Below are positions 1 to 64,000 of a stretch of DNA of 64,000 bases, piece by piece. The position numbers and the translations under genes are program-made. The DNA is from Lachnospiraceae bacterium. GTDB lineage: Bacteria; Bacillota; Clostridia; Lachnospirales; Lachnospiraceae. Each line of letters begins with the position of its first letter. Within the stretch, counting starts at the first letter, position 1. A model generated the notes under the pieces. The model saw only the letters and a list, made by a program, of their open reading frames with translations. It ran no database searches and had not been told where the DNA came from. The stretch is taken from positions 305,633 to 369,632 of the forward strand of contig JAIEFE010000015.1 of NCBI GenBank assembly GCA_029067085.1, given 5' to 3'.

Positions 1-720
1 ATCTCTTAAGCTGTCATGACCGGTCTGTTTTTTCAACTCTGCGGGCGTACCCTCGCCGATGCTCCTGCCCTGATGGATCATAATGATCCTGTCGCACAGA
101 TATTCCGCTTCTTCCATATAATGCGTGGAATAGAGCACCGTTTTGCCTCTCTCCCGCTCCCCCTTCATAAAATCCACGATCGCCGCACTGCTGATGATAT
201 CCAGACCCAGTGTAGGCTCGTCAAAAATATAGACCTGCGGGTCATGCACGAGACACCTTGCGATCGAAGCGCGCTGTGTCTGCCCGGTGGACAGCTTCTC
301 GATCCGGTTATCCAGAAAGGATTCCATGGAAAGCACTTCACTGATCTCGTCGATTCGCCGCTTCGTATCCTCCTCCGACACACCGTAAAGCGCGCCGATC
401 ATCTGCAGCAGCTCTCTCGTCGAAAACCGTCCGTAAAGCTTTGTATTGTTAGACAGATAGCCGATATGTCTTTTCACTTCTATATCATCCGAGATTTCTT
501 CATCGCCAAGCCGGATGCTTACCATGCCGCTTGTCGGTTTCATCAATTTGGACATCATACGCAGAAGCGTAGTCTTGCCCGCGCCGTTGGGTCCCAGTAT
601 TCCGACGATCTCACCCTCTTTCACGGATAGTGAGATACCGTCCACGGCGTTAAACTCACTCTTTTTGTTTTTCTTTTCATTTCTGGTAAATGTCTTTACC
701 AGATTGTCAGCTGTGATCAT
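1..720 (-). CDS. ABC transporter ATP-binding protein, NatA-like (3' end outside window)
   Basis: Open frame of 240 codons with no stop before the left edge, so the C-terminus is missing. Walker A GPNGAGKT lies at about residues 43-50, a signature of the form LSTGQTQR near residue 140, and Walker B VYIFDEPTLGLD shortly after, followed by the H-loop STHYMEEAE. The LSTGQ signature and THYMEEAE stretch are typical of NatA/CcmA-type ATPases that drive a separate membrane permease in efflux of sodium, drugs or peptides. The permease should lie just beyond the left edge. The ATG at 720 follows a GGAG eight bases upstream. Substrate cannot be inferred. Confidence 0.9.
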   Translation of the reverse strand, partial: MITADNLVKTFTRNEKKNKKSEFNAVDGISLSVKEGEIVGILGPNGAGKTTLLRMMSKLMKPTSGMVSIRLGDEEISDDIEVKRHIGYLSNNTKLYGRFSTRELLQMIGALYGVSEEDTKRRIDEISEVLSMESFLDNRIEKLSTGQTQRASIARCLVHDPQVYIFDEPTLGLDIISSAAIVDFMKGERERGKTVLYSTHYMEEAEYLCDRIIMIHQGRSIGEGTPAELKKQTGHDSLRD

Positions 721-774
721 TTTCCATTCTCCTTATGTGATCTTAACTCTCCGCACATGCGCAGTACATATTAA

Positions 775-803
775 TATATACAGTATATCAATCGTTTTGC
801 CAA
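775..803 (-). promoter_or_regulatory. Promoter of the NatA-like gene
   Basis: TTGGCA (798-803), 17-bp spacer, TATATA (775-780), reading leftward 55 bases upstream of the start at 720. Good vegetative sigma-A match. Confidence 0.6.
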
Positions 804-819
804 GTGCACAGACAAAAAA

Positions 820-863
820 CTCTACGGGCATATTATGGTCGTTTTCCATAACTGCACGTAGAG
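820..863 (-). terminator. Intrinsic terminator after the 915-1505 gene
   Basis: Read on the minus strand, a long stem with CTCTACG/CGTAGAG outer arms and an inner TTATGG/CCATAA pairing is followed by a run of six T. It closes the transcript of the two genes upstream. Confidence 0.75.
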
Positions 864-914
864 GTTTTCATTCCACGTATAAAATATATTTTAAAAAAAT
901 CCCGGAGTAACATT

Positions 915-1505
915 TTATTTATCCAAAAACCCCAAAAACGTCTTCCACTCCATATACCCCTTCAAATCCCCATATCGGTATTCTGACTGCATGATATCAT
1001 TCACGATCTTTGTCCAGTCAAACTTGTCCGAAAAATTCCATGTGCCGTTTCTGCTCTCCGCATCCTTCTGGGCTTTTGCAATGACGGCTTTCAGCACCGT
1101 GTCCTCAAAGCTGCCTTTCCCGCTCTCTTTCAGATCCGCAGTGTAGGCATACATTTCGGCTGTACTGCAATTCTTCGGATCTACTTTCGACACATCCACC
1201 ATCTGCTCTGTCACATTTCCCGCCTGATCCCATATTTTTACCTTATACACGGGATTTTCCGGATCAAAGTCCTGTGTCCTATATACGGAATAGGAGCAGC
1301 CGCTCACGAGCTCCGCCCCTGAGAATATCGTAATATCCCCTGATCCTTCCTCAGCGCCATGCAGAATGGCTGTCGCCTGTCCTGCCGCCTGTGCCGCTTC
1401 CGCCGCCTGCTTTGCGAAGTTTCCTCCCGGCACATTTCTTTCTGCCCTTCTCGTTTCATATCCGTTTCCCGGATATCCTGCCACTCCAATTCCGTTAACA
1501 CTCAT
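915..1505 (-). CDS. Conserved hypothetical protein, DUF6033-like
   Basis: 196 residues. The ATG at 1505 is chosen because AGGAGG stands about ten bases upstream; an earlier in-frame ATG at 1544 has no ribosome site. The N-terminus MSVNGIGVAGYP has no signal peptide, and no membrane segment is visible. The middle contains a short module with YKVKIWDQAGNV and the C-terminus is rich in aromatic and charged residues. It resembles the Lachnospiraceae family I know as DUF6033, but this is memory-based and tentative. It follows a second protein of similar style in the same transcript. Function unknown. Confidence 0.6.
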   Translation of the reverse strand: MSVNGIGVAGYPGNGYETRRAERNVPGGNFAKQAAEAAQAAGQATAILHGAEEGSGDITIFSGAELVSGCSYSVYRTQDFDPENPVYKVKIWDQAGNVTEQMVDVSKVDPKNCSTAEMYAYTADLKESGKGSFEDTVLKAVIAKAQKDAESRNGTWNFSDKFDWTKIVNDIMQSEYRYGDLKGYMEWKTFLGFLDK

Positions 1506-1507
1506 TT

Positions 1508-1690
1508 TCAGATCCTCCTGTGTGAAACGTAATACTTCTTCCACTCATAATACGATTGAAAGTTCTGAAAAGTTTCATCGGCTGCCGTATCTTCTTTGGA
1601 TCGTTCTTTGATTTGCTGCCCTTATGACCGTTTTCTGCGGTGTTCTGCGTTGTATTTTACTTGCATCATCTGACTGATCTGATTTTTTTG
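1508..1690 (-). pseudogene. Out-of-frame C-terminal remnant of the 1575-2288 gene
   Basis: After a seven-A tract (minus strand; plus coordinates 1683-1689) the shifted frame continues for about 60 codons with protein-like composition, including NFQSYYEWKKYY, and ends in TGA at 1508-1510, two bases before the ATG of the next gene. It contains one internal TAA at 1622-1624. This looks like the ancestral C-terminus, separated by an indel and a nonsense mutation. Confidence 0.55.
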
Positions 1691-2288
1691 TATCCATGCC
1701 GCCGCTGACTACCATATAATCCTTCACATTTCCCTCATCGTCCAACCGGACGCAGTAACTTTTGGACTTTTGATGCACTGCAGGATCACTGCCATGGGAA
1801 GCAGCCAGCACATTGTCCATATCGTCGTAATCCGTTTTCCATTTTCGCAGTTTCTCTGTGATCTCCTGTGCATACTCCGAATCGGTTTTCATTTTCTTCT
1901 GCAGATTTTCCGGAAGGATCACCGCCATTTCCCCAAAGCCCACTTTTTTCAGTTCCCGCTGTATGTATGCTTCCGCTCCCGTCGGCTCTGTGCCCGTCAC
2001 CCTCCAGCTATTCAGGCTGTCCGCACTCACATTATCCTGAAAGTACCGCCACGACGGAAAATCTCTTCTTTGCCAGGTTTTATCGGTCACGTTACAATTT
2101 CCGACTTTTACATTGACATTATTTGTCGGAAACATCGCTGAAAACAAGTCGTTTACCGATATCTGGTTCATTCCCATCGCATTGGAAAAAACCTGCGGAA
2201 ATGACAAGCTGTTTCCTACACCCGTATAGGAATTGATGCTGTTTTGCGCTGCAATATCATTCAATAGTCCAAGTACTCGTATGTCCAT
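1575..2288 (-). CDS. Conserved hypothetical protein, DUF6033-like, with altered C-terminus
   Basis: 237 residues. The ATG at 2288 follows GGGAGG nine bases upstream. The body has no signal peptide or membrane helix and includes SYCVRLDDEGNVKDYMVVSGG-type sequence, similar in style to the next gene's KVKIWDQAGNV module, so the two are probably distant paralogues. The last 30 residues are an atypical Arg/Gln-rich run (KIQRRTPQKTVIRAANQ), whereas another frame over the same DNA gives a more natural tail and ends exactly at the next gene. I infer that a frameshift in the A7 tract replaced the C-terminus. Function unknown. Confidence 0.6.
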   Translation of the reverse strand: MDIRVLGLLNDIAAQNSINSYTGVGNSLSFPQVFSNAMGMNQISVNDLFSAMFPTNNVNVKVGNCNVTDKTWQRRDFPSWRYFQDNVSADSLNSWRVTGTEPTGAEAYIQRELKKVGFGEMAVILPENLQKKMKTDSEYAQEITEKLRKWKTDYDDMDNVLAASHGSDPAVHQKSKSYCVRLDDEGNVKDYMVVSGGMDTKKSDQSDDASKIQRRTPQKTVIRAANQRTIQRRYGSR

Positions 2289-2314
2289 ATGTCAAAACCT
2301 CCCATTATTTTAAT

Positions 2315-2342
2315 GGCGGCTCCTCTGTCGGTCAGAACCGCC
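2315..2342 (-). terminator. Hairpin downstream of the GHKL kinase gene
   Basis: Minus-strand arms GGCGGTTCT and GGAGCCGCC can pair over nine bases with G-U wobbles. No T-run follows, so it may be a weak terminator or a processing stem rather than a strong stop. Confidence 0.35.
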
Positions 2343-2349
2343 ATGCCAT

Positions 2350-3759
2350 CTAATGTTTTTCTTTATTTTCCTGCAATAATACCGTTACATTAAATTCATT
2401 TCTATTTACCTTAATGTCCACATCTCCCATGTACTTCTCCACCTCACGCTTTACGTTTGATAAACCAATGCCATGTAGGGATATATCCTTTTCCTTCGTG
2501 GAGAGCGGAAGATCCGTCTCCTCGTCAAATGTCACCTCCCCCTCGAAGGAATTTTTTACATGGATCAGATAAAACTTTTTCTGCTGCCTGCCGGAAAGAT
2601 AAATATACTTTTCTCCCTCCCTCATTTTCTCGCAGGCTTCCAGCGCATTCTGCAGCAGGTTATTGATGATGATCCCGATGTCATACGCATTATAGCCTTC
2701 TGTCTGGGGATAAGAAAACTCCGACACAAACTGTATCCCCTGTTTTTCCGCCGTTTTCTGTTTATCATTTATAATCACATCCGTGACAGCATTTCCTGTC
2801 TTAACCGTAAGTTCAAAAACATTCATGCTTTCGTCCATCCGGTCTATATAATCTTCCATTTCCTCATAGCTACCGTTTCTGACTAGCCCTTTGATATTCG
2901 TCAGATGATTTCTCATTTCATGCTTCATCCGGCGTATGCCGTCATAGAACTGATCCACTTCCTCCATCCGCTCCTGTATGGCATGAATCTGCTGCTGTTC
3001 CACAAAGTATTTTTGCTGTTCCTCCTGCAAACCTGCCATTTTCTGATAGGACGCTATCGTGAGCAAAATCCCTGCATAAAACAAGATGGCAACCACAGGC
3101 ACGATCCCGATAAATGCCGGGAACTCTTCATAAAGCTGGAAGGTTTGATCTTCATATACGATCAGCAAAATGTTGACAATAATATTTGCAAATAAATTGC
3201 CGATGATCGGCAGCAAAAGCAGACAGCATAATTCTTTCCAATGCAGTTTCAATGTCTTTTTTCGCAGCAAATGCCCTACGGCGCACAGCATTGCAAAAAC
3301 CAGTACTATTCTCAGTGCTAAAGCCAGGATGTAACTCCATGTTGCATGAAGGAAAACATTTTCTAAGTTTCCGTTAAGCCCCGCCATATACTCCCGATGT
3401 TTGTCTAAAAAGTAACTGACAGTTCTCACTATTAACATACTCAGATTTCTGATACAGAAAAAAAGCACGCCCAAGAAGAAGGCAAATCCCCTGTCCATAT
3501 CCAGGAACCCGGAAGCCGCCACTAAGAGTGCAAGTACAATTGCCATGTACAGCCAGCTAAATCCGGAAGTCAACATACTGACAAAATACACCGCCGTATA
3601 GATCAGAAATACCGTAAGTATCTTTTTAAACCGGCTTTTCTCCTGTTCCTTTCGAGCTGTCATAAAAGGATAGAAAAAGGCCGCCATGCAGACTGCATAC
3701 AAAAGTATTTCCATGCTTACCGCTATATTTAAAACCTGAACAAACCCCGCTTCATTCAA
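2350..3759 (-). CDS. AgrC-type GHKL sensor histidine kinase
   Basis: 469 residues. About six hydrophobic segments fill the first 230 residues. A linker follows, then the phospho-acceptor region RMKHEMRNHLTNIKG, where the His of KHEMRNH is the likely phosphorylation site, and a GHKL ATPase domain with NNLLQNALEAC (N-box) and HGIGLSNVKREVEKY (G-box). This is the architecture of peptide-sensing kinases such as AgrC and ComD. It sits 17 bases after the LytTR regulator gene, in the same transcript. No agrB or agrD-like gene is adjacent, so the signal is unknown. Confidence 0.85.
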   Translation of the reverse strand: MNEAGFVQVLNIAVSMEILLYAVCMAAFFYPFMTARKEQEKSRFKKILTVFLIYTAVYFVSMLTSGFSWLYMAIVLALLVAASGFLDMDRGFAFFLGVLFFCIRNLSMLIVRTVSYFLDKHREYMAGLNGNLENVFLHATWSYILALALRIVLVFAMLCAVGHLLRKKTLKLHWKELCCLLLLPIIGNLFANIIVNILLIVYEDQTFQLYEEFPAFIGIVPVVAILFYAGILLTIASYQKMAGLQEEQQKYFVEQQQIHAIQERMEEVDQFYDGIRRMKHEMRNHLTNIKGLVRNGSYEEMEDYIDRMDESMNVFELTVKTGNAVTDVIINDKQKTAEKQGIQFVSEFSYPQTEGYNAYDIGIIINNLLQNALEACEKMREGEKYIYLSGRQQKKFYLIHVKNSFEGEVTFDEETDLPLSTKEKDISLHGIGLSNVKREVEKYMGDVDIKVNRNEFNVTVLLQENKEKH

Positions 3760-3776
3760 TGTTTCCCCTCGTCTTT

Positions 3777-4505
3777 CTATTGCATAAACCGCAGATACGC
3801 TTTTACAAAGTCCTCATACTTATATTTGGATAGAGGCAGCCTATCCCCGTTTGTAAGCAGTATCTCTGTCTTGCTGTACTCGTCCACACAGGCAAGATTT
3901 ACCAGATACCCCTTGTGTATGCGAAAGAACCGCCCTCGCAGCTCTTCCTCCAGTTCGCTGATCCTGGCATAGTATTCCAATCTTCGCAAGTCGGCTTGTT
4001 CCCTGTCTTTTGTATAAATCAGTATTTTATGGCCTTGACTTTCCATGTAATAAATATGGTCTAAAGGGATGGCTTTGCTTGCTCCGCCGTACTGGACGAT
4101 CAGTGTTCTCTTTCTCTGTTCCGCCTCGGATAATATCTTATCCCGTGCTCGTCCAAAAACCTCCGCAAATTTCTGTTCCTCTACAGGTTTTACCAGATAT
4201 TGAAATGCATCCACGTCAAAAGCGTCATAGACATATTTTTCATAACCCGTAACAAAAATAATAACGGGTTGTCTGTTCCGGTCCCTCTCCCTGATCTGTC
4301 TTGCCAGTCCTATCCCATCCATCTCGGAACCGGCAGCATCCAACTCAATATCCAGAAACAGCAGATCATGCTCTGCATCATCCGACAGGTATTCTTCAGC
4401 GGAAGCATACTCCGCGATCTCGCACTTAACATTTTGCTCACTGATGAGCGATATCAGATAACTTCTTATATTTTTTTCATCCTCACATACTGCAATCTTT
4501 AACAT
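3777..4505 (-). CDS. LytTR-family response regulator (AgrA/ComE type)
   Basis: 242 residues. The receiver domain begins MLKIAVCEDE; the phospho-acceptor is Asp52 in LLFLDIEL and the switch Lys lies in FQYLVKPVEEQKF. The C-terminal LytTR domain contains FFRIHKGYLVNLACVDEY and binds DNA. I chose the ATG at 4505, four bases after AAGGAGG; the frame extends seven codons further without a ribosome site. It is the first gene of a two-gene operon with the GHKL kinase downstream and would be phosphorylated by it. Targets are not evident in the window. Confidence 0.88.
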   Translation of the reverse strand: MLKIAVCEDEKNIRSYLISLISEQNVKCEIAEYASAEEYLSDDAEHDLLFLDIELDAAGSEMDGIGLARQIRERDRNRQPVIIFVTGYEKYVYDAFDVDAFQYLVKPVEEQKFAEVFGRARDKILSEAEQRKRTLIVQYGGASKAIPLDHIYYMESQGHKILIYTKDREQADLRRLEYYARISELEEELRGRFFRIHKGYLVNLACVDEYSKTEILLTNGDRLPLSKYKYEDFVKAYLRFMQ

Positions 4506-4528
4506 GTGCCCTCCTTCGGCTTTCATCT

Positions 4529-4558
4529 ATCATATCGGAAATAGAAACTCTGCTTCAA
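4529..4558 (-). promoter_or_regulatory. Promoter of the LytTR/GHKL operon
   Basis: TTGAAG (4553-4558), 18-bp spacer, TATGAT (4529-4534), just upstream of the regulator's ribosome site and downstream of the yoeB terminator. Confidence 0.55.
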
Positions 4559-4601
4559 TGCTTACTGCACAAAAACACGATTCGATAACGCAAGCGGACA
4601 G

Positions 4602-4630
4602 AAAAAGCGCCAACCGTTTTCGGCTGCCGC
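4602..4630 (-). terminator. Intrinsic terminator of yefM-yoeB (repeat copy A)
   Basis: GCGGCAGCCG, AAAA loop, CGGTTGGCGC, then five T, read on the minus strand; ten pairs with one mismatch. Homologous terminators lie at 8013-8043 and 8707-8736. Confidence 0.8.
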
Positions 4631-4680
4631 CCTGCTTATCTCATCGCATCATAATGTGTCCACATACGAACAACTTTTAT
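4602..4680 (-). repeat. yoeB-tail/terminator repeat, copy A
   Basis: The last 13 or so codons of the intact yoeB plus its terminator. Copies B (8012-8106) and C (8706-8797) are in the same orientation, each behind another minus-strand gene. Confidence 0.75.
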
Positions 4681-4932
4681 CGTTCCTTCATATTCTACTC
4701 CATCCACTATAACCGATTCAGAATACACCTGATAAACCAATCTGTGCTGTATACTGATCCTTCTGGAATAATAACCGCTTAAATTTCCAACCAAACTTTC
4801 AACGGCAGGCGGATTTTGAAAAGGATTTGCTGCCATCACCTGCAGCAAGCTCTTTGCTTTTTGCTCAAGCCCGGCTCCCTTAAGCATTTTTTTATCTTTG
4901 TCAGCCTGTTTGCTAAATTTTATAAAATACAT
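4636..4932 (-). CDS. yoeB: YoeB-family mRNA interferase toxin
   Basis: 98 residues, slightly longer than the ~84-residue E. coli YoeB. The family fold is clear from NLSGYYSRRISIQHRLVYQVY and the C-terminal VVRMWTHYDAMR. Glu45, Arg64 and His93/Tyr94 correspond in position to the catalytic Glu, Arg and terminal His-Tyr of YoeB, which cleaves mRNA in the ribosomal A site. The ATG directly abuts the TAA of yefM, so translation is coupled. The gene appears intact. Its final codons are repeated twice downstream of other genes in this region. Confidence 0.92.
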   Translation of the reverse strand: MYFIKFSKQADKDKKMLKGAGLEQKAKSLLQVMAANPFQNPPAVESLVGNLSGYYSRRISIQHRLVYQVYSESVIVDGVEYEGTIKVVRMWTHYDAMR

Positions 4933-5187
4933 TTACCATTCCTCATTCGGATCATATGCAGAGCACTCTTCCAAAGGCTCTTTCCCCGCTTCCAGAATAC
5001 TTTCCGCCATACCAGGTAAAGAATTTAAATACAAAGTTTCCTGAATGGCATTCCAGTCATCCTCAGATAACAGTACCCCGTTCTTTCCACGGTTATTTGT
5101 AATGGTAATGGGCTGGCTGCTGCTATTCACTTCTGATAATATTTGATAAATATTTTCTCTTGCCTTTGTCACGCTGATCGCAGTCAT
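4933..5187 (-). CDS. yefM: YefM-family antitoxin
   Basis: 84 residues. The Phd/YefM N-terminal DNA-binding and dimerisation fold is visible (ISVTKARENIYQILSEVN, then PITITNNRGKNGVLLSEDDW), and the acidic C-terminal tail is the expected toxin-wrapping segment. AAAGGAG precedes the ATG at 5187. The stop codon is immediately followed by the yoeB ATG. YefM neutralises YoeB and, with it, represses the operon; two CGTACG palindromes in the promoter are the likely operator. Confidence 0.92.
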   Translation of the reverse strand: MTAISVTKARENIYQILSEVNSSSQPITITNNRGKNGVLLSEDDWNAIQETLYLNSLPGMAESILEAGKEPLEECSAYDPNEEW

Positions 5188-5209
5188 GGTATCAACTCCT
5201 TTCTGTTAT

Positions 5210-5238
5210 ATTATACCGTACGTTTTCGCGTACGTCAA
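5210..5238 (-). promoter_or_regulatory. yefM-yoeB promoter with paired CGTACG operator
   Basis: TTGACG (5233-5238), 17-bp spacer, TATAAT (5210-5215). Two perfect CGTACG palindromes at 5217-5222 and 5229-5234, 12 bp centre to centre, lie in the spacer and -35. E. coli YefM-YoeB operators use two TGTACA palindromes with 12-bp centre spacing. Confidence 0.75.
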
Positions 5239-5305
5239 CAATCCTACGAATTTGTTTTCTATAGTAAATATAATATCGCCAACAGCACGCACAGTCATAC
5301 CCTTT

Positions 5306-6949
5306 TTAAAAATGGAATACCTGTGAAAATCTTTTTTTCTGCTCCGCAGAAAGGTGATGGCTGACCAGAATCAATGTCAGTTCCGGGTTTGACAGCAAAT
5401 TCTTCTCTATTCTGTCTGCATTTTCCCGATCTAATGCACTGGTGCCTTCATCTACCAAAAGGACAGAACGGTTGTGGAGCAACGCTCGCGCAATCGCCAC
5501 CCGTTGTTTCTGCCCGCCGGAAAGATTGCTGCCGTTTTCACCCACTACTGTATTCGCGCCGTCAGGTAAGGATAAGAGATCGTTTTCCAGCGCACTATCC
5601 TGCAGCGCTTTCTCTATCTGTTCGTTCTCAAATTCTCCTCCCAAGGTAATGTTATCCAAGATCGTAGTGTTAAACAGAAATACATCCTGCTCAATATAAC
5701 TCATCTGCTGCCATAACTGTTCCGGTCTGCAATCCCTGATTTCCCGATCATCCAAACGGATAGAACCCGTATATTCCGGCAGACATCCCAGAATAAGCTT
5801 AAGCAATGTGGATTTCCCACAGCCGGAAGGACCGATCAGCGCATATTTCCCGCCTTTTTCAAAACAGGCGCTAAAATCTTTAATCACTGTTTTTTTATCA
5901 TAGGAAAAATTAACATGCTCCATCACAATGCTGTTCTGCACAGCATCCATCTGTATCTTTGCACTCATTTCTGCTTTTGTTTCGATATTCATCGCTTCTG
6001 TTTCAGCGGAATTTTCTATATTACCAAAAATCTTCTGAAAATATGGTCTTACGGAAGACATAGACAACACATCCTGTGTCATATTACCCAAACCGGCAGA
6101 AAGATTTCCACATAAATTTCCGCCGCCCGTAAGAGCTCCCTGTAAAATAATCCCCCGGACAGACAATACGCCGATCAGGGCAACATGCAGCATCTGGCAG
6201 ACAATGTTGACACATCCCATTCCCGCGCCGACAAATCCTTTTACATAAGCAAGACAAAATTTGGGCTTTTCTATTTGATCACCGGCTTCTTTTGCGTTTC
6301 GGATAAACCGCCTCTCCTGCTCAAAAAAGCGGAGGACATCATAACCGGCCAGCTGCTCTTTTAGCTGACTCACTGCTGTTGCCTGTTTCTGTGTACAGAC
6401 ATTGCCCAGCTCTTCCATCTTCTTGTGAAAGAGCTTAGGAACAGACAGCATGATCACTGTTGTTGCAATGGATGCTGCTAACAGTGACCAATGAAGCGTA
6501 AGCAGCGCAGCAATACTGAACACTACGGTAACCGCTGAGCGAATACAATCAAAAAAAGGATTCCAGGCCAGATTCTCGATTTGACTGATATCATTCATAA
6601 ATTGTGATAAGTATTCTCCAACAGATTGTTCATGAAAACTCCGATAGCTTTTTTTCAACAAGATCTCTGCGATATCCTGACGGATCGCATTGTTCATGCT
6701 GCGGATCACACGACACCGGAAAAAGGTTTCCACACCGGTTAATCCATAGATCAGAAACCAGACCCCCACAAGAATCAGCGTCCAGAGCACAAACCGATCC
6801 ATGTTCCGGTCAATAATACCCTGAAACGACTGCATCATCAGCATATTTGCCCCTACTTGAAGTCCACACAATATCACCAGACAAAAAATGACTAACGCAT
6901 TTTCTTTCCAAAATCTTTTTATATAACAGGTCATGTCAATCGGATTCAT
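5306..6949 (-). CDS. ABC exporter, fused membrane and ATPase domains
   Basis: 547 residues starting at the ATG at 6949, which has GGAGG seven bases upstream; the longer frame adds 46 residues lying antisense-free inside the preceding gene without a ribosome site. About six membrane helices precede an ATPase domain with Walker A GPSGCGKST, signature LSGGQKQR, Walker B VLLVDEGTSALD and H-loop SHH. All catalytic residues are present, so a homodimeric exporter is plausible. The start overlaps the end of the XRE regulator gene by 14 bases, so the two are co-transcribed. Substrate unknown; export of a peptide or toxic compound is an inference from the class. Confidence 0.85.
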   Translation of the reverse strand: MNPIDMTCYIKRFWKENALVIFCLVILCGLQVGANMLMMQSFQGIIDRNMDRFVLWTLILVGVWFLIYGLTGVETFFRCRVIRSMNNAIRQDIAEILLKKSYRSFHEQSVGEYLSQFMNDISQIENLAWNPFFDCIRSAVTVVFSIAALLTLHWSLLAASIATTVIMLSVPKLFHKKMEELGNVCTQKQATAVSQLKEQLAGYDVLRFFEQERRFIRNAKEAGDQIEKPKFCLAYVKGFVGAGMGCVNIVCQMLHVALIGVLSVRGIILQGALTGGGNLCGNLSAGLGNMTQDVLSMSSVRPYFQKIFGNIENSAETEAMNIETKAEMSAKIQMDAVQNSIVMEHVNFSYDKKTVIKDFSACFEKGGKYALIGPSGCGKSTLLKLILGCLPEYTGSIRLDDREIRDCRPEQLWQQMSYIEQDVFLFNTTILDNITLGGEFENEQIEKALQDSALENDLLSLPDGANTVVGENGSNLSGGQKQRVAIARALLHNRSVLLVDEGTSALDRENADRIEKNLLSNPELTLILVSHHLSAEQKKRFSQVFHF

Positions 6950-7895
6950 TTTCTTCCTCCGACAAACAGGAATTATCGTAATTCCCGAAATGAATATAAT
7001 TTGCTCCGGTCTGAACCGCATTCCGGGAACTATATTTATCTTTCCAATTACCTTTCTGAAGCAGCGGCGTATCATGATTTCCGACATAGATATAATTCAG
7101 TCCGGTCTGCATAAAACACCTGGCAATATACAGAAAAGGAACAAATGCCGCCGGATCGGCAAGTTCATAAGCTTTTACTTCTCCGCTTTCCATCTCTATT
7201 TCCATAGAACGCACGATCTGCCGCTCCTCTAACGCTTTCAACAGTTCTTCCACTTCTTCACAGGGTATTTCCAATCGGTTTGCCGCTGTCTGTGCGGCAA
7301 AATAACTGCATTTCCGGCAATGAAGGTATTCCAACAGCTCCAGACAGCCGGGTCTGGAGAGAAGTGCAAACAGACGACGATATTCATTTTTTGGTGCAAA
7401 CCAGGCAGCATAGCCGTCTTTTGGCTCCGGCCAGAGCGTGACAAACGATAAATCCTCCGCATGTACATCCATCAGAATACCACCTGCTGACCTGATCAGA
7501 CTGAGCATCAACCGGTGCCTGCCATCACCTGTGTCAGGACAACATGTATCCAGATATCCCATCTCCGGTCCTCCGTCAAACAGATGTTTGACAAATGCCC
7601 ATACCAGACGGCAAAGTCGATCAATCCGTTCTTTTTCCGGAAAAGAACACAGATAACGGCCTACTACCTCTTCCACATCTACCCGCTCGCTTCCCTCCCG
7701 ACCGAAAAGAGCGTCTATCGTAACACCCAGTTTATCAGCAATAGCCGGCAGCAGTGTTACATCCGGCGCACCTCCGCACTCCCAACGGCTTACTGCCTGA
7801 CCGCTGATCCCTACCGCTTCTCCAAGCTCCTCTTGCGTTAGTCCTGCCGCTTTCCGAAATTTTGAAATTTGCATACCGATCACATGGTCATTCAT
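6936..7895 (-). CDS. XRE-family regulator with repeated C-terminal segment
   Basis: 319 residues from the ATG at 7895, eight bases after GGAGG; the frame is open further upstream but the promoter at 7927-7955 excludes those starts. The N-terminal helix-turn-helix reads ISKFRKAAGLTQEELGEAVGISG and ISGQAVSRWECGG. The middle resembles a helical sensor region. The C-terminus carries two copies of QTGxNYIxxGNxDxxxL about 36 residues apart. It shares a transcript with the ABC exporter that follows, and is therefore its likely regulator. Ligand unknown. Confidence 0.8.
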   Translation of the reverse strand: MNDHVIGMQISKFRKAAGLTQEELGEAVGISGQAVSRWECGGAPDVTLLPAIADKLGVTIDALFGREGSERVDVEEVVGRYLCSFPEKERIDRLCRLVWAFVKHLFDGGPEMGYLDTCCPDTGDGRHRLMLSLIRSAGGILMDVHAEDLSFVTLWPEPKDGYAAWFAPKNEYRRLFALLSRPGCLELLEYLHCRKCSYFAAQTAANRLEIPCEEVEELLKALEERQIVRSMEIEMESGEVKAYELADPAAFVPFLYIARCFMQTGLNYIYVGNHDTPLLQKGNWKDKYSSRNAVQTGANYIHFGNYDNSCLSEEENESD

Positions 7896-7926
7896 TTTTA
7901 GTTCCTCCATCTCAACGATTACTTGT

Positions 7927-7955
7927 ATCATATCCCAAAGGTAACTTGAGTACAA
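7927..7955 (-). promoter_or_regulatory. Promoter of the XRE-ABC operon
   Basis: TTGTAC (7950-7955), 17-bp spacer, TATGAT (7927-7932). CTTG-AGTA-CAAG at 7945-7956 is an inverted repeat over the -35 and could be the regulator's own operator. Confidence 0.6.
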
Positions 7956-8012
7956 GGCAGGTGTATTTGAGGCAATCCAACTATCACTTGATATTTGACG
8001 GTGTAAACGACT

Positions 8013-8043
8013 AAAAAAGGCGATAGCCATTCCGGCTGCCGCC
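8013..8043 (-). terminator. Terminator after the VanZ-like gene (repeat copy B)
   Basis: Minus-strand stem GGCGGCAGCC / GGCTATCGCC around a GGAAT loop, followed by six T. Homologous to the yoeB terminator. Confidence 0.75.
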
Positions 8044-8058
8044 CTGTTTTTCTCCCCG

Positions 8059-8106
8059 TTATCTCACTGCATCATAATGTGTCCACATACGGACAACTTT
8101 ATCTAT
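8059..8106 (-). pseudogene. yoeB 3'-end remnant (copy B) directly after the VanZ-like stop
   Basis: Immediately after the TGA of the VanZ-like gene the same frame reads IDKVVRMWTHYDAVR then TAA, nearly identical to the YoeB C-terminus KVVRMWTHYDAMR. No start codon or remaining yoeB body is present. The nucleotide match continues into the terminator at 8013-8043. Confidence 0.8.
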
Positions 8107-8655
8107 TCACTTCGCAAACTCCTCCAAAACCGGAAATTTTCTCTTAATCCCGGCACACAACGCCGCTCCAGCACATCCTCCGATAAAATTCAAGATCAGA
8201 TCGTCAACATCCACGCTTCTGTTAATAAACAGCTGCCCTGCCTCGATCAATGCCGTAATGAGAAAACACAGAAACAGCACACGCCTGACAGTGCGATTTT
8301 TCTTCCACAACAGGACTATCCCGAATCCCCACGGCATGAACATCACAATATTTCCAACGATATTGACAAGAAAGATATCCGGCATAAAGTGGCGCAAGAA
8401 CGTGCTGATCGTACGAAACGGAACCAGATTGATTCTTTCACCGGAAGTTATTCTGTGACGCATATTCTCTATCATGGCGGAGGGTGTGCTGTAAGTGCCC
8501 TCAAAAGCAAGGGCCAGTAATGCCACCGTGAACAGTATAAAAACCGTCAACGCAGCTTCCCTCTTATCCCAATGCCGCCAGGGACGGCGCAATAACAGAT
8601 AGATTGGTGATATAAATAAAGCAATCATGCTGAATTTACAGATATATACGACCAT
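8107..8655 (-). CDS. VanZ-like membrane protein
   Basis: 182 residues from the ATG at 8655, preceded by AAGGAAAAG; an upstream in-frame TTG lacks a ribosome site. Four to five hydrophobic segments are visible. The conserved VanZ stretch appears as VNIVGNIVMFMPWGF and the later SVDVDDLILNFIGG. VanZ-family proteins are small membrane proteins; VanZ itself confers low-level teicoplanin resistance, but most homologues have no known role. The gene is flanked on both sides by yoeB-tail/terminator repeats and looks like an inserted cassette. Confidence 0.82.
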   Translation of the reverse strand: MVVYICKFSMIALFISPIYLLLRRPWRHWDKREAALTVFILFTVALLALAFEGTYSTPSAMIENMRHRITSGERINLVPFRTISTFLRHFMPDIFLVNIVGNIVMFMPWGFGIVLLWKKNRTVRRVLFLCFLITALIEAGQLFINRSVDVDDLILNFIGGCAGAALCAGIKRKFPVLEEFAK

Positions 8656-8706
8656 TTTTCTTTTCCTTTTTTGCAATGATACATATATATTATCATATTT
8701 GTATAT

Positions 8707-8736
8707 AAAAAAGTGACAGCCTTTCCGGCTGCCGCC
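8707..8736 (-). terminator. Terminator after the Fic gene (repeat copy C)
   Basis: Minus-strand stem GGCAGCC / GGCTGTC around a GGAAA loop, followed after two bases by six T. Homologous to the yoeB terminator. Confidence 0.75.
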
Positions 8737-8758
8737 TTGTTTATTGTTGATCTCTCCA

Positions 8759-8797
8759 TTATCTCACCGCATGATAATGAGTCCATATACAGAGCAA
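8759..8797 (-). pseudogene. yoeB 3'-end remnant (copy C) after the Fic gene
   Basis: Read on the minus strand this encodes LLCIWTHYHAVR then TAA, aligned to VVRMWTHYDAMR of YoeB, and is more diverged than copy B. It lies between the Fic stop at 8805 and the terminator. Only the tail is present. Confidence 0.7.
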
Positions 8798-8804
8798 ACT
8801 GAGC

Positions 8805-9743
8805 TTAAAAATTTTTCCAACAACGCTCTTTCATAAAGTTACATATTACATTTTTACTCTCCCCTTCATAAAATGCAACAAGCAGTTTCTTAAACTCTGA
8901 TACCTCTTTTTCCGGTATCACTAAAAAACCCATACCATGTGCAATTAGATAATGATTTGCAAAAATGACTGCTGCTCTTTTATTTCCATCCAAAAACACC
9001 TGTGTTTTCATACAATACAAACATAATTCGATTGCAATATCAAGAACTGTTTTCTCTTGTGCAGTTATCTCATCAATTTCTTCCCTGACCATTGATTCCA
9101 CAGGAAGAGGCGGAATATAATCGGAGCCTCCAATCGTAACCGGTACTCCTCTGATCCTACCTCCGTCATAAAAAAAGCCTTCGTTTACAATTTTGGCAAT
9201 ATGGCATAACATATAGTAATTGGTTTCACTTTGAAGAACATCCTGATCTAATATAAATTCCCAGGCATGTTTTAAATTCAAAATCTTTTGCACATCCGCC
9301 GCAGATACGCCATTAACTACTCCATTCTCAATTATTTCTTCTGTCTGTGGAAAAGAAGTTGCCACACCCTCTAAGACCGCCTGATCGTAAATATTGGCTT
9401 TCATGTTTGCCCTTGCAAACTCCATATTATCAATAACCCTTTTGGGAAGTGCCTTATCCTCATACCCCAATAACGACAGCTTTTTATTGATTCGGCGAAT
9501 GTTCTTATGCAATTCTCTGGTTTCTCTTGCATTGCGCAAAAGCAGCTGATATAATTCATCCGAATATACATCTACATAGGTAGAGGTCAGTTTCCCGGCA
9601 ATGCGCTTCCTCATATATAAGTATTTGCTGCCACTCTGCTCTTTAATTTCCGGAGTTCCGTCATAAGGCATTAGATTCAGTCTGGCCTGATAATCCGCCC
9701 TCTGCTGTAAAAACTCCTGTATTTCCATAAAATTTGCTGCCAT
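8805..9743 (-). CDS. Fic-domain protein with His-to-Gln change in the core motif
   Basis: 312 residues from the ATG at 9743, seven bases after GAGGAG; the frame extends to a TTG inside that ribosome site. The C-terminal half is a Fic domain. Its core motif reads TQVFLDGNKR at residues 247-256, where the usual pattern is HPFxDGNGR or HPFxDGNKR, so Gln replaces the catalytic His while the nucleotide-binding DGNKR is kept. Fic enzymes normally transfer AMP or a related group to a protein hydroxyl. Loss of the His predicts altered or absent transferase activity, although it may be a conserved subclass. A consensus promoter with an 11-bp inverted repeat precedes the gene, suggesting tight control. 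Confidence 0.85.
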   Translation of the reverse strand: MAANFMEIQEFLQQRADYQARLNLMPYDGTPEIKEQSGSKYLYMRKRIAGKLTSTYVDVYSDELYQLLLRNARETRELHKNIRRINKKLSLLGYEDKALPKRVIDNMEFARANMKANIYDQAVLEGVATSFPQTEEIIENGVVNGVSAADVQKILNLKHAWEFILDQDVLQSETNYYMLCHIAKIVNEGFFYDGGRIRGVPVTIGGSDYIPPLPVESMVREEIDEITAQEKTVLDIAIELCLYCMKTQVFLDGNKRAAVIFANHYLIAHGMGFLVIPEKEVSEFKKLLVAFYEGESKNVICNFMKERCWKNF

Positions 9744-9756
9744 TTTGAAACTCCTC

Positions 9757-9806
9757 AATATAGGGAACTTTTTATGTAAAAATTATACAAAAAAATTCCC
9801 TATATT
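9757..9806 (-). promoter_or_regulatory. Inverted repeat flanking the Fic promoter
   Basis: Perfect 11-bp arms AATATAGGGAA (9757-9767) and TTCCCTATATT (9796-9806) separated by 28 bp. One arm lies in the promoter spacer, the other just before the ribosome site. Likely operator. Confidence 0.6.
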
Positions 9807-9810
9807 TCAA
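9782..9810 (-). promoter_or_regulatory. Promoter of the Fic gene
   Basis: TTGAAA (9805-9810), 17-bp spacer, TATAAT (9782-9787). Confidence 0.7.
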
Positions 9811-9830
9811 TAGTGTATCAGAAAACATTT

Positions 9831-10586
9831 TCACCCCACCTCCTGCCGCAGCCGGAGCAATATCCGCTTCTCCATCCGACTGACCTGCACCTGACTGATC
9901 CCGAGGCTCTTCGCCACTTCCGACTGTGTCTTGTCCTGAAAATAGCGCATATGAATAAGCTGCCGCTCCGTCTCGGAGAGCGATGCGAGGAGCTGCTCCA
10001 GCAGGATATGATTTAAGATTTCTTCCTTCTCCGCATCCCCGCTATCCCGATTCACGCCCGCAGTGGCGCCTGCAGCGCTGCCCACCACCTGATCGACCAG
10101 ATAGATCTCATTGCCGTCAGACTGATAGACAGACTTGTAGATAGACTCCACCTCAACGCTGGCATCCAGTGCCATCACGATATCCTCCACGGAGAGCTCC
10201 GTCTCCGCAGACAGTTCCTGCAGGGTCGCTTCCCTGCCGTAAAGCTGGGAAAGTCTCTGTGCTGCCTGTCTGATCTTCCAGCCGTTTTCCTTCAGAGTAC
10301 GGCTCACTTTCACCATGCCGTCATCCCGCAGAAAACGCTTGATCTCACCCTGTATCATCGGTACGGCATAGGTGGAGAAACGCACCTGAAATTGCAGATC
10401 AAACTTGTCGATTGCCTTGATCAGACCGATGCAGCCGATCTGAAACAGATCCTCCAGATCATAGCCTCTCCCGACAAAACGTTTCACAATATGCCTTACC
10501 AGCCCCAGATTCTCTTCTATCAGTACCTCTCTCGCCTCTTTATCTCCCGCCTGTGATCGTTCGATTAAAACGGCAGTCTCCTCCAT
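9831..10586 (-). CDS. sigF: Sporulation sigma factor SigF
   Basis: 251 residues with sigma-70 regions 2 (VRHIVKRFVGRGYDLEDLFQIGCIGLIKAIDKF), 3 and 4 (LSETERQLIHMRYFQDKTQSEVAKSLGISQVQVSRMEKR). Length and order match forespore-specific SigF rather than SigG because it is the third gene behind SpoIIAA and SpoIIAB. SigF directs early forespore transcription and is held inactive by SpoIIAB until SpoIIAA is dephosphorylated. The ATG at 10586 lies three bases after the spoIIAB stop, indicating tight translational linkage. Confidence 0.95.
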   Translation of the reverse strand: MEETAVLIERSQAGDKEAREVLIEENLGLVRHIVKRFVGRGYDLEDLFQIGCIGLIKAIDKFDLQFQVRFSTYAVPMIQGEIKRFLRDDGMVKVSRTLKENGWKIRQAAQRLSQLYGREATLQELSAETELSVEDIVMALDASVEVESIYKSVYQSDGNEIYLVDQVVGSAAGATAGVNRDSGDAEKEEILNHILLEQLLASLSETERQLIHMRYFQDKTQSEVAKSLGISQVQVSRMEKRILLRLRQEVG

Positions 10587-10589
10587 GGG

Positions 10590-11078
10590 CTATTCCTCGT
10601 TTTCGATCCAGGCATTCAGGCCAAGCTTTTTGTACATGCGCACCAAAGTCCCCTGATCCGGCTCTGAGACTACCTCAAGATCGTCCATAAAAGCTTCCAT
10701 GAAAGCAAAACCCATTCCGGAGCGCTCCCACTCGGGTCTGGTGGTATAAAGCGGCTCCATGGCCCGCCCTACATCCGCCATCCCGACACCGCGGTCGATG
10801 ATCTCCACCTCCAGAACATCGTTTTTCAGCGTGCAGTTCATCTGTACCCGGTCCGTAACGCTGCCTCTGTTCTCATAGCCGTGCAGAATTGCGTTGGTAA
10901 CTGCCTCAGAAACCGCCGTTTTTACATCTGACAGCTCTTCAATCGTGGGGTTCAAAGGTGCGATAAAGGCCGATACCGCCATTCTTGCAAAGCTCTCATT
11001 TGCCGACACCGCCGCAAATTCCAGATGCATCTCGTTTGTAATCTGTCTGTAATCCTTCTTTTCCAATATCTCGATCAT
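10590..11078 (-). CDS. spoIIAB: Anti-sigma-F factor SpoIIAB
   Basis: 162 residues, slightly longer than the ~146 of Bacillus because of an N-terminal extension; MHLEFAAVSANESFARM begins at residue 17. GHKL-type ATP site: SEAVTNAILHGYE (N-box), IIDRGVGM (G1) and ERSGMGFAFMEAFMD (G2). It is a serine kinase that binds SigF and phosphorylates SpoIIAA. The ATG at 11078 has GGAG nine bases upstream, supporting the longer start. Central gene of the three-gene operon. Confidence 0.95.
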   Translation of the reverse strand: MIEILEKKDYRQITNEMHLEFAAVSANESFARMAVSAFIAPLNPTIEELSDVKTAVSEAVTNAILHGYENRGSVTDRVQMNCTLKNDVLEVEIIDRGVGMADVGRAMEPLYTTRPEWERSGMGFAFMEAFMDDLEVVSEPDQGTLVRMYKKLGLNAWIENEE

Positions 11079-11105
11079 CTATCTCATCTCCTTTCCGAAA
11101 GCCAA

Positions 11106-11414
11106 CTAATCCATAATCTCCACAATGTTTTCCATCCCTGACAACAAAAGCAGCCGCCTGATCCTACTGTCAGCATGAACCGCATATACCTTGCCGCCAA
11201 AGCAGGCAATCTTCCGATATCGCCCCAAAATGATCCCAACCCCTGAACTGTCCATAAAGGTTGTCCGCTCAAAATCAAAGACCACGTTTCCCACCTTCTT
11301 TGAGACAATATATCTGTCCGCTCTCCTACTTATGTCAACCGATAAATGATGGTCAATCTCAGCCGGCATTCTTATCATTAGATAGTTGTCAATTACTTTA
11401 AAATCTCCTTCCAT
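11106..11414 (-). CDS. spoIIAA: Anti-anti-sigma factor SpoIIAA
   Basis: 102 residues with a STAS fold. The phosphorylation site is in TFMDSSGVGIILGRYR (Ser56/57), matching the Bacillus SpoIIAA site phosphorylated by SpoIIAB and dephosphorylated by SpoIIE. When unphosphorylated it releases SigF from SpoIIAB. AGGAGG precedes the ATG at 11414. First gene of spoIIAA-spoIIAB-sigF. Confidence 0.95.
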   Translation of the reverse strand: MEGDFKVIDNYLMIRMPAEIDHHLSVDISRRADRYIVSKKVGNVVFDFERTTFMDSSGVGIILGRYRKIACFGGKVYAVHADSRIRRLLLLSGMENIVEIMD

Positions 11415-11431
11415 ATTATGTTAACCTCCTG

Positions 11432-11461
11432 TTTCTCTATATCATTTATAATCTATCCTTT
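11432..11461 (-). promoter_or_regulatory. Possible SigH-type promoter of the spoIIA operon
   Basis: AAAGGATAG (11453-11461) and ATAGAGAAA (11432-11440), 12 bp apart on the minus strand. The -35 fits the SigH pattern well, the -10 less well. SigH control is expected from Bacillus. Confidence 0.35.
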
Positions 11462-11498
11462 TGCTCAATCTGGGATTGTTTCGTCCCGCGCCGCAAAC

Positions 11499-11531
11499 AA
11501 AAAAGAGAACATGATATTGCATCACATTCTC
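11499..11531 (-). terminator. Terminator of the TPR-protein transcript
   Basis: Minus-strand stem GAGAATGTGAT, 5-base loop, ATCATGTTCTC, followed by six T. Separates the TPR gene from the spoIIA operon. Confidence 0.85.
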
Positions 11532-11569
11532 TTTCGTATCTCATTCTTTTTTCTTAAGCAGACCGCGCC

Positions 11570-12988
11570 TTACTCCTCCGCGTCCTCCAGCTCCGCCAGA
11601 AAATTCTTAGACTTGTCCGCCTTCTCCGTATTGGGGAACAGCTCGATCACCTGACGATAAATTACCTTTGCCTTCTCCTTCTCCCCTATGCGGTTATAGG
11701 AGTTTGCCAGATCAAAAAGCGCCTGCCCGTTAGTGGCATCATACTGAAATGCCTTCTCAAGATTCGGAATCGCGTCCGCGTAATTTCCCGCCCAGAATGC
11801 ATTATGTCCGTCTTTGTCATAGGATTCCGCAACCTGCGGTCCTATCAAGGCTAAAAGCGTATTATAAAGCGTCTCAAAGGCCTCAGAGTTTTCCTCCCCC
11901 TCCTCGGTCTTTTGGTCCTCAACGTCCTCCAGATAATCCATCACTGTGACAACGTCCTCAGCATCCGTCAGATACGCTCCCGCTGCCTTCATCAGACTCT
12001 CCACAGACTGCAGGGTCCCGTCCCGGCCCATGAAAGCCGCTACGTCCTGCTGCAGCGTCTCATTTTGAGCCTGCAGTTCTCCAAGCTGCTGCTGCAGCTC
12101 ATCTATGGTGGCCGTCTTCGCATCAGACTGCTCGCTGACCTTGCGAAGGTCCTCGTCGAGCCCCGCCCTCGCCGCTTGAATTCTGGCCGGCAGGATCAGA
12201 AAGAAGGCAATGGCGATACCGATCGCCAGACCGATCCCCAGATTCAGGAGAGAGGTGACTCCCCTGCCCTCCTTCATATTGACCGGCTGAATGATGGTCT
12301 CGTTGCCGCTCTGGTACTTGACGATCTCCTCGGATTTCTTCTGCTTTTTAGAGGTCTTAACACCCTCCTCCGGCAGGAGCATCTCATCAACTTCTTTTAA
12401 GTAGCGGAGCGTAGCCGTATTGTTGGTGTCGATCTCGAGACATTTGGTAAGCTCCCGCTTTGCCCGCTCCCACTCCTCACTGTTAATATACAAAAGGGCA
12501 AGAAGCTGGTGCGCCCTGATGAATTTCGGATTCAGGGAGAGCACCTTTTTTAACTGGATCACTGCCAGATCCAGACTGTCCTGATTGCAGTAGGTAAGTG
12601 CCTGATTATACTTTTTGATCGTCTGATTGATGGTGTCCAGGCGGTTCTGGTTCGTCTGGATCATATTAATGTAATCGTCCGCGATATTTTTCTTCGGACG
12701 CAGATTCTTACTGATGACCCACTCGCTTAAGGCCGCTACCACCTCTCCGGTTTCAAAATAAACCAGACCCAGAAGATTTCTTGCCTCCACATTATTTTTA
12801 TCAAATTTAAGACTCTGTCGCAAACTCGCGATCGCACCTGTCAGGTCCCTGACACCGGCCCGCTCCAGACCGTCGTTGTAAAAACGGTTCGATATATATA
12901 TGATCCTTTTATAAAGGGCTACATCGGCGCCGCAGTTCGTGCAAAAATCGTGTTCGGACAGGGTACATCCACACCGATAACAAATCAT
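11570..12988 (-). CDS. Zinc-ribbon, TPR and coiled-coil membrane protein
   Basis: 472 residues. The N-terminus is a zinc ribbon (CYRCGCTLSEHDFCTNCG, two CxxC pairs). Tetratricopeptide repeats follow to about residue 205, then a basic linker, one membrane helix (LLNLGIGLAIGIAIAFFLIL, about 245-265), a coiled coil (about 272-320) and a second group of TPRs at the C-terminus. The arrangement suggests a cytoplasmic zinc-ribbon/TPR half and an extracytoplasmic TPR half, a scaffold across the membrane. It lies downstream of folC and a 48-residue gene in the same orientation. Specific function unknown. Confidence 0.75.
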   Translation of the reverse strand: MICYRCGCTLSEHDFCTNCGADVALYKRIIYISNRFYNDGLERAGVRDLTGAIASLRQSLKFDKNNVEARNLLGLVYFETGEVVAALSEWVISKNLRPKKNIADDYINMIQTNQNRLDTINQTIKKYNQALTYCNQDSLDLAVIQLKKVLSLNPKFIRAHQLLALLYINSEEWERAKRELTKCLEIDTNNTATLRYLKEVDEMLLPEEGVKTSKKQKKSEEIVKYQSGNETIIQPVNMKEGRGVTSLLNLGIGLAIGIAIAFFLILPARIQAARAGLDEDLRKVSEQSDAKTATIDELQQQLGELQAQNETLQQDVAAFMGRDGTLQSVESLMKAAGAYLTDAEDVVTVMDYLEDVEDQKTEEGEENSEAFETLYNTLLALIGPQVAESYDKDGHNAFWAGNYADAIPNLEKAFQYDATNGQALFDLANSYNRIGEKEKAKVIYRQVIELFPNTEKADKSKNFLAELEDAEE

Positions 12989-13001
12989 TTACGCTGATCC
13001 C

Positions 13002-13148
13002 CTATTCTCCTGCTTTCTTCGACTCCTTGACGATCTTTACCATCAGATCCGCCATATCCGTCAGATCCTGATTATAGATCGCCTCTTCCGCATCCTCCAC
13101 TTCCAGACTGGGGTGAAACTTTTTCAGTTCCTCTTCAAAATTGATCAT
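13002..13148 (-). CDS. Small acidic protein of 48 residues, unknown function
   Basis: Short frame starting MINFEEELKKFHPSLEVEDAE and ending KKAGE. The ATG at 13148 has GGAG eight bases upstream and overlaps the end of folC by 14 bases; it stops 13 bases before the next gene. Composition is coding-like, charged and helix-prone, with no membrane segment. Tight placement between folC and the TPR gene supports a real translated gene coupled to folC. Function unknown. Confidence 0.7.
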   Translation of the reverse strand: MINFEEELKKFHPSLEVEDAEEAIYNQDLTDMADLMVKIVKESKKAGE

Positions 13149-14475
13149 GTTGACTTCTCCTTAAAAGGGCTTTCAATTCGCCCGCCAAATATAAAGAACC
13201 GACAATATACACCTCATCTCTGTCTTTCCTGTTCGATATCTGCTCTGCGAACGCTTCCTCAAGCGTATCGTAGGCCTCCATGTCAAATCCGGTGTACTGT
13301 CTAAAGGAATTTACAAGTTCTGTCAGAGGCAGGGCCCGTTCTCCCTGCATCTGCACGGGACAGATACGATCAAAAAGTCCCGCCTGCGAAAGCGCTGCCG
13401 CCGCTTCCCGATATCTCTTATCCCGCACGGAAGAGTAGAGTAGAATCCTTTTTCCTTCGCAGGAGCGCACTCTCACCGTTTCGAGAAAGGCGCGGATCCC
13501 GTCCGTATTGTGCGCGCCGTCCACATACACCGACGGCAGGATCTCCTCCATCCTGCCCTCCCACGACGCCTCACGAATCCCTTCCTGCAATATGGCAACC
13601 GTGATCCGCTCCTCCCGCAGCAACGCAAGCGCCCGCAGCGCCAGCGAAGCATTCTCCACCTGATAGAGCGCAGAAGTGGACACAGTAAAACCAATATAAT
13701 CATAATAGAGTAAATGAAGAGAAAAATCAATCGTTTTATGCCTAATCTTTATTTCTTTTATCGCATCCTCCTCCAAAGGGCAGGATATTGCACCGGTTTT
13801 TCGGGCATAGGCCTCGATGACAGAGGTCACTTCCTCCTGCTTTTCGGCATAGACCACGGGAACATTCTTTCGCAGGATACCGGCCTTCTCTCCCGCAATC
13901 TCTGCGAGCGTATCTCCCAGAAATTCTGTATGATCGTATCCTATGGATGTGATAATGCACATTTCTTTCCGTTCTATCGCATTTGTCGCGTCCAGCCTTC
14001 CGCCAAGCCCTGTCTCGAGCACCACATATTCCACTCCGGCTTCTTCGAAGAGAAGCATAGCCATAAAAAAGAGAAATTCGAAGAAAGTCGGGTGATAAGA
14101 TCTCTCCGCCAGAGATTCCGGCAGCGTCTTCAAGCCCTCCATCACTCTCTGAAAGGCCCACAAAAAACGCTCCTCGGATACTATGCTGCCGTCTATCCGA
14201 AAACGCTCCCGCATGGAAACGAGATGCGGGGAGGTAAACATGCCGCAGGAGATTCCCGCCTTTTGCAGAACAGAACACAAATAAGCACAAACGGAACCTT
14301 TTCCGTTTGTGCCTGCCACATGCAGAATCCTTTTATCCTGCGAAGGTGCTCCCAGATGCACAAGGAAACGCCTTGTGTCCTCACAGCTGTTCTTTGAGGT
14401 AAATTTAGGGGTGGCATTGATGTAACTCTCCGCCGCCCCATAAGTCGTAAAGATTTCTTCCATATCGCATTTCAC
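13135..14475 (-). CDS. folC: Bifunctional folylpolyglutamate/dihydrofolate synthase
   Basis: 446 residues. The Mur-ligase-type ATP site VAGTNGKGSVCAYL spans about residues 53-66; the folate-binding FTSPHLVSMRERFRIDG and the YDHTEFLGDTLAEIAGEKAGI loop follow. The C-terminal ligase domain includes the typical VYVDGAHNTDGI. The enzyme adds glutamate to dihydropteroate and to reduced folates in the cytoplasm. Codons 1 and 5 are both possible ATGs (14475, 14463). It lies five bases after the FapA-like gene and overlaps the 48-residue gene, so all are probably one transcript. Confidence 0.93.
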   Translation of the reverse strand: MKCDMEEIFTTYGAAESYINATPKFTSKNSCEDTRRFLVHLGAPSQDKRILHVAGTNGKGSVCAYLCSVLQKAGISCGMFTSPHLVSMRERFRIDGSIVSEERFLWAFQRVMEGLKTLPESLAERSYHPTFFEFLFFMAMLLFEEAGVEYVVLETGLGGRLDATNAIERKEMCIITSIGYDHTEFLGDTLAEIAGEKAGILRKNVPVVYAEKQEEVTSVIEAYARKTGAISCPLEEDAIKEIKIRHKTIDFSLHLLYYDYIGFTVSTSALYQVENASLALRALALLREERITVAILQEGIREASWEGRMEEILPSVYVDGAHNTDGIRAFLETVRVRSCEGKRILLYSSVRDKRYREAAAALSQAGLFDRICPVQMQGERALPLTELVNSFRQYTGFDMEAYDTLEEAFAEQISNRKDRDEVYIVGSLYLAGELKALLRRSQHDQF

Positions 14476-14479
14476 AACA

Positions 14480-16072
14480 CTAACCGTGTATGATGACCTT
14501 TCCTTCGATCACGCCCTTATCGGCAGAATACTTCATAAAGCAGGTATTTCTGTCGAGCGTCATCCGCTCGGCATTGATACCGATGACCACATTGCGGTAA
14601 ATATTGCCATCCACCTTGATAAAAGCGTCTCTGCCCTCCTCCATGGTAGTCTCCAGCGCTTCCCGCTCTTTCCCCACTTTGTCAAGCTCCGCAAAATACT
14701 CATCCTTTAAGCTGTTCCACTCAAGAAGGCTCGCCTCTGTTGCCCGGGAAGTATTTGCTCCCCGCATACGCTTCTCACGCAGTGCCTCCGTCATGGTGTC
14801 CACCAGCTTGGAGAGCTTCTCCTTGATCTCCGACTCGCGCCGTCGCGCCGCCAAAAGTCTGTCGAAGGATTCCGGCTCATACCCACAGTGCAGAACGGTT
14901 TTTAATTCCACATCGTTTCCGGCCGTAATGACCTCGATACTCTTTAAAGCGTGGGTATAACCGCCGATGATAGCGCCCTTCTTTCCCGTGGTGATCACCT
15001 TATCCTTGGCGTTCACCTGTGCGTTTAGGATGACATTTGACTGCACCACACCGCCTGCTTCCACCGCGGTATTCTCAATAAACTCCGCGTAGACGTTTCC
15101 TCTGGCTGATATCTTGCCGCCGCCCTGAATGCCGCGTGACAATAACACGTCACCGCCTGCATACAGTGTCGCCGCACCTGTAGTGCCATGAATCTCTATG
15201 TTTCGTCCGGCGCGGATGACGACGCCGCCCTCCACGTTGCCGTTGATGATAACATCACCGAAAAACTCTATCTTTCCGATGATCGCATCCACATCTCCCA
15301 TGATCTCATGAACATTCTGAATGTCGATCTTGCCGTCTTTGACTTCTATCTTGCCGTCGCTATCGGCATAGTAAACCTCATTTTCCCTGATGATCCCCTT
15401 ACCGCGCATGGGAGGCAGGTCTCTCACCGGATCAGCCTTCATCACGCCGCCAAGCACTGTATAGCCGTTCTCCCCCTGTACCGCGTAGTGGTAGATTGCC
15501 ACCTTATCACCCTTGTGCACATTCTGCAGGGCGTTCATGCTGGAGTAATCCACCGAGCCGTCCTCTCTGACCTTGGGGGCGCCGTGCTCCTCCGGGGAAA
15601 ACAGATACTCAAAATATCCGTCTGTCCCGGGCTTGGTCTGAGCTCCTCTGGCTACCAGAATCTCTCTGTCATAAATCCTTTTTTTGATCATGGCCGACAG
15701 GTTGGAGCTGTGAAATCCTTTGACGACGCCGTGCTTCTCCAAATAGCTTTCCAGTTCCCGCTTCGTATAGGTCTGCTCCTCCTTCGGCGGTGCGAGGTAG
15801 AGCCACGCAGCCATCTCATCTTCGTCTACTCTGAGATAAGTGCCTTCTGCCAGATTCGTCTCGACCAACGGGCGCCGCTCCTCCGCTCCGGCCTCTCTGA
15901 CCGCCGCTGCTGACGTTCCCGGAACTGTCGGCTCCTGCGGTGTCTCTTTCTGTGCCGTTGAGGCTGGCTGCGCTGCAGCGGCCTGAGGGGGCTGCGCGCC
16001 TAATCCCTGCGCTTTGGCCATAGCTGCTTTCAGTTTTTCGAGCTGCTCCGCAGATAGGTTGATCTCTGCCAC
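14480..16072 (-). CDS. FapA/DUF342-family protein
   Basis: 530 residues from a GTG at 16072, eight bases after AGGAGG; another GTG three codons upstream sits inside the ribosome site. An Ala/Gln/Pro-rich linker occupies residues 25-60. The FapA core is a right-handed beta-helix with repeated short turns (DVIINGNVEGGVVIRAGRNIEI, AGGDVLLSRGIQGGGKISARG), then a coiled coil and a C-terminal return. FapA proteins are linked to flagellar assembly or polar localisation, but no flagellar gene is nearby, so the role here is open. First gene of the run toward folC. Confidence 0.85.
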   Translation of the reverse strand: MAEINLSAEQLEKLKAAMAKAQGLGAQPPQAAAAQPASTAQKETPQEPTVPGTSAAAVREAGAEERRPLVETNLAEGTYLRVDEDEMAAWLYLAPPKEEQTYTKRELESYLEKHGVVKGFHSSNLSAMIKKRIYDREILVARGAQTKPGTDGYFEYLFSPEEHGAPKVREDGSVDYSSMNALQNVHKGDKVAIYHYAVQGENGYTVLGGVMKADPVRDLPPMRGKGIIRENEVYYADSDGKIEVKDGKIDIQNVHEIMGDVDAIIGKIEFFGDVIINGNVEGGVVIRAGRNIEIHGTTGAATLYAGGDVLLSRGIQGGGKISARGNVYAEFIENTAVEAGGVVQSNVILNAQVNAKDKVITTGKKGAIIGGYTHALKSIEVITAGNDVELKTVLHCGYEPESFDRLLAARRRESEIKEKLSKLVDTMTEALREKRMRGANTSRATEASLLEWNSLKDEYFAELDKVGKEREALETTMEEGRDAFIKVDGNIYRNVVIGINAERMTLDRNTCFMKYSADKGVIEGKVIIHG

Positions 16073-16099
16073 GTGACTCACCTCCTTTCCTCAATTTAT

Positions 16100-16128
16100 A
16101 TTATGATATGGATATCATATATTTTCAA
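16100..16128 (-). promoter_or_regulatory. Promoter of the FapA-like gene
   Basis: TTGAAA (16123-16128), 17-bp spacer, CATAAT (16100-16105). The palindrome TATGATAT-GG-ATATCATA (16102-16119) covers the spacer and could be an operator. Confidence 0.5.
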
Positions 16129-16202
16129 AATATTTCCCTTATATATAACTGTACACCAAATCGACCGATATTTCCAGTAGTAATTGGTTTTTTTTATACA
16201 GT

Positions 16203-18899
16203 TCAGCCAAGCTGTGCAAGCCGCTCTTCCACCTGCTCCTTCATCTGGGTATACTTCGTAAGTTTTTCCCGTTCCTCTGCGATTTTTGCCTCAGGCGCCT
16301 TGGAGATAAATCTCTCGTTGCCGAGCATTCCCTGCACTCTGGCAAGTTCTCCCTCCAGACGTTTCTGCTCCTTCTTAAGCCGCTCGATCTCCTGGGCGAT
16401 GTCCACCAGCTCTTCGAAAGGGATATACACCGTAGCATTCGGAATCACCACAGATACGGCGCTGTCATCAATGCCGCTCCTGTCTTTCTGCACGGTCACA
16501 GAAGATGCTGCCGCCAGAGCCGTGAAGAACTGTCTGCCCTCCTCGAAGATCCGCTGAACTCCCTCATCCTCACTGACCACATATACAGCCGCCTTTTTGC
16601 CTGGCGCCACGTTCATCTGTGTCCTCACATTACGGATGCCGCGCACCGCCTCTTTCATCAGCTCAATGGTGTTTTCTTCCTGCACATAGCACCTGTCTTC
16701 ACGGAAAACAGGCCACTGAGAAACCATGATGGACTCCTCTTTTGTCTGCAAAGTACAGAAAATCTCCTCTGTGATAAAAGGCATATAAGGATGCAGGAGC
16801 TTCAAAGCATCGATCAGCACATTCTGCAGTGTCCACAAAGCCGCCCTCTTTCCTTCCTCTTCACCTGCTTCCGTGCTGTAAAGGCGAGGCTTCACCATCT
16901 CAATGTACCAGTCACAGAACTCATCCCAGATAAAGTCATAGACTTTCTGCACCGCGATCCCCAGCTCGAAGCTGTCCATATTGTCAGTCACATCCTGAAC
17001 CAAGGTGTTTAATTTGGAGAGGATCCATTTATCCACAGGGTACAGGCTGTCTTTGATCTCTTCATAGGAAGTCTCCCAGCTGCGCTTTCCGGTTTTTTCC
17101 TCCTCCTGATCCATATTCATCATAATGAAGCGGGAAGCGTTCCACACCTTATTGGCAAAGTTTCGGCTGGCCTCCACTCTCTCATAGTAGAAACGCATAT
17201 CGTTTCCGGGCGCATTGCCGGTGATCAGCGTAAGCCGCAGGGCATCCGCTCCGTACTTGTCAATGATCTCAAGCGGGTCGATGCCGTTGCCTAAAGATTT
17301 ACTCATCTTCCGTCCCTGAGAATCCCGCACCAGACCGTGGAAGAGCACTGTCTTAAAGGGCTTCTCCCCCATCTGCTCATAACCCGAAAAGATCATGCGG
17401 ATGACCCAGAAAAAGATGATATCATAGCCAGTCACCAGCACATCTGTGGGATAGAAATAATCCAGATCCTCCGTCCGTTCAGGCCACCCCAGTGTGGAAA
17501 AAGGCCACAGCGCCGAGGAAAACCATGTGTCCAGCGTGTCGGGATCCTGGGTAAAATGTGTCTCCCCGCACTTGGGGCAGACTCCGGGCGTTTCCTTTGA
17601 TACCACGATCTCCCCGCACTTGTCGCAGTAGTAAGCGGGAATGCGATGTCCCCACCAGAGCTGGCGGCTGATGCACCAGTCACGGATATTGTCCGTCCAA
17701 TTATAGTAAATCTTCTCCATGCGCTCGGGGATCAGCCTGATCTCATGCTTCTTCACTGCTTCCACGGCCGGCTTGATCAGCTCGTCCATCTTCACGAACC
17801 ACTGCTGCTTGATCATGGGCTCAATGGTTGTCCCGCAGCGGTCATGGGTTCCCACATTATGAGAGTAATCCTCGATGCGTACCAGAAGTCCCTCACCCTC
17901 AAGTTCCTCCACGATCCGTTTTCTCGCCTCGTAGCGATCCAGGCCTTCGTACTTGCCGCCGTTTGCGTTGATGGTGGCGTCATCGTTCATAATGTTGATC
18001 TCGGGCAGGTTATGCCGCTTTCCCACCTCGAAATCGTTAGGGTCGTGGGCGGGCGTGATCTTCACAACACCAGTCCCGAACTCCATATCTACATATTCAT
18101 CCTCCACCACAGGAATCGCTTTGTTCACAATAGGAAGCCATACCTGTCTTCCTTTCAGATAGGTATACCTTTCATCGTTAGGGTTCACCGCCACCGCCGT
18201 ATCGCCCAGCATCGTCTCGGGACGGGTGGTCGCAAACTCCAGAAACTCCGTCTTACTAGGCTGACCGTTCTGGTCAACCAAAGGATATTTGATATGCCAG
18301 AAATGACCCGCCTGCTCCTCGTACTCCACCTCCGCGTCGGAAATGGAGGTATTGCACACCGGGCACCAGTTGATGATGCGGCTGCCCTTATAGATCCAGC
18401 CTTTCTCGTGCATCTTCACAAACACTTCCGTAACTGCCTGATTGCAGCCATCGTCCATGGTAAAGCGCTCCCTGTCCCAGTCACAGGAGGAGCCAAGCTT
18501 TTTCAGCTGGGAGACAATACGCCCGCCGTACTCCTTTTTCCAATCCCAGGCACGCTCAAGAAAGCCCTCTCTGCCCAGATCCTCCTTGTCGATGCCCTCC
18601 TCTTTCAGCTTCTCGATGATCTTCACCTCAGTAGCAATGGAGGCATGATCCGTGCCCGGCTGCCAGAGGGCATTGTAACCCTGCATCCTCTTATAACGGA
18701 TCAGAATATCCTGCATGGTATTGTCCAGAGCATGCCCCATATGAAGCTGCCCCGTGATATTCGGCGGCGGGATCACGATGGTAAACGGTGTTTTCGTCCG
18801 GTCCACCTCCGCATGGAAGTATTTCTTTTCCATCCACTTCTGGTATAGTCTGTCTTCTATGCCCTTGGGGTCATAGGTTTTTGCCAGTTCTCTGCTCAT
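16203..18899 (-). CDS. valS: Valine--tRNA ligase
   Basis: 898 residues from the ATG at 18899, preceded by AAGGAGG; the frame opens further upstream into the T-box leader. Class I signatures: HIGH-type [18 protein letters not shown] near residue 45 and KMSKS in [10 protein letters not shown]. Zinc-binding Cys pairs occur in CDKCGEIV and CPKCGETH, and the editing domain contains [17 protein letters not shown]. The C-terminus is the usual coiled coil. The enzyme charges tRNA-Val and edits threonine. Expression is controlled by the T-box just upstream. Confidence 0.97.
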
Positions 18900-18924
18900 G
18901 TTCTGTCTCCTCCTTATTTTAAAA

Positions 18925-19212
18925 ATATGAAACGCCCCTTGCCAGTTTCCTGGCAAAGGGCGCGAATGCGCGGTACCACCTTCATTTTTCACTCAGCAAT
19001 GCCAAAACTTCCGGCATCCGATCCGATAACGGGGATCAGGCGGGAGACGCTTACAGGGACTTTCACAAAATTTCCGAAAAAGCTTTCTGCGCTCCGGCTC
19101 AAAAGCCACGTTCCACAATCCCGTTCCGAAGGAAACTCTCAGCATCTGCTTCCTCTCTCTGGCGGCGGTACCTGTGTACTCCTCTCTGTCTTTGCCTTTT
19201 TATATACTTCTC
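18925..19212 (-). promoter_or_regulatory. T-box riboswitch controlling valS
   Basis: The minus-strand leader contains GGTGGTACCGCG (18969-18980), the T-box sequence that pairs with uncharged tRNA, then the terminator stem CGCCCTTTGCCAG / CTGGCAAGGGGCG (18933-18962) with a T-rich tail. An AGTA element and an AGAGAG loop lie near the 5' end as in stem I. GTG within GAACGTGGC is a candidate Val specifier. Uncharged tRNA-Val should favour readthrough. Confidence 0.92.
18933..18962 (-). terminator. T-box terminator hairpin before valS
   Basis: Thirteen-base arms with a GAAA loop and one wobble, followed by TTTCATATTTTT. The competing antiterminator uses the GGTGGTACCGCG segment. Confidence 0.88.
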
Positions 19213-19217
19213 ACATT

Positions 19218-19246
19218 ACTATAGTAAAACACGACGCTTTTGTCAA
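19218..19246 (-). promoter_or_regulatory. Promoter of the valS T-box transcript
   Basis: TTGACA (19241-19246), 17-bp spacer, TATAGT (19218-19223). Confidence 0.8.
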
Positions 19247-19286
19247 TTCCTCTTTTCATTTTCGCTTGGTGCAGGCAGTAGTGCCC

Positions 19287-21311
19287 TCACGACACCTGCT
19301 CCTCCTTCAACACCTCCAAAAATGCCTCCACCAGCTGCGGGTCAAACTGCGTTCCCGCACAGCGGCGCAGTTCCGCCTCGGCATCCTCCTCGTTCATGGC
19401 TTTGTGGTAAGGTCTGTCATGCACCATCACATCGTGGGAGTCCACTATCGTAATAATGCGGGATAACAGGGGGATTTCCTCACCCGCAAGGCCTCCCGGA
19501 TACCCGCCGCCATCCCATCTTTCATGGTGGTGCAGGATATACTGACCAATAGGCTGCAGCTCCTTCGACGCGCTGGCGATCCGATATCCTTTCTCCGTGT
19601 GGGTCTTCATCACTTCCCACTCCTCCGCCGTCAGCTTTCCCGGCTTTAGCAGGATGGCATGGGGAATCGCGATCTTGCCGATATCATGAAGCACAGCCAG
19701 AAGTGCAAGCTTGCCGAGATCTCCGTCCGAAAGGCGCATGGCTCTGCCCAGCCTGATCGCCATCTCTCTGGTGCGCTCCACATGTTCCTCCGTCTCATAG
19801 TCACTCTCCGTGAGCGTCTGCGTCAGAGAATCGAGCAGGGAACTCTTCTGGGAAGACTGATTCATCAGCTTCTTGGTACTCATACTATCGCCGGCTTCTT
19901 TAAGAGCTTCGTCCAGACTCTTCGCCTCATCACGGATCACAGCGATCCCGTATTCGATATCCGTGCTGATTCCGGTATCATTTGCCTGACGATACTGTTC
20001 CTTGATATTTTCAAAAAGACGTTCTGCATACTCCTGTTCCACTTCCGGAAAGGCAGCTGCCATGTCCCCGTCCGCAAGTCTTGCAAGGATGGCCGTCTGC
20101 GGCAGATTTTCCCGCAGAAGATCAGCCGCCTGCCGCAAAAGCTCATTGCCTTTCTTCCAGCCGTAGACATCGTTTACCAGACCGATGCCGTTGGTATTGC
20201 AGACAACTACCGTCACAGGATAAACCCGCTTTGCCAGAACCTTGTCCATCTCGGTATAAAAACTGTTTTTTGAGTAGAGCTGAGTCAACATATCCCTCTC
20301 AGTCTCCATATTTTTCATGACGAGGAGATGCCCGATGCTCTTCCCCTTCTCGTCCTTTAAACATGTAAAATCACATTGGTACGTCCGTGCGCCAACATTC
20401 CCCGGATTTTCCCACGCAAACCGCTGATTCGTGTTTGTATTCCGCAGTTCCACAAAGGACCCGATCTGCAAAAAGTCAAGCAGACTGAGCCTTGTCTCGT
20501 GATTATCCAATACAGGAAAGAGATCTCGCATATCCTTGTTCGTATCCGCAACGTATCCCTCATAATCAAAGAGGATCATCGGCGTGCCCAGGTATTCCAA
20601 AATCATTTTGCGGGTGGTATTGAGCATCCCCTTGGAGGAATAATCAAAAGCATTCCTGTAAAACAGCAGACAGATAAACCCATAGACCGGCACCGACACG
20701 TCTATGGCGATTTTCAGCCAGCCGGTCATATACAAGACGGTGAGAATGCCGATCGCACAGAGTGCCAGAAAAGTATTTTTGTATCTGCTCCTGTAGATTT
20801 TCGGAATGCTGAGCGTTTTATAAAGCAACACAAAGAGCATCACTGCCACCAGCAGATAAACAAGTGCCAGATGCAGGCTAAATACCGGCTCCGATTCATA
20901 CATATACCGAATAGCGTAAATGCTTTCGGCATGATATTGATAACGCAGTATCAGTTCGTGAAAAACATTGACGATCAGGACCGCCGAATCAACAAAGATC
21001 AAAAAAACAACAGCACATACAAAGAGCTTCCTCCTGTGTGCCTTTAGAATTCTGATCTGTGTAAATTCCACCATATAATAGACCATGAAAAGTACCAGAA
21101 AATCCAGACAAACAAAGTAAACACTGGTGGTGAGGGAGGCTGCAAAATAAGTGTGCGCACCGATTCTCGCAAGATAGGCAAGGTTCACCGCGCCGGCAAA
21201 CAGAAACATGGTCCCCGTCACAAACGCCATGTGCGTTTTTCTTTTATAGGTAATAACGGTCATGACAAAAGCTATAAGAGCTGCCAGACCACAGACAGCA
21301 TAATACCACAT
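19287..21311 (-). CDS. Membrane sensor with PAS, degenerate GGDEF and HD-GYP domains
   Basis: 674 residues from the ATG at 21311, seven bases after GGGGGAG; a GTG 14 codons upstream has no ribosome site. Seven N-terminal membrane helices precede a PAS-like region. The GGDEF-like domain reads RLADGDMAAAF, so the catalytic motif is lost. The C-terminal HD-GYP domain is intact: HDIGKIAIPHAILLKPGKLT and HHHERWDGGGYPGGL. HD-GYP enzymes hydrolyse cyclic di-GMP or related dinucleotides, so the protein most likely senses a membrane or intracellular signal and degrades the messenger. It stands alone between valS and the ECF gene. Confidence 0.88.
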   Translation of the reverse strand: MWYYAVCGLAALIAFVMTVITYKRKTHMAFVTGTMFLFAGAVNLAYLARIGAHTYFAASLTTSVYFVCLDFLVLFMVYYMVEFTQIRILKAHRRKLFVCAVVFLIFVDSAVLIVNVFHELILRYQYHAESIYAIRYMYESEPVFSLHLALVYLLVAVMLFVLLYKTLSIPKIYRSRYKNTFLALCAIGILTVLYMTGWLKIAIDVSVPVYGFICLLFYRNAFDYSSKGMLNTTRKMILEYLGTPMILFDYEGYVADTNKDMRDLFPVLDNHETRLSLLDFLQIGSFVELRNTNTNQRFAWENPGNVGARTYQCDFTCLKDEKGKSIGHLLVMKNMETERDMLTQLYSKNSFYTEMDKVLAKRVYPVTVVVCNTNGIGLVNDVYGWKKGNELLRQAADLLRENLPQTAILARLADGDMAAAFPEVEQEYAERLFENIKEQYRQANDTGISTDIEYGIAVIRDEAKSLDEALKEAGDSMSTKKLMNQSSQKSSLLDSLTQTLTESDYETEEHVERTREMAIRLGRAMRLSDGDLGKLALLAVLHDIGKIAIPHAILLKPGKLTAEEWEVMKTHTEKGYRIASASKELQPIGQYILHHHERWDGGGYPGGLAGEEIPLLSRIITIVDSHDVMVHDRPYHKAMNEEDAEAELRRCAGTQFDPQLVEAFLEVLKEEQVS

Positions 21312-21474
21312 TAAAAAGCTCCCCCGTTGCACAATTTCTTCATTTCTTGTCACATATAAACTTTATTGTAACATATTTCTTCTTTTTTCTAAACTGTTTC
21401 ACCACTGTGAATAACTACAAACTTCACTTTCCGATTTTGTTCTTTTTGCTATCTGGTATGGTTAAAAATTCTTG

Positions 21475-21499
21475 TTTTGGTACTTTTATAATGCCAAAA
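21475..21499. promoter_or_regulatory. Candidate operator upstream of the ECF S-component
   Basis: TTTTGGTA and TGCCAAAA arms flank a centre that contains TATAAT, 55 bases before the start codon. No clear -35 is present. A repressor site for an uptake gene is plausible. Confidence 0.4.
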
Positions 21500-21554
21500 T
21501 AGTGATATGATGACAAAAAACAAAGAAATGCATGCGTTTTGGAAAGGAAAAAAC

Positions 21555-22136
21555 ATGAAAAACGAGAAGTTATTGAAAATAGTATTCACCGGCATCTTCG
21601 CCGCATTATCCTATGTGGTCTTCACCTATTTGCAGATCAAGCTTCCCCTGCCGGGCGGTGATGCGGTCTCCATCCATCTGGGAAATGCGGTCTGCGTTCT
21701 GGGTGCACTGCTTCTGGGCGGTGTATACGGAGGACTGGGCGGCGCCATCGGTATGACCATAGGCGATCTCTTCGATCCCGTCTACGTGGTCTATGCCCCA
21801 AAGACCTTTTTCCTGAAATTCTGCATCGGGCTGATCACCGGGCTGACAGCGCATAAGATCGCCCATATCAGCACCGAAACAGACAGCCGAAAGGTTTTTC
21901 GCTGGAGCCTTATCGCAGCTGTCGGCGGTCTGTTGTTCAATGTGATCTTTGATCCGCTGATCGGCTACTTCTATAAACTGCTGATCCTGGGAAAGCCTGC
22001 GGCGGAGCTGACGGTGGCCTGGAATATTTCCATTACCGCCCTCAACGCCGTGACCTCCACGATCGTATCCGTGATGGTGTACATGGCGCTGCGGCCGGCG
22101 CTCAAAAAGTCGGGACTGTTCTTCACCATATCATGA
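21555..22136 (+). CDS. ECF transporter S component (vitamin-type uptake)
   Basis: 193 residues from the ATG at 21555, which follows GGAAAGGA; an in-frame ATG 16 codons upstream has no ribosome site. Five to six membrane helices. The N-terminal LLKIVFTGIFAALSYVVFTYLQI and the Gly-rich AVCVLGALLLGGVYGGLGGAIGMTIGDLF are typical of substrate-binding S components that dock on the shared EcfA/A'/T energy module. No EcfAT genes are present here. Substrate cannot be fixed from sequence; HMP, pyridoxal-type or other vitamins are possible. Isolated plus-strand gene with its own terminator. Confidence 0.8.
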   Translation: MKNEKLLKIVFTGIFAALSYVVFTYLQIKLPLPGGDAVSIHLGNAVCVLGALLLGGVYGGLGGAIGMTIGDLFDPVYVVYAPKTFFLKFCIGLITGLTAHKIAHISTETDSRKVFRWSLIAAVGGLLFNVIFDPLIGYFYKLLILGKPAAELTVAWNISITALNAVTSTIVSVMVYMALRPALKKSGLFFTIS

Positions 22137-22142
22137 TCTCAA

Positions 22143-22178
22143 AAGAGGGTGGTTTACATAATGCAAAACCACCCTCTT
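22143..22178. terminator. Bidirectional terminator between the ECF gene and pspC
   Basis: Thirteen-base stem AAGAGGGTGGTTT / AAACCACCCTCTT with T-rich flanks on both strands, between convergent genes. Confidence 0.85.
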
Positions 22179-22189
22179 CTTTATACTGC

Positions 22190-22399
22190 CTATCCTACGA
22201 TATCATTATCCTCCGGTATTACCACCGCCGCAACAAAGTAGAGCAGCAGTCCCATACCGACACTGGCCAGAGAGCAAAGTGCCCAGATCAGACGCACCAG
22301 CGTGGGATCCATGTTCAGATACTCCCCGATGCCCCCGCAGACTCCACATATCATCCTGTTTGTACGGGAGCGCATAATTCTCTTTGATCCATTATCCAT
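22190..22399 (-). CDS. PspC-domain membrane protein
   Basis: 69 residues. The PspC core is visible as MICGVCGGIGEYLNMDPTLVRLIWALCSL followed by a membrane helix and VVIPED. PspC proteins act in envelope stress responses. It is the last gene of a padR-DUF1700-DUF4097-pspC operon, the arrangement often seen for envelope-stress modules in Firmicutes. Small and intact, with AGGAGG-like sequence before the ATG at 22399. Confidence 0.88.
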   Translation of the reverse strand: MDNGSKRIMRSRTNRMICGVCGGIGEYLNMDPTLVRLIWALCSLASVGMGLLLYFVAAVVIPEDNDIVG

Positions 22400-22445
22400 C
22401 TTTTTTTCCTCCTATATCTTTCTTTTCTGTGTAAAGTATAATCCA

Positions 22446-23441
22446 TTACTCCTCAAAGGCTATTGTTACATTCCCCATACTGCATTCTATCTCAAAAACG
22501 CTCTCCCGTCCAGAGTTCCATTCCCGGGATCCGGAAAAACCGCCGATTGATTTGTTGCTGACTTTTACATTACCCATATTGCATTCCACATCGTAAGCGT
22601 GATCGTCCTCGCTGCCCGCAAGCCGCATATCCACACTGCCCATGCCGCAGTCAACAGACAGATCCCCTGTGATTTCTCCCTCGATCCTGGCATTTCCCAT
22701 GCCAATCTTCAGCTTCATATCTTCTGTGACAAAAACACCCTCCAGTTTATACTCTCCCGCTCCGCCATCGAGCGTCAGTTCTTCGGCTTCCAGCTGCTGC
22801 GTTCTGATCTTTCCCGCTCCCAGATTCAGACGCACCTCTCTGCCCGAGATCTTCTCCATGCTGCACTCTCCCGCGCCCACATCCAAGCTTAAGTCTTCCG
22901 CCAAAAGAGTGCCGCCCTCTAGCTTTCCCGCGCCGATCATCACATCCGCCTCTCTAAACTGAAAGCCTGCCGGGAGGCTCAGATACACCTTATCGCTCGT
23001 TTCCGCTATCCTCTTCGTCCGGCCTGCATTCCTAAGGCGCAGAGTGGACCCGTCTACCAGATAGTAATAACGCAGTGTATTCCCCTCCACGGAGACATAG
23101 ATCTGATCATCCGCAGACTCCTGCAGATACAGGGTACAGGCTCCCAGCTCCACATCGAGTTCTTTGAAGGAAGAGGCGAGATAACTGACGCTTTCTTCAT
23201 CCCCGATCCGCAGATACCGTTCCTTCTCCCAATCCTTTCCAAACTCGCTCTCCTTATCGCCAAATCCAATCGACCAATGCCGGCCGTCTCCCCGGAAAAA
23301 AACAAACGGAATACCTGTCAGGTCCTGAATCCCGTTAAGCTGCCTGTAACCTCCGAGCAGCCAGCAGACTCCGCTGATCACGAAACCGATGATCAGCAGA
23401 ACAAGCGCCGTCATCAAGCAGCCTCTCATAAATTTATTCAT
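22446..23441 (-). CDS. DUF4097-type beta-strand repeat protein, membrane anchored
   Basis: 331 residues. One N-terminal membrane helix (LMTALVLLIIGFVISGVCWLL) anchors a long extracytoplasmic region of short repeats of the type GAGxxxxxxL and MGNxxV (LSLDVGAGECSMEK, LKIGMGNARIEGE, VECNMGNVKVSN). This is the DUF4097 repeat pattern, a beta-helix related to LiaF/YvlB-type stress proteins. The start overlaps the DUF1700 stop by four bases (ATGA), so translation is coupled. Role in envelope-stress sensing is inferred. Confidence 0.85.
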   Translation of the reverse strand: MNKFMRGCLMTALVLLIIGFVISGVCWLLGGYRQLNGIQDLTGIPFVFFRGDGRHWSIGFGDKESEFGKDWEKERYLRIGDEESVSYLASSFKELDVELGACTLYLQESADDQIYVSVEGNTLRYYYLVDGSTLRLRNAGRTKRIAETSDKVYLSLPAGFQFREADVMIGAGKLEGGTLLAEDLSLDVGAGECSMEKISGREVRLNLGAGKIRTQQLEAEELTLDGGAGEYKLEGVFVTEDMKLKIGMGNARIEGEITGDLSVDCGMGSVDMRLAGSEDDHAYDVECNMGNVKVSNKSIGGFSGSREWNSGRESVFEIECSMGNVTIAFEE

Positions 23442-24178
23442 GCCTTTGCTCCTCCTCTATGAAATAATCTGCTGCAAAGATTTACACATCCCCTAAACAA
23501 AGCGGGAATCACACTGCCGACCATCCACACCATCAGGCAGGTAAAGAGCAGTCCCAGAGATGTCAGGATCAGTCCGACGCCCACCAGAGACAATCCCGCA
23601 AGCGGCGCACCAAAGATTGCCGCGATTCCGCCTATGACGAGGCAGACGCCAACCACCGAAAACACCACGCCCACCGCCAAAAAGGCAAAGAACAGGCCAA
23701 GCATTCCCCCGAAAAGCCCGATCACACATCCGAGAAGTCCACCCAGAATGCCGATCCAGACAGGGGAAGTCAAAACCAGCAATATCGCCATGAGGGCGAT
23801 CTGCCCGCCCGACATGGATTTCCCGGGCTGTCCGCCCGGGTTCCCTCCAAAAGTGCCTTCCTTCGCACCATCCTGTGTGCCGCCCTGTCGTTCGTCCTGT
23901 TTCCAATCGGTTGACATAATCTGGTTTTTATCTCTCCGCTCATACCCTTGAAATCCGGCCTCCGTAAACTCTCCGCCGTTTCCACCGTCCGTAAGTCCTG
24001 CCTTGATCGTCCTGGCAAGCTCCTCCGGGGTACCCAGAGAGGCGATGACACCCGCCTCATTTCCCACACCGGCGTCGTCAAGGTAATCGTTATAATACTG
24101 TAACGCTTCCTCCCGCTCCGCAGGCGGCACATCCTGCAGAAGATCCGAGAGCCTCCTCATAAATTCTGCTCTATCCAT
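23438..24178 (-). CDS. DUF1700 (HAAS-domain) membrane protein
   Basis: 246 residues. The N-terminal HAAS signature is MDRAEFMRRLSDLLQDVPPAEREEALQYYNDYLDDAG with LGTPEELARTIKAGL. A Gly/Gln-rich linker follows, then four hydrophobic segments. Such proteins are usually encoded directly after PadR regulators and are thought to modulate or be controlled by them. GGAGG precedes the start, and it overlaps padR by eight bases and the DUF4097 gene by four. Confidence 0.88.
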   Translation of the reverse strand: MDRAEFMRRLSDLLQDVPPAEREEALQYYNDYLDDAGVGNEAGVIASLGTPEELARTIKAGLTDGGNGGEFTEAGFQGYERRDKNQIMSTDWKQDERQGGTQDGAKEGTFGGNPGGQPGKSMSGGQIALMAILLVLTSPVWIGILGGLLGCVIGLFGGMLGLFFAFLAVGVVFSVVGVCLVIGGIAAIFGAPLAGLSLVGVGLILTSLGLLFTCLMVWMVGSVIPALFRGCVNLCSRLFHRGGAKA

Positions 24179-24509
24179 TCGTCACTTCCCTCCTTATGTC
24201 TCCCTCAAAAATGCTGTTCAGCTTGGCCGAATACCGATACCATTCACTGATGTAGAGATTCAGCTGTGCCCGTCCTTTCTCGGTGATCCTGTAGTAACGC
24301 CTGTTGCGTCCCGCACACTCCATATCGTAGATTTCCAGACATTCATCCTTCTGAAGCCTTCTGAGCACCGGGTACAGGGTAGACTCTGAAATCTCGATGA
24401 CCAGCCGCACTTCCTGCGTGATCTTATAGCCGTAGGTTCCTTCCTGCTCATGGGAGACTACCGCCAGCACGATCGCATCCAGCAGTGCCGCACCTGTGTT
24501 AAAAACCAT
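24171..24509 (-). CDS. PadR-family transcriptional repressor
   Basis: 112 residues from the ATG at 24509, eight bases after AAAGGAG; an upstream ATG at 24545 has no site. Winged helix with TYGYKITQEV, the recognition region ESTLYPVLRRLQKDECLEIYD and the wing NRRYYRITEKGRAQL. Short PadR of the kind that pairs with DUF1700/DUF4097/PspC genes and represses its own operon. Large AT-rich palindromes at the promoter fit its binding site. Confidence 0.92.
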   Translation of the reverse strand: MVFNTGAALLDAIVLAVVSHEQEGTYGYKITQEVRLVIEISESTLYPVLRRLQKDECLEIYDMECAGRNRRYYRITEKGRAQLNLYISEWYRYSAKLNSIFEGDIRREVTNG

Positions 24510-24616
24510 GCAAATGACTCCTTTCTTCCTTTTTACATACTTCATACATCATCCTTTTCAGGAGTTATCCTCCCTTCACTCACTTCTTTATTGGTGTATA
24601 ATATTATTTACTCATG

Positions 24617-24641
24617 CAATATTATATGCTGTATAATATTG
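24617..24641. promoter_or_regulatory. Perfect 25-bp palindrome, likely PadR operator
   Basis: CAATATTATA-TGCTG-TATAATATTG lies just downstream of the predicted transcription start. A second, imperfect copy spans the promoter spacer (24653-24675). Confidence 0.7.
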
Positions 24642-24652
24642 TTTCTACGCAT

Positions 24653-24681
24653 ACTATATGACATATAATATTGTTTGTCAA
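24653..24681 (-). promoter_or_regulatory. Promoter of the padR operon
   Basis: TTGACA (24676-24681), 17-bp spacer, TATAGT (24653-24658). Confidence 0.75.
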
Positions 24682-24794
24682 CAATTATTTTAAAAAAGCG
24701 AGTCTGCGTTGTTTATACTATTTGTGCAATTCTAACAACCGTAAAGTAGTTTCGCAATCACTTGAAACAGACTGGATAAAAGACTGTCATCCTC

Positions 24795-24823
24795 TTGTAT
24801 TCAAACCCGAAAAACTGTATAAT
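24795..24823 (+). promoter_or_regulatory. Promoter of azlCD
   Basis: TTGTAT (24795-24800), 17-bp spacer, TATAAT (24818-24823). Transcription should begin near 24830, which places the GGAGG at 24824-24828 outside the mRNA and affects the choice of start codon. Confidence 0.7.
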
Positions 24824-24875
24824 GGAGGACAATTTATGACAAAGTGATATGCAGACAAAGGAGTTTTTCCTTACT

Positions 24876-25619
24876 ATGACAACAGAAAATAAAACCTGTT
24901 TCCGACACGGTATGCGGGACGGCAGTCCCATTGCTCTCGGGTATTTTGCCGTGGCCTTCACGCTCGGCATAGCCGCCAGAAATGCGGGGCTCTCCGCCCT
25001 GCAAGGTTTCGTGGCCAGTGTGTTAAACAACGCCTCCGCCGGAGAATATGCCGGCTTCGCACTGATCGCCGCAGGGAGCACCTATCTGGAAACCGCAATA
25101 ATGACTCTAGTAGTCAATGCAAGATATCTGCTGATGTCCTGCGCCCTCAGCCAAAAACTGAAGCCGGACACCCCTCTGCACCACCGCATGGCGATCGCCT
25201 ACGATGTGACGGACGAGATCTTCGGCATCTGTGTGGCACAGCCGGGATATCTGAATCCATGGTATGCCTACGGCGCCATCGTTGTGGCGATACCCGGATG
25301 GGCCTTGGGCACTTATATGGGTGTGATCATGGGAAATGTGCTGCCCCTCAGAGTAGTCAGTGCATTGAGCGTGGGGCTCTACGGTATGTTTTTAGCCATT
25401 ATCATCCCGCCTGCCCGTAAGAACCGGGTGATCGCAGGCGTCGTGGCCGTCGGTTTTTCAGCGAGCTTTCTCGTAAACCGCCTTCCGCAGTTGAGCGGTC
25501 TGTCCACAGGAATCAAGACCATCGCGCTCACTGTCGCGCTGGCCCTTCTTGCGGCAATTTTGTTTCCGACCGATACGGTCAATACTAATTCAGGTGAAAA
25601 GAAAGATGAGGTATCTTAG
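24876..25619 (+). CDS. azlC: AzlC-family branched-chain amino acid exporter subunit
   Basis: 247 residues. About seven membrane helices. Conserved AzlC features include HGMRDGSPIALGYFAVAFTLGIAARNAGL near the start and NNASAGEYAGF. With AzlD it forms a branched-chain amino acid exporter (azaleucine resistance). The ATG at 24876 follows AAAGGAG by 12 bases; the upstream ATG at 24849 depends on a GGAGG that is upstream of the predicted transcription start. azlD follows two bases later. Confidence 0.9.
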   Translation: MTTENKTCFRHGMRDGSPIALGYFAVAFTLGIAARNAGLSALQGFVASVLNNASAGEYAGFALIAAGSTYLETAIMTLVVNARYLLMSCALSQKLKPDTPLHHRMAIAYDVTDEIFGICVAQPGYLNPWYAYGAIVVAIPGWALGTYMGVIMGNVLPLRVVSALSVGLYGMFLAIIIPPARKNRVIAGVVAVGFSASFLVNRLPQLSGLSTGIKTIALTVALALLAAILFPTDTVNTNSGEKKDEVS

Positions 25620-25621
25620 AA

Positions 25622-25930
25622 ATGGAACATAATATTTGGATCTATCTTCTGGTGATGGCAGCAGTTTCCTATCTGATCCGCATGGCGCCTCTGGTGCTGA
25701 TCCGCCGTGAGATCACGAACCGACTGCTGCGGTCTTTTCTCTTCTATGTACCCTATGCGACACTGGCAGTCATGACCTTTCCGGCCATTATGGAGGCCAC
25801 ACAGACGCCCGCTGCGGGACTCTGCGCTCTGATCGTCGGCATTGTGCTCGCATGGAAAGGCCGCAGTCTCTTTCAGGTGGCCGTGCTTTGCTGCGCCGTG
25901 GCGTTCGTGGTGGAGCTTCTGCCCATTTAA
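25622..25930 (+). CDS. azlD: AzlD-family exporter subunit
   Basis: 102 residues with three to four membrane helices, including YLIRMAPLVLIRREITNRLLRSFLFYVPYA, the usual AzlD motif region. Small partner of AzlC, two bases downstream of it. Followed by a strong hairpin. Confidence 0.9.
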   Translation: MEHNIWIYLLVMAAVSYLIRMAPLVLIRREITNRLLRSFLFYVPYATLAVMTFPAIMEATQTPAAGLCALIVGIVLAWKGRSLFQVAVLCCAVAFVVELLPI

Positions 25931-25956
25931 CGATTGAGTGCCCGCGCACTCAATCG
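25931..25956 (+). terminator. Hairpin after azlD
   Basis: Perfect 11-base arms CGATTGAGTGC / GCACTCAATCG with a 4-base loop directly after the stop. No T-run follows, so stopping efficiency is uncertain. Confidence 0.6.
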
Positions 25957-25989
25957 ATGATTTACACTACGGCATTATACATATACATA

Positions 25990-26253
25990 TTAGAACAGAT
26001 TTACCTTCCCGGCCTCTCTGTCGTTGATCACATAGTAGGCCGTGAAATCTTCCGGTTTCACATATATCTGCATATTTTCTATGGACTCGGGTTTGTTGCC
26101 CTTTGCCACGTAATGAGCTTTGACCCGTTCGGTCACATCATCCATATTAACCTCATAATTTCGATACTGCAAGATTACTTCCGTTGCCGGCACATCCGCT
26201 GTCTCTCTTGCTGTTTCCATATTTATCTTTCCCTCAGCCTTTGTATTTTCCAT
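25990..26253 (-). CDS. DUF6465-like conserved small protein
   Basis: 87 residues from the ATG at 26253, five bases after AAAGGAGG. The N-terminus is acidic and disordered; the C-terminus reads VILQYRNYEVNMDDVTERVKAHY then MQIYVKPEDFTAYYVINDREAGKVNLF. The pattern IYVKPE...AAYYVIN matches the Clostridia family I know as DUF6465. No membrane segment. Function unknown. Between azlD (convergent) and trkH. Confidence 0.75.
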   Translation of the reverse strand: MENTKAEGKINMETARETADVPATEVILQYRNYEVNMDDVTERVKAHYVAKGNKPESIENMQIYVKPEDFTAYYVINDREAGKVNLF

Positions 26254-26374
26254 GTGCTCCTCCTTTTGCATGCTCGCTGTGATCTTTCACGGTGCATGCT
26301 CCAAATCCTTCGGCTGTCCTCATGAATATTTTACCATATCCGATGAAAACCCTCAACAAGCAAACGGAAAATCT

Positions 26375-27829
26375 CTATTTTCCGACCCACATGCTCCTCG
26401 AAAACAGAATCAGGATCGGGAAGATCTCCAGACGTCCCGCCAGCATATCCACAATGAGGAGTACCTTGGAAAGCACGCTGTAGCCCCCGAAATTACAGGT
26501 CGGCCCCACCGCTTCAAACCCCGGTCCTATATTGTTCACACAAGTCAGCACCGCGGAAAAGTTCGTCATGGGTGAAAAGTTATCGAGAGATACCACGATA
26601 AAGCTGAACACAATGATAAAAACGTAGGCGGCCAGATAGGCGTTCGTGTTATCCAGCACCCGCTCCGTCACCATCTGCCCGTTCACTCGCACCACCTGCA
26701 CCTTTCTGGGATGCAGGATCTGACGCACATTGCGGCGCAGACTCTTTATAAGAAGCAGGGCCCTGCCGCATTTGAAACCGCCGCCTGTGCTGCCCGCACA
26801 GGCGCCCACGATCATCAGGGCAAACAAAATCGCTTTGGAAAAGCTGGGCCACAAGTCAAAGTCCGTGGTTGAAAACCCGGTGGAGGAAATAATGCTTGCC
26901 ACCTGAAAGGCCGCGTGGCGAAAGGTCTCCTCAACTGTGCCGTATAGTCCCCGCACATTCCACGCGATCAACAGAATACTCCCCAGTACCGTGCCCAGAT
27001 AGAAGCGCAGCTCCTCGTCCTTGAATACATTCTTCACCTGGCGGATCACCAGCATATAGTAGCAGCTGAAGTTCACGCCGAACAGCAGCATGAACACCGT
27101 ACAGACATTTTGCAGATAAGGGCTGTAACCCGCTATACTGTCATTCTTAATGCCGAAACCGCCCGTGCCTGCTGTCCCGAAAGCCGTGCAGACCGCATCG
27201 AAGAGGGGCATTCCCCCGATCAGCAGAAACAATACATTGATAATGGTAAGAAAAACATAGATGAAATACAGGAGCTTTGCCGAGTCCTTCATTCTCGGCA
27301 CCAGCTTTTCCACCTTGGGACCGGGGCTTTCCGCCCGCAGAAGGTGCATAGTATAGCCGTCGCTCTTCTCTCTTCCCCTGCCGATTGCCAGCACGAACAC
27401 CAAAACACCCATGCCGCCCAGCCAATGGGTGAAGCTGCGCCAGTACAGATTTCCGAAAGAGAGTGTCTCCACCTCCGAAAGAATGCTGGATCCGGTCGTT
27501 GTAAAGCCGGAAACCGTCTCGAAGAGCGCGTCAACAAAAGAGGGAATCTCCCCCGAAAAATAGAATGGCAGGCATCCCAGAAGACTCATCACGATCCAGC
27601 TCGCTCCGACACAGACGAGCCCTTCCCTCGCATAAAAGCCTTTTCTGGCCTTTCTGCACAGGAGATACAAAACAAGTGCCGTCAACAGTGTAATGACCAT
27701 ACCGGTCAAAAATCCCCAAACGGTTCTCTCCTCCCTGTGATACGCTGCGATCAACAGCGCCGGTATCATAAACACCACTTCCACAAAAAGAATCCTGCTG
27801 ATAAATTTTCCCATCATCCTATAATTCAT
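26375..27829 (-). CDS. trkH: Trk-type potassium transporter, membrane subunit
   Basis: 484 residues from the ATG at 27829, five bases after GGTGG; an in-frame GTG three codons upstream lies inside that site. Multiple membrane helices and four pore-loop repeats, with TTGSSILSEVETLSFGNLYWRSFTHWLGGMG and TAGTGGFGIKNDSI as selectivity-filter regions. It forms the K+ channel-like subunit gated by the RCK protein TrkA encoded directly upstream. Confidence 0.93.
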   Translation of the reverse strand: MNYRMMGKFISRILFVEVVFMIPALLIAAYHREERTVWGFLTGMVITLLTALVLYLLCRKARKGFYAREGLVCVGASWIVMSLLGCLPFYFSGEIPSFVDALFETVSGFTTTGSSILSEVETLSFGNLYWRSFTHWLGGMGVLVFVLAIGRGREKSDGYTMHLLRAESPGPKVEKLVPRMKDSAKLLYFIYVFLTIINVLFLLIGGMPLFDAVCTAFGTAGTGGFGIKNDSIAGYSPYLQNVCTVFMLLFGVNFSCYYMLVIRQVKNVFKDEELRFYLGTVLGSILLIAWNVRGLYGTVEETFRHAAFQVASIISSTGFSTTDFDLWPSFSKAILFALMIVGACAGSTGGGFKCGRALLLIKSLRRNVRQILHPRKVQVVRVNGQMVTERVLDNTNAYLAAYVFIIVFSFIVVSLDNFSPMTNFSAVLTCVNNIGPGFEAVGPTCNFGGYSVLSKVLLIVDMLAGRLEIFPILILFSRSMWVGK

Positions 27830-27850
27830 AATATCCACCTAAATCTCACA

Positions 27851-29209
27851 CTAATCAAATATATCGTTGAGTTGGTATATGATCTCGTCCCTGCCGGTGA
27901 CGATGATCACGGCGTCGCCTTTCCGATAGAAAGAGTCACCGTTCGGTATCTCAAAACTATTGTGCCTGTTAATGCCCGCCACACGGATATTCTTCTTCAG
28001 CTTAAGCTTTTTGAGCGGTTCTTCGCAATGTTTTGTATTTTCATCGACAATAAATTCAATGGCCTCCGCCTGACCGTCTGCGATCACGTTGACCGCCTGA
28101 GCCGCTCCGGTCTGGTTTCGGATCGCCCGCACATACCGTACTATATCATTGCAGCAAAGCTCCTTAGGGCTGATCGTGCTGCCCACCGAAAGCGTCTCTA
28201 AAATATTGTTGTTGGAGAGCCGTCCCAGCTTCGTAATGATCTGGGGCACTCCCGCATTGCTGCCGATCAGGGAGATAAAAAGGTTCATTTCGTCCACACC
28301 GGTCAATGTGACAAGTGCGTCACAATCCCCGATCCCTTCCTGCTCCAAGAGAAATTCGTTGCTGGCGTCACCGTGCACCACCGTCGATTCGGGAAGCTGA
28401 TTGGCCAGATCCATACACCTGTCATGGTTCTGCTCTATGATCTCCACCTGAATACCGTCCTGCAAAAGAAGCTGCGCAAGATAGTAACTGAGCCTCCCGC
28501 CGCCGCAGAGGATCACACGTTTTGCCTTATGTGTGATGATTCCTATATTTTTAAGAAATACTGTCAATTCTCTGGTAGACGCCGTCACAAAGATTCTGTC
28601 TCCGGCCTGCAGCACAAAATTACCGTCTGGAATGACCGCCTTGCTGTTTCTGAGGACTGCACAGACCAGAATCTTGCATTTGACTATATTAGTCAAATCA
28701 AAAAGACTTACATTGCAGAGCTTGGAATCCTCCTTGATCCGCAGCTCCACAATTTCCACTCTGCCCTTTGCAAAGGTATCCCGCTTTAAAAAACCCGGAT
28801 ACTTGATCAGGCGTTCCATCTCGATAGCCGCCTGTCTTTCCGGATTGACCACCATGGACAATCCAAACAGATGCCGCATCTGATAGATCTGATCCTTGTA
28901 TTCCGGATTTCTGATTCTCGCTATGGTATGAAGCTTCGGATTCATGCCGTGGGCAATGGTACAGCAGAGCAGATTTACCTCATCCGCTCCCGTCATCACG
29001 ATCAAAAGCTCCGCCTCCTCCACACCGGCTCTGGAGAGCGTTGCCATGGACGCGCAGTTGCCCTGCACAGCCATAATATCATAGCGCTCCTCACTCACCT
29101 CAAGAACGTCCGCCTTCGCGTCGATCAGCGTGATGTCATGTCCCTCCGCAACCAATTGTCGCGTCAGCGTAGACCCGACTTTTCCGTCACCCGCTATTAT
29201 GATCTTCAC
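27851..29209 (-). CDS. trkA: Trk potassium regulatory subunit TrkA
   Basis: 452 residues starting at a GTG with GGAGG upstream. Two RCK modules: the first Rossmann motif is MKIIIAGDGKVGSTLTRQLVAEGHDITLIDA, the second VILCGGGRLSYYLAQLLLQDG. Each is followed by a TrkA-C domain. The protein binds NAD(H) or nucleotides and gates TrkH. It is separated from trkH by 21 bases, forming a trkA-trkH operon. Confidence 0.93.
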   Translation of the reverse strand: MKIIIAGDGKVGSTLTRQLVAEGHDITLIDAKADVLEVSEERYDIMAVQGNCASMATLSRAGVEEAELLIVMTGADEVNLLCCTIAHGMNPKLHTIARIRNPEYKDQIYQMRHLFGLSMVVNPERQAAIEMERLIKYPGFLKRDTFAKGRVEIVELRIKEDSKLCNVSLFDLTNIVKCKILVCAVLRNSKAVIPDGNFVLQAGDRIFVTASTRELTVFLKNIGIITHKAKRVILCGGGRLSYYLAQLLLQDGIQVEIIEQNHDRCMDLANQLPESTVVHGDASNEFLLEQEGIGDCDALVTLTGVDEMNLFISLIGSNAGVPQIITKLGRLSNNNILETLSVGSTISPKELCCNDIVRYVRAIRNQTGAAQAVNVIADGQAEAIEFIVDENTKHCEEPLKKLKLKKNIRVAGINRHNSFEIPNGDSFYRKGDAVIIVTGRDEIIYQLNDIFD

Positions 29210-29398
29210 TGCGTGTTTCCTCCGTCATGTAAGCTATTTAAACAATTACCCGACTGTAAAATCAATAGATCAATGTGATTTTCAATCCGCCTATTACAGT
29301 ATAGCACTAAAACTACAAAAGGCAACCCTTACCCCAACCGCAAAGCGCCGGCCTCCCGAACCGGACGCCGACGCCATAAGTTCTGACATTTCCTTTTA

Positions 29399-31243
29399 TC
29401 AGGAGGGAATCCTGAGTACCTGCCCGATCTGCAGACTGTCGCTCGCGAGTCCGTTCAGCTGCCTGATCTCATTCACCGTCGTGCCGAAGCGGTTCGCCAA
29501 AAGCCACAGCGTATCACCGGAACGCACGGTATAATCAAAATATGCCGATGACTGCTCCGTCGGGATCCGGAGCACCTGCCCGATCCGCAGACTGTCGCTC
29601 GTAAGTCCGTTCAAACGTCTGATGGCGTCCACCGTCGTACCGAAGCGGTTTGCCAAAAGCCACAAGGTATCACCGGAACGCACGGTATAGGCAAAGGAGC
29701 TCGTGCCCGTGCCAGGTGTCGGATTCGGGTTTGGCGCGGGTACATTCTGGCCGATTCCCTGATAGGTCCTGTAGAGCGCGTTCCAGGTAGACGGCCCCAC
29801 AATGCCGTCCGCCACCAGTCCCATTCTGCTCTGGAAAGCAGACACTGCCTGTTTCGTCCCAGCGCCAAAAATACCATCCTGCTTCACCGCCGGAATATCG
29901 GGATAATATTCCGAAATGACGTTCAGCAGATACTGCAGCGTGATCACATCCTGTCCTCTGGATCCCTGTCTAAGTACGGCAGCGGGCGGTACGGTTCCGA
30001 TCCCCAGACTGGTTCCTTCGCTGTCTAACTCGGCAAGTCTGGTAACCGCCGTATACAGGTTGGAAATCTTATACCAGGTAGATTTTCCCACGATTCCGTC
30101 CGGCGAAAGCCCGAAAATGCTTTGGAATTTTTTTACCGCCGCCTGTGTACTCTCACCAAAAGTACCCGCCTCATCGGTGATCACCGGAATGGCCGGATAA
30201 TTTTTCCTGATCCTGCCCAAATAGTTCTGAATCGTCTGTACATTCAATCCCCTGCTCCCCGGTGTGAGCGGAGAACCCGGATAAGAATTCAGCTCATTTG
30301 CTATGATATTCGTCTCTGCGATCTCCAAGTCATCAGGGTAATAATATCGCAGAATCCTGATCGGCGTATAACCCTGATTTGCCAGAGTGACCGTCCCCCA
30401 CTGGGATAATCCTCTGCAGGTCACCGTAGTGCCGTTACAGAAGGACGTAAAGTAAGGCGCTTCCTGTCCCTGCCTGCGGCCATATTCATTAAAAATCTCG
30501 TCCACGATCCTGCTGATGGAATCATAAATGGGCCTGCCATAGACAAAGGCCTGATCGTAGGCGGTATTGTTTGTAATATCAAACGGGTAGCCTTTTGCCC
30601 GATACCATTCCGTATAGACTCGATTCAGAGCAAAGGTGATAATGGCATAGATATTTGCCCGAAGCGCGTTCTCCGGCCATGTCGGATAGATCTCGCTGCT
30701 GGCCACATTTTTGACATAGTCAGGAAACGACACCTGCACATTGGAAGCTGCGGCATCCGGCGCTCCCAGATGTACTGTGATCGGGTTCGGAATGGCAACC
30801 TGCCTGAGCACCTGTGGGGACGCTTCGCTCTGGAAAAAGCCTTCCGGCTCCCGCTCTCCCTCCTCCATGGAGACCGCCGGCGCTCCCACCGTGATCTGCG
30901 TCTGCATCCGATCTCTCTGCTGTCCCTGCATCGGCACAAGAACAAGCGGAAGGACCGCCGACTCACCGTCGAATATCGGAATGTCAGAGACATATACCGA
31001 ATCAAATCCTTCCGCCTGTGCAAGCACATTATAAGTGATATAAGGTGTTCCCGTAAAATTCTCGTCCTGCGAATAGCTCTTGTCCATTGTCTCAAGCGCC
31101 ACTCTTCTCGTCTCACCGTTCTCGTCTGTCGTAAGCTCGTAGATACGATTCTGTTCATCGTCAAAGACGCTTACCTGTACGCCGGACAGGGGCAGCGCAT
31201 CATGCGCCGTTCTCGCCTGCATGGTCAGATATCCGATCGCCAT
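29399..31243 (-). CDS. SpoIID-like, peptidoglycan-binding and LysM protein
   Basis: 614 residues from the ATG at 31243, with GGAGGA upstream; the longer frame adds eight residues without a site. Domains in order: a short beta-sandwich (about 1-75), a SpoIID/LytB-like region (VKNVASSEIYPTWPENALRANIYA ... FCNGTTVTCRGLSQWG), two PG_binding_1 modules (each with DGIVGxSTW), and two nearly identical LysM modules (YTVRSGDTLWLLANRFGTTV). There is no signal peptide, so it fits a mother-cell spore-coat or cortex protein rather than a secreted hydrolase. Isolated transcript beside trkA. Confidence 0.82.
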   Translation of the reverse strand: MAIGYLTMQARTAHDALPLSGVQVSVFDDEQNRIYELTTDENGETRRVALETMDKSYSQDENFTGTPYITYNVLAQAEGFDSVYVSDIPIFDGESAVLPLVLVPMQGQQRDRMQTQITVGAPAVSMEEGEREPEGFFQSEASPQVLRQVAIPNPITVHLGAPDAAASNVQVSFPDYVKNVASSEIYPTWPENALRANIYAIITFALNRVYTEWYRAKGYPFDITNNTAYDQAFVYGRPIYDSISRIVDEIFNEYGRRQGQEAPYFTSFCNGTTVTCRGLSQWGTVTLANQGYTPIRILRYYYPDDLEIAETNIIANELNSYPGSPLTPGSRGLNVQTIQNYLGRIRKNYPAIPVITDEAGTFGESTQAAVKKFQSIFGLSPDGIVGKSTWYKISNLYTAVTRLAELDSEGTSLGIGTVPPAAVLRQGSRGQDVITLQYLLNVISEYYPDIPAVKQDGIFGAGTKQAVSAFQSRMGLVADGIVGPSTWNALYRTYQGIGQNVPAPNPNPTPGTGTSSFAYTVRSGDTLWLLANRFGTTVDAIRRLNGLTSDSLRIGQVLRIPTEQSSAYFDYTVRSGDTLWLLANRFGTTVNEIRQLNGLASDSLQIGQVLRIPS

Positions 31244-31322
31244 AATCCAGTTCTCCTCCATAGCCATGTTTTAAAAGATTCGTATGCTATAGAGTATGCA
31301 TCGATCGGATTACCGTGCAAAA

Positions 31323-32345
31323 TTACCGGATCCCGATCTCCGTGTCGGACTCGGTGGTGTGGCTGTGTTTCTTGATATAGTCCACGATCTCATCCAGTTT
31401 CGTGAAAGCAAGCCCAACATAGCTGTCCGCACAGCCGTAATAAAGCGCGATCTTTCCACTCTCGGAATCATGGATGGTAGCACAGGGGAAGCAGACATTG
31501 GGAACAAAGCCCCGTTCCTCGTACCACTCCTCCGGCGTGAGCAGAAAATTCTCACAGCGGTAGAGCACTTTGGAGGGATTGTCGATATCCAGGATCGCGC
31601 CGCCGATGGAGTAGACGTATCCGTTACAGGTGCCCGACACGCCGTGATAGAATAAAAGCCAGCCTTCCGTCGTCTCAATGGGTGCCGCACCGCCGCCGAT
31701 CTTGAGGGACTCCCACCACTCGCCGCTTCTAGCCATCACGTGCCTGTGTTTTCCCCAGTACACCATGTCCGGGCTCTCGCTCAGGAAGATATCGCCAAAG
31801 GGCGTGTGTCCCGAATCGGAAGGTCTGCTCAAAAGAACATAGTTTCCGTTTATCTTTCTCGGGAAGAGCACCGCATTCCTGTTAAAGGGAATGAAAGGAT
31901 TTTCAATCCTCGTAAACGTTTTGAAATCGGTGGTCTTTGCGATACCGATGGAAGCGCCGTAGAAATCCTGACACCAGATGACATAGTAGGTATCTTCCAC
32001 CTTCACCAGGCGGGGATCATAGGCGTAGAGAGGCATAAAATCATTGCCCTGCTCATCCTTGAAGGCGATCTTATCCTTTTCAAACTCCCAGTGGATCGCA
32101 TCCTTACTTCTGCCTAAATAGATAAACGAAATACCGTTTGTCTGTTCTCCGCGGAACACACCGATAAATCCGTCACCATAAGGCATTACGGCACTGTTAA
32201 AAATTCTGGCAACGCCCTCTATGGGGTTCCTGCCGATAATGGGATTCTCCGTGTAACGCCAGATCGGCGCACCCACAAGGTTCGCAGGTTTCTCCTGCCA
32301 GGGCACATTCTTGACCACAGGACTGATCATTTTTAATTCACTCAT
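31323..32345 (-). CDS. GH130 beta-1,4-mannooligosaccharide phosphorylase
   Basis: 340 residues, five-bladed propeller type of GH130. VARIFNSAVMPYGDGFIGVFRGE and the catalytic-Asp region AYDPRLVKVEDTYYVIWCQDF are visible; IGGGAAPIETTEGWLLFYHGV and the C-terminal ALYYGCADSYVGLAF complete the pattern. It resembles GH130 subfamily 2, enzymes that phosphorolyse beta-1,4-mannooligosaccharides to mannose-1-phosphate. It follows the other GH130 gene and an epimerase, in the order expected for a cytoplasmic mannan-oligosaccharide pathway. AAAGGAGG precedes its start. Confidence 0.9.
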   Translation of the reverse strand: MSELKMISPVVKNVPWQEKPANLVGAPIWRYTENPIIGRNPIEGVARIFNSAVMPYGDGFIGVFRGEQTNGISFIYLGRSKDAIHWEFEKDKIAFKDEQGNDFMPLYAYDPRLVKVEDTYYVIWCQDFYGASIGIAKTTDFKTFTRIENPFIPFNRNAVLFPRKINGNYVLLSRPSDSGHTPFGDIFLSESPDMVYWGKHRHVMARSGEWWESLKIGGGAAPIETTEGWLLFYHGVSGTCNGYVYSIGGAILDIDNPSKVLYRCENFLLTPEEWYEERGFVPNVCFPCATIHDSESGKIALYYGCADSYVGLAFTKLDEIVDYIKKHSHTTESDTEIGIR

Positions 32346-32381
32346 ATTTTCCTCCTTTATCGAAGCGTTTTTCGCCTCATT

Positions 32382-33554
32382 TTATTGTTGTTTTAAAAAC
32401 TCCAGATTCTTTTTGATGAGATCACACCTCTGCGCCACGCACTCCACAGAGCGGTAAGGATCCTGCGGCGTGTTAAACACATAGTCTGTCAGCTTGTCGA
32501 TGGTGGTTACCGCCACGTGCATTCTGGTGTCGCTGGATGCATAATAAATATAGACTTCTCCGTTGTCTTTTGCGATGGCGCCGTTCGTGAACACTACATT
32601 TGACACGTCGCCGACGCGCTCCCCGTTTCGGGGGCCGATCAGCATACCCGAGGGCTCTGCGATCACTTTGGAAGGATCCTTTAAATCTGTCGCAAAGGCG
32701 TAGATCACATAACGCAGGCCCGCCGCGGTATTGCGCACGCCGTGCGCAATGTGGATCCAGCCGTCCTTTGTCTTGATCGGCGTCGCGCCCGCACCGTTCT
32801 TCGCTTCCGTGATGGTATGGTATCTGCGGATGGACGTCATCTTCTCCTCATCGATCACCGCATGGGTAATATCGTCGCACAGACCGAAGCCAATGCCGCC
32901 GCCCGATCCGGTCTCGATGAAATCATCCATAGGCCTCGTATAGAAAGCGTACTTACCTTCCACAAACTCCGGGTGCAGAACCACATTTCTCTGCTGGGGA
33001 GAACGTTTCGTCACAAGATTGGGAAGGCGTTCCCAGTTCTTTAAATCCTTCGTCCGCACGATACCCGCCGCCGCCACCGCCGCAGACAGGTCGTTCACGG
33101 TGGTATCCTTGCTCTCAGAGCAGAACACACCGTAGATATAGCCGTCCTCATGCTTCGTCAGGCGCATATCGTAGACATTCGTCTCCTCGGGGCAGGTGTC
33201 CGGCAAAAGGATGGGATAATCCCAGAAGCGAAAGCCGTCGATCCCGTTATCGCTCTCCGCCACACCAAAGAAAGATTTTCTGTCATTCCCCTCGATTCTG
33301 GCCACCAGATAATATTTGCCGTTTAACTCGATCGCACCCGAGTTCATCACCGCATTGACGCCCAGCCGCTCCATAAAATAAGGATTCGTCTCCGGATTCA
33401 GGTCATACCGCCAGGTCAGCGGAATATGCTCTCTCGTGAGCACCGGATACTGATACCTGTCATAAATTCCGTTATAGTCACCCGTCTTAACATTTTTCCG
33501 TTCGACAAGCTTATTATATTTCTCCAGTTCCACATAATACCTTTCGTGCAGCAT
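32382..33554 (-). CDS. GH130 4-O-beta-mannosyl-glucose phosphorylase
   Basis: 390 residues from the ATG at 33554, five bases after GGAGG; 13 upstream codons lack a site. GH130 subfamily 1 features: [35 protein letters not shown], the catalytic region [22 protein letters not shown], and [20 protein letters not shown]. Known members convert mannosyl-glucose plus phosphate to mannose-1-phosphate and glucose, following cellobiose 2-epimerase, which is encoded immediately upstream. Cytoplasmic enzyme. Confidence 0.92.
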
Positions 33555-33634
33555 AGTCTCCTCCATTCCAGAATATACTCTTTTTTCTTTCATAATCTAT
33601 AAGATCATTTATGGCCAATTCATTTTGCGCCGCA

Positions 33635-34804
33635 CTAATCCACACCCCGTCTAATCACTTCCAGACACATTCTCCCGTTGTGATACGGGCACTTCCACGG
33701 CTCCACGATCGGTTCGCCGCTCACCGGCTCGCCCTCCTGATTCACATCATGGAACCACTCGGAGCCGGGCCGTTTATCGATCACATAGTCCCTGATAAAC
33801 TCCCACTCGGCTCTCGCCGCATCCAAATACTCCGCATGCTCCGGCGCAAGCTGCCAGCCGTTTAAAAAGCCGATCACGGTTTCCGCCTGCACCCACCAGA
33901 CGCGTGTTTCGTCCACCACGCCCCTCTCGCATTCATTGGCAAGCGAGCGGCCGTCAAATGCTGTCTTATATACTTGACCGGTTAAGTCAAGAATGATCGG
34001 CAGCATCTTTTCCTCGTACACCTTATCAGCAAGCACATCGGTTCCTCGTCGAATCAGCCAGGCCGTCTCGATATCGTGGCCGTAGGAATGCAGATCGATG
34101 ATGGAGTTCATCTCCCTGTCAAAGAAGACCTCCTGTCTGTGCAGGGCCGGATTGTAAATCTTATCCGCAATGGTATCAAGGATCCACATAAGCCGCTTTT
34201 TCACGGCTGCATCGCCGCTGACGCGGTACAGTTCCGTGTAGGCCTCAAACACATGAAGCAGCGTGTTCATGGTCTTGTCTGCGATCACACCATTCTCGGA
34301 AAGTTTGTCGTTCTCTATCTCCTGAAATTCTCTGTCGAAGGCTTCCTTGTAGCCGATCTCGTCCATACAGCGTTCCTCGATCATACGGAAAAGTTCCTTC
34401 GCAAGCTTCAGAGCACTCTCATCTTTCGAGGCATCATAATAGGAAGAAAGCGCATAGATGGAAAACGCCTGATTGTAGGTGTGCTTCGTCGTGTCCTCCG
34501 GTGTGCCGTCATATTGCACTGACCAGTAGACGCCGCCCTTCTCCTGATCCACGCAGTATTTCCGCATAAATTCATAGCCATGCCTGGCCTCCGCAAGCAG
34601 CGACTCATCTTTCAGCGTTATGTACGCATTTGCAAAAAACCAGGTGATCCGGCTGTTTAAAATACAGCCCTTCACCGCCTTCTCATCGACTTTTAAGTCA
34701 TGATCCATGTAACCGAAATAACCGCCGTATGTATCATCCCGAAGCTTCTTCCAAAACGGGATGATGCAGTCTGTCAAATGCTCTCTGATTTCTTCCACCA
34801 TCAT
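33635..34804 (-). CDS. Cellobiose/mannobiose 2-epimerase (AGE family)
   Basis: 389 residues, alpha-barrel of the N-acylglucosamine 2-epimerase superfamily. HTYNQAFSIYALSSYYDA, HSYGHDIETAWLI and RVWWVQAETVIGF are the conserved active-site segments of cellobiose 2-epimerases. The enzyme converts the reducing-end mannose of mannobiose to glucose, giving mannosyl-glucose for the next gene's phosphorylase. It is the first gene of the CE-GH130-GH130 operon, with a strong promoter and a TAAGTAAC operator element upstream. Confidence 0.92.
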   Translation of the reverse strand: MMVEEIREHLTDCIIPFWKKLRDDTYGGYFGYMDHDLKVDEKAVKGCILNSRITWFFANAYITLKDESLLAEARHGYEFMRKYCVDQEKGGVYWSVQYDGTPEDTTKHTYNQAFSIYALSSYYDASKDESALKLAKELFRMIEERCMDEIGYKEAFDREFQEIENDKLSENGVIADKTMNTLLHVFEAYTELYRVSGDAAVKKRLMWILDTIADKIYNPALHRQEVFFDREMNSIIDLHSYGHDIETAWLIRRGTDVLADKVYEEKMLPIILDLTGQVYKTAFDGRSLANECERGVVDETRVWWVQAETVIGFLNGWQLAPEHAEYLDAARAEWEFIRDYVIDKRPGSEWFHDVNQEGEPVSGEPIVEPWKCPYHNGRMCLEVIRRGVD

Positions 34805-34855
34805 CCTTTACCGCCTCTTTTCTTCCTTGTTGTCCATTTATTTTCCGCAGTTATG

Positions 34856-34902
34856 ATTTCACTCGTTCTTTAGCTTTGTTTAGCTTAAAAAACGAGTGAA
34901 AT
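34856..34902 (-). promoter_or_regulatory. 5'-UTR stem-loop of the epimerase operon with phased repeats
   Basis: Perfect 12-base arms ATTTCACTCGTT / AACGAGTGAAAT. The interior holds two TTTAGCTT units starting at 34869 and 34879, spaced 10 bp apart. No T-run, so probably not a terminator; it may stabilise mRNA or bind a regulator. Confidence 0.55.
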
Positions 34903-34921
34903 TTAAGTAACTTTGATTAAA
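34902..34921. promoter_or_regulatory. Operator-like element of the epimerase operon
   Basis: TTTAAGTAAC followed by TTTGATTAAA, directly downstream of the -10. Shares TAAGTAAC with the lacI and importer promoters. Confidence 0.5.
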
Positions 34922-34948
34922 TTATAAATCAAGCAAAGGTAATGTCAA
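34921..34948 (-). promoter_or_regulatory. Promoter of the epimerase-GH130 operon
   Basis: TTGACA (34943-34948), 16-bp spacer, TATAAT (34921-34926). Confidence 0.8.
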
Positions 34949-35013
34949 CTGGTAATCTGTAAAACCGTCATCTTGACTCAAATAAAATCTATTTTTTGTT
35001 CAACTTTACTATA

Positions 35014-35862
35014 TCAGCCCTTGACCGAGCCGGCCGTCATACCGCTGTATATCTGCTTCTGGAACAGGATAAATACGATCAACGCCGGCAAAAGCGAGAT
35101 GATAACGCCCGCACAGATCAGATTATACTTGCTTCCCAATGGTCCCACAAAGGTGTAAAGGCTGGTTGCCACCGTCGGCAAAAGCTTTTTATTCTGCAAA
35201 TACAGGTTCGCACAGTAATACTCGTTGTAAGTACCCACACCCTTTAGAATACACGCCGTAACGATAGCAGGTTTCAACAGGGGTAACAGAATCTTATAAT
35301 AGATCGTGAAATAAGAAGCTCCGTCAATGATCGCCGATTCATCCAGTGACACACTTATGTTCTCAAAAAACTGAATATAAATGTAGATGGCAATGACATC
35401 CGTGCCGCACATCATGATGATATAACCGTATAAAGTATTGATAAAATTCAGGTTGTCCATGATTCCGTAGACTGCAACTTGCATGGCAACGCCGGGAAGG
35501 AGCGTAGCAAAGAGAAACAGGTTTCTGATCAGTCCGTTGCCCGGAAACTGAAAACGATTCAGCACATAAGCCAAAGAGGTACCCACCAAAACAGAGACCA
35601 CCAGCACACTTATCAGAACGATGGTCGAGTTAATAAACGCACGACCCATATTCGCCTTTGCAAAAGCCTGTACAAAGTTGTCAAAATTAAGCCAGCTTGA
35701 GGGCGGCGTCATTACATTCGTATTTTGATACTCCTTCTCGCTCTTAAACGCCGTGATCACACAGGAAACCACCGGCAACACTGCCACAAAGGAAAAAAAC
35801 ACCAAAGATAAATACTTAATAACCACTACTGCCACATGTTCAACTTTCTGCAATCCATTCAT
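35014..35862 (-). CDS. Carbohydrate ABC transporter permease, MalG/CUT1 type
   Basis: 282 residues with six membrane helices. The EAA loop reads ESAIIDGASYFTIYYKILLPLLKPAI, the cytoplasmic contact with the ATPase. It directly abuts the preceding permease gene (TAA-ATG). With that permease and the lipoprotein it forms a CUT1 oligosaccharide importer. No ATPase gene lies in the locus; a shared MsiK/UgpC-type ATPase encoded elsewhere is the usual solution. Specificity for manno-oligosaccharides is inferred from the neighbours. Confidence 0.9.
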   Translation of the reverse strand: MNGLQKVEHVAVVVIKYLSLVFFSFVAVLPVVSCVITAFKSEKEYQNTNVMTPPSSWLNFDNFVQAFAKANMGRAFINSTIVLISVLVVSVLVGTSLAYVLNRFQFPGNGLIRNLFLFATLLPGVAMQVAVYGIMDNLNFINTLYGYIIMMCGTDVIAIYIYIQFFENISVSLDESAIIDGASYFTIYYKILLPLLKPAIVTACILKGVGTYNEYYCANLYLQNKKLLPTVATSLYTFVGPLGSKYNLICAGVIISLLPALIVFILFQKQIYSGMTAGSVKG

Positions 35863-36864
35863 TTATCTGCCCGCCTTTCTAGCCGCATATTTCGCAAGCT
35901 GTTTGTCGCGCCTCTTCGTGGCATTAAAATCCTCGTCCTCCGCATTTCGGAACGCATATTTAAAGAAAAGTTTCTGTAGGATCGTCGCAGCAAATATGAT
36001 CAACAAAAGCACTACCGCCATAGCGGATGCAAGCCCCACCTTCTGCTGCGTGTGGGCGATCTCATTCATAACCACAAAATACGTTCCCGTTCCGTTCGCA
36101 CCGCTGGTAATGACATAAGGCGGCTCAAAGGCACTCAAAGATCCGGTAATGGAAAGGATAACATTTAATGTCACAATGGTTTTAATACTCGGCAGAATAA
36201 TATAACGGAACTGTTGATATCGATTCGCCCCGTCCAGCATCGCCGCCTCATACAGCTCGGCATCCACAGACATGATCGCCCCGATAAAGAGCACCATATT
36301 CTGTCCAAAGTACCGCCACACACTGGTCCCCACAAGAGATATATTGTTGATCCTCTGGTCCTTCAACCAATAAGGGAGATTATCCAGCTGAAAACCACAC
36401 CACTGAAGCACCGTGTCAAACACAAAGCCTCTGGTATAGAAAAATTTAAAGATAAAACCGATCGCTATGCCGTTGATTAAGAACGGAAAAAACATAAAGC
36501 CCTTGAAGATATTGCCGCCCTTCACCTTAAAACTCAGTATCGTAGCCAAATACAAGGCCAGTACCAACTGTACGATCGAACCGCCCATATAGTAGAGACT
36601 CAGTTTCAAAGCGCCGAAGCAGTCCTTTCTGCTGAACACACTGGCATAATTTTTCCAACCCACAAAAGTCCTTTTCCCCACATACTTCATCTTATAAAAG
36701 CTGTAACCCACCATCTCCCCAAACGGAAGATAAGTAAAGGTAAACAGCAGAGCTAACGGAATGATCATAAATGCAATGATGATTATGACCTGCTGCCCTT
36801 TTCTGCTTTTCGCCCACTGCAGAAAACCTTTCCGGTTTCCCGCTGTATTCACCTGTGTCACCAT
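35863..36864 (-). CDS. Carbohydrate ABC transporter permease, MalF/CUT1 type
   Basis: 333 residues with six membrane helices after a basic N-terminus. The EAA loop is visible as YEAAMLDGANRYQQFRYIILPSIKTIV. The C-terminal tail is unusually charged (FRNAEDEDFNATKRRDKQL). The ATG at 36864 follows AGGAGG. Middle gene of the substrate-binding protein/permease/permease operon; a GC-rich hairpin separates it from the lipoprotein gene. Confidence 0.9.
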   Translation of the reverse strand: MVTQVNTAGNRKGFLQWAKSRKGQQVIIIIAFMIIPLALLFTFTYLPFGEMVGYSFYKMKYVGKRTFVGWKNYASVFSRKDCFGALKLSLYYMGGSIVQLVLALYLATILSFKVKGGNIFKGFMFFPFLINGIAIGFIFKFFYTRGFVFDTVLQWCGFQLDNLPYWLKDQRINNISLVGTSVWRYFGQNMVLFIGAIMSVDAELYEAAMLDGANRYQQFRYIILPSIKTIVTLNVILSITGSLSAFEPPYVITSGANGTGTYFVVMNEIAHTQQKVGLASAMAVVLLLIIFAATILQKLFFKYAFRNAEDEDFNATKRRDKQLAKYAARKAGR

Positions 36865-36885
36865 ACCCTTCCCTCCTGATATTTT

Positions 36886-36920
36886 GGGGCCGACACCGGA
36901 TCGATCCGTGTGTCAGCCCC
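36886..36920 (-). other. Intercistronic hairpin between binding protein and permease genes
   Basis: Minus-strand GGGGCTGACAC / GTGTCGGCCCC stem with an inner GGATCGATCC. No T-run; such stems usually protect the upstream mRNA and raise binding-protein output relative to the permeases. Confidence 0.6.
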
Positions 36921-36965
36921 GATTTACCGCTAAAGTGTTAAAAAGTCAGTTTTTCTGAAACTCTC

Positions 36966-38405
36966 TTAATAGAGAACCCCGATTCCGAGTTCCTCCTGCG
37001 CCGCATTCCAGGCTTCTGTCCAGTCCTCCATAATATCGTCAAAGGTCTCTGCTCCCGTAGCCGCCGCCTCAACGATTCTCTGCACCTTCGCATCACCGCC
37101 TGCATTGAAGGAAAGCTCAGACTCTGCATTCATCTCGTTCATTAGATCTTCTTCACCCTCTAAAGCTACCACATTGTTCACGATCGTAACACCATCGAAT
37201 ACGAAGGAAGTGTCAGCAGACTTGGAAATAGGGTATCCACCCTCCAGATCACACCAGCCGGATTCTTCAACCATCCACTTTACAAATATCATGGCCGCTG
37301 TCTTATTCTCCTCAGAAGCATTTACATTGATACCGTAACAATAGTCAGGTCCCGCCGTAGCGTACTGCTTGCCGTTTACTGTGATCGGGAAAGGCATGTA
37401 ACCGATATCATCAGGATGATCGCCTGCTGCCTTCATCTGTGCGATAGCCCAAGAACCGAGTACCATGGAACCAATCTCACCATTGTTGATCATGGGCTTA
37501 CAGCCCTCCCAGTCCGTGGTTGTGTAATCATCCTCGATCAGGCCCTTTTCTGTCGCATCGTATAAAATCTTATATAAAGCGTATGCACCCGTGCCATCTC
37601 CATTATCCTTGAAAGGCTCTGCCGTGTGCACAAATTTTTGGTTCAGCCATGTTTCATCACCGGTCGTAATAGCACCCAGGAAAGCATCCCACTGGCCACC
37701 CATGGTCCAGCCCGCCGCATAATTGGTATAAAGCGGGATTGCATCGGTATTGTCCTTGATTGCCTGCAGCGCTGCAATATACTCATCCGGAGTTGCAGGA
37801 AGCTTTGTAACGCCTGCATCAGCAAACACTTTCTTATTATAGAGCAGTCCCTGCGCATTGCCCATATAACCGATACCATAGCACATGTCACCGTTTTTCC
37901 ACTGATCGGCAAAATTGATATATTCGCTCATCTCAGATACCGTGCCGTAAGGGACAAAATATGTGGGAAGCTCCGCCGCATCTACTGCGGGAATAAACAT
38001 GATATCACCCCAGTCGCCGGAGGAAAGACGAAGCAAAGAATCCTCCTGATAATCCGTGATTCCTTCCGTCTCCACAGTAATATTGGGATATACTCCGTTA
38101 AATCTGGAGATCAGATCTGCCATAGTGCCATCCTCTTCACGGTCTGTCTTATGATGGATAAATTTAATTGTCGTGGTAAGATTCTGGTAATCTTCACCCA
38201 GTTTGATCGATGCATAGGTAACACCTGCCTCTGCTTCCGCCTCGTCAGCATCTGCCGCAGGTGCCGGAGCCTCCGCCCCATCATCTTCCTCAGATACTGC
38301 CGTAGGCGCAGGTGTTGTCCCTTCATTACTGCCGCCACCGCAGGCTGTCAGAGAGAAGGTCATAGCCGCTGCCAAAGTAAGCGCCAATACTCTTTTCAAT
38401 TTCAT
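36966..38405 (-). CDS. Extracellular sugar-binding lipoprotein (CUT1)
   Basis: 479 residues. The N-terminus has a lipoprotein signal peptide ending LTACGGG, so Cys22 is the lipidated residue. A disordered Ala/Glu/Pro-rich linker follows, then a two-lobed family-1 solute-binding fold (IMFIPAVDAAELPTYFVPYG, GYMGNAQGLLYNKKVF, MVLGSWAIAQMK). It captures oligosaccharides outside the cell for the two permeases. Beta-manno-oligosaccharide specificity is inferred from the operon's neighbours. AAGGAGG precedes the ATG at 38405. Confidence 0.9.
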   Translation of the reverse strand: MKLKRVLALTLAAAMTFSLTACGGGSNEGTTPAPTAVSEEDDGAEAPAPAADADEAEAEAGVTYASIKLGEDYQNLTTTIKFIHHKTDREEDGTMADLISRFNGVYPNITVETEGITDYQEDSLLRLSSGDWGDIMFIPAVDAAELPTYFVPYGTVSEMSEYINFADQWKNGDMCYGIGYMGNAQGLLYNKKVFADAGVTKLPATPDEYIAALQAIKDNTDAIPLYTNYAAGWTMGGQWDAFLGAITTGDETWLNQKFVHTAEPFKDNGDGTGAYALYKILYDATEKGLIEDDYTTTDWEGCKPMINNGEIGSMVLGSWAIAQMKAAGDHPDDIGYMPFPITVNGKQYATAGPDYCYGINVNASEENKTAAMIFVKWMVEESGWCDLEGGYPISKSADTSFVFDGVTIVNNVVALEGEEDLMNEMNAESELSFNAGGDAKVQRIVEAAATGAETFDDIMEDWTEAWNAAQEELGIGVLY

Positions 38406-38438
38406 AATTTCGTTATCCTCCTTTTTCGTTTGGTTTTC

Positions 38439-38480
38439 TAAGTAACCTTTTGCTAATTTATTAGCTTTATTTTAAGTATA
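38439..38480 (-). promoter_or_regulatory. Importer promoter region with TAAGTAAC and GCTAAT palindrome
   Basis: TATACT -10 (38475-38480) without a good -35, suggesting activator dependence. Downstream lie the perfect palindrome GCTAATTTATTAGC (38452-38465) and TAAGTAAC (38439-38446). The 38406-38722 stretch otherwise is AT-rich and holds no further gene. Confidence 0.5.
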
Positions 38481-38646
38481 CACATATTAATTTTTTAGTC
38501 ATTAACCATTTTTGTTTTTTATCCGTCATTTTTGTCCTTTTTGTTCTTTTTTCCTATTTTCACAATTTTCTATCTATTTTTTTGGTTGTTTTGGCAATAG
38601 ATAATTCGCTTTTATTCATTATAAACTAAATTTACAAAATATAATA

Positions 38647-38668
38647 AGCTAATATTTAGCTATTAATA
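38647..38668. promoter_or_regulatory. AGCTAA palindrome upstream of the AraC-type gene
   Basis: AGCTAA-TAT-TTAGCT (38647-38661) followed by TATTAATA, about 60 bases before the araC-type start. Related to GCTAAT...ATTAGC in front of the importer gene. Confidence 0.45.
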
Positions 38669-38722
38669 GTTTAACTATTTAATTTTTAAATTGATTTTGT
38701 ATGGCAAGAAAGGAGGATTCGC

Positions 38723-39628
38723 ATGGACTTCGCTGCACAGTATACGCAAACGCTCACCGTAAAATCGACCGTTCTGTCGGAGCATCTGCCATCACCCTCC
38801 TATTTTGCCGGCATTTTTTATGATCTTTTGGACAGTACATCAGAGCAACTTCCCACTGTATTGAGCGGTGGACGCATTGAAATCAATGATCCGCTTTCGC
38901 TCTTCTACCACCCTCTGGACTGCCGGATGCTTCTCTATATAGAAGAAGGAGGCGGTGTGCTGCAGCTGCAGAGTAAAGAATATCAGCTGCCTTCCGGGAC
39001 TCTGCTCTATCTGGACCGACGTTTCGCCTCTTTTATACTAAAGTCTCATTTGACACCCTGTCGCTTTATCACTTTTTCATTGACAGGAGAGATTTTTATC
39101 GTTTATGAATCTTTGGTTTCCTTTCAAACCATGATGACCACATCAGTTAACAAATCATCTGCTATCCTTAGAAGCCTGAAACAGCTTCTCGCCGGCAACA
39201 GTGGCGCGATTCTGAAAAATAAGCTGCTGGATGCCGCTCTGATCACTGATTTACTGACGGAACTCTTTGTAGATGTGTACGATCTGAAAAATCATTCTGA
39301 GAAATGCGCTCCCTATCTGATTGAGCTGAGACATTATCTGGACAATGCTTTCACGCAGTCCCTCAGACTTGAGGATCTGGAAAAGCGATTTCATATGAGT
39401 AAATATCGAATCTGTCGTGAGTACGCCGAAGCCTTCGGCCAGCCGCCGCTTCGCTACCTTAACCGAAAAAGACTTGAACATGCCGAAGCTCTTCTTCTCT
39501 CCACTCAAAAAAAGGTGCATGAGATTGCTCTGGAAACAGGCTACGAAAACACCGGCCACTTTATCAATCTATTTAAAAAGGAATACGGTCAGACACCCCA
39601 GGCATACAGAAAGGAGCATCAATCATGA
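38723..39628 (+). CDS. AraC-family transcriptional regulator
   Basis: 301 residues. The N-terminal ~190 residues form a cupin-like sensor domain; the C-terminal ~100 carry the two helix-turn-helix units of AraC (LRLEDLEKRFHMSKYRICREYAEAFGQPPLRYLNRKRLEHAEALL and VHEIALETGYENTGHFINLFKKEYGQTPQAYRKEHQ). AAGGAGG precedes the ATG at 38723. Divergent from the importer operon and convergent with lacI, so it likely activates manno-oligosaccharide uptake genes. Confidence 0.9.
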   Translation: MDFAAQYTQTLTVKSTVLSEHLPSPSYFAGIFYDLLDSTSEQLPTVLSGGRIEINDPLSLFYHPLDCRMLLYIEEGGGVLQLQSKEYQLPSGTLLYLDRRFASFILKSHLTPCRFITFSLTGEIFIVYESLVSFQTMMTTSVNKSSAILRSLKQLLAGNSGAILKNKLLDAALITDLLTELFVDVYDLKNHSEKCAPYLIELRHYLDNAFTQSLRLEDLEKRFHMSKYRICREYAEAFGQPPLRYLNRKRLEHAEALLLSTQKKVHEIALETGYENTGHFINLFKKEYGQTPQAYRKEHQS

Positions 39629-39636
39629 TGCTCCTT
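39611..39636. terminator. Shared hairpin over the araC-type and lacI-type stop codons
   Basis: Perfect 11-base arms AAGGAGCATCA / TGATGCTCCTT with a 4-base loop. Both stop codons lie within it. Probable bidirectional transcription end for convergent genes. Confidence 0.65.
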
Positions 39637-40650
39637 AACACTTTCCTTACAAATTATCCTGCCGCTCACAATGGTCTCTCCCTGCTTGTAGGGTTCTCCC
39701 GAAATCTTTCGAATGATGATCGCTATGGTCTGTCTGGCCATTTCCGGCATATCCACCTCATAGGTGGTGATTCGTACATCACAAAGCCCCGGTGGCTGAT
39801 AGTTATCATAGCCCACCACAGAGATATCTTCCGGCACCCGGTATCCCTCCTGCTCCAAGCGGTTCACCAGCATTGCCGCCGCCACATCATTGTTACAGAC
39901 AAAGGCTGTCGGCATCTGCTCCGGAAGTTTGTGCGTAAAATCTCCGTCCGATCGTCCCGTCTCCGGATCTCTGTCATCCAACACCCAGTCTTTTCTGACC
40001 TCCACACCGTGTTCGTAAAGAGCTCTCACATACCCAAAATACCGATCTGTGATGGAATCCGTAAAAAGGACGTTTCCCAGAAACCCGATCTCCCGATGTC
40101 CCATATCAAACAGATAGTTTGTCATCCGGTACATACCGAAATAGCTATTGGAAATCACCGCATCATAAGCACCGCTCTGATCCATAAAATCAAGCAAAAT
40201 TAAGGGGATGTCTATCTGTTCTGTCAGCTCTTCTATATATTTTTTACGCAGATTTCCGATGAGGATCAGACCATCTGTCTTCCTCTCCTGCAGGAGTTTT
40301 GGCATTACACATCGTTTTTCATCCTCCGCCCACAGCACCTCCAGCATCGTAAAACACCCCCGCTGTACAGCGGCAGTCGCAACTTCCTGATAGAGGTTCC
40401 AGTAGAAAGATTCATATTTATCCAGATAACGATCTGATACGATCACTCCAAAGGTATAACTCGCATTGGCTTCCGTCCGCTCTTTATATCTGTCGGAAGT
40501 TGACTTATACCCCATCTCCTCCGCCTTTTTTTTAATTTTGACACGAAGTTCCTCGCTGACACCCTTTTGATTTGACAGCGCTTTGGATACCGTCACCGTA
40601 CTGACGCCCATCACCTTCGCGATATCCGCCATTTTTACTGCTTTCGCCAT
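39619..40650 (-). CDS. LacI-family transcriptional regulator
   Basis: 343 residues. The N-terminal helix-turn-helix is VKMADIAKVMGVSTVTVSKALSNQKGVSEELRVKIKKKAEEMGY; the rest is a periplasmic-binding-protein-like sensor (FGVIVSDRYLDKYESF, IPLILLDFMDQSG, DISVVGYDNYQPPGL). AGAGGG precedes the ATG at 40650. It overlaps the convergent AraC-type gene by ten bases. Its own promoter carries a perfect TTTAAGTAA-C-TTACTTAAA palindrome, so it is probably autoregulated and represses the mannan operons. Confidence 0.92.
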   Translation of the reverse strand: MAKAVKMADIAKVMGVSTVTVSKALSNQKGVSEELRVKIKKKAEEMGYKSTSDRYKERTEANASYTFGVIVSDRYLDKYESFYWNLYQEVATAAVQRGCFTMLEVLWAEDEKRCVMPKLLQERKTDGLILIGNLRKKYIEELTEQIDIPLILLDFMDQSGAYDAVISNSYFGMYRMTNYLFDMGHREIGFLGNVLFTDSITDRYFGYVRALYEHGVEVRKDWVLDDRDPETGRSDGDFTHKLPEQMPTAFVCNNDVAAAMLVNRLEQEGYRVPEDISVVGYDNYQPPGLCDVRITTYEVDMPEMARQTIAIIIRKISGEPYKQGETIVSGRIICKESVKEHHD

Positions 40651-40700
40651 AGTATTCCCTCTTCTCGCTGCTTAGAAATCACACTTGCCGTCAATTTAAT

Positions 40701-40746
40701 TTTAAGTAACTTACTTAAATTATAAAGCAATTCCCGGTCTTGTCAA
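40701..40746 (-). promoter_or_regulatory. lacI-type promoter and operator
   Basis: TTGACA (40741-40746), 16-bp spacer, TATAAT (40719-40724), then the perfect odd palindrome TTTAAGTAA-C-TTACTTAAA (40701-40719) at the transcription start. Confidence 0.75.
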
Positions 40747-40806
40747 TCAATTCGAGCAAATTTATCCACATAGCAATTCTAACATATCTTATATAAAACT
40801 ATTCTA

Positions 40807-40839
40807 TTCGTACATGAAATGCCGTTTTCCGTGTACGAA
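40807..40839 (-). terminator. Hairpin downstream of the 40865-42640 ABC gene
   Basis: Eight-base arms TTCGTACA / TGTACGAA with a 17-base loop; the T-run is poor, so termination is uncertain. Confidence 0.4.
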
Positions 40840-40864
40840 CGAATCTGTCACAGCGCATCATGCT

Positions 40865-42640
40865 CTATGAAGCGCCAAACTGCGCCATGTAGAGACGGTA
40901 GTAAACCCCCTTCTTCGCCATCAGCTCCCCGGCGTTTCCCTCCTCGATGATCCTGCCGTCATCCACCACAAAAATGCGGTCGGCTTTCTGGATGGTGGAG
41001 AGTCTGTGCGCAATGACAAAGGAAGTCCTGCCCGCCAGCAGATGCTCGATCCCCTCCTGCACCAGAAGTTCCGTCTTCGTGTCGATGCTGGAGGTGGCCT
41101 CGTCCAGAATCAATATCTTCGGATCGGAGACCATGGTCCTCGCAAAGGCCAATAGCTGTCTCTGACCGATGGAGAGACCGCCGCCGCGCTCCGTCAGTTC
41201 CGTATCGTACCCCTTCTCCAGCTTCATAATAAAGTCATGCGCGTTGACGGCCTTGGCCGCCGCCACGATCTCTTCCTCCGTCGCATCAAGCTTTCCGTAC
41301 CTGATATTCTCCCGGATGGTGCCGGAAAAGAGAAAATTATCCTGCGTCATGATTCCCATCTGTCTGCGCAGGCTCTCGATGGACACCTTCTTGACATCGT
41401 GGCCGTCCACCGCCACAACACCTTCCTGCACATCGTAGAAACGGCTGATGAGATTGACGATGGTGGACTTGCCGGCCCCTGTAGGACCCACCAGTGCGAT
41501 GGTCTCGCCCTCCCTGATCCGAAAACTCACGTCGTCCAATACCCTGACCTTGTCGTCATAGGAAAAAGTCACATTGTCGAAGGTCACCTCACCGCGGATC
41601 GGCGGCATTTCAGTCACACCGGCATCGTCCGTGATCGCAGGCGGCGTATCCAGGATCTCAAAAATACGCTCCGCACCCGCAATGTTAGTCACAAGCTGGT
41701 TATAAAAATTGCTCAGATTGTGAATGGGCTGCCAGAACATATTGAGGTATGTTCCGAAAGCGATAAAGGTTCCAACGCTCACGTCCTCCATCCCCAGCAC
41801 GACGATCCCCGTAAAGTACAGGAGAATGCAGCCTATCCCCCATGAAAGGTCTATCACCGACCCGAAAGCGTCGCTCATGCGTACCGCATGGTTAAAACTC
41901 TCCCGATGTTCCCTGAGAAGGTCGTCAAAAGTTTCCTCCGTCTCCTCCTGTGCATGGAAACTCTGGATGATCCGCATCCCCGCCATATCCTCGTGGATAA
42001 AGGCATTCAAATTCGCGGATTTTCTGCGGAAGAGCTGCCAGCGCGGGTGTGCCTTGATCTGGATAAAAAGGATTCCTGCCGTCATAAAGGGAATGGTCAT
42101 CATTGAAGCAAGCGCAAGCTTCGGATTCTTTCCGATCATAATAGCCACCACCGCAAAGACGGTCAGCGCGTCCGGAATCAACGTGGTCACAAAGTTAGAG
42201 AGGACATCCTTCAGTGAATTGATATCCCCGATGATACGGGAAAGAATCTTTCCCGTGGGCCTGCTGTCAAAAAAAGCAAAATCCAGCTTCTGAATATGCG
42301 TGTAAAGTTCCTGTCTGATGGTGAGCAGGATCTGATTGCAGACCTTCGCCATGATATACATCCGCAGCTTCACCGTTACCACCAGAAACAGATTGATGGC
42401 GAGGGCAAAGAGAAGCAGACGGTAAAGTCCGTGCAGATCGTGTTGACTGATATAGTCATCTGTTGCCGATTCCATGATCAGAGGATTCACCAGACTCACC
42501 GCGACACCGTAGCCCATGATGAGGAGCACCAGAACGATCTGCCATCTGTAGGCAAGCAGATAAGAAAAGAGACGTTTTAAGGTCTGCGCCTTGCTCCGCT
42601 CTATGCTTGCTTCGTCATCTTTATACGAATTGAAGGACAT
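40865..42640 (-). CDS. Heterodimeric ABC exporter subunit with canonical ATPase
   Basis: 591 residues from the ATG at 42640, which follows GGGAGG; the longer frame runs into the upstream gene and lacks a site. Six membrane helices, then Walker A GPTGAGKST, signature LSIGQRQLL and Walker B ILILDEATSSID with the catalytic Glu. Partner of the overlapping gene upstream, whose ATPase has Asp at that position. Together they resemble BmrCD/LmrCD-type multidrug exporters. The start overlaps the upstream gene by 20 bases. Confidence 0.9.
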   Translation of the reverse strand: MSFNSYKDDEASIERSKAQTLKRLFSYLLAYRWQIVLVLLIMGYGVAVSLVNPLIMESATDDYISQHDLHGLYRLLLFALAINLFLVVTVKLRMYIMAKVCNQILLTIRQELYTHIQKLDFAFFDSRPTGKILSRIIGDINSLKDVLSNFVTTLIPDALTVFAVVAIMIGKNPKLALASMMTIPFMTAGILFIQIKAHPRWQLFRRKSANLNAFIHEDMAGMRIIQSFHAQEETEETFDDLLREHRESFNHAVRMSDAFGSVIDLSWGIGCILLYFTGIVVLGMEDVSVGTFIAFGTYLNMFWQPIHNLSNFYNQLVTNIAGAERIFEILDTPPAITDDAGVTEMPPIRGEVTFDNVTFSYDDKVRVLDDVSFRIREGETIALVGPTGAGKSTIVNLISRFYDVQEGVVAVDGHDVKKVSIESLRRQMGIMTQDNFLFSGTIRENIRYGKLDATEEEIVAAAKAVNAHDFIMKLEKGYDTELTERGGGLSIGQRQLLAFARTMVSDPKILILDEATSSIDTKTELLVQEGIEHLLAGRTSFVIAHRLSTIQKADRIFVVDDGRIIEEGNAGELMAKKGVYYRLYMAQFGAS

Positions 42641-44369
42641 TGCTCTCACCTCCCTTATATTCCCCATACTGGGACAGATACGTCTCATAGTAGAGCCCCC
42701 GCTTTGCGAGGAGCGTCTCATGCGTGCCCCGCTCCGCGATCGCTCCGTCCGCCAGAACCAGGATCTCATCTGCATTGCACACTGCACTGATCCTGTGCGC
42801 AATGATAATTTTCGTTGTATTTTCCAGTGTTTTCAGAGTCTGCTGGATCATCTGCTCCGTCTCCATGTCGAGTGCAGAAGTGGAGTCGTCCATCACCAGG
42901 ATCGGATCCTTTTTAGCGAGCGCTCTGGCAATACTGATCCTCTGCTTCTGTCCTCCGGAAAGCCCCACGCCGCGCTCGCCGATGACCGTATCATACCGGT
43001 CCTCCATGCGTTCGATAAAACCGCTCGCCTGCGCCTGCGTGGACGCCCGCCTGACAGTCTTGAAATCTATGTATGCCTTTTTCCCCAGTTTGATATTCTC
43101 CTGAATGGTGTCGGAGAAGAGAAAGACATCCTGCATCACATAGCTGATGCTCATGCGAAGCTGCGCAAGGGAAAGCTTTCTGATATCCACGTCATCCAGA
43201 TAGACCGCGCCGTCTGTTGCGTCATACATCCGCTGTAAAAGCTGCACGATGGAAGTCTTTCCCGCTCCGGTCGCTCCCATGATCCCCAGGGTCTTGCCGG
43301 CCTCCACCGTAAAGGAGATATCGTGGAGGATCTCATATTGATCTGCCTTGTGAAAAGAAACATGGTCAAAACATACTTTTCCGCGTACCTTATCGAGTTT
43401 GACCGGTTCAGTCATCTCTGTGACAGTAGGCTTTTCCTCATAGAGCTTTCGAATCTTTTTGTAGGATGCCACCGCTGCCGAGAAACTGTTCGTCAGCCAT
43501 CCCAACATCTCCATTGGCCACACAATTGCGCCTGAATACTCCACAAAGGCCGTCAACTGCCCCAGCGTCATTCCGCCGTCTATGACAAGTTTTCCGCCGA
43601 CCAATACGGTCAATAGCGGTAACACTCTGGTCACTACGGTGAAACAGGGGTAGTATCTTACAAAGACTTTGGACTGCTCCATATTCAGTTCATAGTATCT
43701 CTTGTTATGGGAGAGAAATTTACCGATCTCAAATTTTTCTCTGGCAAACGCTTTGACTGTGCGCACGCCCGCCAGATTCTCCTCAGCCACCGTATTTAAG
43801 GCCGCGTTTTCCTCGCTGATCTCCTCGTAGACCTTCCCCAGCTTCCGCTCCATAATGACAGCGAAGGAGCCGCACAGGATCATGGCAGCGGTAGGAATAA
43901 TGGCCATCCGCCAGTTGAGCAGATACATGCTGGTCAGCGTGATGGCCGTGTGGTAGATCACTTCGATCAGAAGCATACCGACATAGCCCAGAGCATCCCA
44001 GATGCGGTCGACATCCTCCTTGACACGCGCCATCAGCTCACCCGTGTTTGTCCTGTCAAAGAAATCCGCCGACAGGCTCTGCACGTGGTGAAACAGATCC
44101 CGCCGCATATCTCCCGATATCTTGGCGCCGTTCTTGTCGAAGGTATATTCCTTGGTATACTGAAAGATACACCTTCCCAGACCGATTCCAAGAAATCCCA
44201 GAAGCAGTCCCGGCAGCTTTCCCGTATTGCCGCCCACAATGACATCATCCACCACCCGCGCCATCAGTCTGGGGGAAAGCATGTCAAGTGTGACTGCGAT
44301 CAAAAGGGACAGCACGGCTATCAGATACGAAAAGCGATATTCCCATAGATAACTTGATAACTTCTTCAT
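42621..44369 (-). CDS. Heterodimeric ABC exporter subunit with degenerate site
   Basis: 582 residues. Six membrane helices, Walker A GATGAGKTS, signature LSGGQKQRIS, and Walker B ILVMDDSTSALD, where Asp replaces the catalytic Glu: the usual mark of the non-hydrolysing half of a heterodimeric exporter. The ATG at 44369 follows GAGGAG. It is preceded by a 37-residue ORF and a strong hairpin, an arrangement like the attenuated bmrB-bmrCD operon of Bacillus. Substrate probably a drug or hydrophobic compound, by analogy. Confidence 0.9.
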   Translation of the reverse strand: MKKLSSYLWEYRFSYLIAVLSLLIAVTLDMLSPRLMARVVDDVIVGGNTGKLPGLLLGFLGIGLGRCIFQYTKEYTFDKNGAKISGDMRRDLFHHVQSLSADFFDRTNTGELMARVKEDVDRIWDALGYVGMLLIEVIYHTAITLTSMYLLNWRMAIIPTAAMILCGSFAVIMERKLGKVYEEISEENAALNTVAEENLAGVRTVKAFAREKFEIGKFLSHNKRYYELNMEQSKVFVRYYPCFTVVTRVLPLLTVLVGGKLVIDGGMTLGQLTAFVEYSGAIVWPMEMLGWLTNSFSAAVASYKKIRKLYEEKPTVTEMTEPVKLDKVRGKVCFDHVSFHKADQYEILHDISFTVEAGKTLGIMGATGAGKTSIVQLLQRMYDATDGAVYLDDVDIRKLSLAQLRMSISYVMQDVFLFSDTIQENIKLGKKAYIDFKTVRRASTQAQASGFIERMEDRYDTVIGERGVGLSGGQKQRISIARALAKKDPILVMDDSTSALDMETEQMIQQTLKTLENTTKIIIAHRISAVCNADEILVLADGAIAERGTHETLLAKRGLYYETYLSQYGEYKGGESNVLQFV

Positions 44370-44403
44370 ATGATTCTCCTCAATACCTCCGCAAAACGTG
44401 GAA

Positions 44404-44431
44404 AGGGCTGTGGTAAAATTACCACAGCCCT
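44404..44431 (-). terminator. Attenuator-like hairpin between the leader ORF and the ABC exporter
   Basis: Perfect 13-base arms AGGGCTGTGGTAA / TTACCACAGCCCT with a two-base loop, followed by TTTCC and a later TTTT. Lies between the leader ORF stop and the exporter's ribosome site. Confidence 0.65.
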
Positions 44432-44476
44432 CGAATACTCTAAAAGCCTGACATATCTATATATCGACTAAACGAG

Positions 44477-44590
44477 TCAATGCCTTCCGTTCCCGCCGAT
44501 ATCCGTATATGCGGAGGTAATTTCACATAACATATTTCTGTTTGATTGTCTGCCGTTTTCGGCCATTTTATGAAACTGATTCGTAAACAT
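44477..44590 (-). CDS. 37-residue leader peptide upstream of the ABC exporter
   Basis: Starts MFTNQFHKMAENGRQSNRN and ends IGGNGRH. The ATG at 44590 has AAGGAGG seven bases upstream, one of the best ribosome sites in the window, and lies 37 bases after a TTGACA/TAAGAT promoter, which rules out a longer start. The peptide is too short and polar for an enzyme. Its stop is followed by a strong hairpin and then the exporter genes. By position it matches the regulatory leader BmrB of B. subtilis, where ribosome stalling controls bmrCD. The sequence itself is not recognised. Confidence 0.65.
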   Translation of the reverse strand: MFTNQFHKMAENGRQSNRNMLCEITSAYTDIGGNGRH

Positions 44591-44633
44591 GAGACTACCT
44601 CCTTTCCTTGATTTTTTGTATGATACTTTTGCT

Positions 44634-44662
44634 ATCTTAATACATGGCATAAGCGTTGTCAA
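44634..44662 (-). promoter_or_regulatory. Promoter of the leader-ABC exporter operon
   Basis: TTGACA (44657-44662), 17-bp spacer, TAAGAT (44634-44639). Confidence 0.75.
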
Positions 44663-44696
44663 GATATTTTTTCTGGCTGAACTGTTGGCTGAACTG

Positions 44697-46007
44697 TTAT
44701 CTTTCCATCTTCCAGAAATACGCGCTGTAGGCAGGCAGAGTGCTTCCGCCGCCGAAATCGTGATTCTCTCCGGTGATAAGATCTACTGCCATGCCGCAGC
44801 CCGCATCAAAATGAGCGGTGTAATCTTGCCCGTCTGCATTGATCGCAACGAGCACTCTCTCATCGTCGCACTTTCTCTCAAAGATGCACTGCTTGTTGGT
44901 CAGCACCACAGATCTGAAAGCGCCGTAGTTAAGTGCCTTAGAATTCTTCTTCGCCTCGGCGAGTTTACTGATCCACTCACTGAGTTCATTCCACACAGGC
45001 TCCTCGAAGCAGGCTCTCAGGGCGGGGTCGCCCTCGCTCTTATTCGCCTTCGCGCCCCACTCGCTTCCGTAGTAAACGCAGGGAATGCCCGGCATACCGA
45101 AGCACAGCGCATAGATGAGCGGCAGATGCTTTTCATTGGTCAGATTGCTGGCGATACGGCTCACATCGTGGTTATCTACAAAAGACAACAGATGTTTGCC
45201 GCGGTAGAGACACCAGTTTTCCGGTCCGAACTGCCTGAGCAGCGAATGGTTGATCTCAAACATGTTCATACTGTTAAAGCTGGAGAACAGGCCTTTGTAG
45301 CACTCGTAATTTGTGGAGGAGTGCAGCATCTGGTCATTGACCAGCTGGTTATAGTCGCCGTGCAGCATCTCACCCAATAAATAAAAGTCCGGCTTCAGGC
45401 TGTCCGTAAAGCCTCTGAGTCTCCTGACAAAATCGTGATCCAGACAGTATGCCACATCAAGCCGCAGGCCGTCGATGTCGAACTCTTCCACCCAGCCCTT
45501 CACGCTGTCAAAAATATGATTGATCACGTCTTCATGACGCAGATTGATCTTTACCAGATCGTAATTTCCCTCCCAACCCTCATACCACAGGCCGTCGTTG
45601 TAGTTGGAATTGCCGCCCAGATTGATATGAAACCAGGAGAGATACGGGGAATTCTCCCGATTTTTCAGCACATCCTGAAAAGCCCAGAATCCTCTTCCCA
45701 CATGATTGAATACACCGTCCAACACTACCTTGATTCCGTTCTCGTGAAGCTTATCGCAGACCGCCTTAAAATCCGCATTGGTGCCAAGCCTGCAGTCGAT
45801 GGTGTGATAATCTCTCGTATTATAACCGTGCGTATCCGATTCAAAGACCGGGGAAAAATAGATCGCGTCAATCCCCAGCTTCTTCATATGAGGGATCCAG
45901 TCGTTCACCTTTAAGATCCGATGCTCAAGTTTGCCATCGTTCTCAAAAGGTGCACCACAAAAACCCAGCGGATATATCTGATAAAATACACTCTCAAAAG
46001 CCCACAT
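44697..46007 (-). CDS. GH13 alpha-amylase-family enzyme, cytoplasmic
   Basis: 436 residues from the ATG at 46007, five bases after GGAGG; the predicted transcription start near 46084 excludes longer starts. TIM-barrel motifs: DGVFNHVG (region I), DGLRLDVAY with nucleophile Asp (II), LLGEML with acid/base Glu (III) and FVDNHDVSR (IV). No signal peptide and no N-terminal accessory domain, so it probably acts on imported maltodextrins or cyclodextrins (neopullulanase or maltodextrinase-like). It stands alone behind its own promoter. Confidence 0.87.
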   Translation of the reverse strand: MWAFESVFYQIYPLGFCGAPFENDGKLEHRILKVNDWIPHMKKLGIDAIYFSPVFESDTHGYNTRDYHTIDCRLGTNADFKAVCDKLHENGIKVVLDGVFNHVGRGFWAFQDVLKNRENSPYLSWFHINLGGNSNYNDGLWYEGWEGNYDLVKINLRHEDVINHIFDSVKGWVEEFDIDGLRLDVAYCLDHDFVRRLRGFTDSLKPDFYLLGEMLHGDYNQLVNDQMLHSSTNYECYKGLFSSFNSMNMFEINHSLLRQFGPENWCLYRGKHLLSFVDNHDVSRIASNLTNEKHLPLIYALCFGMPGIPCVYYGSEWGAKANKSEGDPALRACFEEPVWNELSEWISKLAEAKKNSKALNYGAFRSVVLTNKQCIFERKCDDERVLVAINADGQDYTAHFDAGCGMAVDLITGENHDFGGGSTLPAYSAYFWKMER

Positions 46008-46089
46008 CATTTCCTCCGTTCCGAAGCCGTCCCGCCTGGACAGCCTCTTTCCTGTTTTAAACTCTATATCTTGTAGTTTACCAAGGACC

Positions 46090-46119
46090 AGTATACCACT
46101 ATTTGCCATCTTGCGTCAA
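46090..46119 (-). promoter_or_regulatory. Promoter of the GH13 gene
   Basis: TTGACG (46114-46119), 18-bp spacer, TATACT (46090-46095). Confidence 0.6.
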
Positions 46120-46545
46120 ATCTCTTAAAATGAAAGATGCCCCGACAAGAATTGACCAGATAGGTTTTCATTTTTTAAACTAAAATTCGTGCATCGACTT
46201 TTCCACAAATTTTGCTGTCTTTTTTTTGAAAAAGACCCCCTGTAGAGTCGAGAAATCCCCAATTTCCACATAGTTATCCACATTGACACTTTCGTCACAT
46301 CCTGTCGTTTGTTGTGAGATTACAGCTCGATTTGTCTGTCATTTTCGGTTTTTTCTATCATCTTCCTGTCGAGGAAAGCAATTTGGCAGGAGGAATAATT
46401 GACCGTTTTTGTCATATCCTGTTTCCGGGGAGTCAATCGGATTTTGTCCCTTGACGCGCAAGGTCAATCTCATCGCCGCATCATCAAAGCCCGCGCACGG
46501 CTCCTTTTTTCATTGACTTATTAAGTCTCCTGCAAAATACGCCAT
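46120..46545. other. Repeat-containing intergenic region without a visible gene
   Basis: About 425 bp with no convincing coding frame. It holds a 23-24 bp imperfect direct repeat (46283-46305 and 46399-46422, sharing TTGAC, GTCA and ATCCTGT), an inverted TTGAC-N7-GTCAA (46451-46467), one perfect TTATCCACA (46274-46282) and two near matches. Function unknown; a regulatory or non-coding RNA region is possible. Confidence 0.5.
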
Positions 46546-48939
46546 TTACAGCCATTCGTCCCAAAATCTCTCCACTTTCCGACCTATTTGGTCAACTGTA
46601 ACAGCCTGCCGATTCTGCCATTCTCTCGGAAAAAGCAGTCCGTAAGCGGGCGAGAGAAAACGCTCATCGAGCAGAAGCACAATACCAAAATCTTCCTCAG
46701 TACGGATCACCCTGCCCGCCGCCTGCAGCACCTTATTCATACCGGGATAGCGGTATGCGTAGTCAAAACCATTCTCTCCCCAGCTGTCAAAGTATTGCCG
46801 AAGAAATTCTCTCTCATGGCAGACCTGAGGAAGTCCTGTGCCCACAATGAACGCTCCGATCAGACTGTCGTTCTTTAAATCGATCCCTTCGCTGAAAATC
46901 CCGCCCATCACACAGAAGCCCAGAAGGCTTCTCTCCTCCTCCATCTCAATGTCCATTCGGATCAGGCTTTGCAGATCGCAGTCCTCATTTCCGCGAAAGC
47001 GGTTCAAAAAAACCTCTCTGGATTCCTCGTTCATATGAGTTTCCTGTAAAACACACTCCACTTCTCCCTCTGCGTTAAAATGCGTCTGATAAATTTCGTA
47101 TACGCGCTGCAAAAAGGCGTGGGAAGGGAAAAATGCCATATAATTTCCCTGCCTCTTTTCAATCACCTGATGCAGATAAGAGGCAATGCGATAATATTCC
47201 GCATCATTCCTGCGGACATAACGGCTGGTCACGTCGCTGCCGATATAAAGCCCCAGCTTATCCGGCCGAAAAACCGATCTGGCATAAACCTCGTAGTCAC
47301 CCTCCTCCGCGCCAAGAAGCGTTTTATAATATTGAATAGGCAGAAGCGTTGCCGAAAACAGAATCGTGCTCCTGCCCCGCATCATGCAGTTTTTCAGATT
47401 GTTCGCCGGATTCACGCAGAAGAGTTTCACGATAAAGCTGCCATCTTCCTGCAGCTCCGAATAAGTCAGGTAATTTTCATCGACCAGTTCGTACATTTCC
47501 AGAAAATGGGAAACTTCAAAGTAGAAGGCAAGGACCTCCTCCCGCACGGGACTGTCCTCTCTGTCCTCCAAATGATCCTCTATGGCAGCGCTAAGCCGTG
47601 TCAGGGCGCCCACCAGTCCCTCTATGGATGTCTCCACACGGCATTCTCCGCCCTCTCTTTTCAGGACCAGCAGTTCTTTATTGCACTTGTCCAGATTTTT
47701 GGCGATTCTCTCATCATAAGGCTTTACTGTCTTTTTGAGCTCCAGAAAATCTTCCTTGCACAGCACGGCGCTGTACATATCCCTGCCCCGCTCTACCAGA
47801 TTATGGGCTTCGTCCACCAGAAAGACATACTCGCCCCGCACCCCCTCAGCGAAAAACCGCCGCAGATAGACATGCGGGTCAAAAAGATAGTTATAGTCGC
47901 AGATAACCGCATCAGCAAACAGGCTCATATCCAGACAAAGTTCAAAAGGACAGACTTGATGCTTCTTCGCACACGCCTCTATCTCTTCTCTTGTGTAATT
48001 GTCCACATGAGTCAACAGGTCATACATGGCCTCGTTGATCCTGTCATAATGCCCCTTTGCATAAGGGCAGGATACAGGATTACAGGCCGTTTCCTCCTGA
48101 AAACAGATTTTGTCCTTAGCAGTCAATATGACGCTTTTCAGTTGTAGTCCCCGCTCTCGCAGAAGGGATATGGTATCGTCCGCCACTGTGCGGGTGATGG
48201 TTTTGGCCGTCAGGTAAAAAAGCTTTTCGCAAAGTCCCTCCCCCATCGCCTTCACGGCGGGAAACACAGTGGAGATCGTCTTGCCGACACCCGTCGGCGC
48301 CTCGATAAAGAGCTTTCTTTTGTGATAGATGGTGCGGTAAACATCAGCCGCAAGTTCCTTCTGCCCCTCTCTGTAAGCAAAGGGAAATTCCAGTTTCTTG
48401 ATGGACGCCTGCCGCAGCTGCTGCCACGAAAAACTATAGTCCGCCCACTTGCGGTACTGCTCCATCACTTCCTGAAACCAATTCTTTAGTTCTATGTAGG
48501 TGTAAGCCTCATGAAAGTAACGGATCTCCTCCGTCTCCATGTGGCAGTAGGTCATACGCACACAAATATCGGACAGTCCATTCTGTTCCGCGTATATGTA
48601 AGCATAGCATTTGGCCTGCGCCAGATGCACCGGCACAGGTCCCTTCATTTTTTTCAGATCATGGTAAGTCCCTTTGATCTCATCTATTGTCACCGTATCC
48701 GATTCCGTGATAATGCCGTCAGCGCGGCCTTCCACCAGAATCTCGTACTCCACCGCATCATAGATGTAACGAAGTCCTACCTCCGCCCGATACTCTGCTC
48801 CCATCCTTCGCTGGATCATGCGGTGGATACGTCCGCCCTCCTGCATCGCATTCTCGGCGGATGCTGCTCTTCGATTGTCGATATCGCCGGAGCGCAGAAT
48901 AAATTCCACCAGACTCCGTACTGAAATGCGCACTTCCAT
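46546..48939 (-). CDS. DinG/XPD-type Fe-S helicase with N-terminal nuclease-like domain
   Basis: 797 residues. The first ~180 carry a PD-(D/E)XK nuclease-like fold (EILVEGRADGIITESDTVTIDEIKG). The helicase has Walker A EAPTGVGKT, an Fe-S cluster region with Cys in KICFQEETACNPVSCPY and HQVCPFELC, and the DEAH box FLVDEAHNLVERGR. C-terminal motifs include SEGIDLKNDSLIG and QAAGRVIRTEEDFG. Superfamily 2, 5'-3' polarity by family. The fusion suggests a role in DNA repair or R-loop removal. Stands alone on the minus strand. Confidence 0.9.
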   Translation of the reverse strand: MEVRISVRSLVEFILRSGDIDNRRAASAENAMQEGGRIHRMIQRRMGAEYRAEVGLRYIYDAVEYEILVEGRADGIITESDTVTIDEIKGTYHDLKKMKGPVPVHLAQAKCYAYIYAEQNGLSDICVRMTYCHMETEEIRYFHEAYTYIELKNWFQEVMEQYRKWADYSFSWQQLRQASIKKLEFPFAYREGQKELAADVYRTIYHKRKLFIEAPTGVGKTISTVFPAVKAMGEGLCEKLFYLTAKTITRTVADDTISLLRERGLQLKSVILTAKDKICFQEETACNPVSCPYAKGHYDRINEAMYDLLTHVDNYTREEIEACAKKHQVCPFELCLDMSLFADAVICDYNYLFDPHVYLRRFFAEGVRGEYVFLVDEAHNLVERGRDMYSAVLCKEDFLELKKTVKPYDERIAKNLDKCNKELLVLKREGGECRVETSIEGLVGALTRLSAAIEDHLEDREDSPVREEVLAFYFEVSHFLEMYELVDENYLTYSELQEDGSFIVKLFCVNPANNLKNCMMRGRSTILFSATLLPIQYYKTLLGAEEGDYEVYARSVFRPDKLGLYIGSDVTSRYVRRNDAEYYRIASYLHQVIEKRQGNYMAFFPSHAFLQRVYEIYQTHFNAEGEVECVLQETHMNEESREVFLNRFRGNEDCDLQSLIRMDIEMEEERSLLGFCVMGGIFSEGIDLKNDSLIGAFIVGTGLPQVCHEREFLRQYFDSWGENGFDYAYRYPGMNKVLQAAGRVIRTEEDFGIVLLLDERFLSPAYGLLFPREWQNRQAVTVDQIGRKVERFWDEWL

Positions 48940-48961
48940 AGCACTACCTCTTATACGCGAA

Positions 48962-49006
48962 GACTCCCCGTGTAAGATAATATTACGTCATCCTACACGG
49001 GGAGTC
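48962..49006. terminator. Hairpin between the HPr-like and helicase genes
   Basis: Perfect 13-base arms GACTCCCCGTGTA / TACACGGGGAGTC with a 19-base loop. No T-run, so an mRNA-stabilising or weak terminator stem. Confidence 0.5.
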
Positions 49007-49029
49007 AATGTGTTCGCTGTGACCGAAAA

Positions 49030-49254
49030 CTATACCGCTACTGCCCATTTTCTGAGATGTCTCTCAAAGTCTGCGTCGTAGCCGTTGTACGCAACGGTTA
49101 AAATCTGATTGAAATTCAGTCCCAACACGCCAATGATGGATTTTGCATCCACAATGAAGCTGTTGTAGGAGATATCCACGTCGCAGTCGCACCTCGTAGC
49201 AGCGGAGACGAAGTCCTTTACCTCTTCCGGTCTCAATTTGATTTTGTGTTGCAT
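49030..49254 (-). CDS. HPr-like protein lacking the phospho-histidine
   Basis: 74 residues from the ATG at 49254, preceded by GGAAGG. The fold follows HPr (RPEEVKDFVSAATRCDCDVDISYNSFIVDAKSIIGVLGL). The PTS active-site His (HARPA in HPr) is missing, while the regulatory Ser46 region KSIIGVLGL is kept. That combination is the signature of Crh, a catabolite co-regulator phosphorylated only by HPr kinase. Direct catalytic PTS transfer is therefore unlikely. Function beyond a Crh-like role is unproven. Confidence 0.75.
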   Translation of the reverse strand: MQHKIKLRPEEVKDFVSAATRCDCDVDISYNSFIVDAKSIIGVLGLNFNQILTVAYNGYDADFERHLRKWAVAV

Positions 49255-49299
49255 AGTTTTCACCTTCCTTTTCCATTTACGTGCGCAAATGGCACACAT

Positions 49300-49314
49300 A
49301 GAAAAACGTTTTCT
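49300..49314. promoter_or_regulatory. Possible cre-like site before the HPr-like gene
   Basis: AGAAAAACGTTTTCT, close to the CcpA consensus TGAAANCGNTTTCA, about 15 bp downstream of the predicted transcription start. Tentative. Confidence 0.35.
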
Positions 49315-49332
49315 TGCTCCTCATTTGAGTAG

Positions 49333-49360
49333 ATTATACCTTATTATTTTCATTTGTAAA
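49333..49360 (-). promoter_or_regulatory. Promoter of the HPr-like gene
   Basis: TTTACA (49355-49360), 16-bp spacer, TATAAT (49333-49338). Confidence 0.6.
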
Positions 49361-49510
49361 GAGGTAATTTTGTTCTTAATAAGATACAAATCCAGCCAAT
49401 TTTTGGCAATATGCATAACTTTACATAATTATTTTGAAAACCAAAACATTTTTTGTGAAATCTGCCTATTATTACCGATTTGTCTCTTGTCGAGATTGAA
49501 ATTTCAATTT

Positions 49511-50311
49511 TCAATTTTTCGCATTTTGCTCAAATTCCACCATGTAATTTTGGTAACGATACGCACACATCTGCCTCTGTAGATTTCTGTTTTCCCGACT
49601 TTTGATAGCGATCGTGCGGTGAAAGGCCCGAAACAGTTCCTGATATTTCTGCTCCTTTGCCGACCAGTCGGCTTCCTCCGGCGAAAAACCTTCCGCAGCC
49701 GTCACAAGATACCAGTCCTCCCTTGCGGGATGCACACCGAAAAGCTTTCGCTTCTCATCATAGACCATGAAATTCTCAATGCTCAGTCTGTCCGCAAAGT
49801 GAGGCATAAGAAAAGGTACCACGTTATTCTTCGGTCCGATTTTTGCAAAGAGGACGCTTACCCCCTCCTCCCCGGATGATGCAAGTTCCTGAAAGCGTAA
49901 AAACTCCGTCTCCAGATGCGCTTCATTTGCCGTAAACCGCGCCAGCTCAAAGCACCTCGCGACATGGGGATTTTTGAGGTTTTCCATCACCCGCCTGCCG
50001 CTTCCCGCCGTGAGAGCATCCACCACCGTTCTGTAGATTGCTTCTCCCTTATCCGGCTGACAGGATGCCGCCGCGCAGCAAAGGGAATGATACACATCCT
50101 CACCTAATCTCGTCTTAAGTGTCCTCGCTACTTTATCAGTTTTGACAGAATCAGGAACAATATACATATATTCTGCAAATAAGCGAAGATTTTCCTCCTC
50201 TCCGATCTGGAGATGAATGTGTTCATGCCCTTGCCGCAGAGCGTATGCCTCGTATATGCCTGTAAAAATTCCCTCCAAAGAATCTTCGCAGATCAAATAT
50301 TTTTCGTTCAT
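49511..50311 (-). CDS. DNA-repair-linked protein of the TIGR03915 family
   Basis: 266 residues from the ATG at 50311 (AGGTGG upstream). No signal or membrane segments. The order MNEKYLICEDSLEGIFTGIYEAYAL ... RFTANEAHLETEFLRFQEL ... FADRLSIENFMVYDEKRKLFGVHPAREDW fits the family I know as TIGR03915, found beside a radical-SAM partner and often fused to a uracil-DNA-glycosylase. It is co-transcribed with that partner here (50332-51699), behind two LexA-type boxes. Biochemical role unproven. Confidence 0.8.
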   Translation of the reverse strand: MNEKYLICEDSLEGIFTGIYEAYALRQGHEHIHLQIGEEENLRLFAEYMYIVPDSVKTDKVARTLKTRLGEDVYHSLCCAAASCQPDKGEAIYRTVVDALTAGSGRRVMENLKNPHVARCFELARFTANEAHLETEFLRFQELASSGEEGVSVLFAKIGPKNNVVPFLMPHFADRLSIENFMVYDEKRKLFGVHPAREDWYLVTAAEGFSPEEADWSAKEQKYQELFRAFHRTIAIKSRENRNLQRQMCAYRYQNYMVEFEQNAKN

Positions 50312-50331
50312 CTGCATCCACCTGCTTTTAT

Positions 50332-51699
50332 TTATCCAACACCAGACAACATTGTATTATTTTGACTGATTTGGTTAATTTCGTTAGCAAAGGCCGGTAT
50401 ATCAAGCAGCGACATCTGCCGATAGGCTGTGCCATCTGCCAAAAAGGGCAGCTTTTCTCCTTTTCCCATCTGATTCTGATAGACCAGATTTTGCACAATA
50501 TAGTCCTCATCCAGCTTAGTACGGTACATCATCCTGCCGCCGCAGGTGATAAAGTAGAGCGCCCGTTTTAACACGACGCCGATCTTTTTGAGATCCGCAA
50601 AGGTCAGATCTCCGAAGCGTCTGGCTGCAACGATCCGCCTGGCACTCTTGACTCCCAGTCCGGGAACTCGTAAAAGCATATGGTAATCTGCCCGGTTGAT
50701 CTCCACGGGAAACTGCTCCAGATGGCGCACCGCCCAGTCCGCCTTTGGGTCAATGGCCATATTGAAATTCGGTCTGTCCTCCGTCAGAAGCTCGTTTACC
50801 TTAAAGTCGTAAAACCGCAGCAGCCAATCCGCCTGATATAATCTATGCTCGCGAAGAAGCGGCGGCCCTCCGGCAAGAGCAGGCAGCTCCCTGTCTTCAT
50901 TCACATTCACAAATGCCGAGTAATATACCCTCTTTAGAGAAAACTTTTCATAAAGGTTCTCCGCCACCGACATGATCTGAAAATCGCTCTCCGGCAAAGC
51001 GCCGATCACCATCTGGGTGGATTGTCCCGCCTCACAGAATCGAGGCGCATGTTTATATAAGGTAAGTTCATTTTTATTTGCCGTGATCCCATTCTGAATC
51101 TGCCGCATGGGCGTCAGGATATTTTTTCGGTGCTTGTTCGGTGCGATCGCGCGAAGCCCCTCGGCCGTGGCCATCTCCAGATTCACGCTGATACGGTCCG
51201 CCAGATACCCTGCTCTCTGGATCAGCATAGGATCCGCCCCGGGAATCGCCTTGATATGGATATACCCTTGAAAGCGATGGATCATGCGAAGCCTGTGCAC
51301 TGTCTCGCAGATCAGCTCCATCGTGTAGTTAGGACTGTAGAGGATACCCGAACTCAAAAACAAACCTTCTATATAATTACGCCTGTAAAACTCCATGGTC
51401 AGCTCACAGACTTCATCGGGCGTAAACGTAGCGCGCGGCACATCATTGGAACAGCGGTTGACACAGTAGCGGCAGTCGTAAATACACTCGTTGGTAAACA
51501 GAATCTTTAACAGGGAGATACATCTGCCGTCCGCAGCAAAGCTATGGCAAAGCCCCGCCGCCACGGTATTGCCGATCCCTTTCCCGTCATTTTTCCGCGA
51601 GGATCCGCTGGAACTGCAGGACACGTCATATTTCGCTGCATCAGCAAGAATTTCCAATTTTTCCATGACCGACATCTGCGGTGCGATCCGAACTTCCAT
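50332..51699 (-). CDS. Radical SAM protein of the TIGR03916 DNA-repair-linked family
   Basis: 455 residues from the ATG at 51699, which follows AAGGAG; the longer frame crosses the promoter. The 4Fe-4S SAM motif is ECIYDCRYCVNRC (CxxxCxxC), and a helix-hairpin-helix DNA-binding motif LLRVPGLGVKSARRIVAARRFG lies near the C-terminus. The family is predicted to modify or repair DNA together with the TIGR03915 protein. Two GAAC-N4-GTTC boxes flank its promoter, consistent with SOS control. Confidence 0.85.
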   Translation of the reverse strand: MEVRIAPQMSVMEKLEILADAAKYDVSCSSSGSSRKNDGKGIGNTVAAGLCHSFAADGRCISLLKILFTNECIYDCRYCVNRCSNDVPRATFTPDEVCELTMEFYRRNYIEGLFLSSGILYSPNYTMELICETVHRLRMIHRFQGYIHIKAIPGADPMLIQRAGYLADRISVNLEMATAEGLRAIAPNKHRKNILTPMRQIQNGITANKNELTLYKHAPRFCEAGQSTQMVIGALPESDFQIMSVAENLYEKFSLKRVYYSAFVNVNEDRELPALAGGPPLLREHRLYQADWLLRFYDFKVNELLTEDRPNFNMAIDPKADWAVRHLEQFPVEINRADYHMLLRVPGLGVKSARRIVAARRFGDLTFADLKKIGVVLKRALYFITCGGRMMYRTKLDEDYIVQNLVYQNQMGKGEKLPFLADGTAYRQMSLLDIPAFANEINQISQNNTMLSGVG

Positions 51700-51750
51700 G
51701 ATAATCTCCTTAAATGGTTTACACTGTCGTAGTTTTCTACAGGAAAATCG

Positions 51751-51762
51751 GAACATTTGTTC
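51751..51762. promoter_or_regulatory. LexA/DinR-type SOS box 1
   Basis: GAACATTTGTTC, downstream of the -10 of the radical-SAM promoter. Matches the Gram-positive core GAAC-N4-GTTC. Confidence 0.75.
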
Positions 51763-51770
51763 GTATTTTT

Positions 51771-51799
51771 ATCTTATCACAGACTTTCATGAGATGCAA
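51771..51799 (-). promoter_or_regulatory. Promoter of the radical-SAM/TIGR03915 operon
   Basis: TTGCAT (51794-51799), 17-bp spacer, TAAGAT (51771-51776), framed by two SOS boxes. Confidence 0.65.
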
Positions 51800-51807
51800 T
51801 CATTTTA

Positions 51808-51819
51808 GAACATTTGTTC
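51808..51819. promoter_or_regulatory. LexA/DinR-type SOS box 2
   Basis: Second copy of GAACATTTGTTC, upstream of the -35 and close to the divergent GNAT promoter. Confidence 0.7.
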
Positions 51820-51833
51820 CATTTTTCCTGTCA

Positions 51834-51861
51834 TTGCTTTCGAGAGAAAATATGATATGAT
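51834..51861 (+). promoter_or_regulatory. Promoter of the first GNAT gene
   Basis: TTGCTT (51834-51839), 16-bp spacer, TATGAT (51856-51861). Confidence 0.5.
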
Positions 51862-51951
51862 AAGGGTTAGAAAAAACAACAATCAGCACCGATAACAACA
51901 GGATACAATGGAAGCCGGGAAGGCAAAACCGGAATCTTTATGGAGGATAAC

Positions 51952-52434
51952 ATGGGACTGAAAATCGTACCTGCTTATGATAACGCACAGGCGGTAGAAG
52001 CTTTATTTTCTGAATATACGAATATGTTGATCGAAGGGGACAGCACCTTTCAGGAATATCTAGCATTGCAAAATTATGACGAGGAAGTAAAACATCTGGA
52101 GCAGAAATACGGTCTCCCTCACGGAAGATTATATTTAGCTTATTGCGATGATGCACTTGCCGGATGTATCGGACTGCGAAAAATCGATGAGGAAAACTGC
52201 GAAATGAAGCGGCTCTATGTCAGACCGGAGTTCAGAGGACAGCATATCGGCAACATACTGGTCCAAAAAATCATAGAAGATGCCAGAGAGATCGGATATT
52301 CCCATATGCTCTTAGATACATTGCCGTTTCTGGAAAGCGCCATACATCTGTATGAGGCATTCGGCTTTTATGAAATTGAGAGCTATAACAACAGCCCTAT
52401 GGAAACCTCAATTTATATGAAACTGGACTTATAA
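51952..52434 (+). CDS. GNAT-family N-acetyltransferase
   Basis: 160 residues from the ATG at 51952, five bases after GGAGG; an in-frame ATG four codons upstream lies in that site. The acetyl-CoA motif is MKRLYVRPEFRGQHIGNILVQKIIEDAREIGY with the R/Q-x-x-G-x-G/A-type loop, and the C-terminus holds YEAFGFYEIESYNNSP. Substrate unknown. Followed by a second acetyltransferase gene in the same direction. Confidence 0.85.
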   Translation: MGLKIVPAYDNAQAVEALFSEYTNMLIEGDSTFQEYLALQNYDEEVKHLEQKYGLPHGRLYLAYCDDALAGCIGLRKIDEENCEMKRLYVRPEFRGQHIGNILVQKIIEDAREIGYSHMLLDTLPFLESAIHLYEAFGFYEIESYNNSPMETSIYMKLDL

Positions 52435-52452
52435 AATTCACAGGAGATTACA

Positions 52453-52926
52453 ATGAATCACATCAGAAAAACAACCACAGCGGACGTATCGAGAATTGCG
52501 GAAATACTGGTCTTTACCAAAAGAATGAACTACCGCCCCATTTTCCAAAATGACAAGGTTTCCTTCGGCGAGATACAGGTGCTTCCTCTGGCGCAGGAAT
52601 ATCTGACAAATCCTGAATTGCTGGATCCAATCTGGGTGTATGACGATGAATTTGTAAAAGGCGTGCTCCATGTGGAAGACAGCCGGATACAGGAGCTCTA
52701 TGTGGACTCCTTTTTTCAAAATCAGGGAATCGGTGGCAAGCTAATCGACTTTGCGATTCAAAAATGCCAGGCAAAATCTCTTTTTGTGTTAGAGAAAAAC
52801 ACCGGAGCGATCCGATTTTATGAAAGGCACGGGTTTGTCCTGACGAAAGAGCGGCAGTTGGAGCCGGGGACAACGGAGTACATTGTGCGGATGGAGCAGG
52901 TGAAATTTATGAAGGGATGTCATTAA
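52453..52926 (+). CDS. GNAT-family N-acetyltransferase
   Basis: 157 residues; AGGAG stands six bases before the ATG. The acetyl-CoA loop is ELYVDSFFQNQGIGGKLIDFAIQKC, with a C-terminal IRFYERHGFVLTKER. Eighteen bases after the first GNAT gene, likely the same transcript. Its 3' end overlaps the convergent flavoprotein gene by 20 bases. Substrate unknown. Confidence 0.83.
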   Translation: MNHIRKTTTADVSRIAEILVFTKRMNYRPIFQNDKVSFGEIQVLPLAQEYLTNPELLDPIWVYDDEFVKGVLHVEDSRIQELYVDSFFQNQGIGGKLIDFAIQKCQAKSLFVLEKNTGAIRFYERHGFVLTKERQLEPGTTEYIVRMEQVKFMKGCH

Positions 52927-53581
52927 GATAATTTTGATATGGCTTATCATTAATGGATCCTTTACAGCCTAATTTTTTAGCAAATACTTGAAAAAACAAT
53001 TTTTGTAATGGACTTAATACATTGTAAAGAAAGATTGTTTTTTTAGGAAAATATTCTGGTTTAGCAAAGTCATTTACCACTTCTTTATTAAAGTAATTGT
53101 TTTGAGCATAATATTTTCCCATATGATAAAAAGGTTCTACCATCTGTTTTCTTACTTTACCATCCATAAGGCTAACTGCAAACATATCCCCTTTTAATAA
53201 AGTCCCATTATACTCACAGCCTAATAAAGAGGGTAATGTTTCTAAATATGATTCGCAGCACCTTAGTTGAGATGCCTCTCCAAACCCGCCTTGTAATAAA
53301 AAACCTATTTTGGTATTACTCTTTTCTTTTGGCTTTAATGATTCCAGAAATTCTGCCATAATTCCCGGAATACACTCTACATATAGTGGTAAAGCAAATA
53401 AAATATTATCATTTTCATAGAATTTTTTTCTGATAATTTCCCATTCATTTCTTTTATATAAATAGAATGTCTCTGTTGTATTTCCGTTTGATTCGTATCC
53501 TTTTTTAAATTCATCTAATATTTTATCTGTATTACTTTTTTCTTTCATTCTGGGAGTACAACTAATCATTAATAAGTTCAT
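52907..53581 (-). CDS. Flavodoxin-like NAD(P)H oxidoreductase
   Basis: 224 residues. The N-terminus MNLLMISCTPRMKEKSNTDK and ILFALPLYVECIPGIMAEFLE resemble the flavodoxin-fold NADPH-dependent FMN reductase family; no other catalytic motif is distinctive. A GGAGG nine bases upstream lies within the upstream gene, which overlaps by 20 bases. AT-rich and unlike the surrounding DNA. Last gene of a TetR-regulated operon. Substrate unknown. Confidence 0.7.
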   Translation of the reverse strand: MNLLMISCTPRMKEKSNTDKILDEFKKGYESNGNTTETFYLYKRNEWEIIRKKFYENDNILFALPLYVECIPGIMAEFLESLKPKEKSNTKIGFLLQGGFGEASQLRCCESYLETLPSLLGCEYNGTLLKGDMFAVSLMDGKVRKQMVEPFYHMGKYYAQNNYFNKEVVNDFAKPEYFPKKTIFLYNVLSPLQKLFFQVFAKKLGCKGSINDKPYQNYLNDIPS

Positions 53582-54077
53582 CTAAGATTTCCTCCTCATT
53601 CTCAATATTATATGTACCTAGCGATGTTCCATCAAAATTTATCATGACTCTTTCAAACCATTTTTCTAAAAATTCCTGATTCCCATTTCCTTTATAGATC
53701 AACCCCATTTTATAATGTTTTTTATATCTGAGGTAATGCCTCATTTGTCCGTTTTTAAAATGTAAATTCATTGTCGCAAGAGGTAATAATCGATCAATCA
53801 TATTTTTTAACTTATAAGATACAAAGCCTAATTTTAAATCTGTTATAAAAATAACTTGTTTTGATTGTAAAATTTTGATAAGCAATTTTTCATAATCATC
53901 TTTTATAGTGCATACTCCCGGTGTTACAAGCCAACAACAATTACAACCTATGCAACCTTTTATATTCATATCTTCTGCATAAATAATTTCAACATCATTT
54001 ATGTTTTTTTGCATATTTTCAATTATTTTTTTGCCATATAAATCATCTTTCTTAAGTGCTGAAATAATTAAATTCAT
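53562..54077 (-). CDS. NADPH-dependent FMN reductase-like protein with Cys motif
   Basis: 171 residues. The conserved cysteine region GCIGCNCCWLVTPGVCTIKDDYEKL is the CxGCxxC...C.I.DD pattern of iron-sulfur-flavoprotein-like reductases. LGFVSYKLKNMIDRLLPL follows. The start at 54077 has GGGAG upstream and overlaps the end of the tetR transcript closely. AT-rich. Likely a redox enzyme of the TetR operon, perhaps for a toxic quinone or nitro compound; that is inference. Confidence 0.75.
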   Translation of the reverse strand: MNLIISALKKDDLYGKKIIENMQKNINDVEIIYAEDMNIKGCIGCNCCWLVTPGVCTIKDDYEKLLIKILQSKQVIFITDLKLGFVSYKLKNMIDRLLPLATMNLHFKNGQMRHYLRYKKHYKMGLIYKGNGNQEFLEKWFERVMINFDGTSLGTYNIENEEEILDELIND

Positions 54078-54081
54078 AAAC

Positions 54082-54669
54082 TCATCTCCCGTTCAAATTC
54101 TGATTTCCTTCTTTTATCAGAGACATTATTCCAAAATAGGCATTAGACAGTGTGTCTATACAATATGCTTCATCATAAGCCATTGCATTGTTGGCAAGCA
54201 GACTGGCAATACCATGTGTTACAAAAAAAAGTTGAGAAAATATGCTGTATGCCTGTCGATCGTCTACCTTTGCCTGTATCTTCAAAATAGAAAATATAGA
54301 ACCCAAATTTTCCGCTGTAAGCCAGTCAGAAAGGGAAACGCCTGTATAATAATTTGAATGAAATAGAAAGCGAAAAAGATTTTTTTCTTCTATGGCAAAC
54401 TGAATATGTCTCATACCCACTTCCAACATAGGGCGTTCGTATTTGCCGCTTAAATTTGTTACATAGTTAATATGATATTCGAATCCTTTTTTATGTGCCG
54501 CAATTCGGACATCTTCAATCGTTTTAAAATGATATAAAACAGGCTGCGTTGAACAACCTAGTTTTTGCGAAACTGTCCGAGCGTTTATGTTTTCTGCTCC
54601 CATTTCTTTTGCAATGTCTAAAGCTGCGTCTATAATCATTTCCTTTGTGACTTTTGCGATTGCAGGCAT
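54082..54669 (-). CDS. TetR-family transcriptional regulator
   Basis: 195 residues from the ATG at 54669, after GAGGGG. Helix-turn-helix: TKEMIIDAALDIAKEMGAENINARTVSQKLGCSTQPVLYHFKTIEDV. C-terminal ligand domain is helical and unclassified. First gene of a three-gene operon with two flavodoxin-like reductases; it should repress them through the tandem operators at 54696-54723. The whole operon is markedly AT-rich relative to its neighbours. Confidence 0.88.
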   Translation of the reverse strand: MPAIAKVTKEMIIDAALDIAKEMGAENINARTVSQKLGCSTQPVLYHFKTIEDVRIAAHKKGFEYHINYVTNLSGKYERPMLEVGMRHIQFAIEEKNLFRFLFHSNYYTGVSLSDWLTAENLGSIFSILKIQAKVDDRQAYSIFSQLFFVTHGIASLLANNAMAYDEAYCIDTLSNAYFGIMSLIKEGNQNLNGR

Positions 54670-54695
54670 ATTTACACCCCTCATTTATAATTCGC

Positions 54696-54723
54696 GTTAT
54701 TCATAACTATTGTTATATATAAC
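54696..54723. promoter_or_regulatory. Tandem operators of the TetR operon
   Basis: GTTAT-TC-ATAAC (54696-54707) and the perfect GTTATATATAAC (54712-54723), 16 bp centre to centre, over the transcription start. Confidence 0.7.
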
Positions 54724-54727
54724 TCAG

Positions 54728-54756
54728 ATTATAAATAAAAACAAATCTTCTGTCAA
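54728..54756 (-). promoter_or_regulatory. Consensus promoter of the TetR operon
   Basis: Perfect TTGACA (54751-54756), 17-bp spacer, perfect TATAAT (54728-54733). Confidence 0.85.
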
Positions 54757-54897
54757 TCACTCCTGCAAAACTTTCAGCCAATTTTCACTCTTGTTGGCTT
54801 TTCCATGGATTACAGCATGGGAGATATGATATAATTGTCGCAGGATCGGCAGTTTCAGATTTTTTAGGAGAGTATAGATGGAGAGGAGCACCTATAG

Positions 54898-55647
54898 ATG
54901 ATTCATATTGCCATATGCGACGACGACCGTCCGCTGACCGGAACTGTGGAACAGCTTCTGCTCCGGATAGCTGCTGAACATGGTATTGCCGTCCGCTGTG
55001 AAGTGTTCTTTGACGGTGCCTCTCTGCTCAGGGCCGTCACAGAACAGCAAATGTGTTTTGATCTGATCTATCTGGACATTGAAATGGGGGATATGAACGG
55101 CATCCAAACCGCACTGGCGCTGCGGAAAAAAGAACTCCCGATGCTGATCGTATACATGTCGGGACATGAGGAATACTGGAAGGAACTGTTCTGCACAGAG
55201 CCTTTCCGCTTTCTCTCAAAACCCATAGATGAGACCACATTCCGCTCTGTTTTCCTTGCAGCCCGTGAGCGGATCGCAAAACGATCCGGCTATTTCACTT
55301 TTTTCTGTAAAAGAGCCCGTCACAGAATCCCTTTTGACCGGATCGCCTATTTTGAGAGCCGCGGCAGGATCATCTCCATCTGCTCATCCGAAAAAGAAGG
55401 GGTACAGGCGGATTCCCGGCCGGATCGGTTTTACGGAAAGATGAACGACATCGAGGAGCAGGTCGCCTCCATGAACGGGCGTTTCCTGCGGGTACACCAG
55501 TCTTTTCTTGCAAACTTTGACTACATAAAGATGCTGTCCTCCACAGAGATCGAGATGCTGGACGGCAGAAAGATACCGATCAGTGAGGATCGCAGTAAAA
55601 ATGTCAGGGCAAAGTTCAGCGCTCTGCTGGATGATAAAGGAGAATAA
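54898..55647 (+). CDS. LytTR-family response regulator
   Basis: 249 residues. Receiver domain MIHIAICDDDRPLTGTVEQLL with phospho-acceptor Asp in LIYLDIEMGDMNGI and a C-terminal LytTR DNA-binding domain (RFLRVHQSFLANFDYIKMLSSTEIEMLDGRKIPISEDR). GAGGAG lies about nine bases before the ATG at 54898. It abuts the GHKL kinase gene; together they form a second two-component system of the AgrA/AgrC class. No precursor-peptide gene is visible nearby. Confidence 0.88.
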   Translation: MIHIAICDDDRPLTGTVEQLLLRIAAEHGIAVRCEVFFDGASLLRAVTEQQMCFDLIYLDIEMGDMNGIQTALALRKKELPMLIVYMSGHEEYWKELFCTEPFRFLSKPIDETTFRSVFLAARERIAKRSGYFTFFCKRARHRIPFDRIAYFESRGRIISICSSEKEGVQADSRPDRFYGKMNDIEEQVASMNGRFLRVHQSFLANFDYIKMLSSTEIEMLDGRKIPISEDRSKNVRAKFSALLDDKGE

Positions 55648-56940
55648 ATGAATACCAACCTATTTCTGGATGCGCTGATGACACTCTTCGGATTACACAT
55701 CATCCGCACTTATCTGGCATCCTTCAGACGGGAAGCTGCATACCACAGAGTGTACCGTTACACAGCATGGACGGTATACACCCTTTTCCTGTACCTTGTC
55801 ATGTTTTTCAACTCAAGCTATCCCCTGCTCACTCTCCTGGGAAACATCATCCTTCTGGCTGCGCTCCTGCACGTCTCCGGTTGTGCAGATTGCAAGACAG
55901 CCCTATTTCGCTCCTGTATCTTTCAAGCTTCACGAATGATCATAGAAGTGGTTACACAGAGCATCTTACTGGCAACACTGGGTGAGGACTCCTTCGTTGC
56001 CGGGAACGTTATCTCCACGCTCGCCATGTATGTTATCATACAGATATATAAACACTGGAAAGGCCGGGATCTCAATCTTCCTCTCTCATTCCGGCAATGG
56101 ATCAAACTCTTTTTCGTCCCTGTCTCTTCCATGGGCATCACCTACTATGCGCATACCATTGCCCTGCCCAGCGGACAGATGACCTTCTTTTACTTTTTAA
56201 CCGTCCTCATCATCCTGATCAACTACCTGATCTTCGATCTCTATGACAAAATGAGCGTCCAGACTCTCTTGGAGAGACAGAATCAGGCTTATGAACAAGA
56301 AATCCTCCTCTGTGTCAGGCATGCTGCAGAGCGTGAGGAAGCCTACCGGCAGACCCGTATCCTGCGCCATGACCTGAAAGGTCGTCTGGTGGCCCTGAGC
56401 GCACTGGCGGATGCCGGACAGAACGCCGAAATAAAGCAGGAAATCGAAAAGATGCTTCAGGAGAACAGCCTGAATCGGCATGGGACAGCGGAGACCGGGA
56501 ACCTTGCTCTGGATGCGCTGATCAACTATAAGTATAACGTTGCATCCTCCGAGAATATCCGAATGAAATATCGTCTGGAGGTACCGGCAGAACTTTTCGT
56601 AAACGGCACGGATCTGTGCGTCATTCTGGAGAACCTGTTTGATAACGCGCTGGAAGCGGTACGGAAGCTGCCGGAAGAAGAACGGCAGATCAGCCTTACC
56701 GTACAGCTTCGTAAAGGCGCTCTCTTGATCATGGTGGAAAATCCCTATCAGGGAGAGATCAAAACGGACAATCTCGGCAGGATCAAAAGCAGCAAACCGG
56801 GAGAACACGGGATCGGCCTGCTGTCTGTGGAAAAAACGGCGGAAAAGTACGACGGTAATCTTTCCATCTCCCATGAAAACGGGACTTTCCGGGTAAGCGT
56901 CATGCTCTGCCAAAGGAATATTTTACCGGAAGAACCGTAA
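55648..56940 (+). CDS. GHKL sensor histidine kinase
   Basis: 430 residues. About six membrane helices in the first half, then RQTRILRHDLKGRLVALSALA with phospho-acceptor His in RHDLKG, an N-box VILENLFDNALEAVRKL and G-box HGIGLLSVEKTAEKYDGN. The start follows the response-regulator stop directly (TAA-ATG). AgrC-like topology, but signal unknown. Confidence 0.86.
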   Translation: MNTNLFLDALMTLFGLHIIRTYLASFRREAAYHRVYRYTAWTVYTLFLYLVMFFNSSYPLLTLLGNIILLAALLHVSGCADCKTALFRSCIFQASRMIIEVVTQSILLATLGEDSFVAGNVISTLAMYVIIQIYKHWKGRDLNLPLSFRQWIKLFFVPVSSMGITYYAHTIALPSGQMTFFYFLTVLIILINYLIFDLYDKMSVQTLLERQNQAYEQEILLCVRHAAEREEAYRQTRILRHDLKGRLVALSALADAGQNAEIKQEIEKMLQENSLNRHGTAETGNLALDALINYKYNVASSENIRMKYRLEVPAELFVNGTDLCVILENLFDNALEAVRKLPEEERQISLTVQLRKGALLIMVENPYQGEIKTDNLGRIKSSKPGEHGIGLLSVEKTAEKYDGNLSISHENGTFRVSVMLCQRNILPEEP

Positions 56941-57022
56941 TTTTAAGATACGTAATCTTTGCCTTGATTTTTTCTCCAAAAAGCGGTTAAATGGTCATAT
57001 AAAAGAAAAAGCGAGGTAACCT

Positions 57023-58033
57023 ATGGACCATTTAATCATTCCCGAAAACTACCAGTCCGCCCTGAATCTCCACGACACGCAGGTCGGCATCAAGACCGTG
57101 AAGGACTTTTTCCAGAATCTTCTGGCCGAAAAGCTCCATCTTCTGCGGGTATCCGCACCCCTTTTTGTGGATCCGGCTTCCGGCCTGAACGACAATCTGA
57201 ACGGTGTGGAACGCCCCGTCACCTTCGGCATCAAGGAGCAGCAGGACGCTCCCGCAGAGATCGTGCACTCCCTTGCCAAATGGAAGCGCATGGCGCTCGG
57301 AAAGTACGGCTTTGCCCATGGAGAAGGTCTTTACACCGACATGAGCGCTGTCCGCAGGGATGAGATCACCGACAATATCCATTCTATCTATGTAGATCAG
57401 TGGGATTGGGAAAAGATCATCTCCCGCGAGGAACGCTGTCTCGACTATCTGCAGGAGACCGTTCGGACCGTTTACAAGGTACTGCGCAAGACCGAAAAAT
57501 ACATGGCCATCCAGTACGATTACATAGACGAGATCCTGCCCCACGACATCTACTTTATCACTACGCAGGCTTTGGAGGACCGTTATCCGGGCAATACGCC
57601 GAAGGAACGGGAATACCTCATTACCAGAGAAAAGGGCGCAGTCTGTCTTATGCAGATCGGCGATCTTTTGGCCTCCGGCCAAAAGCATGACGGCCGTGCG
57701 CCGGACTATGACGACTGGGCGCTGAATGCGGACATTCTGGTCTACTTCCCTGTACTGGACATTGCGTTGGAATTATCCTCTATGGGCATCCGCGTAGATA
57801 AGGATTCTCTTTTGTCCCAGCTTGAGAAAGCAGGCTGTCCGGAACGCGCAGATCTCCCCTTCCAGAAGGGCATTATCGACGAGACGCTCCCCTTCACCAT
57901 CGGCGGCGGCATCGGTCAGTCACGCATCTGCATGTTCTTCCTGAGAAAGGCCCACATCGGAGAGGTGCAGTGCTCCCTCTGGCCGGAAGAAGTGACGAAA
58001 GAAGCACTGGCAAACGGAATCCAGCTGCTCTGA
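57023..58033 (+). CDS. asnA: Aspartate--ammonia ligase AsnA
   Basis: 336 residues, the usual AsnA length. Class-II-aminoacyl-tRNA-synthetase-like fold with EKLHLLRVSAPLFVDPASGLNDNLNGVERPVTF, GLYTDMSAVRRDEITDNIHSIYVDQWDWEK and GGGIGQSRICMFFLRKAHIGEVQCS. It makes asparagine from aspartate, ammonia and ATP. GAGG precedes the ATG. Monocistronic, followed by a strong terminator. Confidence 0.96.
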   Translation: MDHLIIPENYQSALNLHDTQVGIKTVKDFFQNLLAEKLHLLRVSAPLFVDPASGLNDNLNGVERPVTFGIKEQQDAPAEIVHSLAKWKRMALGKYGFAHGEGLYTDMSAVRRDEITDNIHSIYVDQWDWEKIISREERCLDYLQETVRTVYKVLRKTEKYMAIQYDYIDEILPHDIYFITTQALEDRYPGNTPKEREYLITREKGAVCLMQIGDLLASGQKHDGRAPDYDDWALNADILVYFPVLDIALELSSMGIRVDKDSLLSQLEKAGCPERADLPFQKGIIDETLPFTIGGGIGQSRICMFFLRKAHIGEVQCSLWPEEVTKEALANGIQLL

Positions 58034-58091
58034 TTTTTATCTACAAACAGGAACTCGGACACTGCTGCCGGTTCTGCCATCCATCGTTATA

Positions 58092-58134
58092 AAAGGCAGG
58101 GAATATGACCGTTTGGGTCAATTCTCTGCCTTTC
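58092..58134 (+). terminator. Terminator of asnA
   Basis: AAAGGCAG...CTGCCTTT stem extended by GAAT/ATTC around a 16-base loop, then TTTCT. Confidence 0.75.
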
Positions 58135-58176
58135 TATGATTATCGATATTTCGTTTATTTATTTTCTGTTTTTCTC

Positions 58177-58205
58177 TTGACATGTCTTTCCGCAAATAGT
58201 ATGAT
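58177..58205 (+). promoter_or_regulatory. Promoter of the Uma2-family gene
   Basis: TTGACA (58177-58182), 17-bp spacer, TATGAT (58200-58205). Confidence 0.7.
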
Positions 58206-58264
58206 ACTACCAACAAGACACAAGAGTAATCTAATGAACCGTGCTTTCGCACATTCAGGCAATT

Positions 58265-58345
58265 TCTGCCGCTTTACTCTCAACCAAATTCAAACAGCGG
58301 CAGGATCAGCCCATAGAAGCCTTCTGCCGCAGGAAAAGGAGGACA
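58265..58345 (+). promoter_or_regulatory. 5'-UTR with competing hairpins before the Uma2-family gene
   Basis: A central GCGGCAG can pair with either an upstream CTGCCGC or a downstream CTGCCGC that adjoins the ribosome site AAGGAGG. Alternative folding could affect translation. The stretch between asnA and this gene otherwise holds the promoter and terminator only. Confidence 0.4.
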
Positions 58346-58349
58346 TTCT

Positions 58350-58925
58350 ATGGAGGCATTCAGTAACAGAGAGGAGCAGTTTATGGTAATTGAGGGTGGA
58401 AAACAAACTTACACCGTTGCGGATATTGAGGCGCTTCCGCCGGGTGAGCGCGCCGAGCTGATCGACGGGGAAATGTTCGTCATGGATGCGCCGTCCATCA
58501 CGCATCAGCGGATACTCGGTGAACTCCATGTGCAGATTTATATGCATATTAAAAACAATAAGGGACCCTGCGAGGTATTTATCTCGCCCGCCGTATATGT
58601 GAAGAATGACATATACAATTATGTGGAACCTGATATCACCGTGATCTGCAAGGAAGACAGGCTGGACGAAAAAGGTTGCCATGGAGCGCCGGACTGGGTG
58701 ATCGAGATTGCTTCTCCCGGCAATAAGTACATGGATTACGGACGCAAACTCATGCTGTACCAGTCTGCAGGCGTCCGGGAATACTGGATCGTCGATCCCG
58801 CCAAAAAAATCGTCACCATATATGACTTTGCCCATGGGGAGGGCCCCGACATTCATCCGTTTACCGAACCGGTCAAGGTTGGGATCTATGAGGATTTCTA
58901 TCTGGATCTCAGTTCTTTTCTGTAG
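58350..58925 (+). CDS. Uma2-family (DUF820) nuclease-like protein
   Basis: 191 residues from the ATG at 58350, eight bases after AAGGAGG. PD-(D/E)XK-type pattern with VEPDITVICKEDRL, APDWVIEIASPG and the typical tail YQSAGVREYWIVDPAKK. Restriction-endonuclease fold of unproven function, common in Cyanobacteria and found in mobile contexts elsewhere. Preceded by its own promoter and a structured leader. Confidence 0.85.
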   Translation: MEAFSNREEQFMVIEGGKQTYTVADIEALPPGERAELIDGEMFVMDAPSITHQRILGELHVQIYMHIKNNKGPCEVFISPAVYVKNDIYNYVEPDITVICKEDRLDEKGCHGAPDWVIEIASPGNKYMDYGRKLMLYQSAGVREYWIVDPAKKIVTIYDFAHGEGPDIHPFTEPVKVGIYEDFYLDLSSFL

Positions 58926-58936
58926 TAACAATCCCC

Positions 58937-58975
58937 TGTAGGACACTGTGCCGAAAGGCGCAGTGCCCTCCTACA
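58937..58975. terminator. Bidirectional terminator between Uma2-family and PAS genes
   Basis: TGTAGGACACTGTGCC / GGCGCAGTGCCCTCCTACA stem with a GAAA loop and TTT beyond, between convergent genes. Confidence 0.8.
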
Positions 58976-58980
58976 TTTAC

Positions 58981-59364
58981 TCACGAAAAATCATACTGCT
59001 TCGCCATCTCCAAATTCCGGTACTCATGCTTCTCATAATAACCGATCAGCGCACCGTCCTCATTCCGCAAAGCCACCATATAGACATCTTTATTCTCTTT
59101 TTCATTATGGTATGTATAGAGGATGTTGTGCTCTGTGCTCTCTTGAAACCACGCCACCACTTTTTTGATCAATTCACCGGAGTGCGGGTTATGACAGACC
59201 AAAATGCTCTGTCCCACCAGTGCCGCCCCGCCGCGCTTTTCATAGCGCACTACCGCCGCCGGATTCATATAAATGATCTCATGTTCTACGTTACAGATGA
59301 CCACCGGGCAGGGATTCTGGTCGGTGATACTTTTAAAATATTGTGAGAGATCTTTTTCTTTCAT
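58981..59364 (-). CDS. Single-domain PAS protein
   Basis: 127 residues, almost entirely one PAS domain: QNPCPVVICNVEHEIIYMNPAAVVRYEKRGGAALVGQ, then CHNPHSGELIKKVVAWF and MVALRNEDGALIGYYEKHEYR. No kinase, cyclase or DNA-binding domain is attached, so it should act by binding a ligand or a partner protein. GGAGGG precedes the ATG. Divergent from the XRE/TPR gene. Confidence 0.82.
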   Translation of the reverse strand: MKEKDLSQYFKSITDQNPCPVVICNVEHEIIYMNPAAVVRYEKRGGAALVGQSILVCHNPHSGELIKKVVAWFQESTEHNILYTYHNEKENKDVYMVALRNEDGALIGYYEKHEYRNLEMAKQYDFS

Positions 59365-59427
59365 TTTTATAACCCTCCGTTCTTAACTTTCAGTTAAATT
59401 ATTTTCCTGTAACTTAACATCCTTTCC

Positions 59428-59456
59428 ATTGTATCGGATTTTTTAACATGCTACAA
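59428..59456 (-). promoter_or_regulatory. Promoter of the PAS gene
   Basis: TTGTAG (59451-59456), 17-bp spacer, TACAAT (59428-59433). Confidence 0.55.
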
Positions 59457-59486
59457 TCCAGTTAGCAAAAAAAATGACATAGTACT

Positions 59487-59555
59487 TTGCGAAACGTATC
59501 ACAACGCTATAATAATTTTTAAAATAGTATTTCATTAGCACGAAGCGTTTCGCAA
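59487..59555. promoter_or_regulatory. Operator-like inverted repeat around the XRE/TPR promoter
   Basis: Perfect ten-base arms TTGCGAAACG (59487-59496) and CGTTTCGCAA (59546-59555), 59 bp apart centre to centre, enclosing TATAAT (59508-59513). Spacing is close to a whole number of helical turns, so looping by the regulator is possible. Confidence 0.55.
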
Positions 59556-59590
59556 TCATCTCAAACATTACCAAAAGGAGGCGAAGTACC

Positions 59591-60661
59591 TTGGCTATTC
59601 ATCAGATCATATACAAAAAAAGAAAGGAACTCGGTTTGACACAGGAACAATTGGCCGCTTATCTCAATGTTTCGACCGCTGCGGTCAGTAAGTGGGAAAA
59701 CGGTGTTGCCAGCCCTGACATCTCTCTGCTGCCGCCCCTCGCCCGCCTGTTAAAGACTGACATAAACACGCTCCTCAGCTTTACCGAGGATATGACCGAG
59801 CAGGAAATTCATCATTTTTGCGAGAAGATCACCACTCTGGTCCGGGAAAAAAGCTTTGCGGAAGGGTTTCAAGAAGCGTCGGAGAAAATCCATGAATTCC
59901 CCCACAATGAAACCCTGCTGCACAGTCTCGCACTGCTGCTTGACAGTCTGCTTTTGTTCGCTGATCTTTCTGTAGACGAACGGCATCCATACGAAGAGAC
60001 GATCACCGTCTGGTATCAGCGTCTCTCCGCGAGCAGCGATGATAAAATACGCAACAGCGTAGACTATATAATGGCCAGCCGTCTGATTCGAACCGGCCGA
60101 TACGACGAAGCACAGATGATCCTGAATCGCATGCCCGACAAGGAGGAGTTCATGCGGTCTGTTGCAGACAAGGCACTTCTTCAGGTTCTCCTCTATGAAG
60201 AGCAGGGGCAGCCGGAAAAAGCTGCTGAAGATCTGCAGCGCATGCTTCTCTCCTCCCTGAACAAAGTGCAGCTCCTCCTCTGTAAACTGGCGGACGCGGA
60301 AGCCTCCGCAGGAGAAATGCAGGCCGCAGAACACATCGCGGAAAAGGCCGCACAGATGACGCCGCTCTTTGACCTTTGGCCCTACAATGCCTATGTGGCG
60401 TCGCTGCAGATCAACGTCAGAAAACAAGATGCTGACGAGACGATGCGCCTGCTGAAAGAACTGCTTCAGGCTTCGCAATCGCCCTGGGATATGGCATCTT
60501 CTCCGCTCTTTTGCCGCATCCGGAAGGATCCGCCCGAAAAGTCCACCCATCCGGAGTTTCTGTCACAGATACTGAAATCTGATCTGGAGCAGGATCCCGC
60601 TTACGATTTTCTGCGGAACAGAGAGGATTTTAAGGCACTGCTCGCCTCCTGTCCTTCCTAG
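59591..60661 (+). CDS. XRE-family regulator with TPR-like sensor domain
   Basis: 356 residues starting with TTG at 59591, nine bases after AAGGAGG; no ATG alternative. Helix-turn-helix KKRKELGLTQEQLAAYLNVSTAAVSKWENGVASPDISLLPPLARLL, followed by helical repeats typical of TPR-containing Rgg/PlcR-like or related regulators. It ends in a 4-bp overlap with the convergent ABC exporter. An inverted repeat brackets its promoter, suggesting autoregulation. Ligand unknown. Confidence 0.83.
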   Translation: MAIHQIIYKKRKELGLTQEQLAAYLNVSTAAVSKWENGVASPDISLLPPLARLLKTDINTLLSFTEDMTEQEIHHFCEKITTLVREKSFAEGFQEASEKIHEFPHNETLLHSLALLLDSLLLFADLSVDERHPYEETITVWYQRLSASSDDKIRNSVDYIMASRLIRTGRYDEAQMILNRMPDKEEFMRSVADKALLQVLLYEEQGQPEKAAEDLQRMLLSSLNKVQLLLCKLADAEASAGEMQAAEHIAEKAAQMTPLFDLWPYNAYVASLQINVRKQDADETMRLLKELLQASQSPWDMASSPLFCRIRKDPPEKSTHPEFLSQILKSDLEQDPAYDFLRNREDFKALLASCPS

Positions 60662-62439
60662 GCAATATCCTCCATCTGTGCCGTGTACAGCCGATAATAA
60701 TACCCTCTTTTCTCTATCAGCTCCTGATGTGTGCCGGATTCCAGTATACCGCCCTCATCAATGTACATGATCCTGTCACAGCTCTTGATGGTGGAGAGCC
60801 TGTGGGCAATGATAAAGGAGGTTCTGCCCTGCATCATCGCATTCAACCCCTGCTGAAGCGCTCTTTCCGTATGCATATCAATGCTGGAGGTCGCTTCGTC
60901 CAGAATCAGGATCGACGGATCGCTCAGCAGGGTCCTCGCGAAGGAAACCAGCTGCATCTGTCCCTGAGAAAGCAGAGAGCCGCGCTCTTTCACCTCTGTC
61001 TGATAGCCGTCAGGAAATTTCCTGATAAATTCATCCGCGCAGACCGTCTTTGCCGCCTCTGCCACTTCCTCCGCCGTAGCATCCAGCCTGCCATATCGGA
61101 TATTATCCTCGATCGTACCTGAGAAGAGGAAACTGTCCTGCAGCATAATGCCCATTCCGGAACGGAGGGAGGCGATCGTCACCTTCGCAATATCCTGTCC
61201 GTCGATCAGAATCCTTCCGCCATCCACATTATAAAATCGGGACAGAAGATTTACAATGGTGCTCTTTCCCGCTCCCGTAGGTCCTACCAGCGCTACGCTC
61301 TCGCCGGGCTTCACGGTAAAGGAAATATCGTGGAGAACCTCCTTATCTGACTCGTAACCAAAGGTCACATGCTCAAAGACCACCTCGCCTCTGATAGGCG
61401 GCATGGGAACCGCATCCGGCGCATCGTCCACAGTGACAGGCTCATCCATCGTCTCAAAAATACGCTCCAGATAAGCAATGTTGTTAATGAAATTATTAAA
61501 TATGTTTCCCAGATTCATGATCGGCTGCCAGAAGCGGGAAGCATAGGATGAGATCGCAACGATCACGCCAAGGCTTGTATTGCCCTGTCCGAGGATGATC
61601 AGACCGAAGATAAAGACGGCCGCCCTCACGCAAACGGAGATATTATCGATGCCGGGCCACACCAGATTGCTGTAAGTTACCGCCCGCGTCCACGCACTCC
61701 GACACTGATTGCACAGTTCGGCAAAGGTCTCTTCGTTTTCCTCCTCCCTCGCAAAGATCTGGGTGATCTTTGCACCCACGATGTTTTCCTGCAGATACGC
61801 GTTTAAGTTGGAATTTTTATTTGACACCTGCTGCCAAGCTTTTCTCTGCCTGTTTTTGATCCACAGCATAAAAACCGCAAGCACAGGTACCCCTGCAAGC
61901 ACTACCAGAGAGAGTCTGACATCCACACAGAACATAAAGATCACAATAAAGATCAGATTCATGATCTCCAGTACCACATTGATCAACCCATTGGAAAGCA
62001 TATCGGAAACTGAGTTTACATAATTCACCACCCGTATCAGTATCTTGCCCTGCGGCCTGTCGTCGTAATACTGAAACGGAAGCTTCTGTAAATGCGCAAA
62101 CAGGTCTCTCCTGATATCATAGATAATGTTCTGGCTGACGCGGATCATAATGTGGGATCTGACCGTCGTGAACACTACGCTGACCATATAAGTCAAAATC
62201 AATAGAGCCACCAAAACCAAAAGCTGCCTGACATCTTTGGCAGGTATTGCATCATCAAGAGCTTTCTGCGTCACCATGGGCGCAAACAGAGCCGCTACGC
62301 CGCCGCAGGCGCTTAAGAACAGGGACAGAAGCATTTTCCACAGATACTTTTTGATGTAACCGGAAGCGCGCAACAGATGCCGAATATCAAAGGGCGTCTC
62401 AAGCGCCTCGTCTTCTCTGAATGTATTTCTCCTCGCCAT
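60658..62439 (-). CDS. Heterodimeric ABC exporter subunit with canonical ATPase
   Basis: 593 residues from the ATG at 62439, with GGAGG ten bases upstream; ten extra codons precede it without a site. Six membrane helices, Walker A GPTGAGKST, signature LSQGQMQLV, Walker B ILILDEATSSID with catalytic Glu. Its partner upstream has Asp at that position. The start lies five bases after the partner's stop. Converges with the XRE/TPR regulator, which may respond to the same compound. Confidence 0.9.
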   Translation of the reverse strand: MARRNTFREDEALETPFDIRHLLRASGYIKKYLWKMLLSLFLSACGGVAALFAPMVTQKALDDAIPAKDVRQLLVLVALLILTYMVSVVFTTVRSHIMIRVSQNIIYDIRRDLFAHLQKLPFQYYDDRPQGKILIRVVNYVNSVSDMLSNGLINVVLEIMNLIFIVIFMFCVDVRLSLVVLAGVPVLAVFMLWIKNRQRKAWQQVSNKNSNLNAYLQENIVGAKITQIFAREEENEETFAELCNQCRSAWTRAVTYSNLVWPGIDNISVCVRAAVFIFGLIILGQGNTSLGVIVAISSYASRFWQPIMNLGNIFNNFINNIAYLERIFETMDEPVTVDDAPDAVPMPPIRGEVVFEHVTFGYESDKEVLHDISFTVKPGESVALVGPTGAGKSTIVNLLSRFYNVDGGRILIDGQDIAKVTIASLRSGMGIMLQDSFLFSGTIEDNIRYGRLDATAEEVAEAAKTVCADEFIRKFPDGYQTEVKERGSLLSQGQMQLVSFARTLLSDPSILILDEATSSIDMHTERALQQGLNAMMQGRTSFIIAHRLSTIKSCDRIMYIDEGGILESGTHQELIEKRGYYYRLYTAQMEDIA

Positions 62440-62444
62440 AATCC

Positions 62445-64000
62445 TTATTCCTCCCCGGTCTGCAAACACACCAGACTGTAATAATATCCTTTTTTCGCCA
62501 CCAGTTCCTCATGTGATCCGGCTTCCGTGATGCGTCCATCCTGCAAAATAAGAATCCGATCGGCCGCTTTCGCGGTGGAGATCCGCTGTGCGATAACTAT
62601 CTTAGTACAGGAAAAATCCAATTCCGAAAGACCATGTTGAATCTGCTTCTCCGTCTCCAGATCCACCGCCGAGGTGGTATCGTCCAGAATCAGAATGGCG
62701 GGACGCACAGCCAAGGCCCTCGCCAGTGAGATCCGCTGCTTCTGACCCCCGGAAAGCCCTACGCCGCGCTCACCGACAATGGTGTCATATCTCTCCGGCA
62801 TCCTGTCTATGAATTCTGAAGCAGCCGAATATTTCGCGAACTTCATCACTTCTTCCAGACTGACATGACTGTCACCATATGCAATATTGCCGTCTATGGT
62901 ATCCGAGTACAGCAGCACATCCTGCGTGGCCAAACCGATGTTTTTGCGAAGCTGCTGCAGCTTCATATCCTGCACATTGACCCCGTCGATCAGCACCTCC
63001 CCCTCCGTCACTTCATAAAACCGGGGAATCAGCTGGATCAGAGAGGTCTTTCCACACCCCGTCTCTCCCATGATCGCCAGCGTTTCTCCGGGATTGACCG
63101 TGAAAGTCACATTATGAAGCACAGGAAGATTCGCGTCGGCATACTGAAAGCTTACATTCTTAAACTCGATCCTGCCTTCAAAGCGCCCCGGCAGATCGAC
63201 CGCTTCCGGCTTATCCACGATCTCAGGCTCGGAATAATAGATTTCCATCACTTTTTCCGAGGCGGCCGAAAAGCGCTGAAACTCGTTCATCACGTTGCCC
63301 AGCTGCCGCATGGGATTGGCAATCGCCCAGATCAAACCCGAAAAAGCCACATACTCTCCCATGGTAATCCGTCCCCCTATAATGAAAAGCCCCCCGACAA
63401 TAAGCAGCACCACGGGCATCAGATTGGCGAGTGTCTCCACAAAGGGAAAATAGACCAACCAAGTCAATGCTGTTTTTTTGTTGGTCTGCGCGTAATCCCT
63501 GCTGCAGTCGTCAAATTTTTTCATCTCGTAGCTCTCTCTGGCAAAAGCTTTCACCACACGGTTTCCCGCTATATTTTCCTGTGCTGCCGTATTGAGAAGA
63601 GAAAGTTTCTCCCGCAGAGCCTTGTGCTGCGGCGCAACACGCTTCTTAAACAGGACGATGATCAGAAAGATAAGCGGAGCGATGGCGAGCATGCACAGCG
63701 CCAGAAGCCAGTCCATATACAGGAAATAGATTGCCGCCGCGCTAAGGAGCGCTATGGATTCCATGATACTGCGCATCACCCATGCCAGCATATGGCGCAC
63801 CGCATCCAGATCTCCCGTCATTCTGGTCATCAGATCTCCCGTACCAAAGGCGCTGTAAAACATCATATCCTGATGCTCTATCTTATGAAAAAGATAGGTC
63901 CTGAGGCGGTACAACACCTTCTGCGAGACAAATTCCACATCCATACACACCAGATAAACGATCAGCGTTCGCAGCAGGGTAAGGAGGATCATCGCCGCGA
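62445..64000 (-). CDS. Heterodimeric ABC exporter subunit, degenerate site (5' end outside window)
   Basis: At least 517 codons, open through the right edge, so the true start lies outside. Membrane helices precede Walker A GETGCGKTS, signature LSGGQKQRIS and Walker B ILILDDTTSAVD, where Asp replaces the catalytic Glu. This is the degenerate half of a second exporter pair with the next gene. Substrate unknown. Confidence 0.9.
   Translation of the reverse strand, partial: AAMILLTLLRTLIVYLVCMDVEFVSQKVLYRLRTYLFHKIEHQDMMFYSAFGTGDLMTRMTGDLDAVRHMLAWVMRSIMESIALLSAAAIYFLYMDWLLALCMLAIAPLIFLIIVLFKKRVAPQHKALREKLSLLNTAAQENIAGNRVVKAFARESYEMKKFDDCSRDYAQTNKKTALTWLVYFPFVETLANLMPVVLLIVGGLFIIGGRITMGEYVAFSGLIWAIANPMRQLGNVMNEFQRFSAASEKVMEIYYSEPEIVDKPEAVDLPGRFEGRIEFKNVSFQYADANLPVLHNVTFTVNPGETLAIMGETGCGKTSLIQLIPRFYEVTEGEVLIDGVNVQDMKLQQLRKNIGLATQDVLLYSDTIDGNIAYGDSHVSLEEVMKFAKYSAASEFIDRMPERYDTIVGERGVGLSGGQKQRISLARALAVRPAILILDDTTSAVDLETEKQIQHGLSELDFSCTKIVIAQRISTAKAADRILILQDGRITEAGSHEELVAKKGYYYSLVCLQTGEE

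Follow-up and report, generated by a model that had tools for sequence, protein, structure and literature searches.

How is a putative heterodimeric ABC exporter controlled when a short open reading frame (ORF) and a strong hairpin stand between its genes and their promoter? The question is raised by a locus in a stretch of 64,000 nucleotides of Lachnospiraceae DNA (called the window throughout; all positions refer to its whole length), in which the leader elements and the exporter lie on the minus strand, with an alpha-amylase-family gene upstream of the leader on the same strand. The initial annotation had read this layout as a bmrB-bmrCD-like leader acting by ribosome-mediated attenuation. 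Its promoter was recovered by a promoter scan as a sigma-70-type site (TTGACA, 17-nt spacer, TAAGAT; 44662-44634), and the 37-codon leader ORF that it had named is present behind a good ribosome site, AAAGGAGGTAG, with the Shine-Dalgarno core GGAGGUA (GGAGGTA in the DNA). The fold of the leader region beat 200 of 200 dinucleotide shuffles (z -4.1). A small GACT..AGTC hairpin overlaps the leader stop codon and was seen by eye in varied versions in close relatives; a role in pausing would be speculation.

The exporter genes

The exporter pair proposed at the outset is real and consists of two adjacent half-transporters resembling BmrC and BmrD. Subunit A starts with ATG 44369 and gave matches to both ABC domains, membrane and ATPase. 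Among the best 60 of its 291 solved-structure matches, the best bacterial chain was BmrC/YheI (8t1p_C, E 8.9e-93), which was outscored by eukaryotic P-glycoproteins. The frame of subunit B is listed from TTG 42802, the likelier start being ATG 42640; among bacterial chains TM288 ranked first, followed by Sav1866, 5mkk chain A (presumably TmrA) and BmrD. The Walker B region reads MDDSTSALD in subunit A, with Asp at the usual Glu position, and LDEATSSID in subunit B. This asymmetry is typical of heterodimeric exporters, in which the Asp marks the degenerate catalytic Glu. Judged by sequence, the pair thus has the make-up of a BmrCD-like heterodimer, with two adjacent half-transporters of which one carries a degenerate catalytic Glu.

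Table 1. Positions of the leader elements and exporter genes in the window.
Feature	Position	Strand	Basis
-35 hexamer TTGACA, leader promoter	44657..44662	-	promoter scan
-10 hexamer TAAGAT, spacer 17 nt	44634..44639	-	promoter scan
Segment 1, leader Shine-Dalgarno GGAGGTAGT, partner of segment 2	44594..44602	-	minimum-energy fold, shuffles, covariation
Leader ORF, 37 codons and stop, ATG 44590 to TGA	44477..44590	-	ORF list; equivalent leader ORFs in orthologues
Segment 2, GTGAAATTACCTCC, within leader ORF, partner of segment 1 or segment 3	44513..44526	-	pairing, conservation, covariation
Small hairpin GACT..AGTC overlapping leader stop codon	44466..44478	-	by eye
Terminator-like hairpin (3:4), stem 13 bp, loop 4 nt	44403..44432	-	fold; covariation
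Segment 3, GGTAATTTTAC, hairpin loop with the adjoining parts of both arms, partner of segment 2	44413..44423	-	conservation, covariation
Weak U-tract TTTCCACGTTTT, overlapping stem foot	44393..44404	-	sequence
TGCGGAGGTA, complement of ORF stretch TACCTCCGCA	44384..44393	-	sequence; full-length complement not conserved
Exporter ribosome site GAGGAG	44376..44381	-	read from sequence
Exporter subunit A, 582 aa, BmrC/YheI-like	42621..44369	-	ORF list; structure-chain and domain matches
Exporter subunit B, half-transporter like TM288, Sav1866, BmrD	40865..42802	-	ORF list; structure-chain matches

The leader and its hairpin in front of orthologous exporters

A total of 110 upstream regions were compared: the window, 80 orthologue loci (the best 80 of 426 confirmed stretches) and 29 loci of same-family genomes (from at least 30 matched loci, the window itself removed). 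Not all of them are independent, e.g. L005 and L037 are apparently one stretch. The closest relative with a name, L034 from a Lachnospiraceae bacterium, has an exporter 96% identical to that of the window. An automatic search recovered a leader ORF plus terminator in 91 of the 110 regions, the leader ORFs standing in equivalent position in the orthologues. Among the other 19 regions, leaders missed by this search are present in L061, L068, L070, L082 and L110, L019 matches the element model described below, L074, L095, L096 and L008 are incomplete, and L017, L023 and L031 make up the remainder together with six regions (L005, L037, L045, L049, L064, L067) in which no leader was found by the search used. 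In L038, L051, L024, L027 and L028 the automatic terminator picker took the wrong hairpin, as judged by eye; these five stay in the per-locus counts (91-locus set, partner swap, run lengths of the TACCTCCGCA:TGCGGAGGTA pairing, promoter sites, reading frames and T runs) and were excluded from alignments A1 and A3.

Promoter-like sites were found upstream of the leader in 80 of 90 loci, where 13.0 would be expected from mononucleotide shuffling. The 13-bp stem of the initial annotation is present in the window, beginning 44 nt past the leader stop codon, but the hairpin was not called as a terminator by a terminator scan: the stem is strong and the longest T run in its tail TTTCCACGTTTT is 3. 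A T run of at least five follows the hairpin in 70 of the 91 loci. The window hairpin may terminate poorly because of this weak U-tract. At many exporter loci the U-tract downstream of the hairpin is often followed by GCGCG, GTGTG or GTGCG (by eye).

The leader peptide of the window had no match besides the window itself in 150 family genomes, and a fixed-gap DNA pattern, with gap limits that leave out the window itself, gave one forward match in 397 family genomes versus two for the reversed control.

Three predicted competing helices

The strongest match within the leader region was absent from the initial annotation: the ORF segment TACCTCC pairs with the leader's own GGAGGTA. This match defines helix 1:2, in which the leader Shine-Dalgarno (GGAGGUA, segment 1) is bound by UACCUCC inside the ORF (segment 2, core GAAAUUACC / GAAAUUACCUCC). 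In helix 2:3, the candidate antiterminator, GAAAUUACC pairs instead with the 5' arm of the hairpin (segment 3), and helix 3:4 is the terminator hairpin itself. All three recur across exporter orthologues, so that a short ORF with a ribosome site overlaps the switching segment and the predicted antiterminator and terminator helices are mutually exclusive.

At single loci the two alternative pairings of segment 2 differ in strength. In the window, none of 100 shuffled ORFs equalled the match of the ORF to its own Shine-Dalgarno, and in 64 of the 91 loci the 1:2 match was equalled by at most one of 100 shuffles. The 2:3 match was mostly within chance, only six of the 91 loci reaching the same level, and the weight for this predicted pairing comes from conservation. 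The same holds for the second pairing put forward initially, AAATTACC with GGTAATTT in the hairpin: the two are exact complements, but taken alone they lie within chance, as 47 of 100 shuffled ORFs paired as well with the arm.

The first pairing of that proposal, TACCTCCGCA with TGCGGAGGTA downstream of the hairpin, fared differently. The two stretches are exact complements over 10 nt in the window, but not elsewhere at full length: in the 79 of 91 loci with the segment recognised, the longest Watson-Crick run reached at most 6 nt in 64 and 7 nt in 13, with single loci at 8 and 10 nt. We rejected it as the switch, since its full length occurs only in the window, and regard it as either accidental at this locus or recently acquired.

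Covariation was analysed at two depths. In the close-family alignment (A1, 36 sequences) helix 3:4 covaries strongly; no covariation was detected there for 1:2 or 2:3 because both are nearly invariant. In a broad alignment of 40 diverse sequences (38 before the exporter plus L126 and L127, which precede other genes), compared with shuffles that leave shared ancestry in place, the covariation score was 0.172 for helix 1:2 (0.119 ± 0.009 in shuffles), 0.283 for 2:3 (0.182) and 0.568 for 3:4 (0.304), each reached by none of 500 shuffles. For each helix the number of paired cells exceeded that of all 500 shuffles, and both paired cells and covariation score exceeded all slid versions. In helix 1:2, 96.4% of the cells were paired and nine were changed on both sides (2.0 in shuffles); helix 2:3 had 25 such cells (10.1 in shuffles). 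The measure of pairs changed on both sides stayed within the shuffles, being reached by 250 (1:2), 96 (2:3) and 86 (3:4) of 500, and the count of pair types was beyond the shuffles for 2:3 and 3:4 (0 of 500 each) and not for 1:2 (250 of 500).

The letters of the Shine-Dalgarno and segment 2 vary in concert among the 40 sequences: GGTAA stands with TTACC in 26, GGCAG with CTGCC or TTGCC in four, GGTAG or GGTAA with CTGCC or TTGCC (T-G wobble) in four, and six show other combinations. When partners of helix 2:3 were swapped among 50 distinct segment 2 cores, a test that likewise leaves shared ancestry in place, the own partners paired at 431 positions versus 388 ± 7 for swapped ones, a value reached in 0 of 20,000 swaps. 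L038 is an exception, with GGAGGCAG opposite TTACC.

This pattern bears on two other readings of the locus. Were the hairpin a plain intergenic terminator and the ORF incidental, the exporter being expressed by basal readthrough or from another promoter, one would expect loci such as L005 (genome G060, of the window's genus), which lacks a leader and has just a hairpin separating its upstream gene from the exporter; L037, apparently the same stretch, also keeps the hairpin. Such an arrangement is very improbable as the general rule given the promoter-like site, the leader and the three covarying helices in orthologues, and the recurrence of the element before another gene family. Nevertheless, the hairpins without leader in L005 and L037 and the lack of a detected leader in L045, L049, L064 and L067 count as evidence against a translation-dependent attenuator. 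Alternatively, a metabolite or protein rather than a ribosome could bind the leader RNA, and attenuators of this type are common in Firmicutes. Here the 36-sequence alignment has its invariant letters in the Shine-Dalgarno, the start codon, segment 2 and a portion of the hairpin and shows no other conserved core, and the window and 15 relatives gave no Rfam match at the gathering score (below threshold only weak matches appeared, the best in the window region with E 0.12). We regard a ligand-binding leader as having hardly any likelihood.

The RNA rather than the peptide is conserved

Leader peptides diverge among the exporter loci. Segment 2 could be anchored to a reading frame in 84 of the 91 loci (seven could not be anchored), and it was read in three frames (59, 18 and 7 loci), being translated as ITS, LPP or other strings. 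It is therefore the RNA and not the peptide that is conserved. Segment 2 lay inside the ORF in 84 of 84 anchored loci, a figure that arises partly by construction because the search covered only the ORF and 25 nt beyond.

A trp-type run of codons was not found: in the window leader no amino acid is encoded by three or more codons in a row, and such runs occurred in 9 of 91 leaders with none shared across leaders. Amino-acid-specific attenuation was rejected on the ground that the leaders have no common codon run. Six of the nine carry three or four Asn codons in a row (L013, L022, L054, L060, L066, L105), the other three Val or Ser. Asn makes up at least 20% of five exporter leaders (L013, L054, L098, L105, L016); the window leader is not Asn-rich. 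The Asn-rich leaders may reflect A-rich unstructured RNA or something that is sensed.

A probable kinetic switch driven by the leader ribosome

Folding was modelled for an RNA transcribed only as far as the hairpin's 5' arm and loop, with stretches masked by a ribosome. For the window, the model predicted helix 1:2 without a ribosome (10.9 expected pairs), helix 2:3 when a ribosome masked the leader start (11.1 expected pairs) and neither of the two when segment 2 was masked. The same pattern was predicted in five of six relatives (L034, L066, L100, L085, L103), the exception being L112, whose partial fold preferred 2:3 even without a ribosome. For the full-length RNA, with segment 4 made, helix 3:4 won in every modelled state; therefore the switch must be kinetic. 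Antitermination is kinetic in other attenuators, too.

These predictions suggest the following sequence of events. In a leader without a ribosome, helix 1:2 would form as a conserved anti-antiterminator and hide the leader Shine-Dalgarno, so that segment 3 would be left for segment 4 and transcription would terminate. A freely moving ribosome would keep segment 2 covered during synthesis of segments 3 and 4, and again the terminator would form. A ribosome held at or near the leader start, e.g. by a translation inhibitor, would mask segment 1 and expose segment 2, which could pair with segment 3 as the antiterminator before segment 4 exists, and transcription would proceed into the exporter. 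The output would thus be off without translation, off with free translation and on when a ribosome is held early.

Since the leader ORF and the mutually exclusive helices are conserved in orthologues, ribosome-mediated transcription attenuation is the best explanation, and on comparative and folding evidence we consider it highly likely that the element attenuates transcription in dependence on translation, through competition among the three helices. It would probably sense stalling of the leader ribosome in a trp-like manner and switch the exporter on when ribosomes stall. The mechanism class proposed by the initial annotation is well supported by the comparison of sequences, the helices being conserved and covarying in orthologues, whereas the detailed wiring differs from its proposal, including its TACCTCCGCA:TGCGGAGGTA pairing. 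We infer termination at the hairpin, translation of the leader, stalling as the signal, drugs as its usual cause and the substrates of the exporter.

The same three helices could also be operated by initiating ribosomes that occupy the leader start rather than by stalled elongation, in which case any ribosome kept on the leader Shine-Dalgarno would free segment 2. Segment 1 being the Shine-Dalgarno itself fits this idea, and no arrest motif common to the exporter leader peptides was seen by eye. On the other hand, normal elongation would bring the ribosome over segment 2 at roughly codons 22 to 26 of the window's ORF, and the location of segment 2 within the ORF in all anchored loci, though in part a product of the search, would suggest that elongation matters. 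We judge control by initiating ribosomes to be unlikely.

Relation to known attenuators

In the trp operon attenuator of Escherichia coli, segments pair as 1:2, 2:3 and 3:4. The element follows this logic (the trp system as summarised in the part of PMC4191407 consulted), with the differences that its leaders share no amino-acid-specific codon run and that segment 1 is the leader Shine-Dalgarno. In B. subtilis, according to the sections consulted of the same report (PMC4191407), translation of the bmrB leader is needed for induction of bmrCD by lincomycin, and bmrB encodes 53 aa with the terminator inside its coding sequence. The window resembles this system in having a leader ORF before a BmrCD-like heterodimeric exporter, alternative stem-loops and a subunit A whose best bacterial chain, among the best 60 of 291 matches, is YheI/BmrC. 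It differs in that its ORF has 37 codons, its terminator follows 44 nt past the stop rather than lying inside the coding sequence, and its segment 1 coincides with the Shine-Dalgarno of the leader. The likeness to bmrB that had been proposed is thus functional and not structural, as judged by layout, with the bmrB terminator placed as in the portion of PMC4191407 used.

For the ABC-F resistance genes vmlR and cplR, the excerpts used (PMC9226507, PMC10201436) describe a ribosome stalled on a small, three-codon ORF that lets an antiterminator replace the terminator, an explicit anti-antiterminator in the vmlR leader, and sequestration of the main gene's Shine-Dalgarno as well. The same logic from stalling to antitermination is proposed for the window element. 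As compared with these excerpts, the window ORF has 37 codons rather than three and contains the switching segment itself, and pairing close to the ribosome site of the exporter has a single candidate, which is not conserved. In Streptococcus pneumoniae, a terminator, an antiterminator and an anti-antiterminator were predicted before the ABC exporter genes patAB (PMC4319486); a leader ORF is present here, and none is described for patAB in the parts of that report covered. The element itself was not described in Rfam, in the mostly open-access literature searched or in the passages of noncoding RNA surveys covered.

Occurrence before other genes

The more surprising part is the wide occurrence of the element and the second class of genes under its putative control. 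The window element was the only strong match within its genome (E 1.3e-28); two others had E >5, one of them being the same hairpin on the opposite strand. Among 397 genomes of the family, 28 contained matches to model R1, 29 in total: 21 on loci with the exporter downstream (window included), one before an RsgA-like GTPase gene (L126) and one before an rqcH-type gene (L127). The remaining six (L135, L136, L141-L144) were rejected as terminator-only by eye. In L127 (1501-2260) the attenuator is followed by a 54-aa ORF without Pfam match and, about 550 nt downstream of the attenuator, by the rqcH-type (NFACT) gene; it is the second copy in its genome, the exporter copy being L145.

With model R2, matches were found in 58 of 344 genomes of the order. 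At least 28 further loci were obtained (L148, L149 and L166 being places already met), which include loci of three other families (f2, f22, f24); 27 have an exporter-A-like gene (41-63% identity) and one an RsgA-like gene (L164). In the class, 28 of 341 genomes had matches, and 2 of the 26 further loci (L175-L200) have an exporter-A-like gene (L176, L181). The other 24 lacked a match to any of the four proteins used as queries; they were discarded as apparent chance matches to terminators or coding sequence. Many genomes from the window's family and some from neighbouring families thus have the predicted element upstream of the exporter.

A search with the L126 protein returned relatives in 32 of 200 family genomes. 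The attenuator lies upstream of 10 of 30 RsgA-like loci (at least 30 in all; R2 E ≤1.2e-4), namely L211 (the L126 gene), L212, L213, L215, L216, L217, L218, L219, L221 and L223, which brings the total to 11 with L164. Eight of the 30 loci yielded no frame by the reading-frame filter, and their upstream regions were scanned with R2 alone. Genomes G129 and G687 contain a better-scoring RsgA elsewhere; therefore the RsgA-like genes are paralogues there. In L164, L216, L217 and L219 the open frame starts with about 200 extra residues that look acetyltransferase-like by eye; Pfam gave no acetyltransferase match for L164.

Precedents exist for such a target. As far as covered in the respective reports, the Listeria rli80-hflXr leader encodes 14 aa with an Arg-Leu-Arg motif and controls hflXr, a paralogue (PMC6310831), and the uORFC-6-1 motif precedes hflX (PMC8632094). 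Both resemble the present case in placing a leader ORF attenuator before the gene of a ribosome factor, RsgA-like here, and rli80-hflXr in the portion of PMC6310831 used is an earlier example of a paralogous ribosome-factor gene controlled in this manner. The Arg-Leu-Arg motif of the rli80 and uORFC-6-1 leaders, as described in these excerpts, was not seen in the window leader.

The leader peptides of the RsgA group are more alike than those before exporters and many of them carry an EIVxEYxMxTSV-like string not shared by the exporter leaders; therefore a role of the peptide is possible there. A leader peptide specialised for arrest, sensing a single drug or the substrate of the pump via the exit tunnel, would agree with this common EIVxEY..TSV-like string and with arrest motifs in other leaders, such as Arg-Leu-Arg in the hflXr leader (described in part of PMC6310831). 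The divergence of the exporter leader peptides and the reading of the conserved segment in three frames argue against it, and we consider an arrest peptide improbable as the sensor. Within the attenuator reading, no other observation points as strongly as the RsgA-like genes to sensing of the state of translation instead of a single drug.

Our tentative view, held with slightly less than even confidence, is that Lachnospiraceae and relatives place a portable translation-stress sensor, acting by competition for the leader's Shine-Dalgarno, before unrelated genes, its targets being a multidrug-type exporter, RsgA-like GTPase paralogues (some with the acetyltransferase-like extension) and possibly rqcH. 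If so, the RsgA-like proteins would be inducible factors of ribosome protection or rescue, a relation like that of HflXr to HflX, and the paralogues are candidate additions to the inducible response to ribosome inhibitors. The element would be a compact attenuator that senses through the ribosome site of its own leader, with a peptide that seems unimportant before the exporter. The sequence by itself then predicts efflux and ribosome-factor genes that would be induced in gut Lachnospiraceae upon translation inhibition.

At five RsgA-like loci (L222, L224, L225, L227, L229) a different short leader was observed upstream of the gene (e.g. MKKLEMVICN). Here a complement of the Shine-Dalgarno region follows the stop codon (CGAAAGG/CCTTTCG in several), and a terminator comes next; this leader may exert the same control by an alternative layout.
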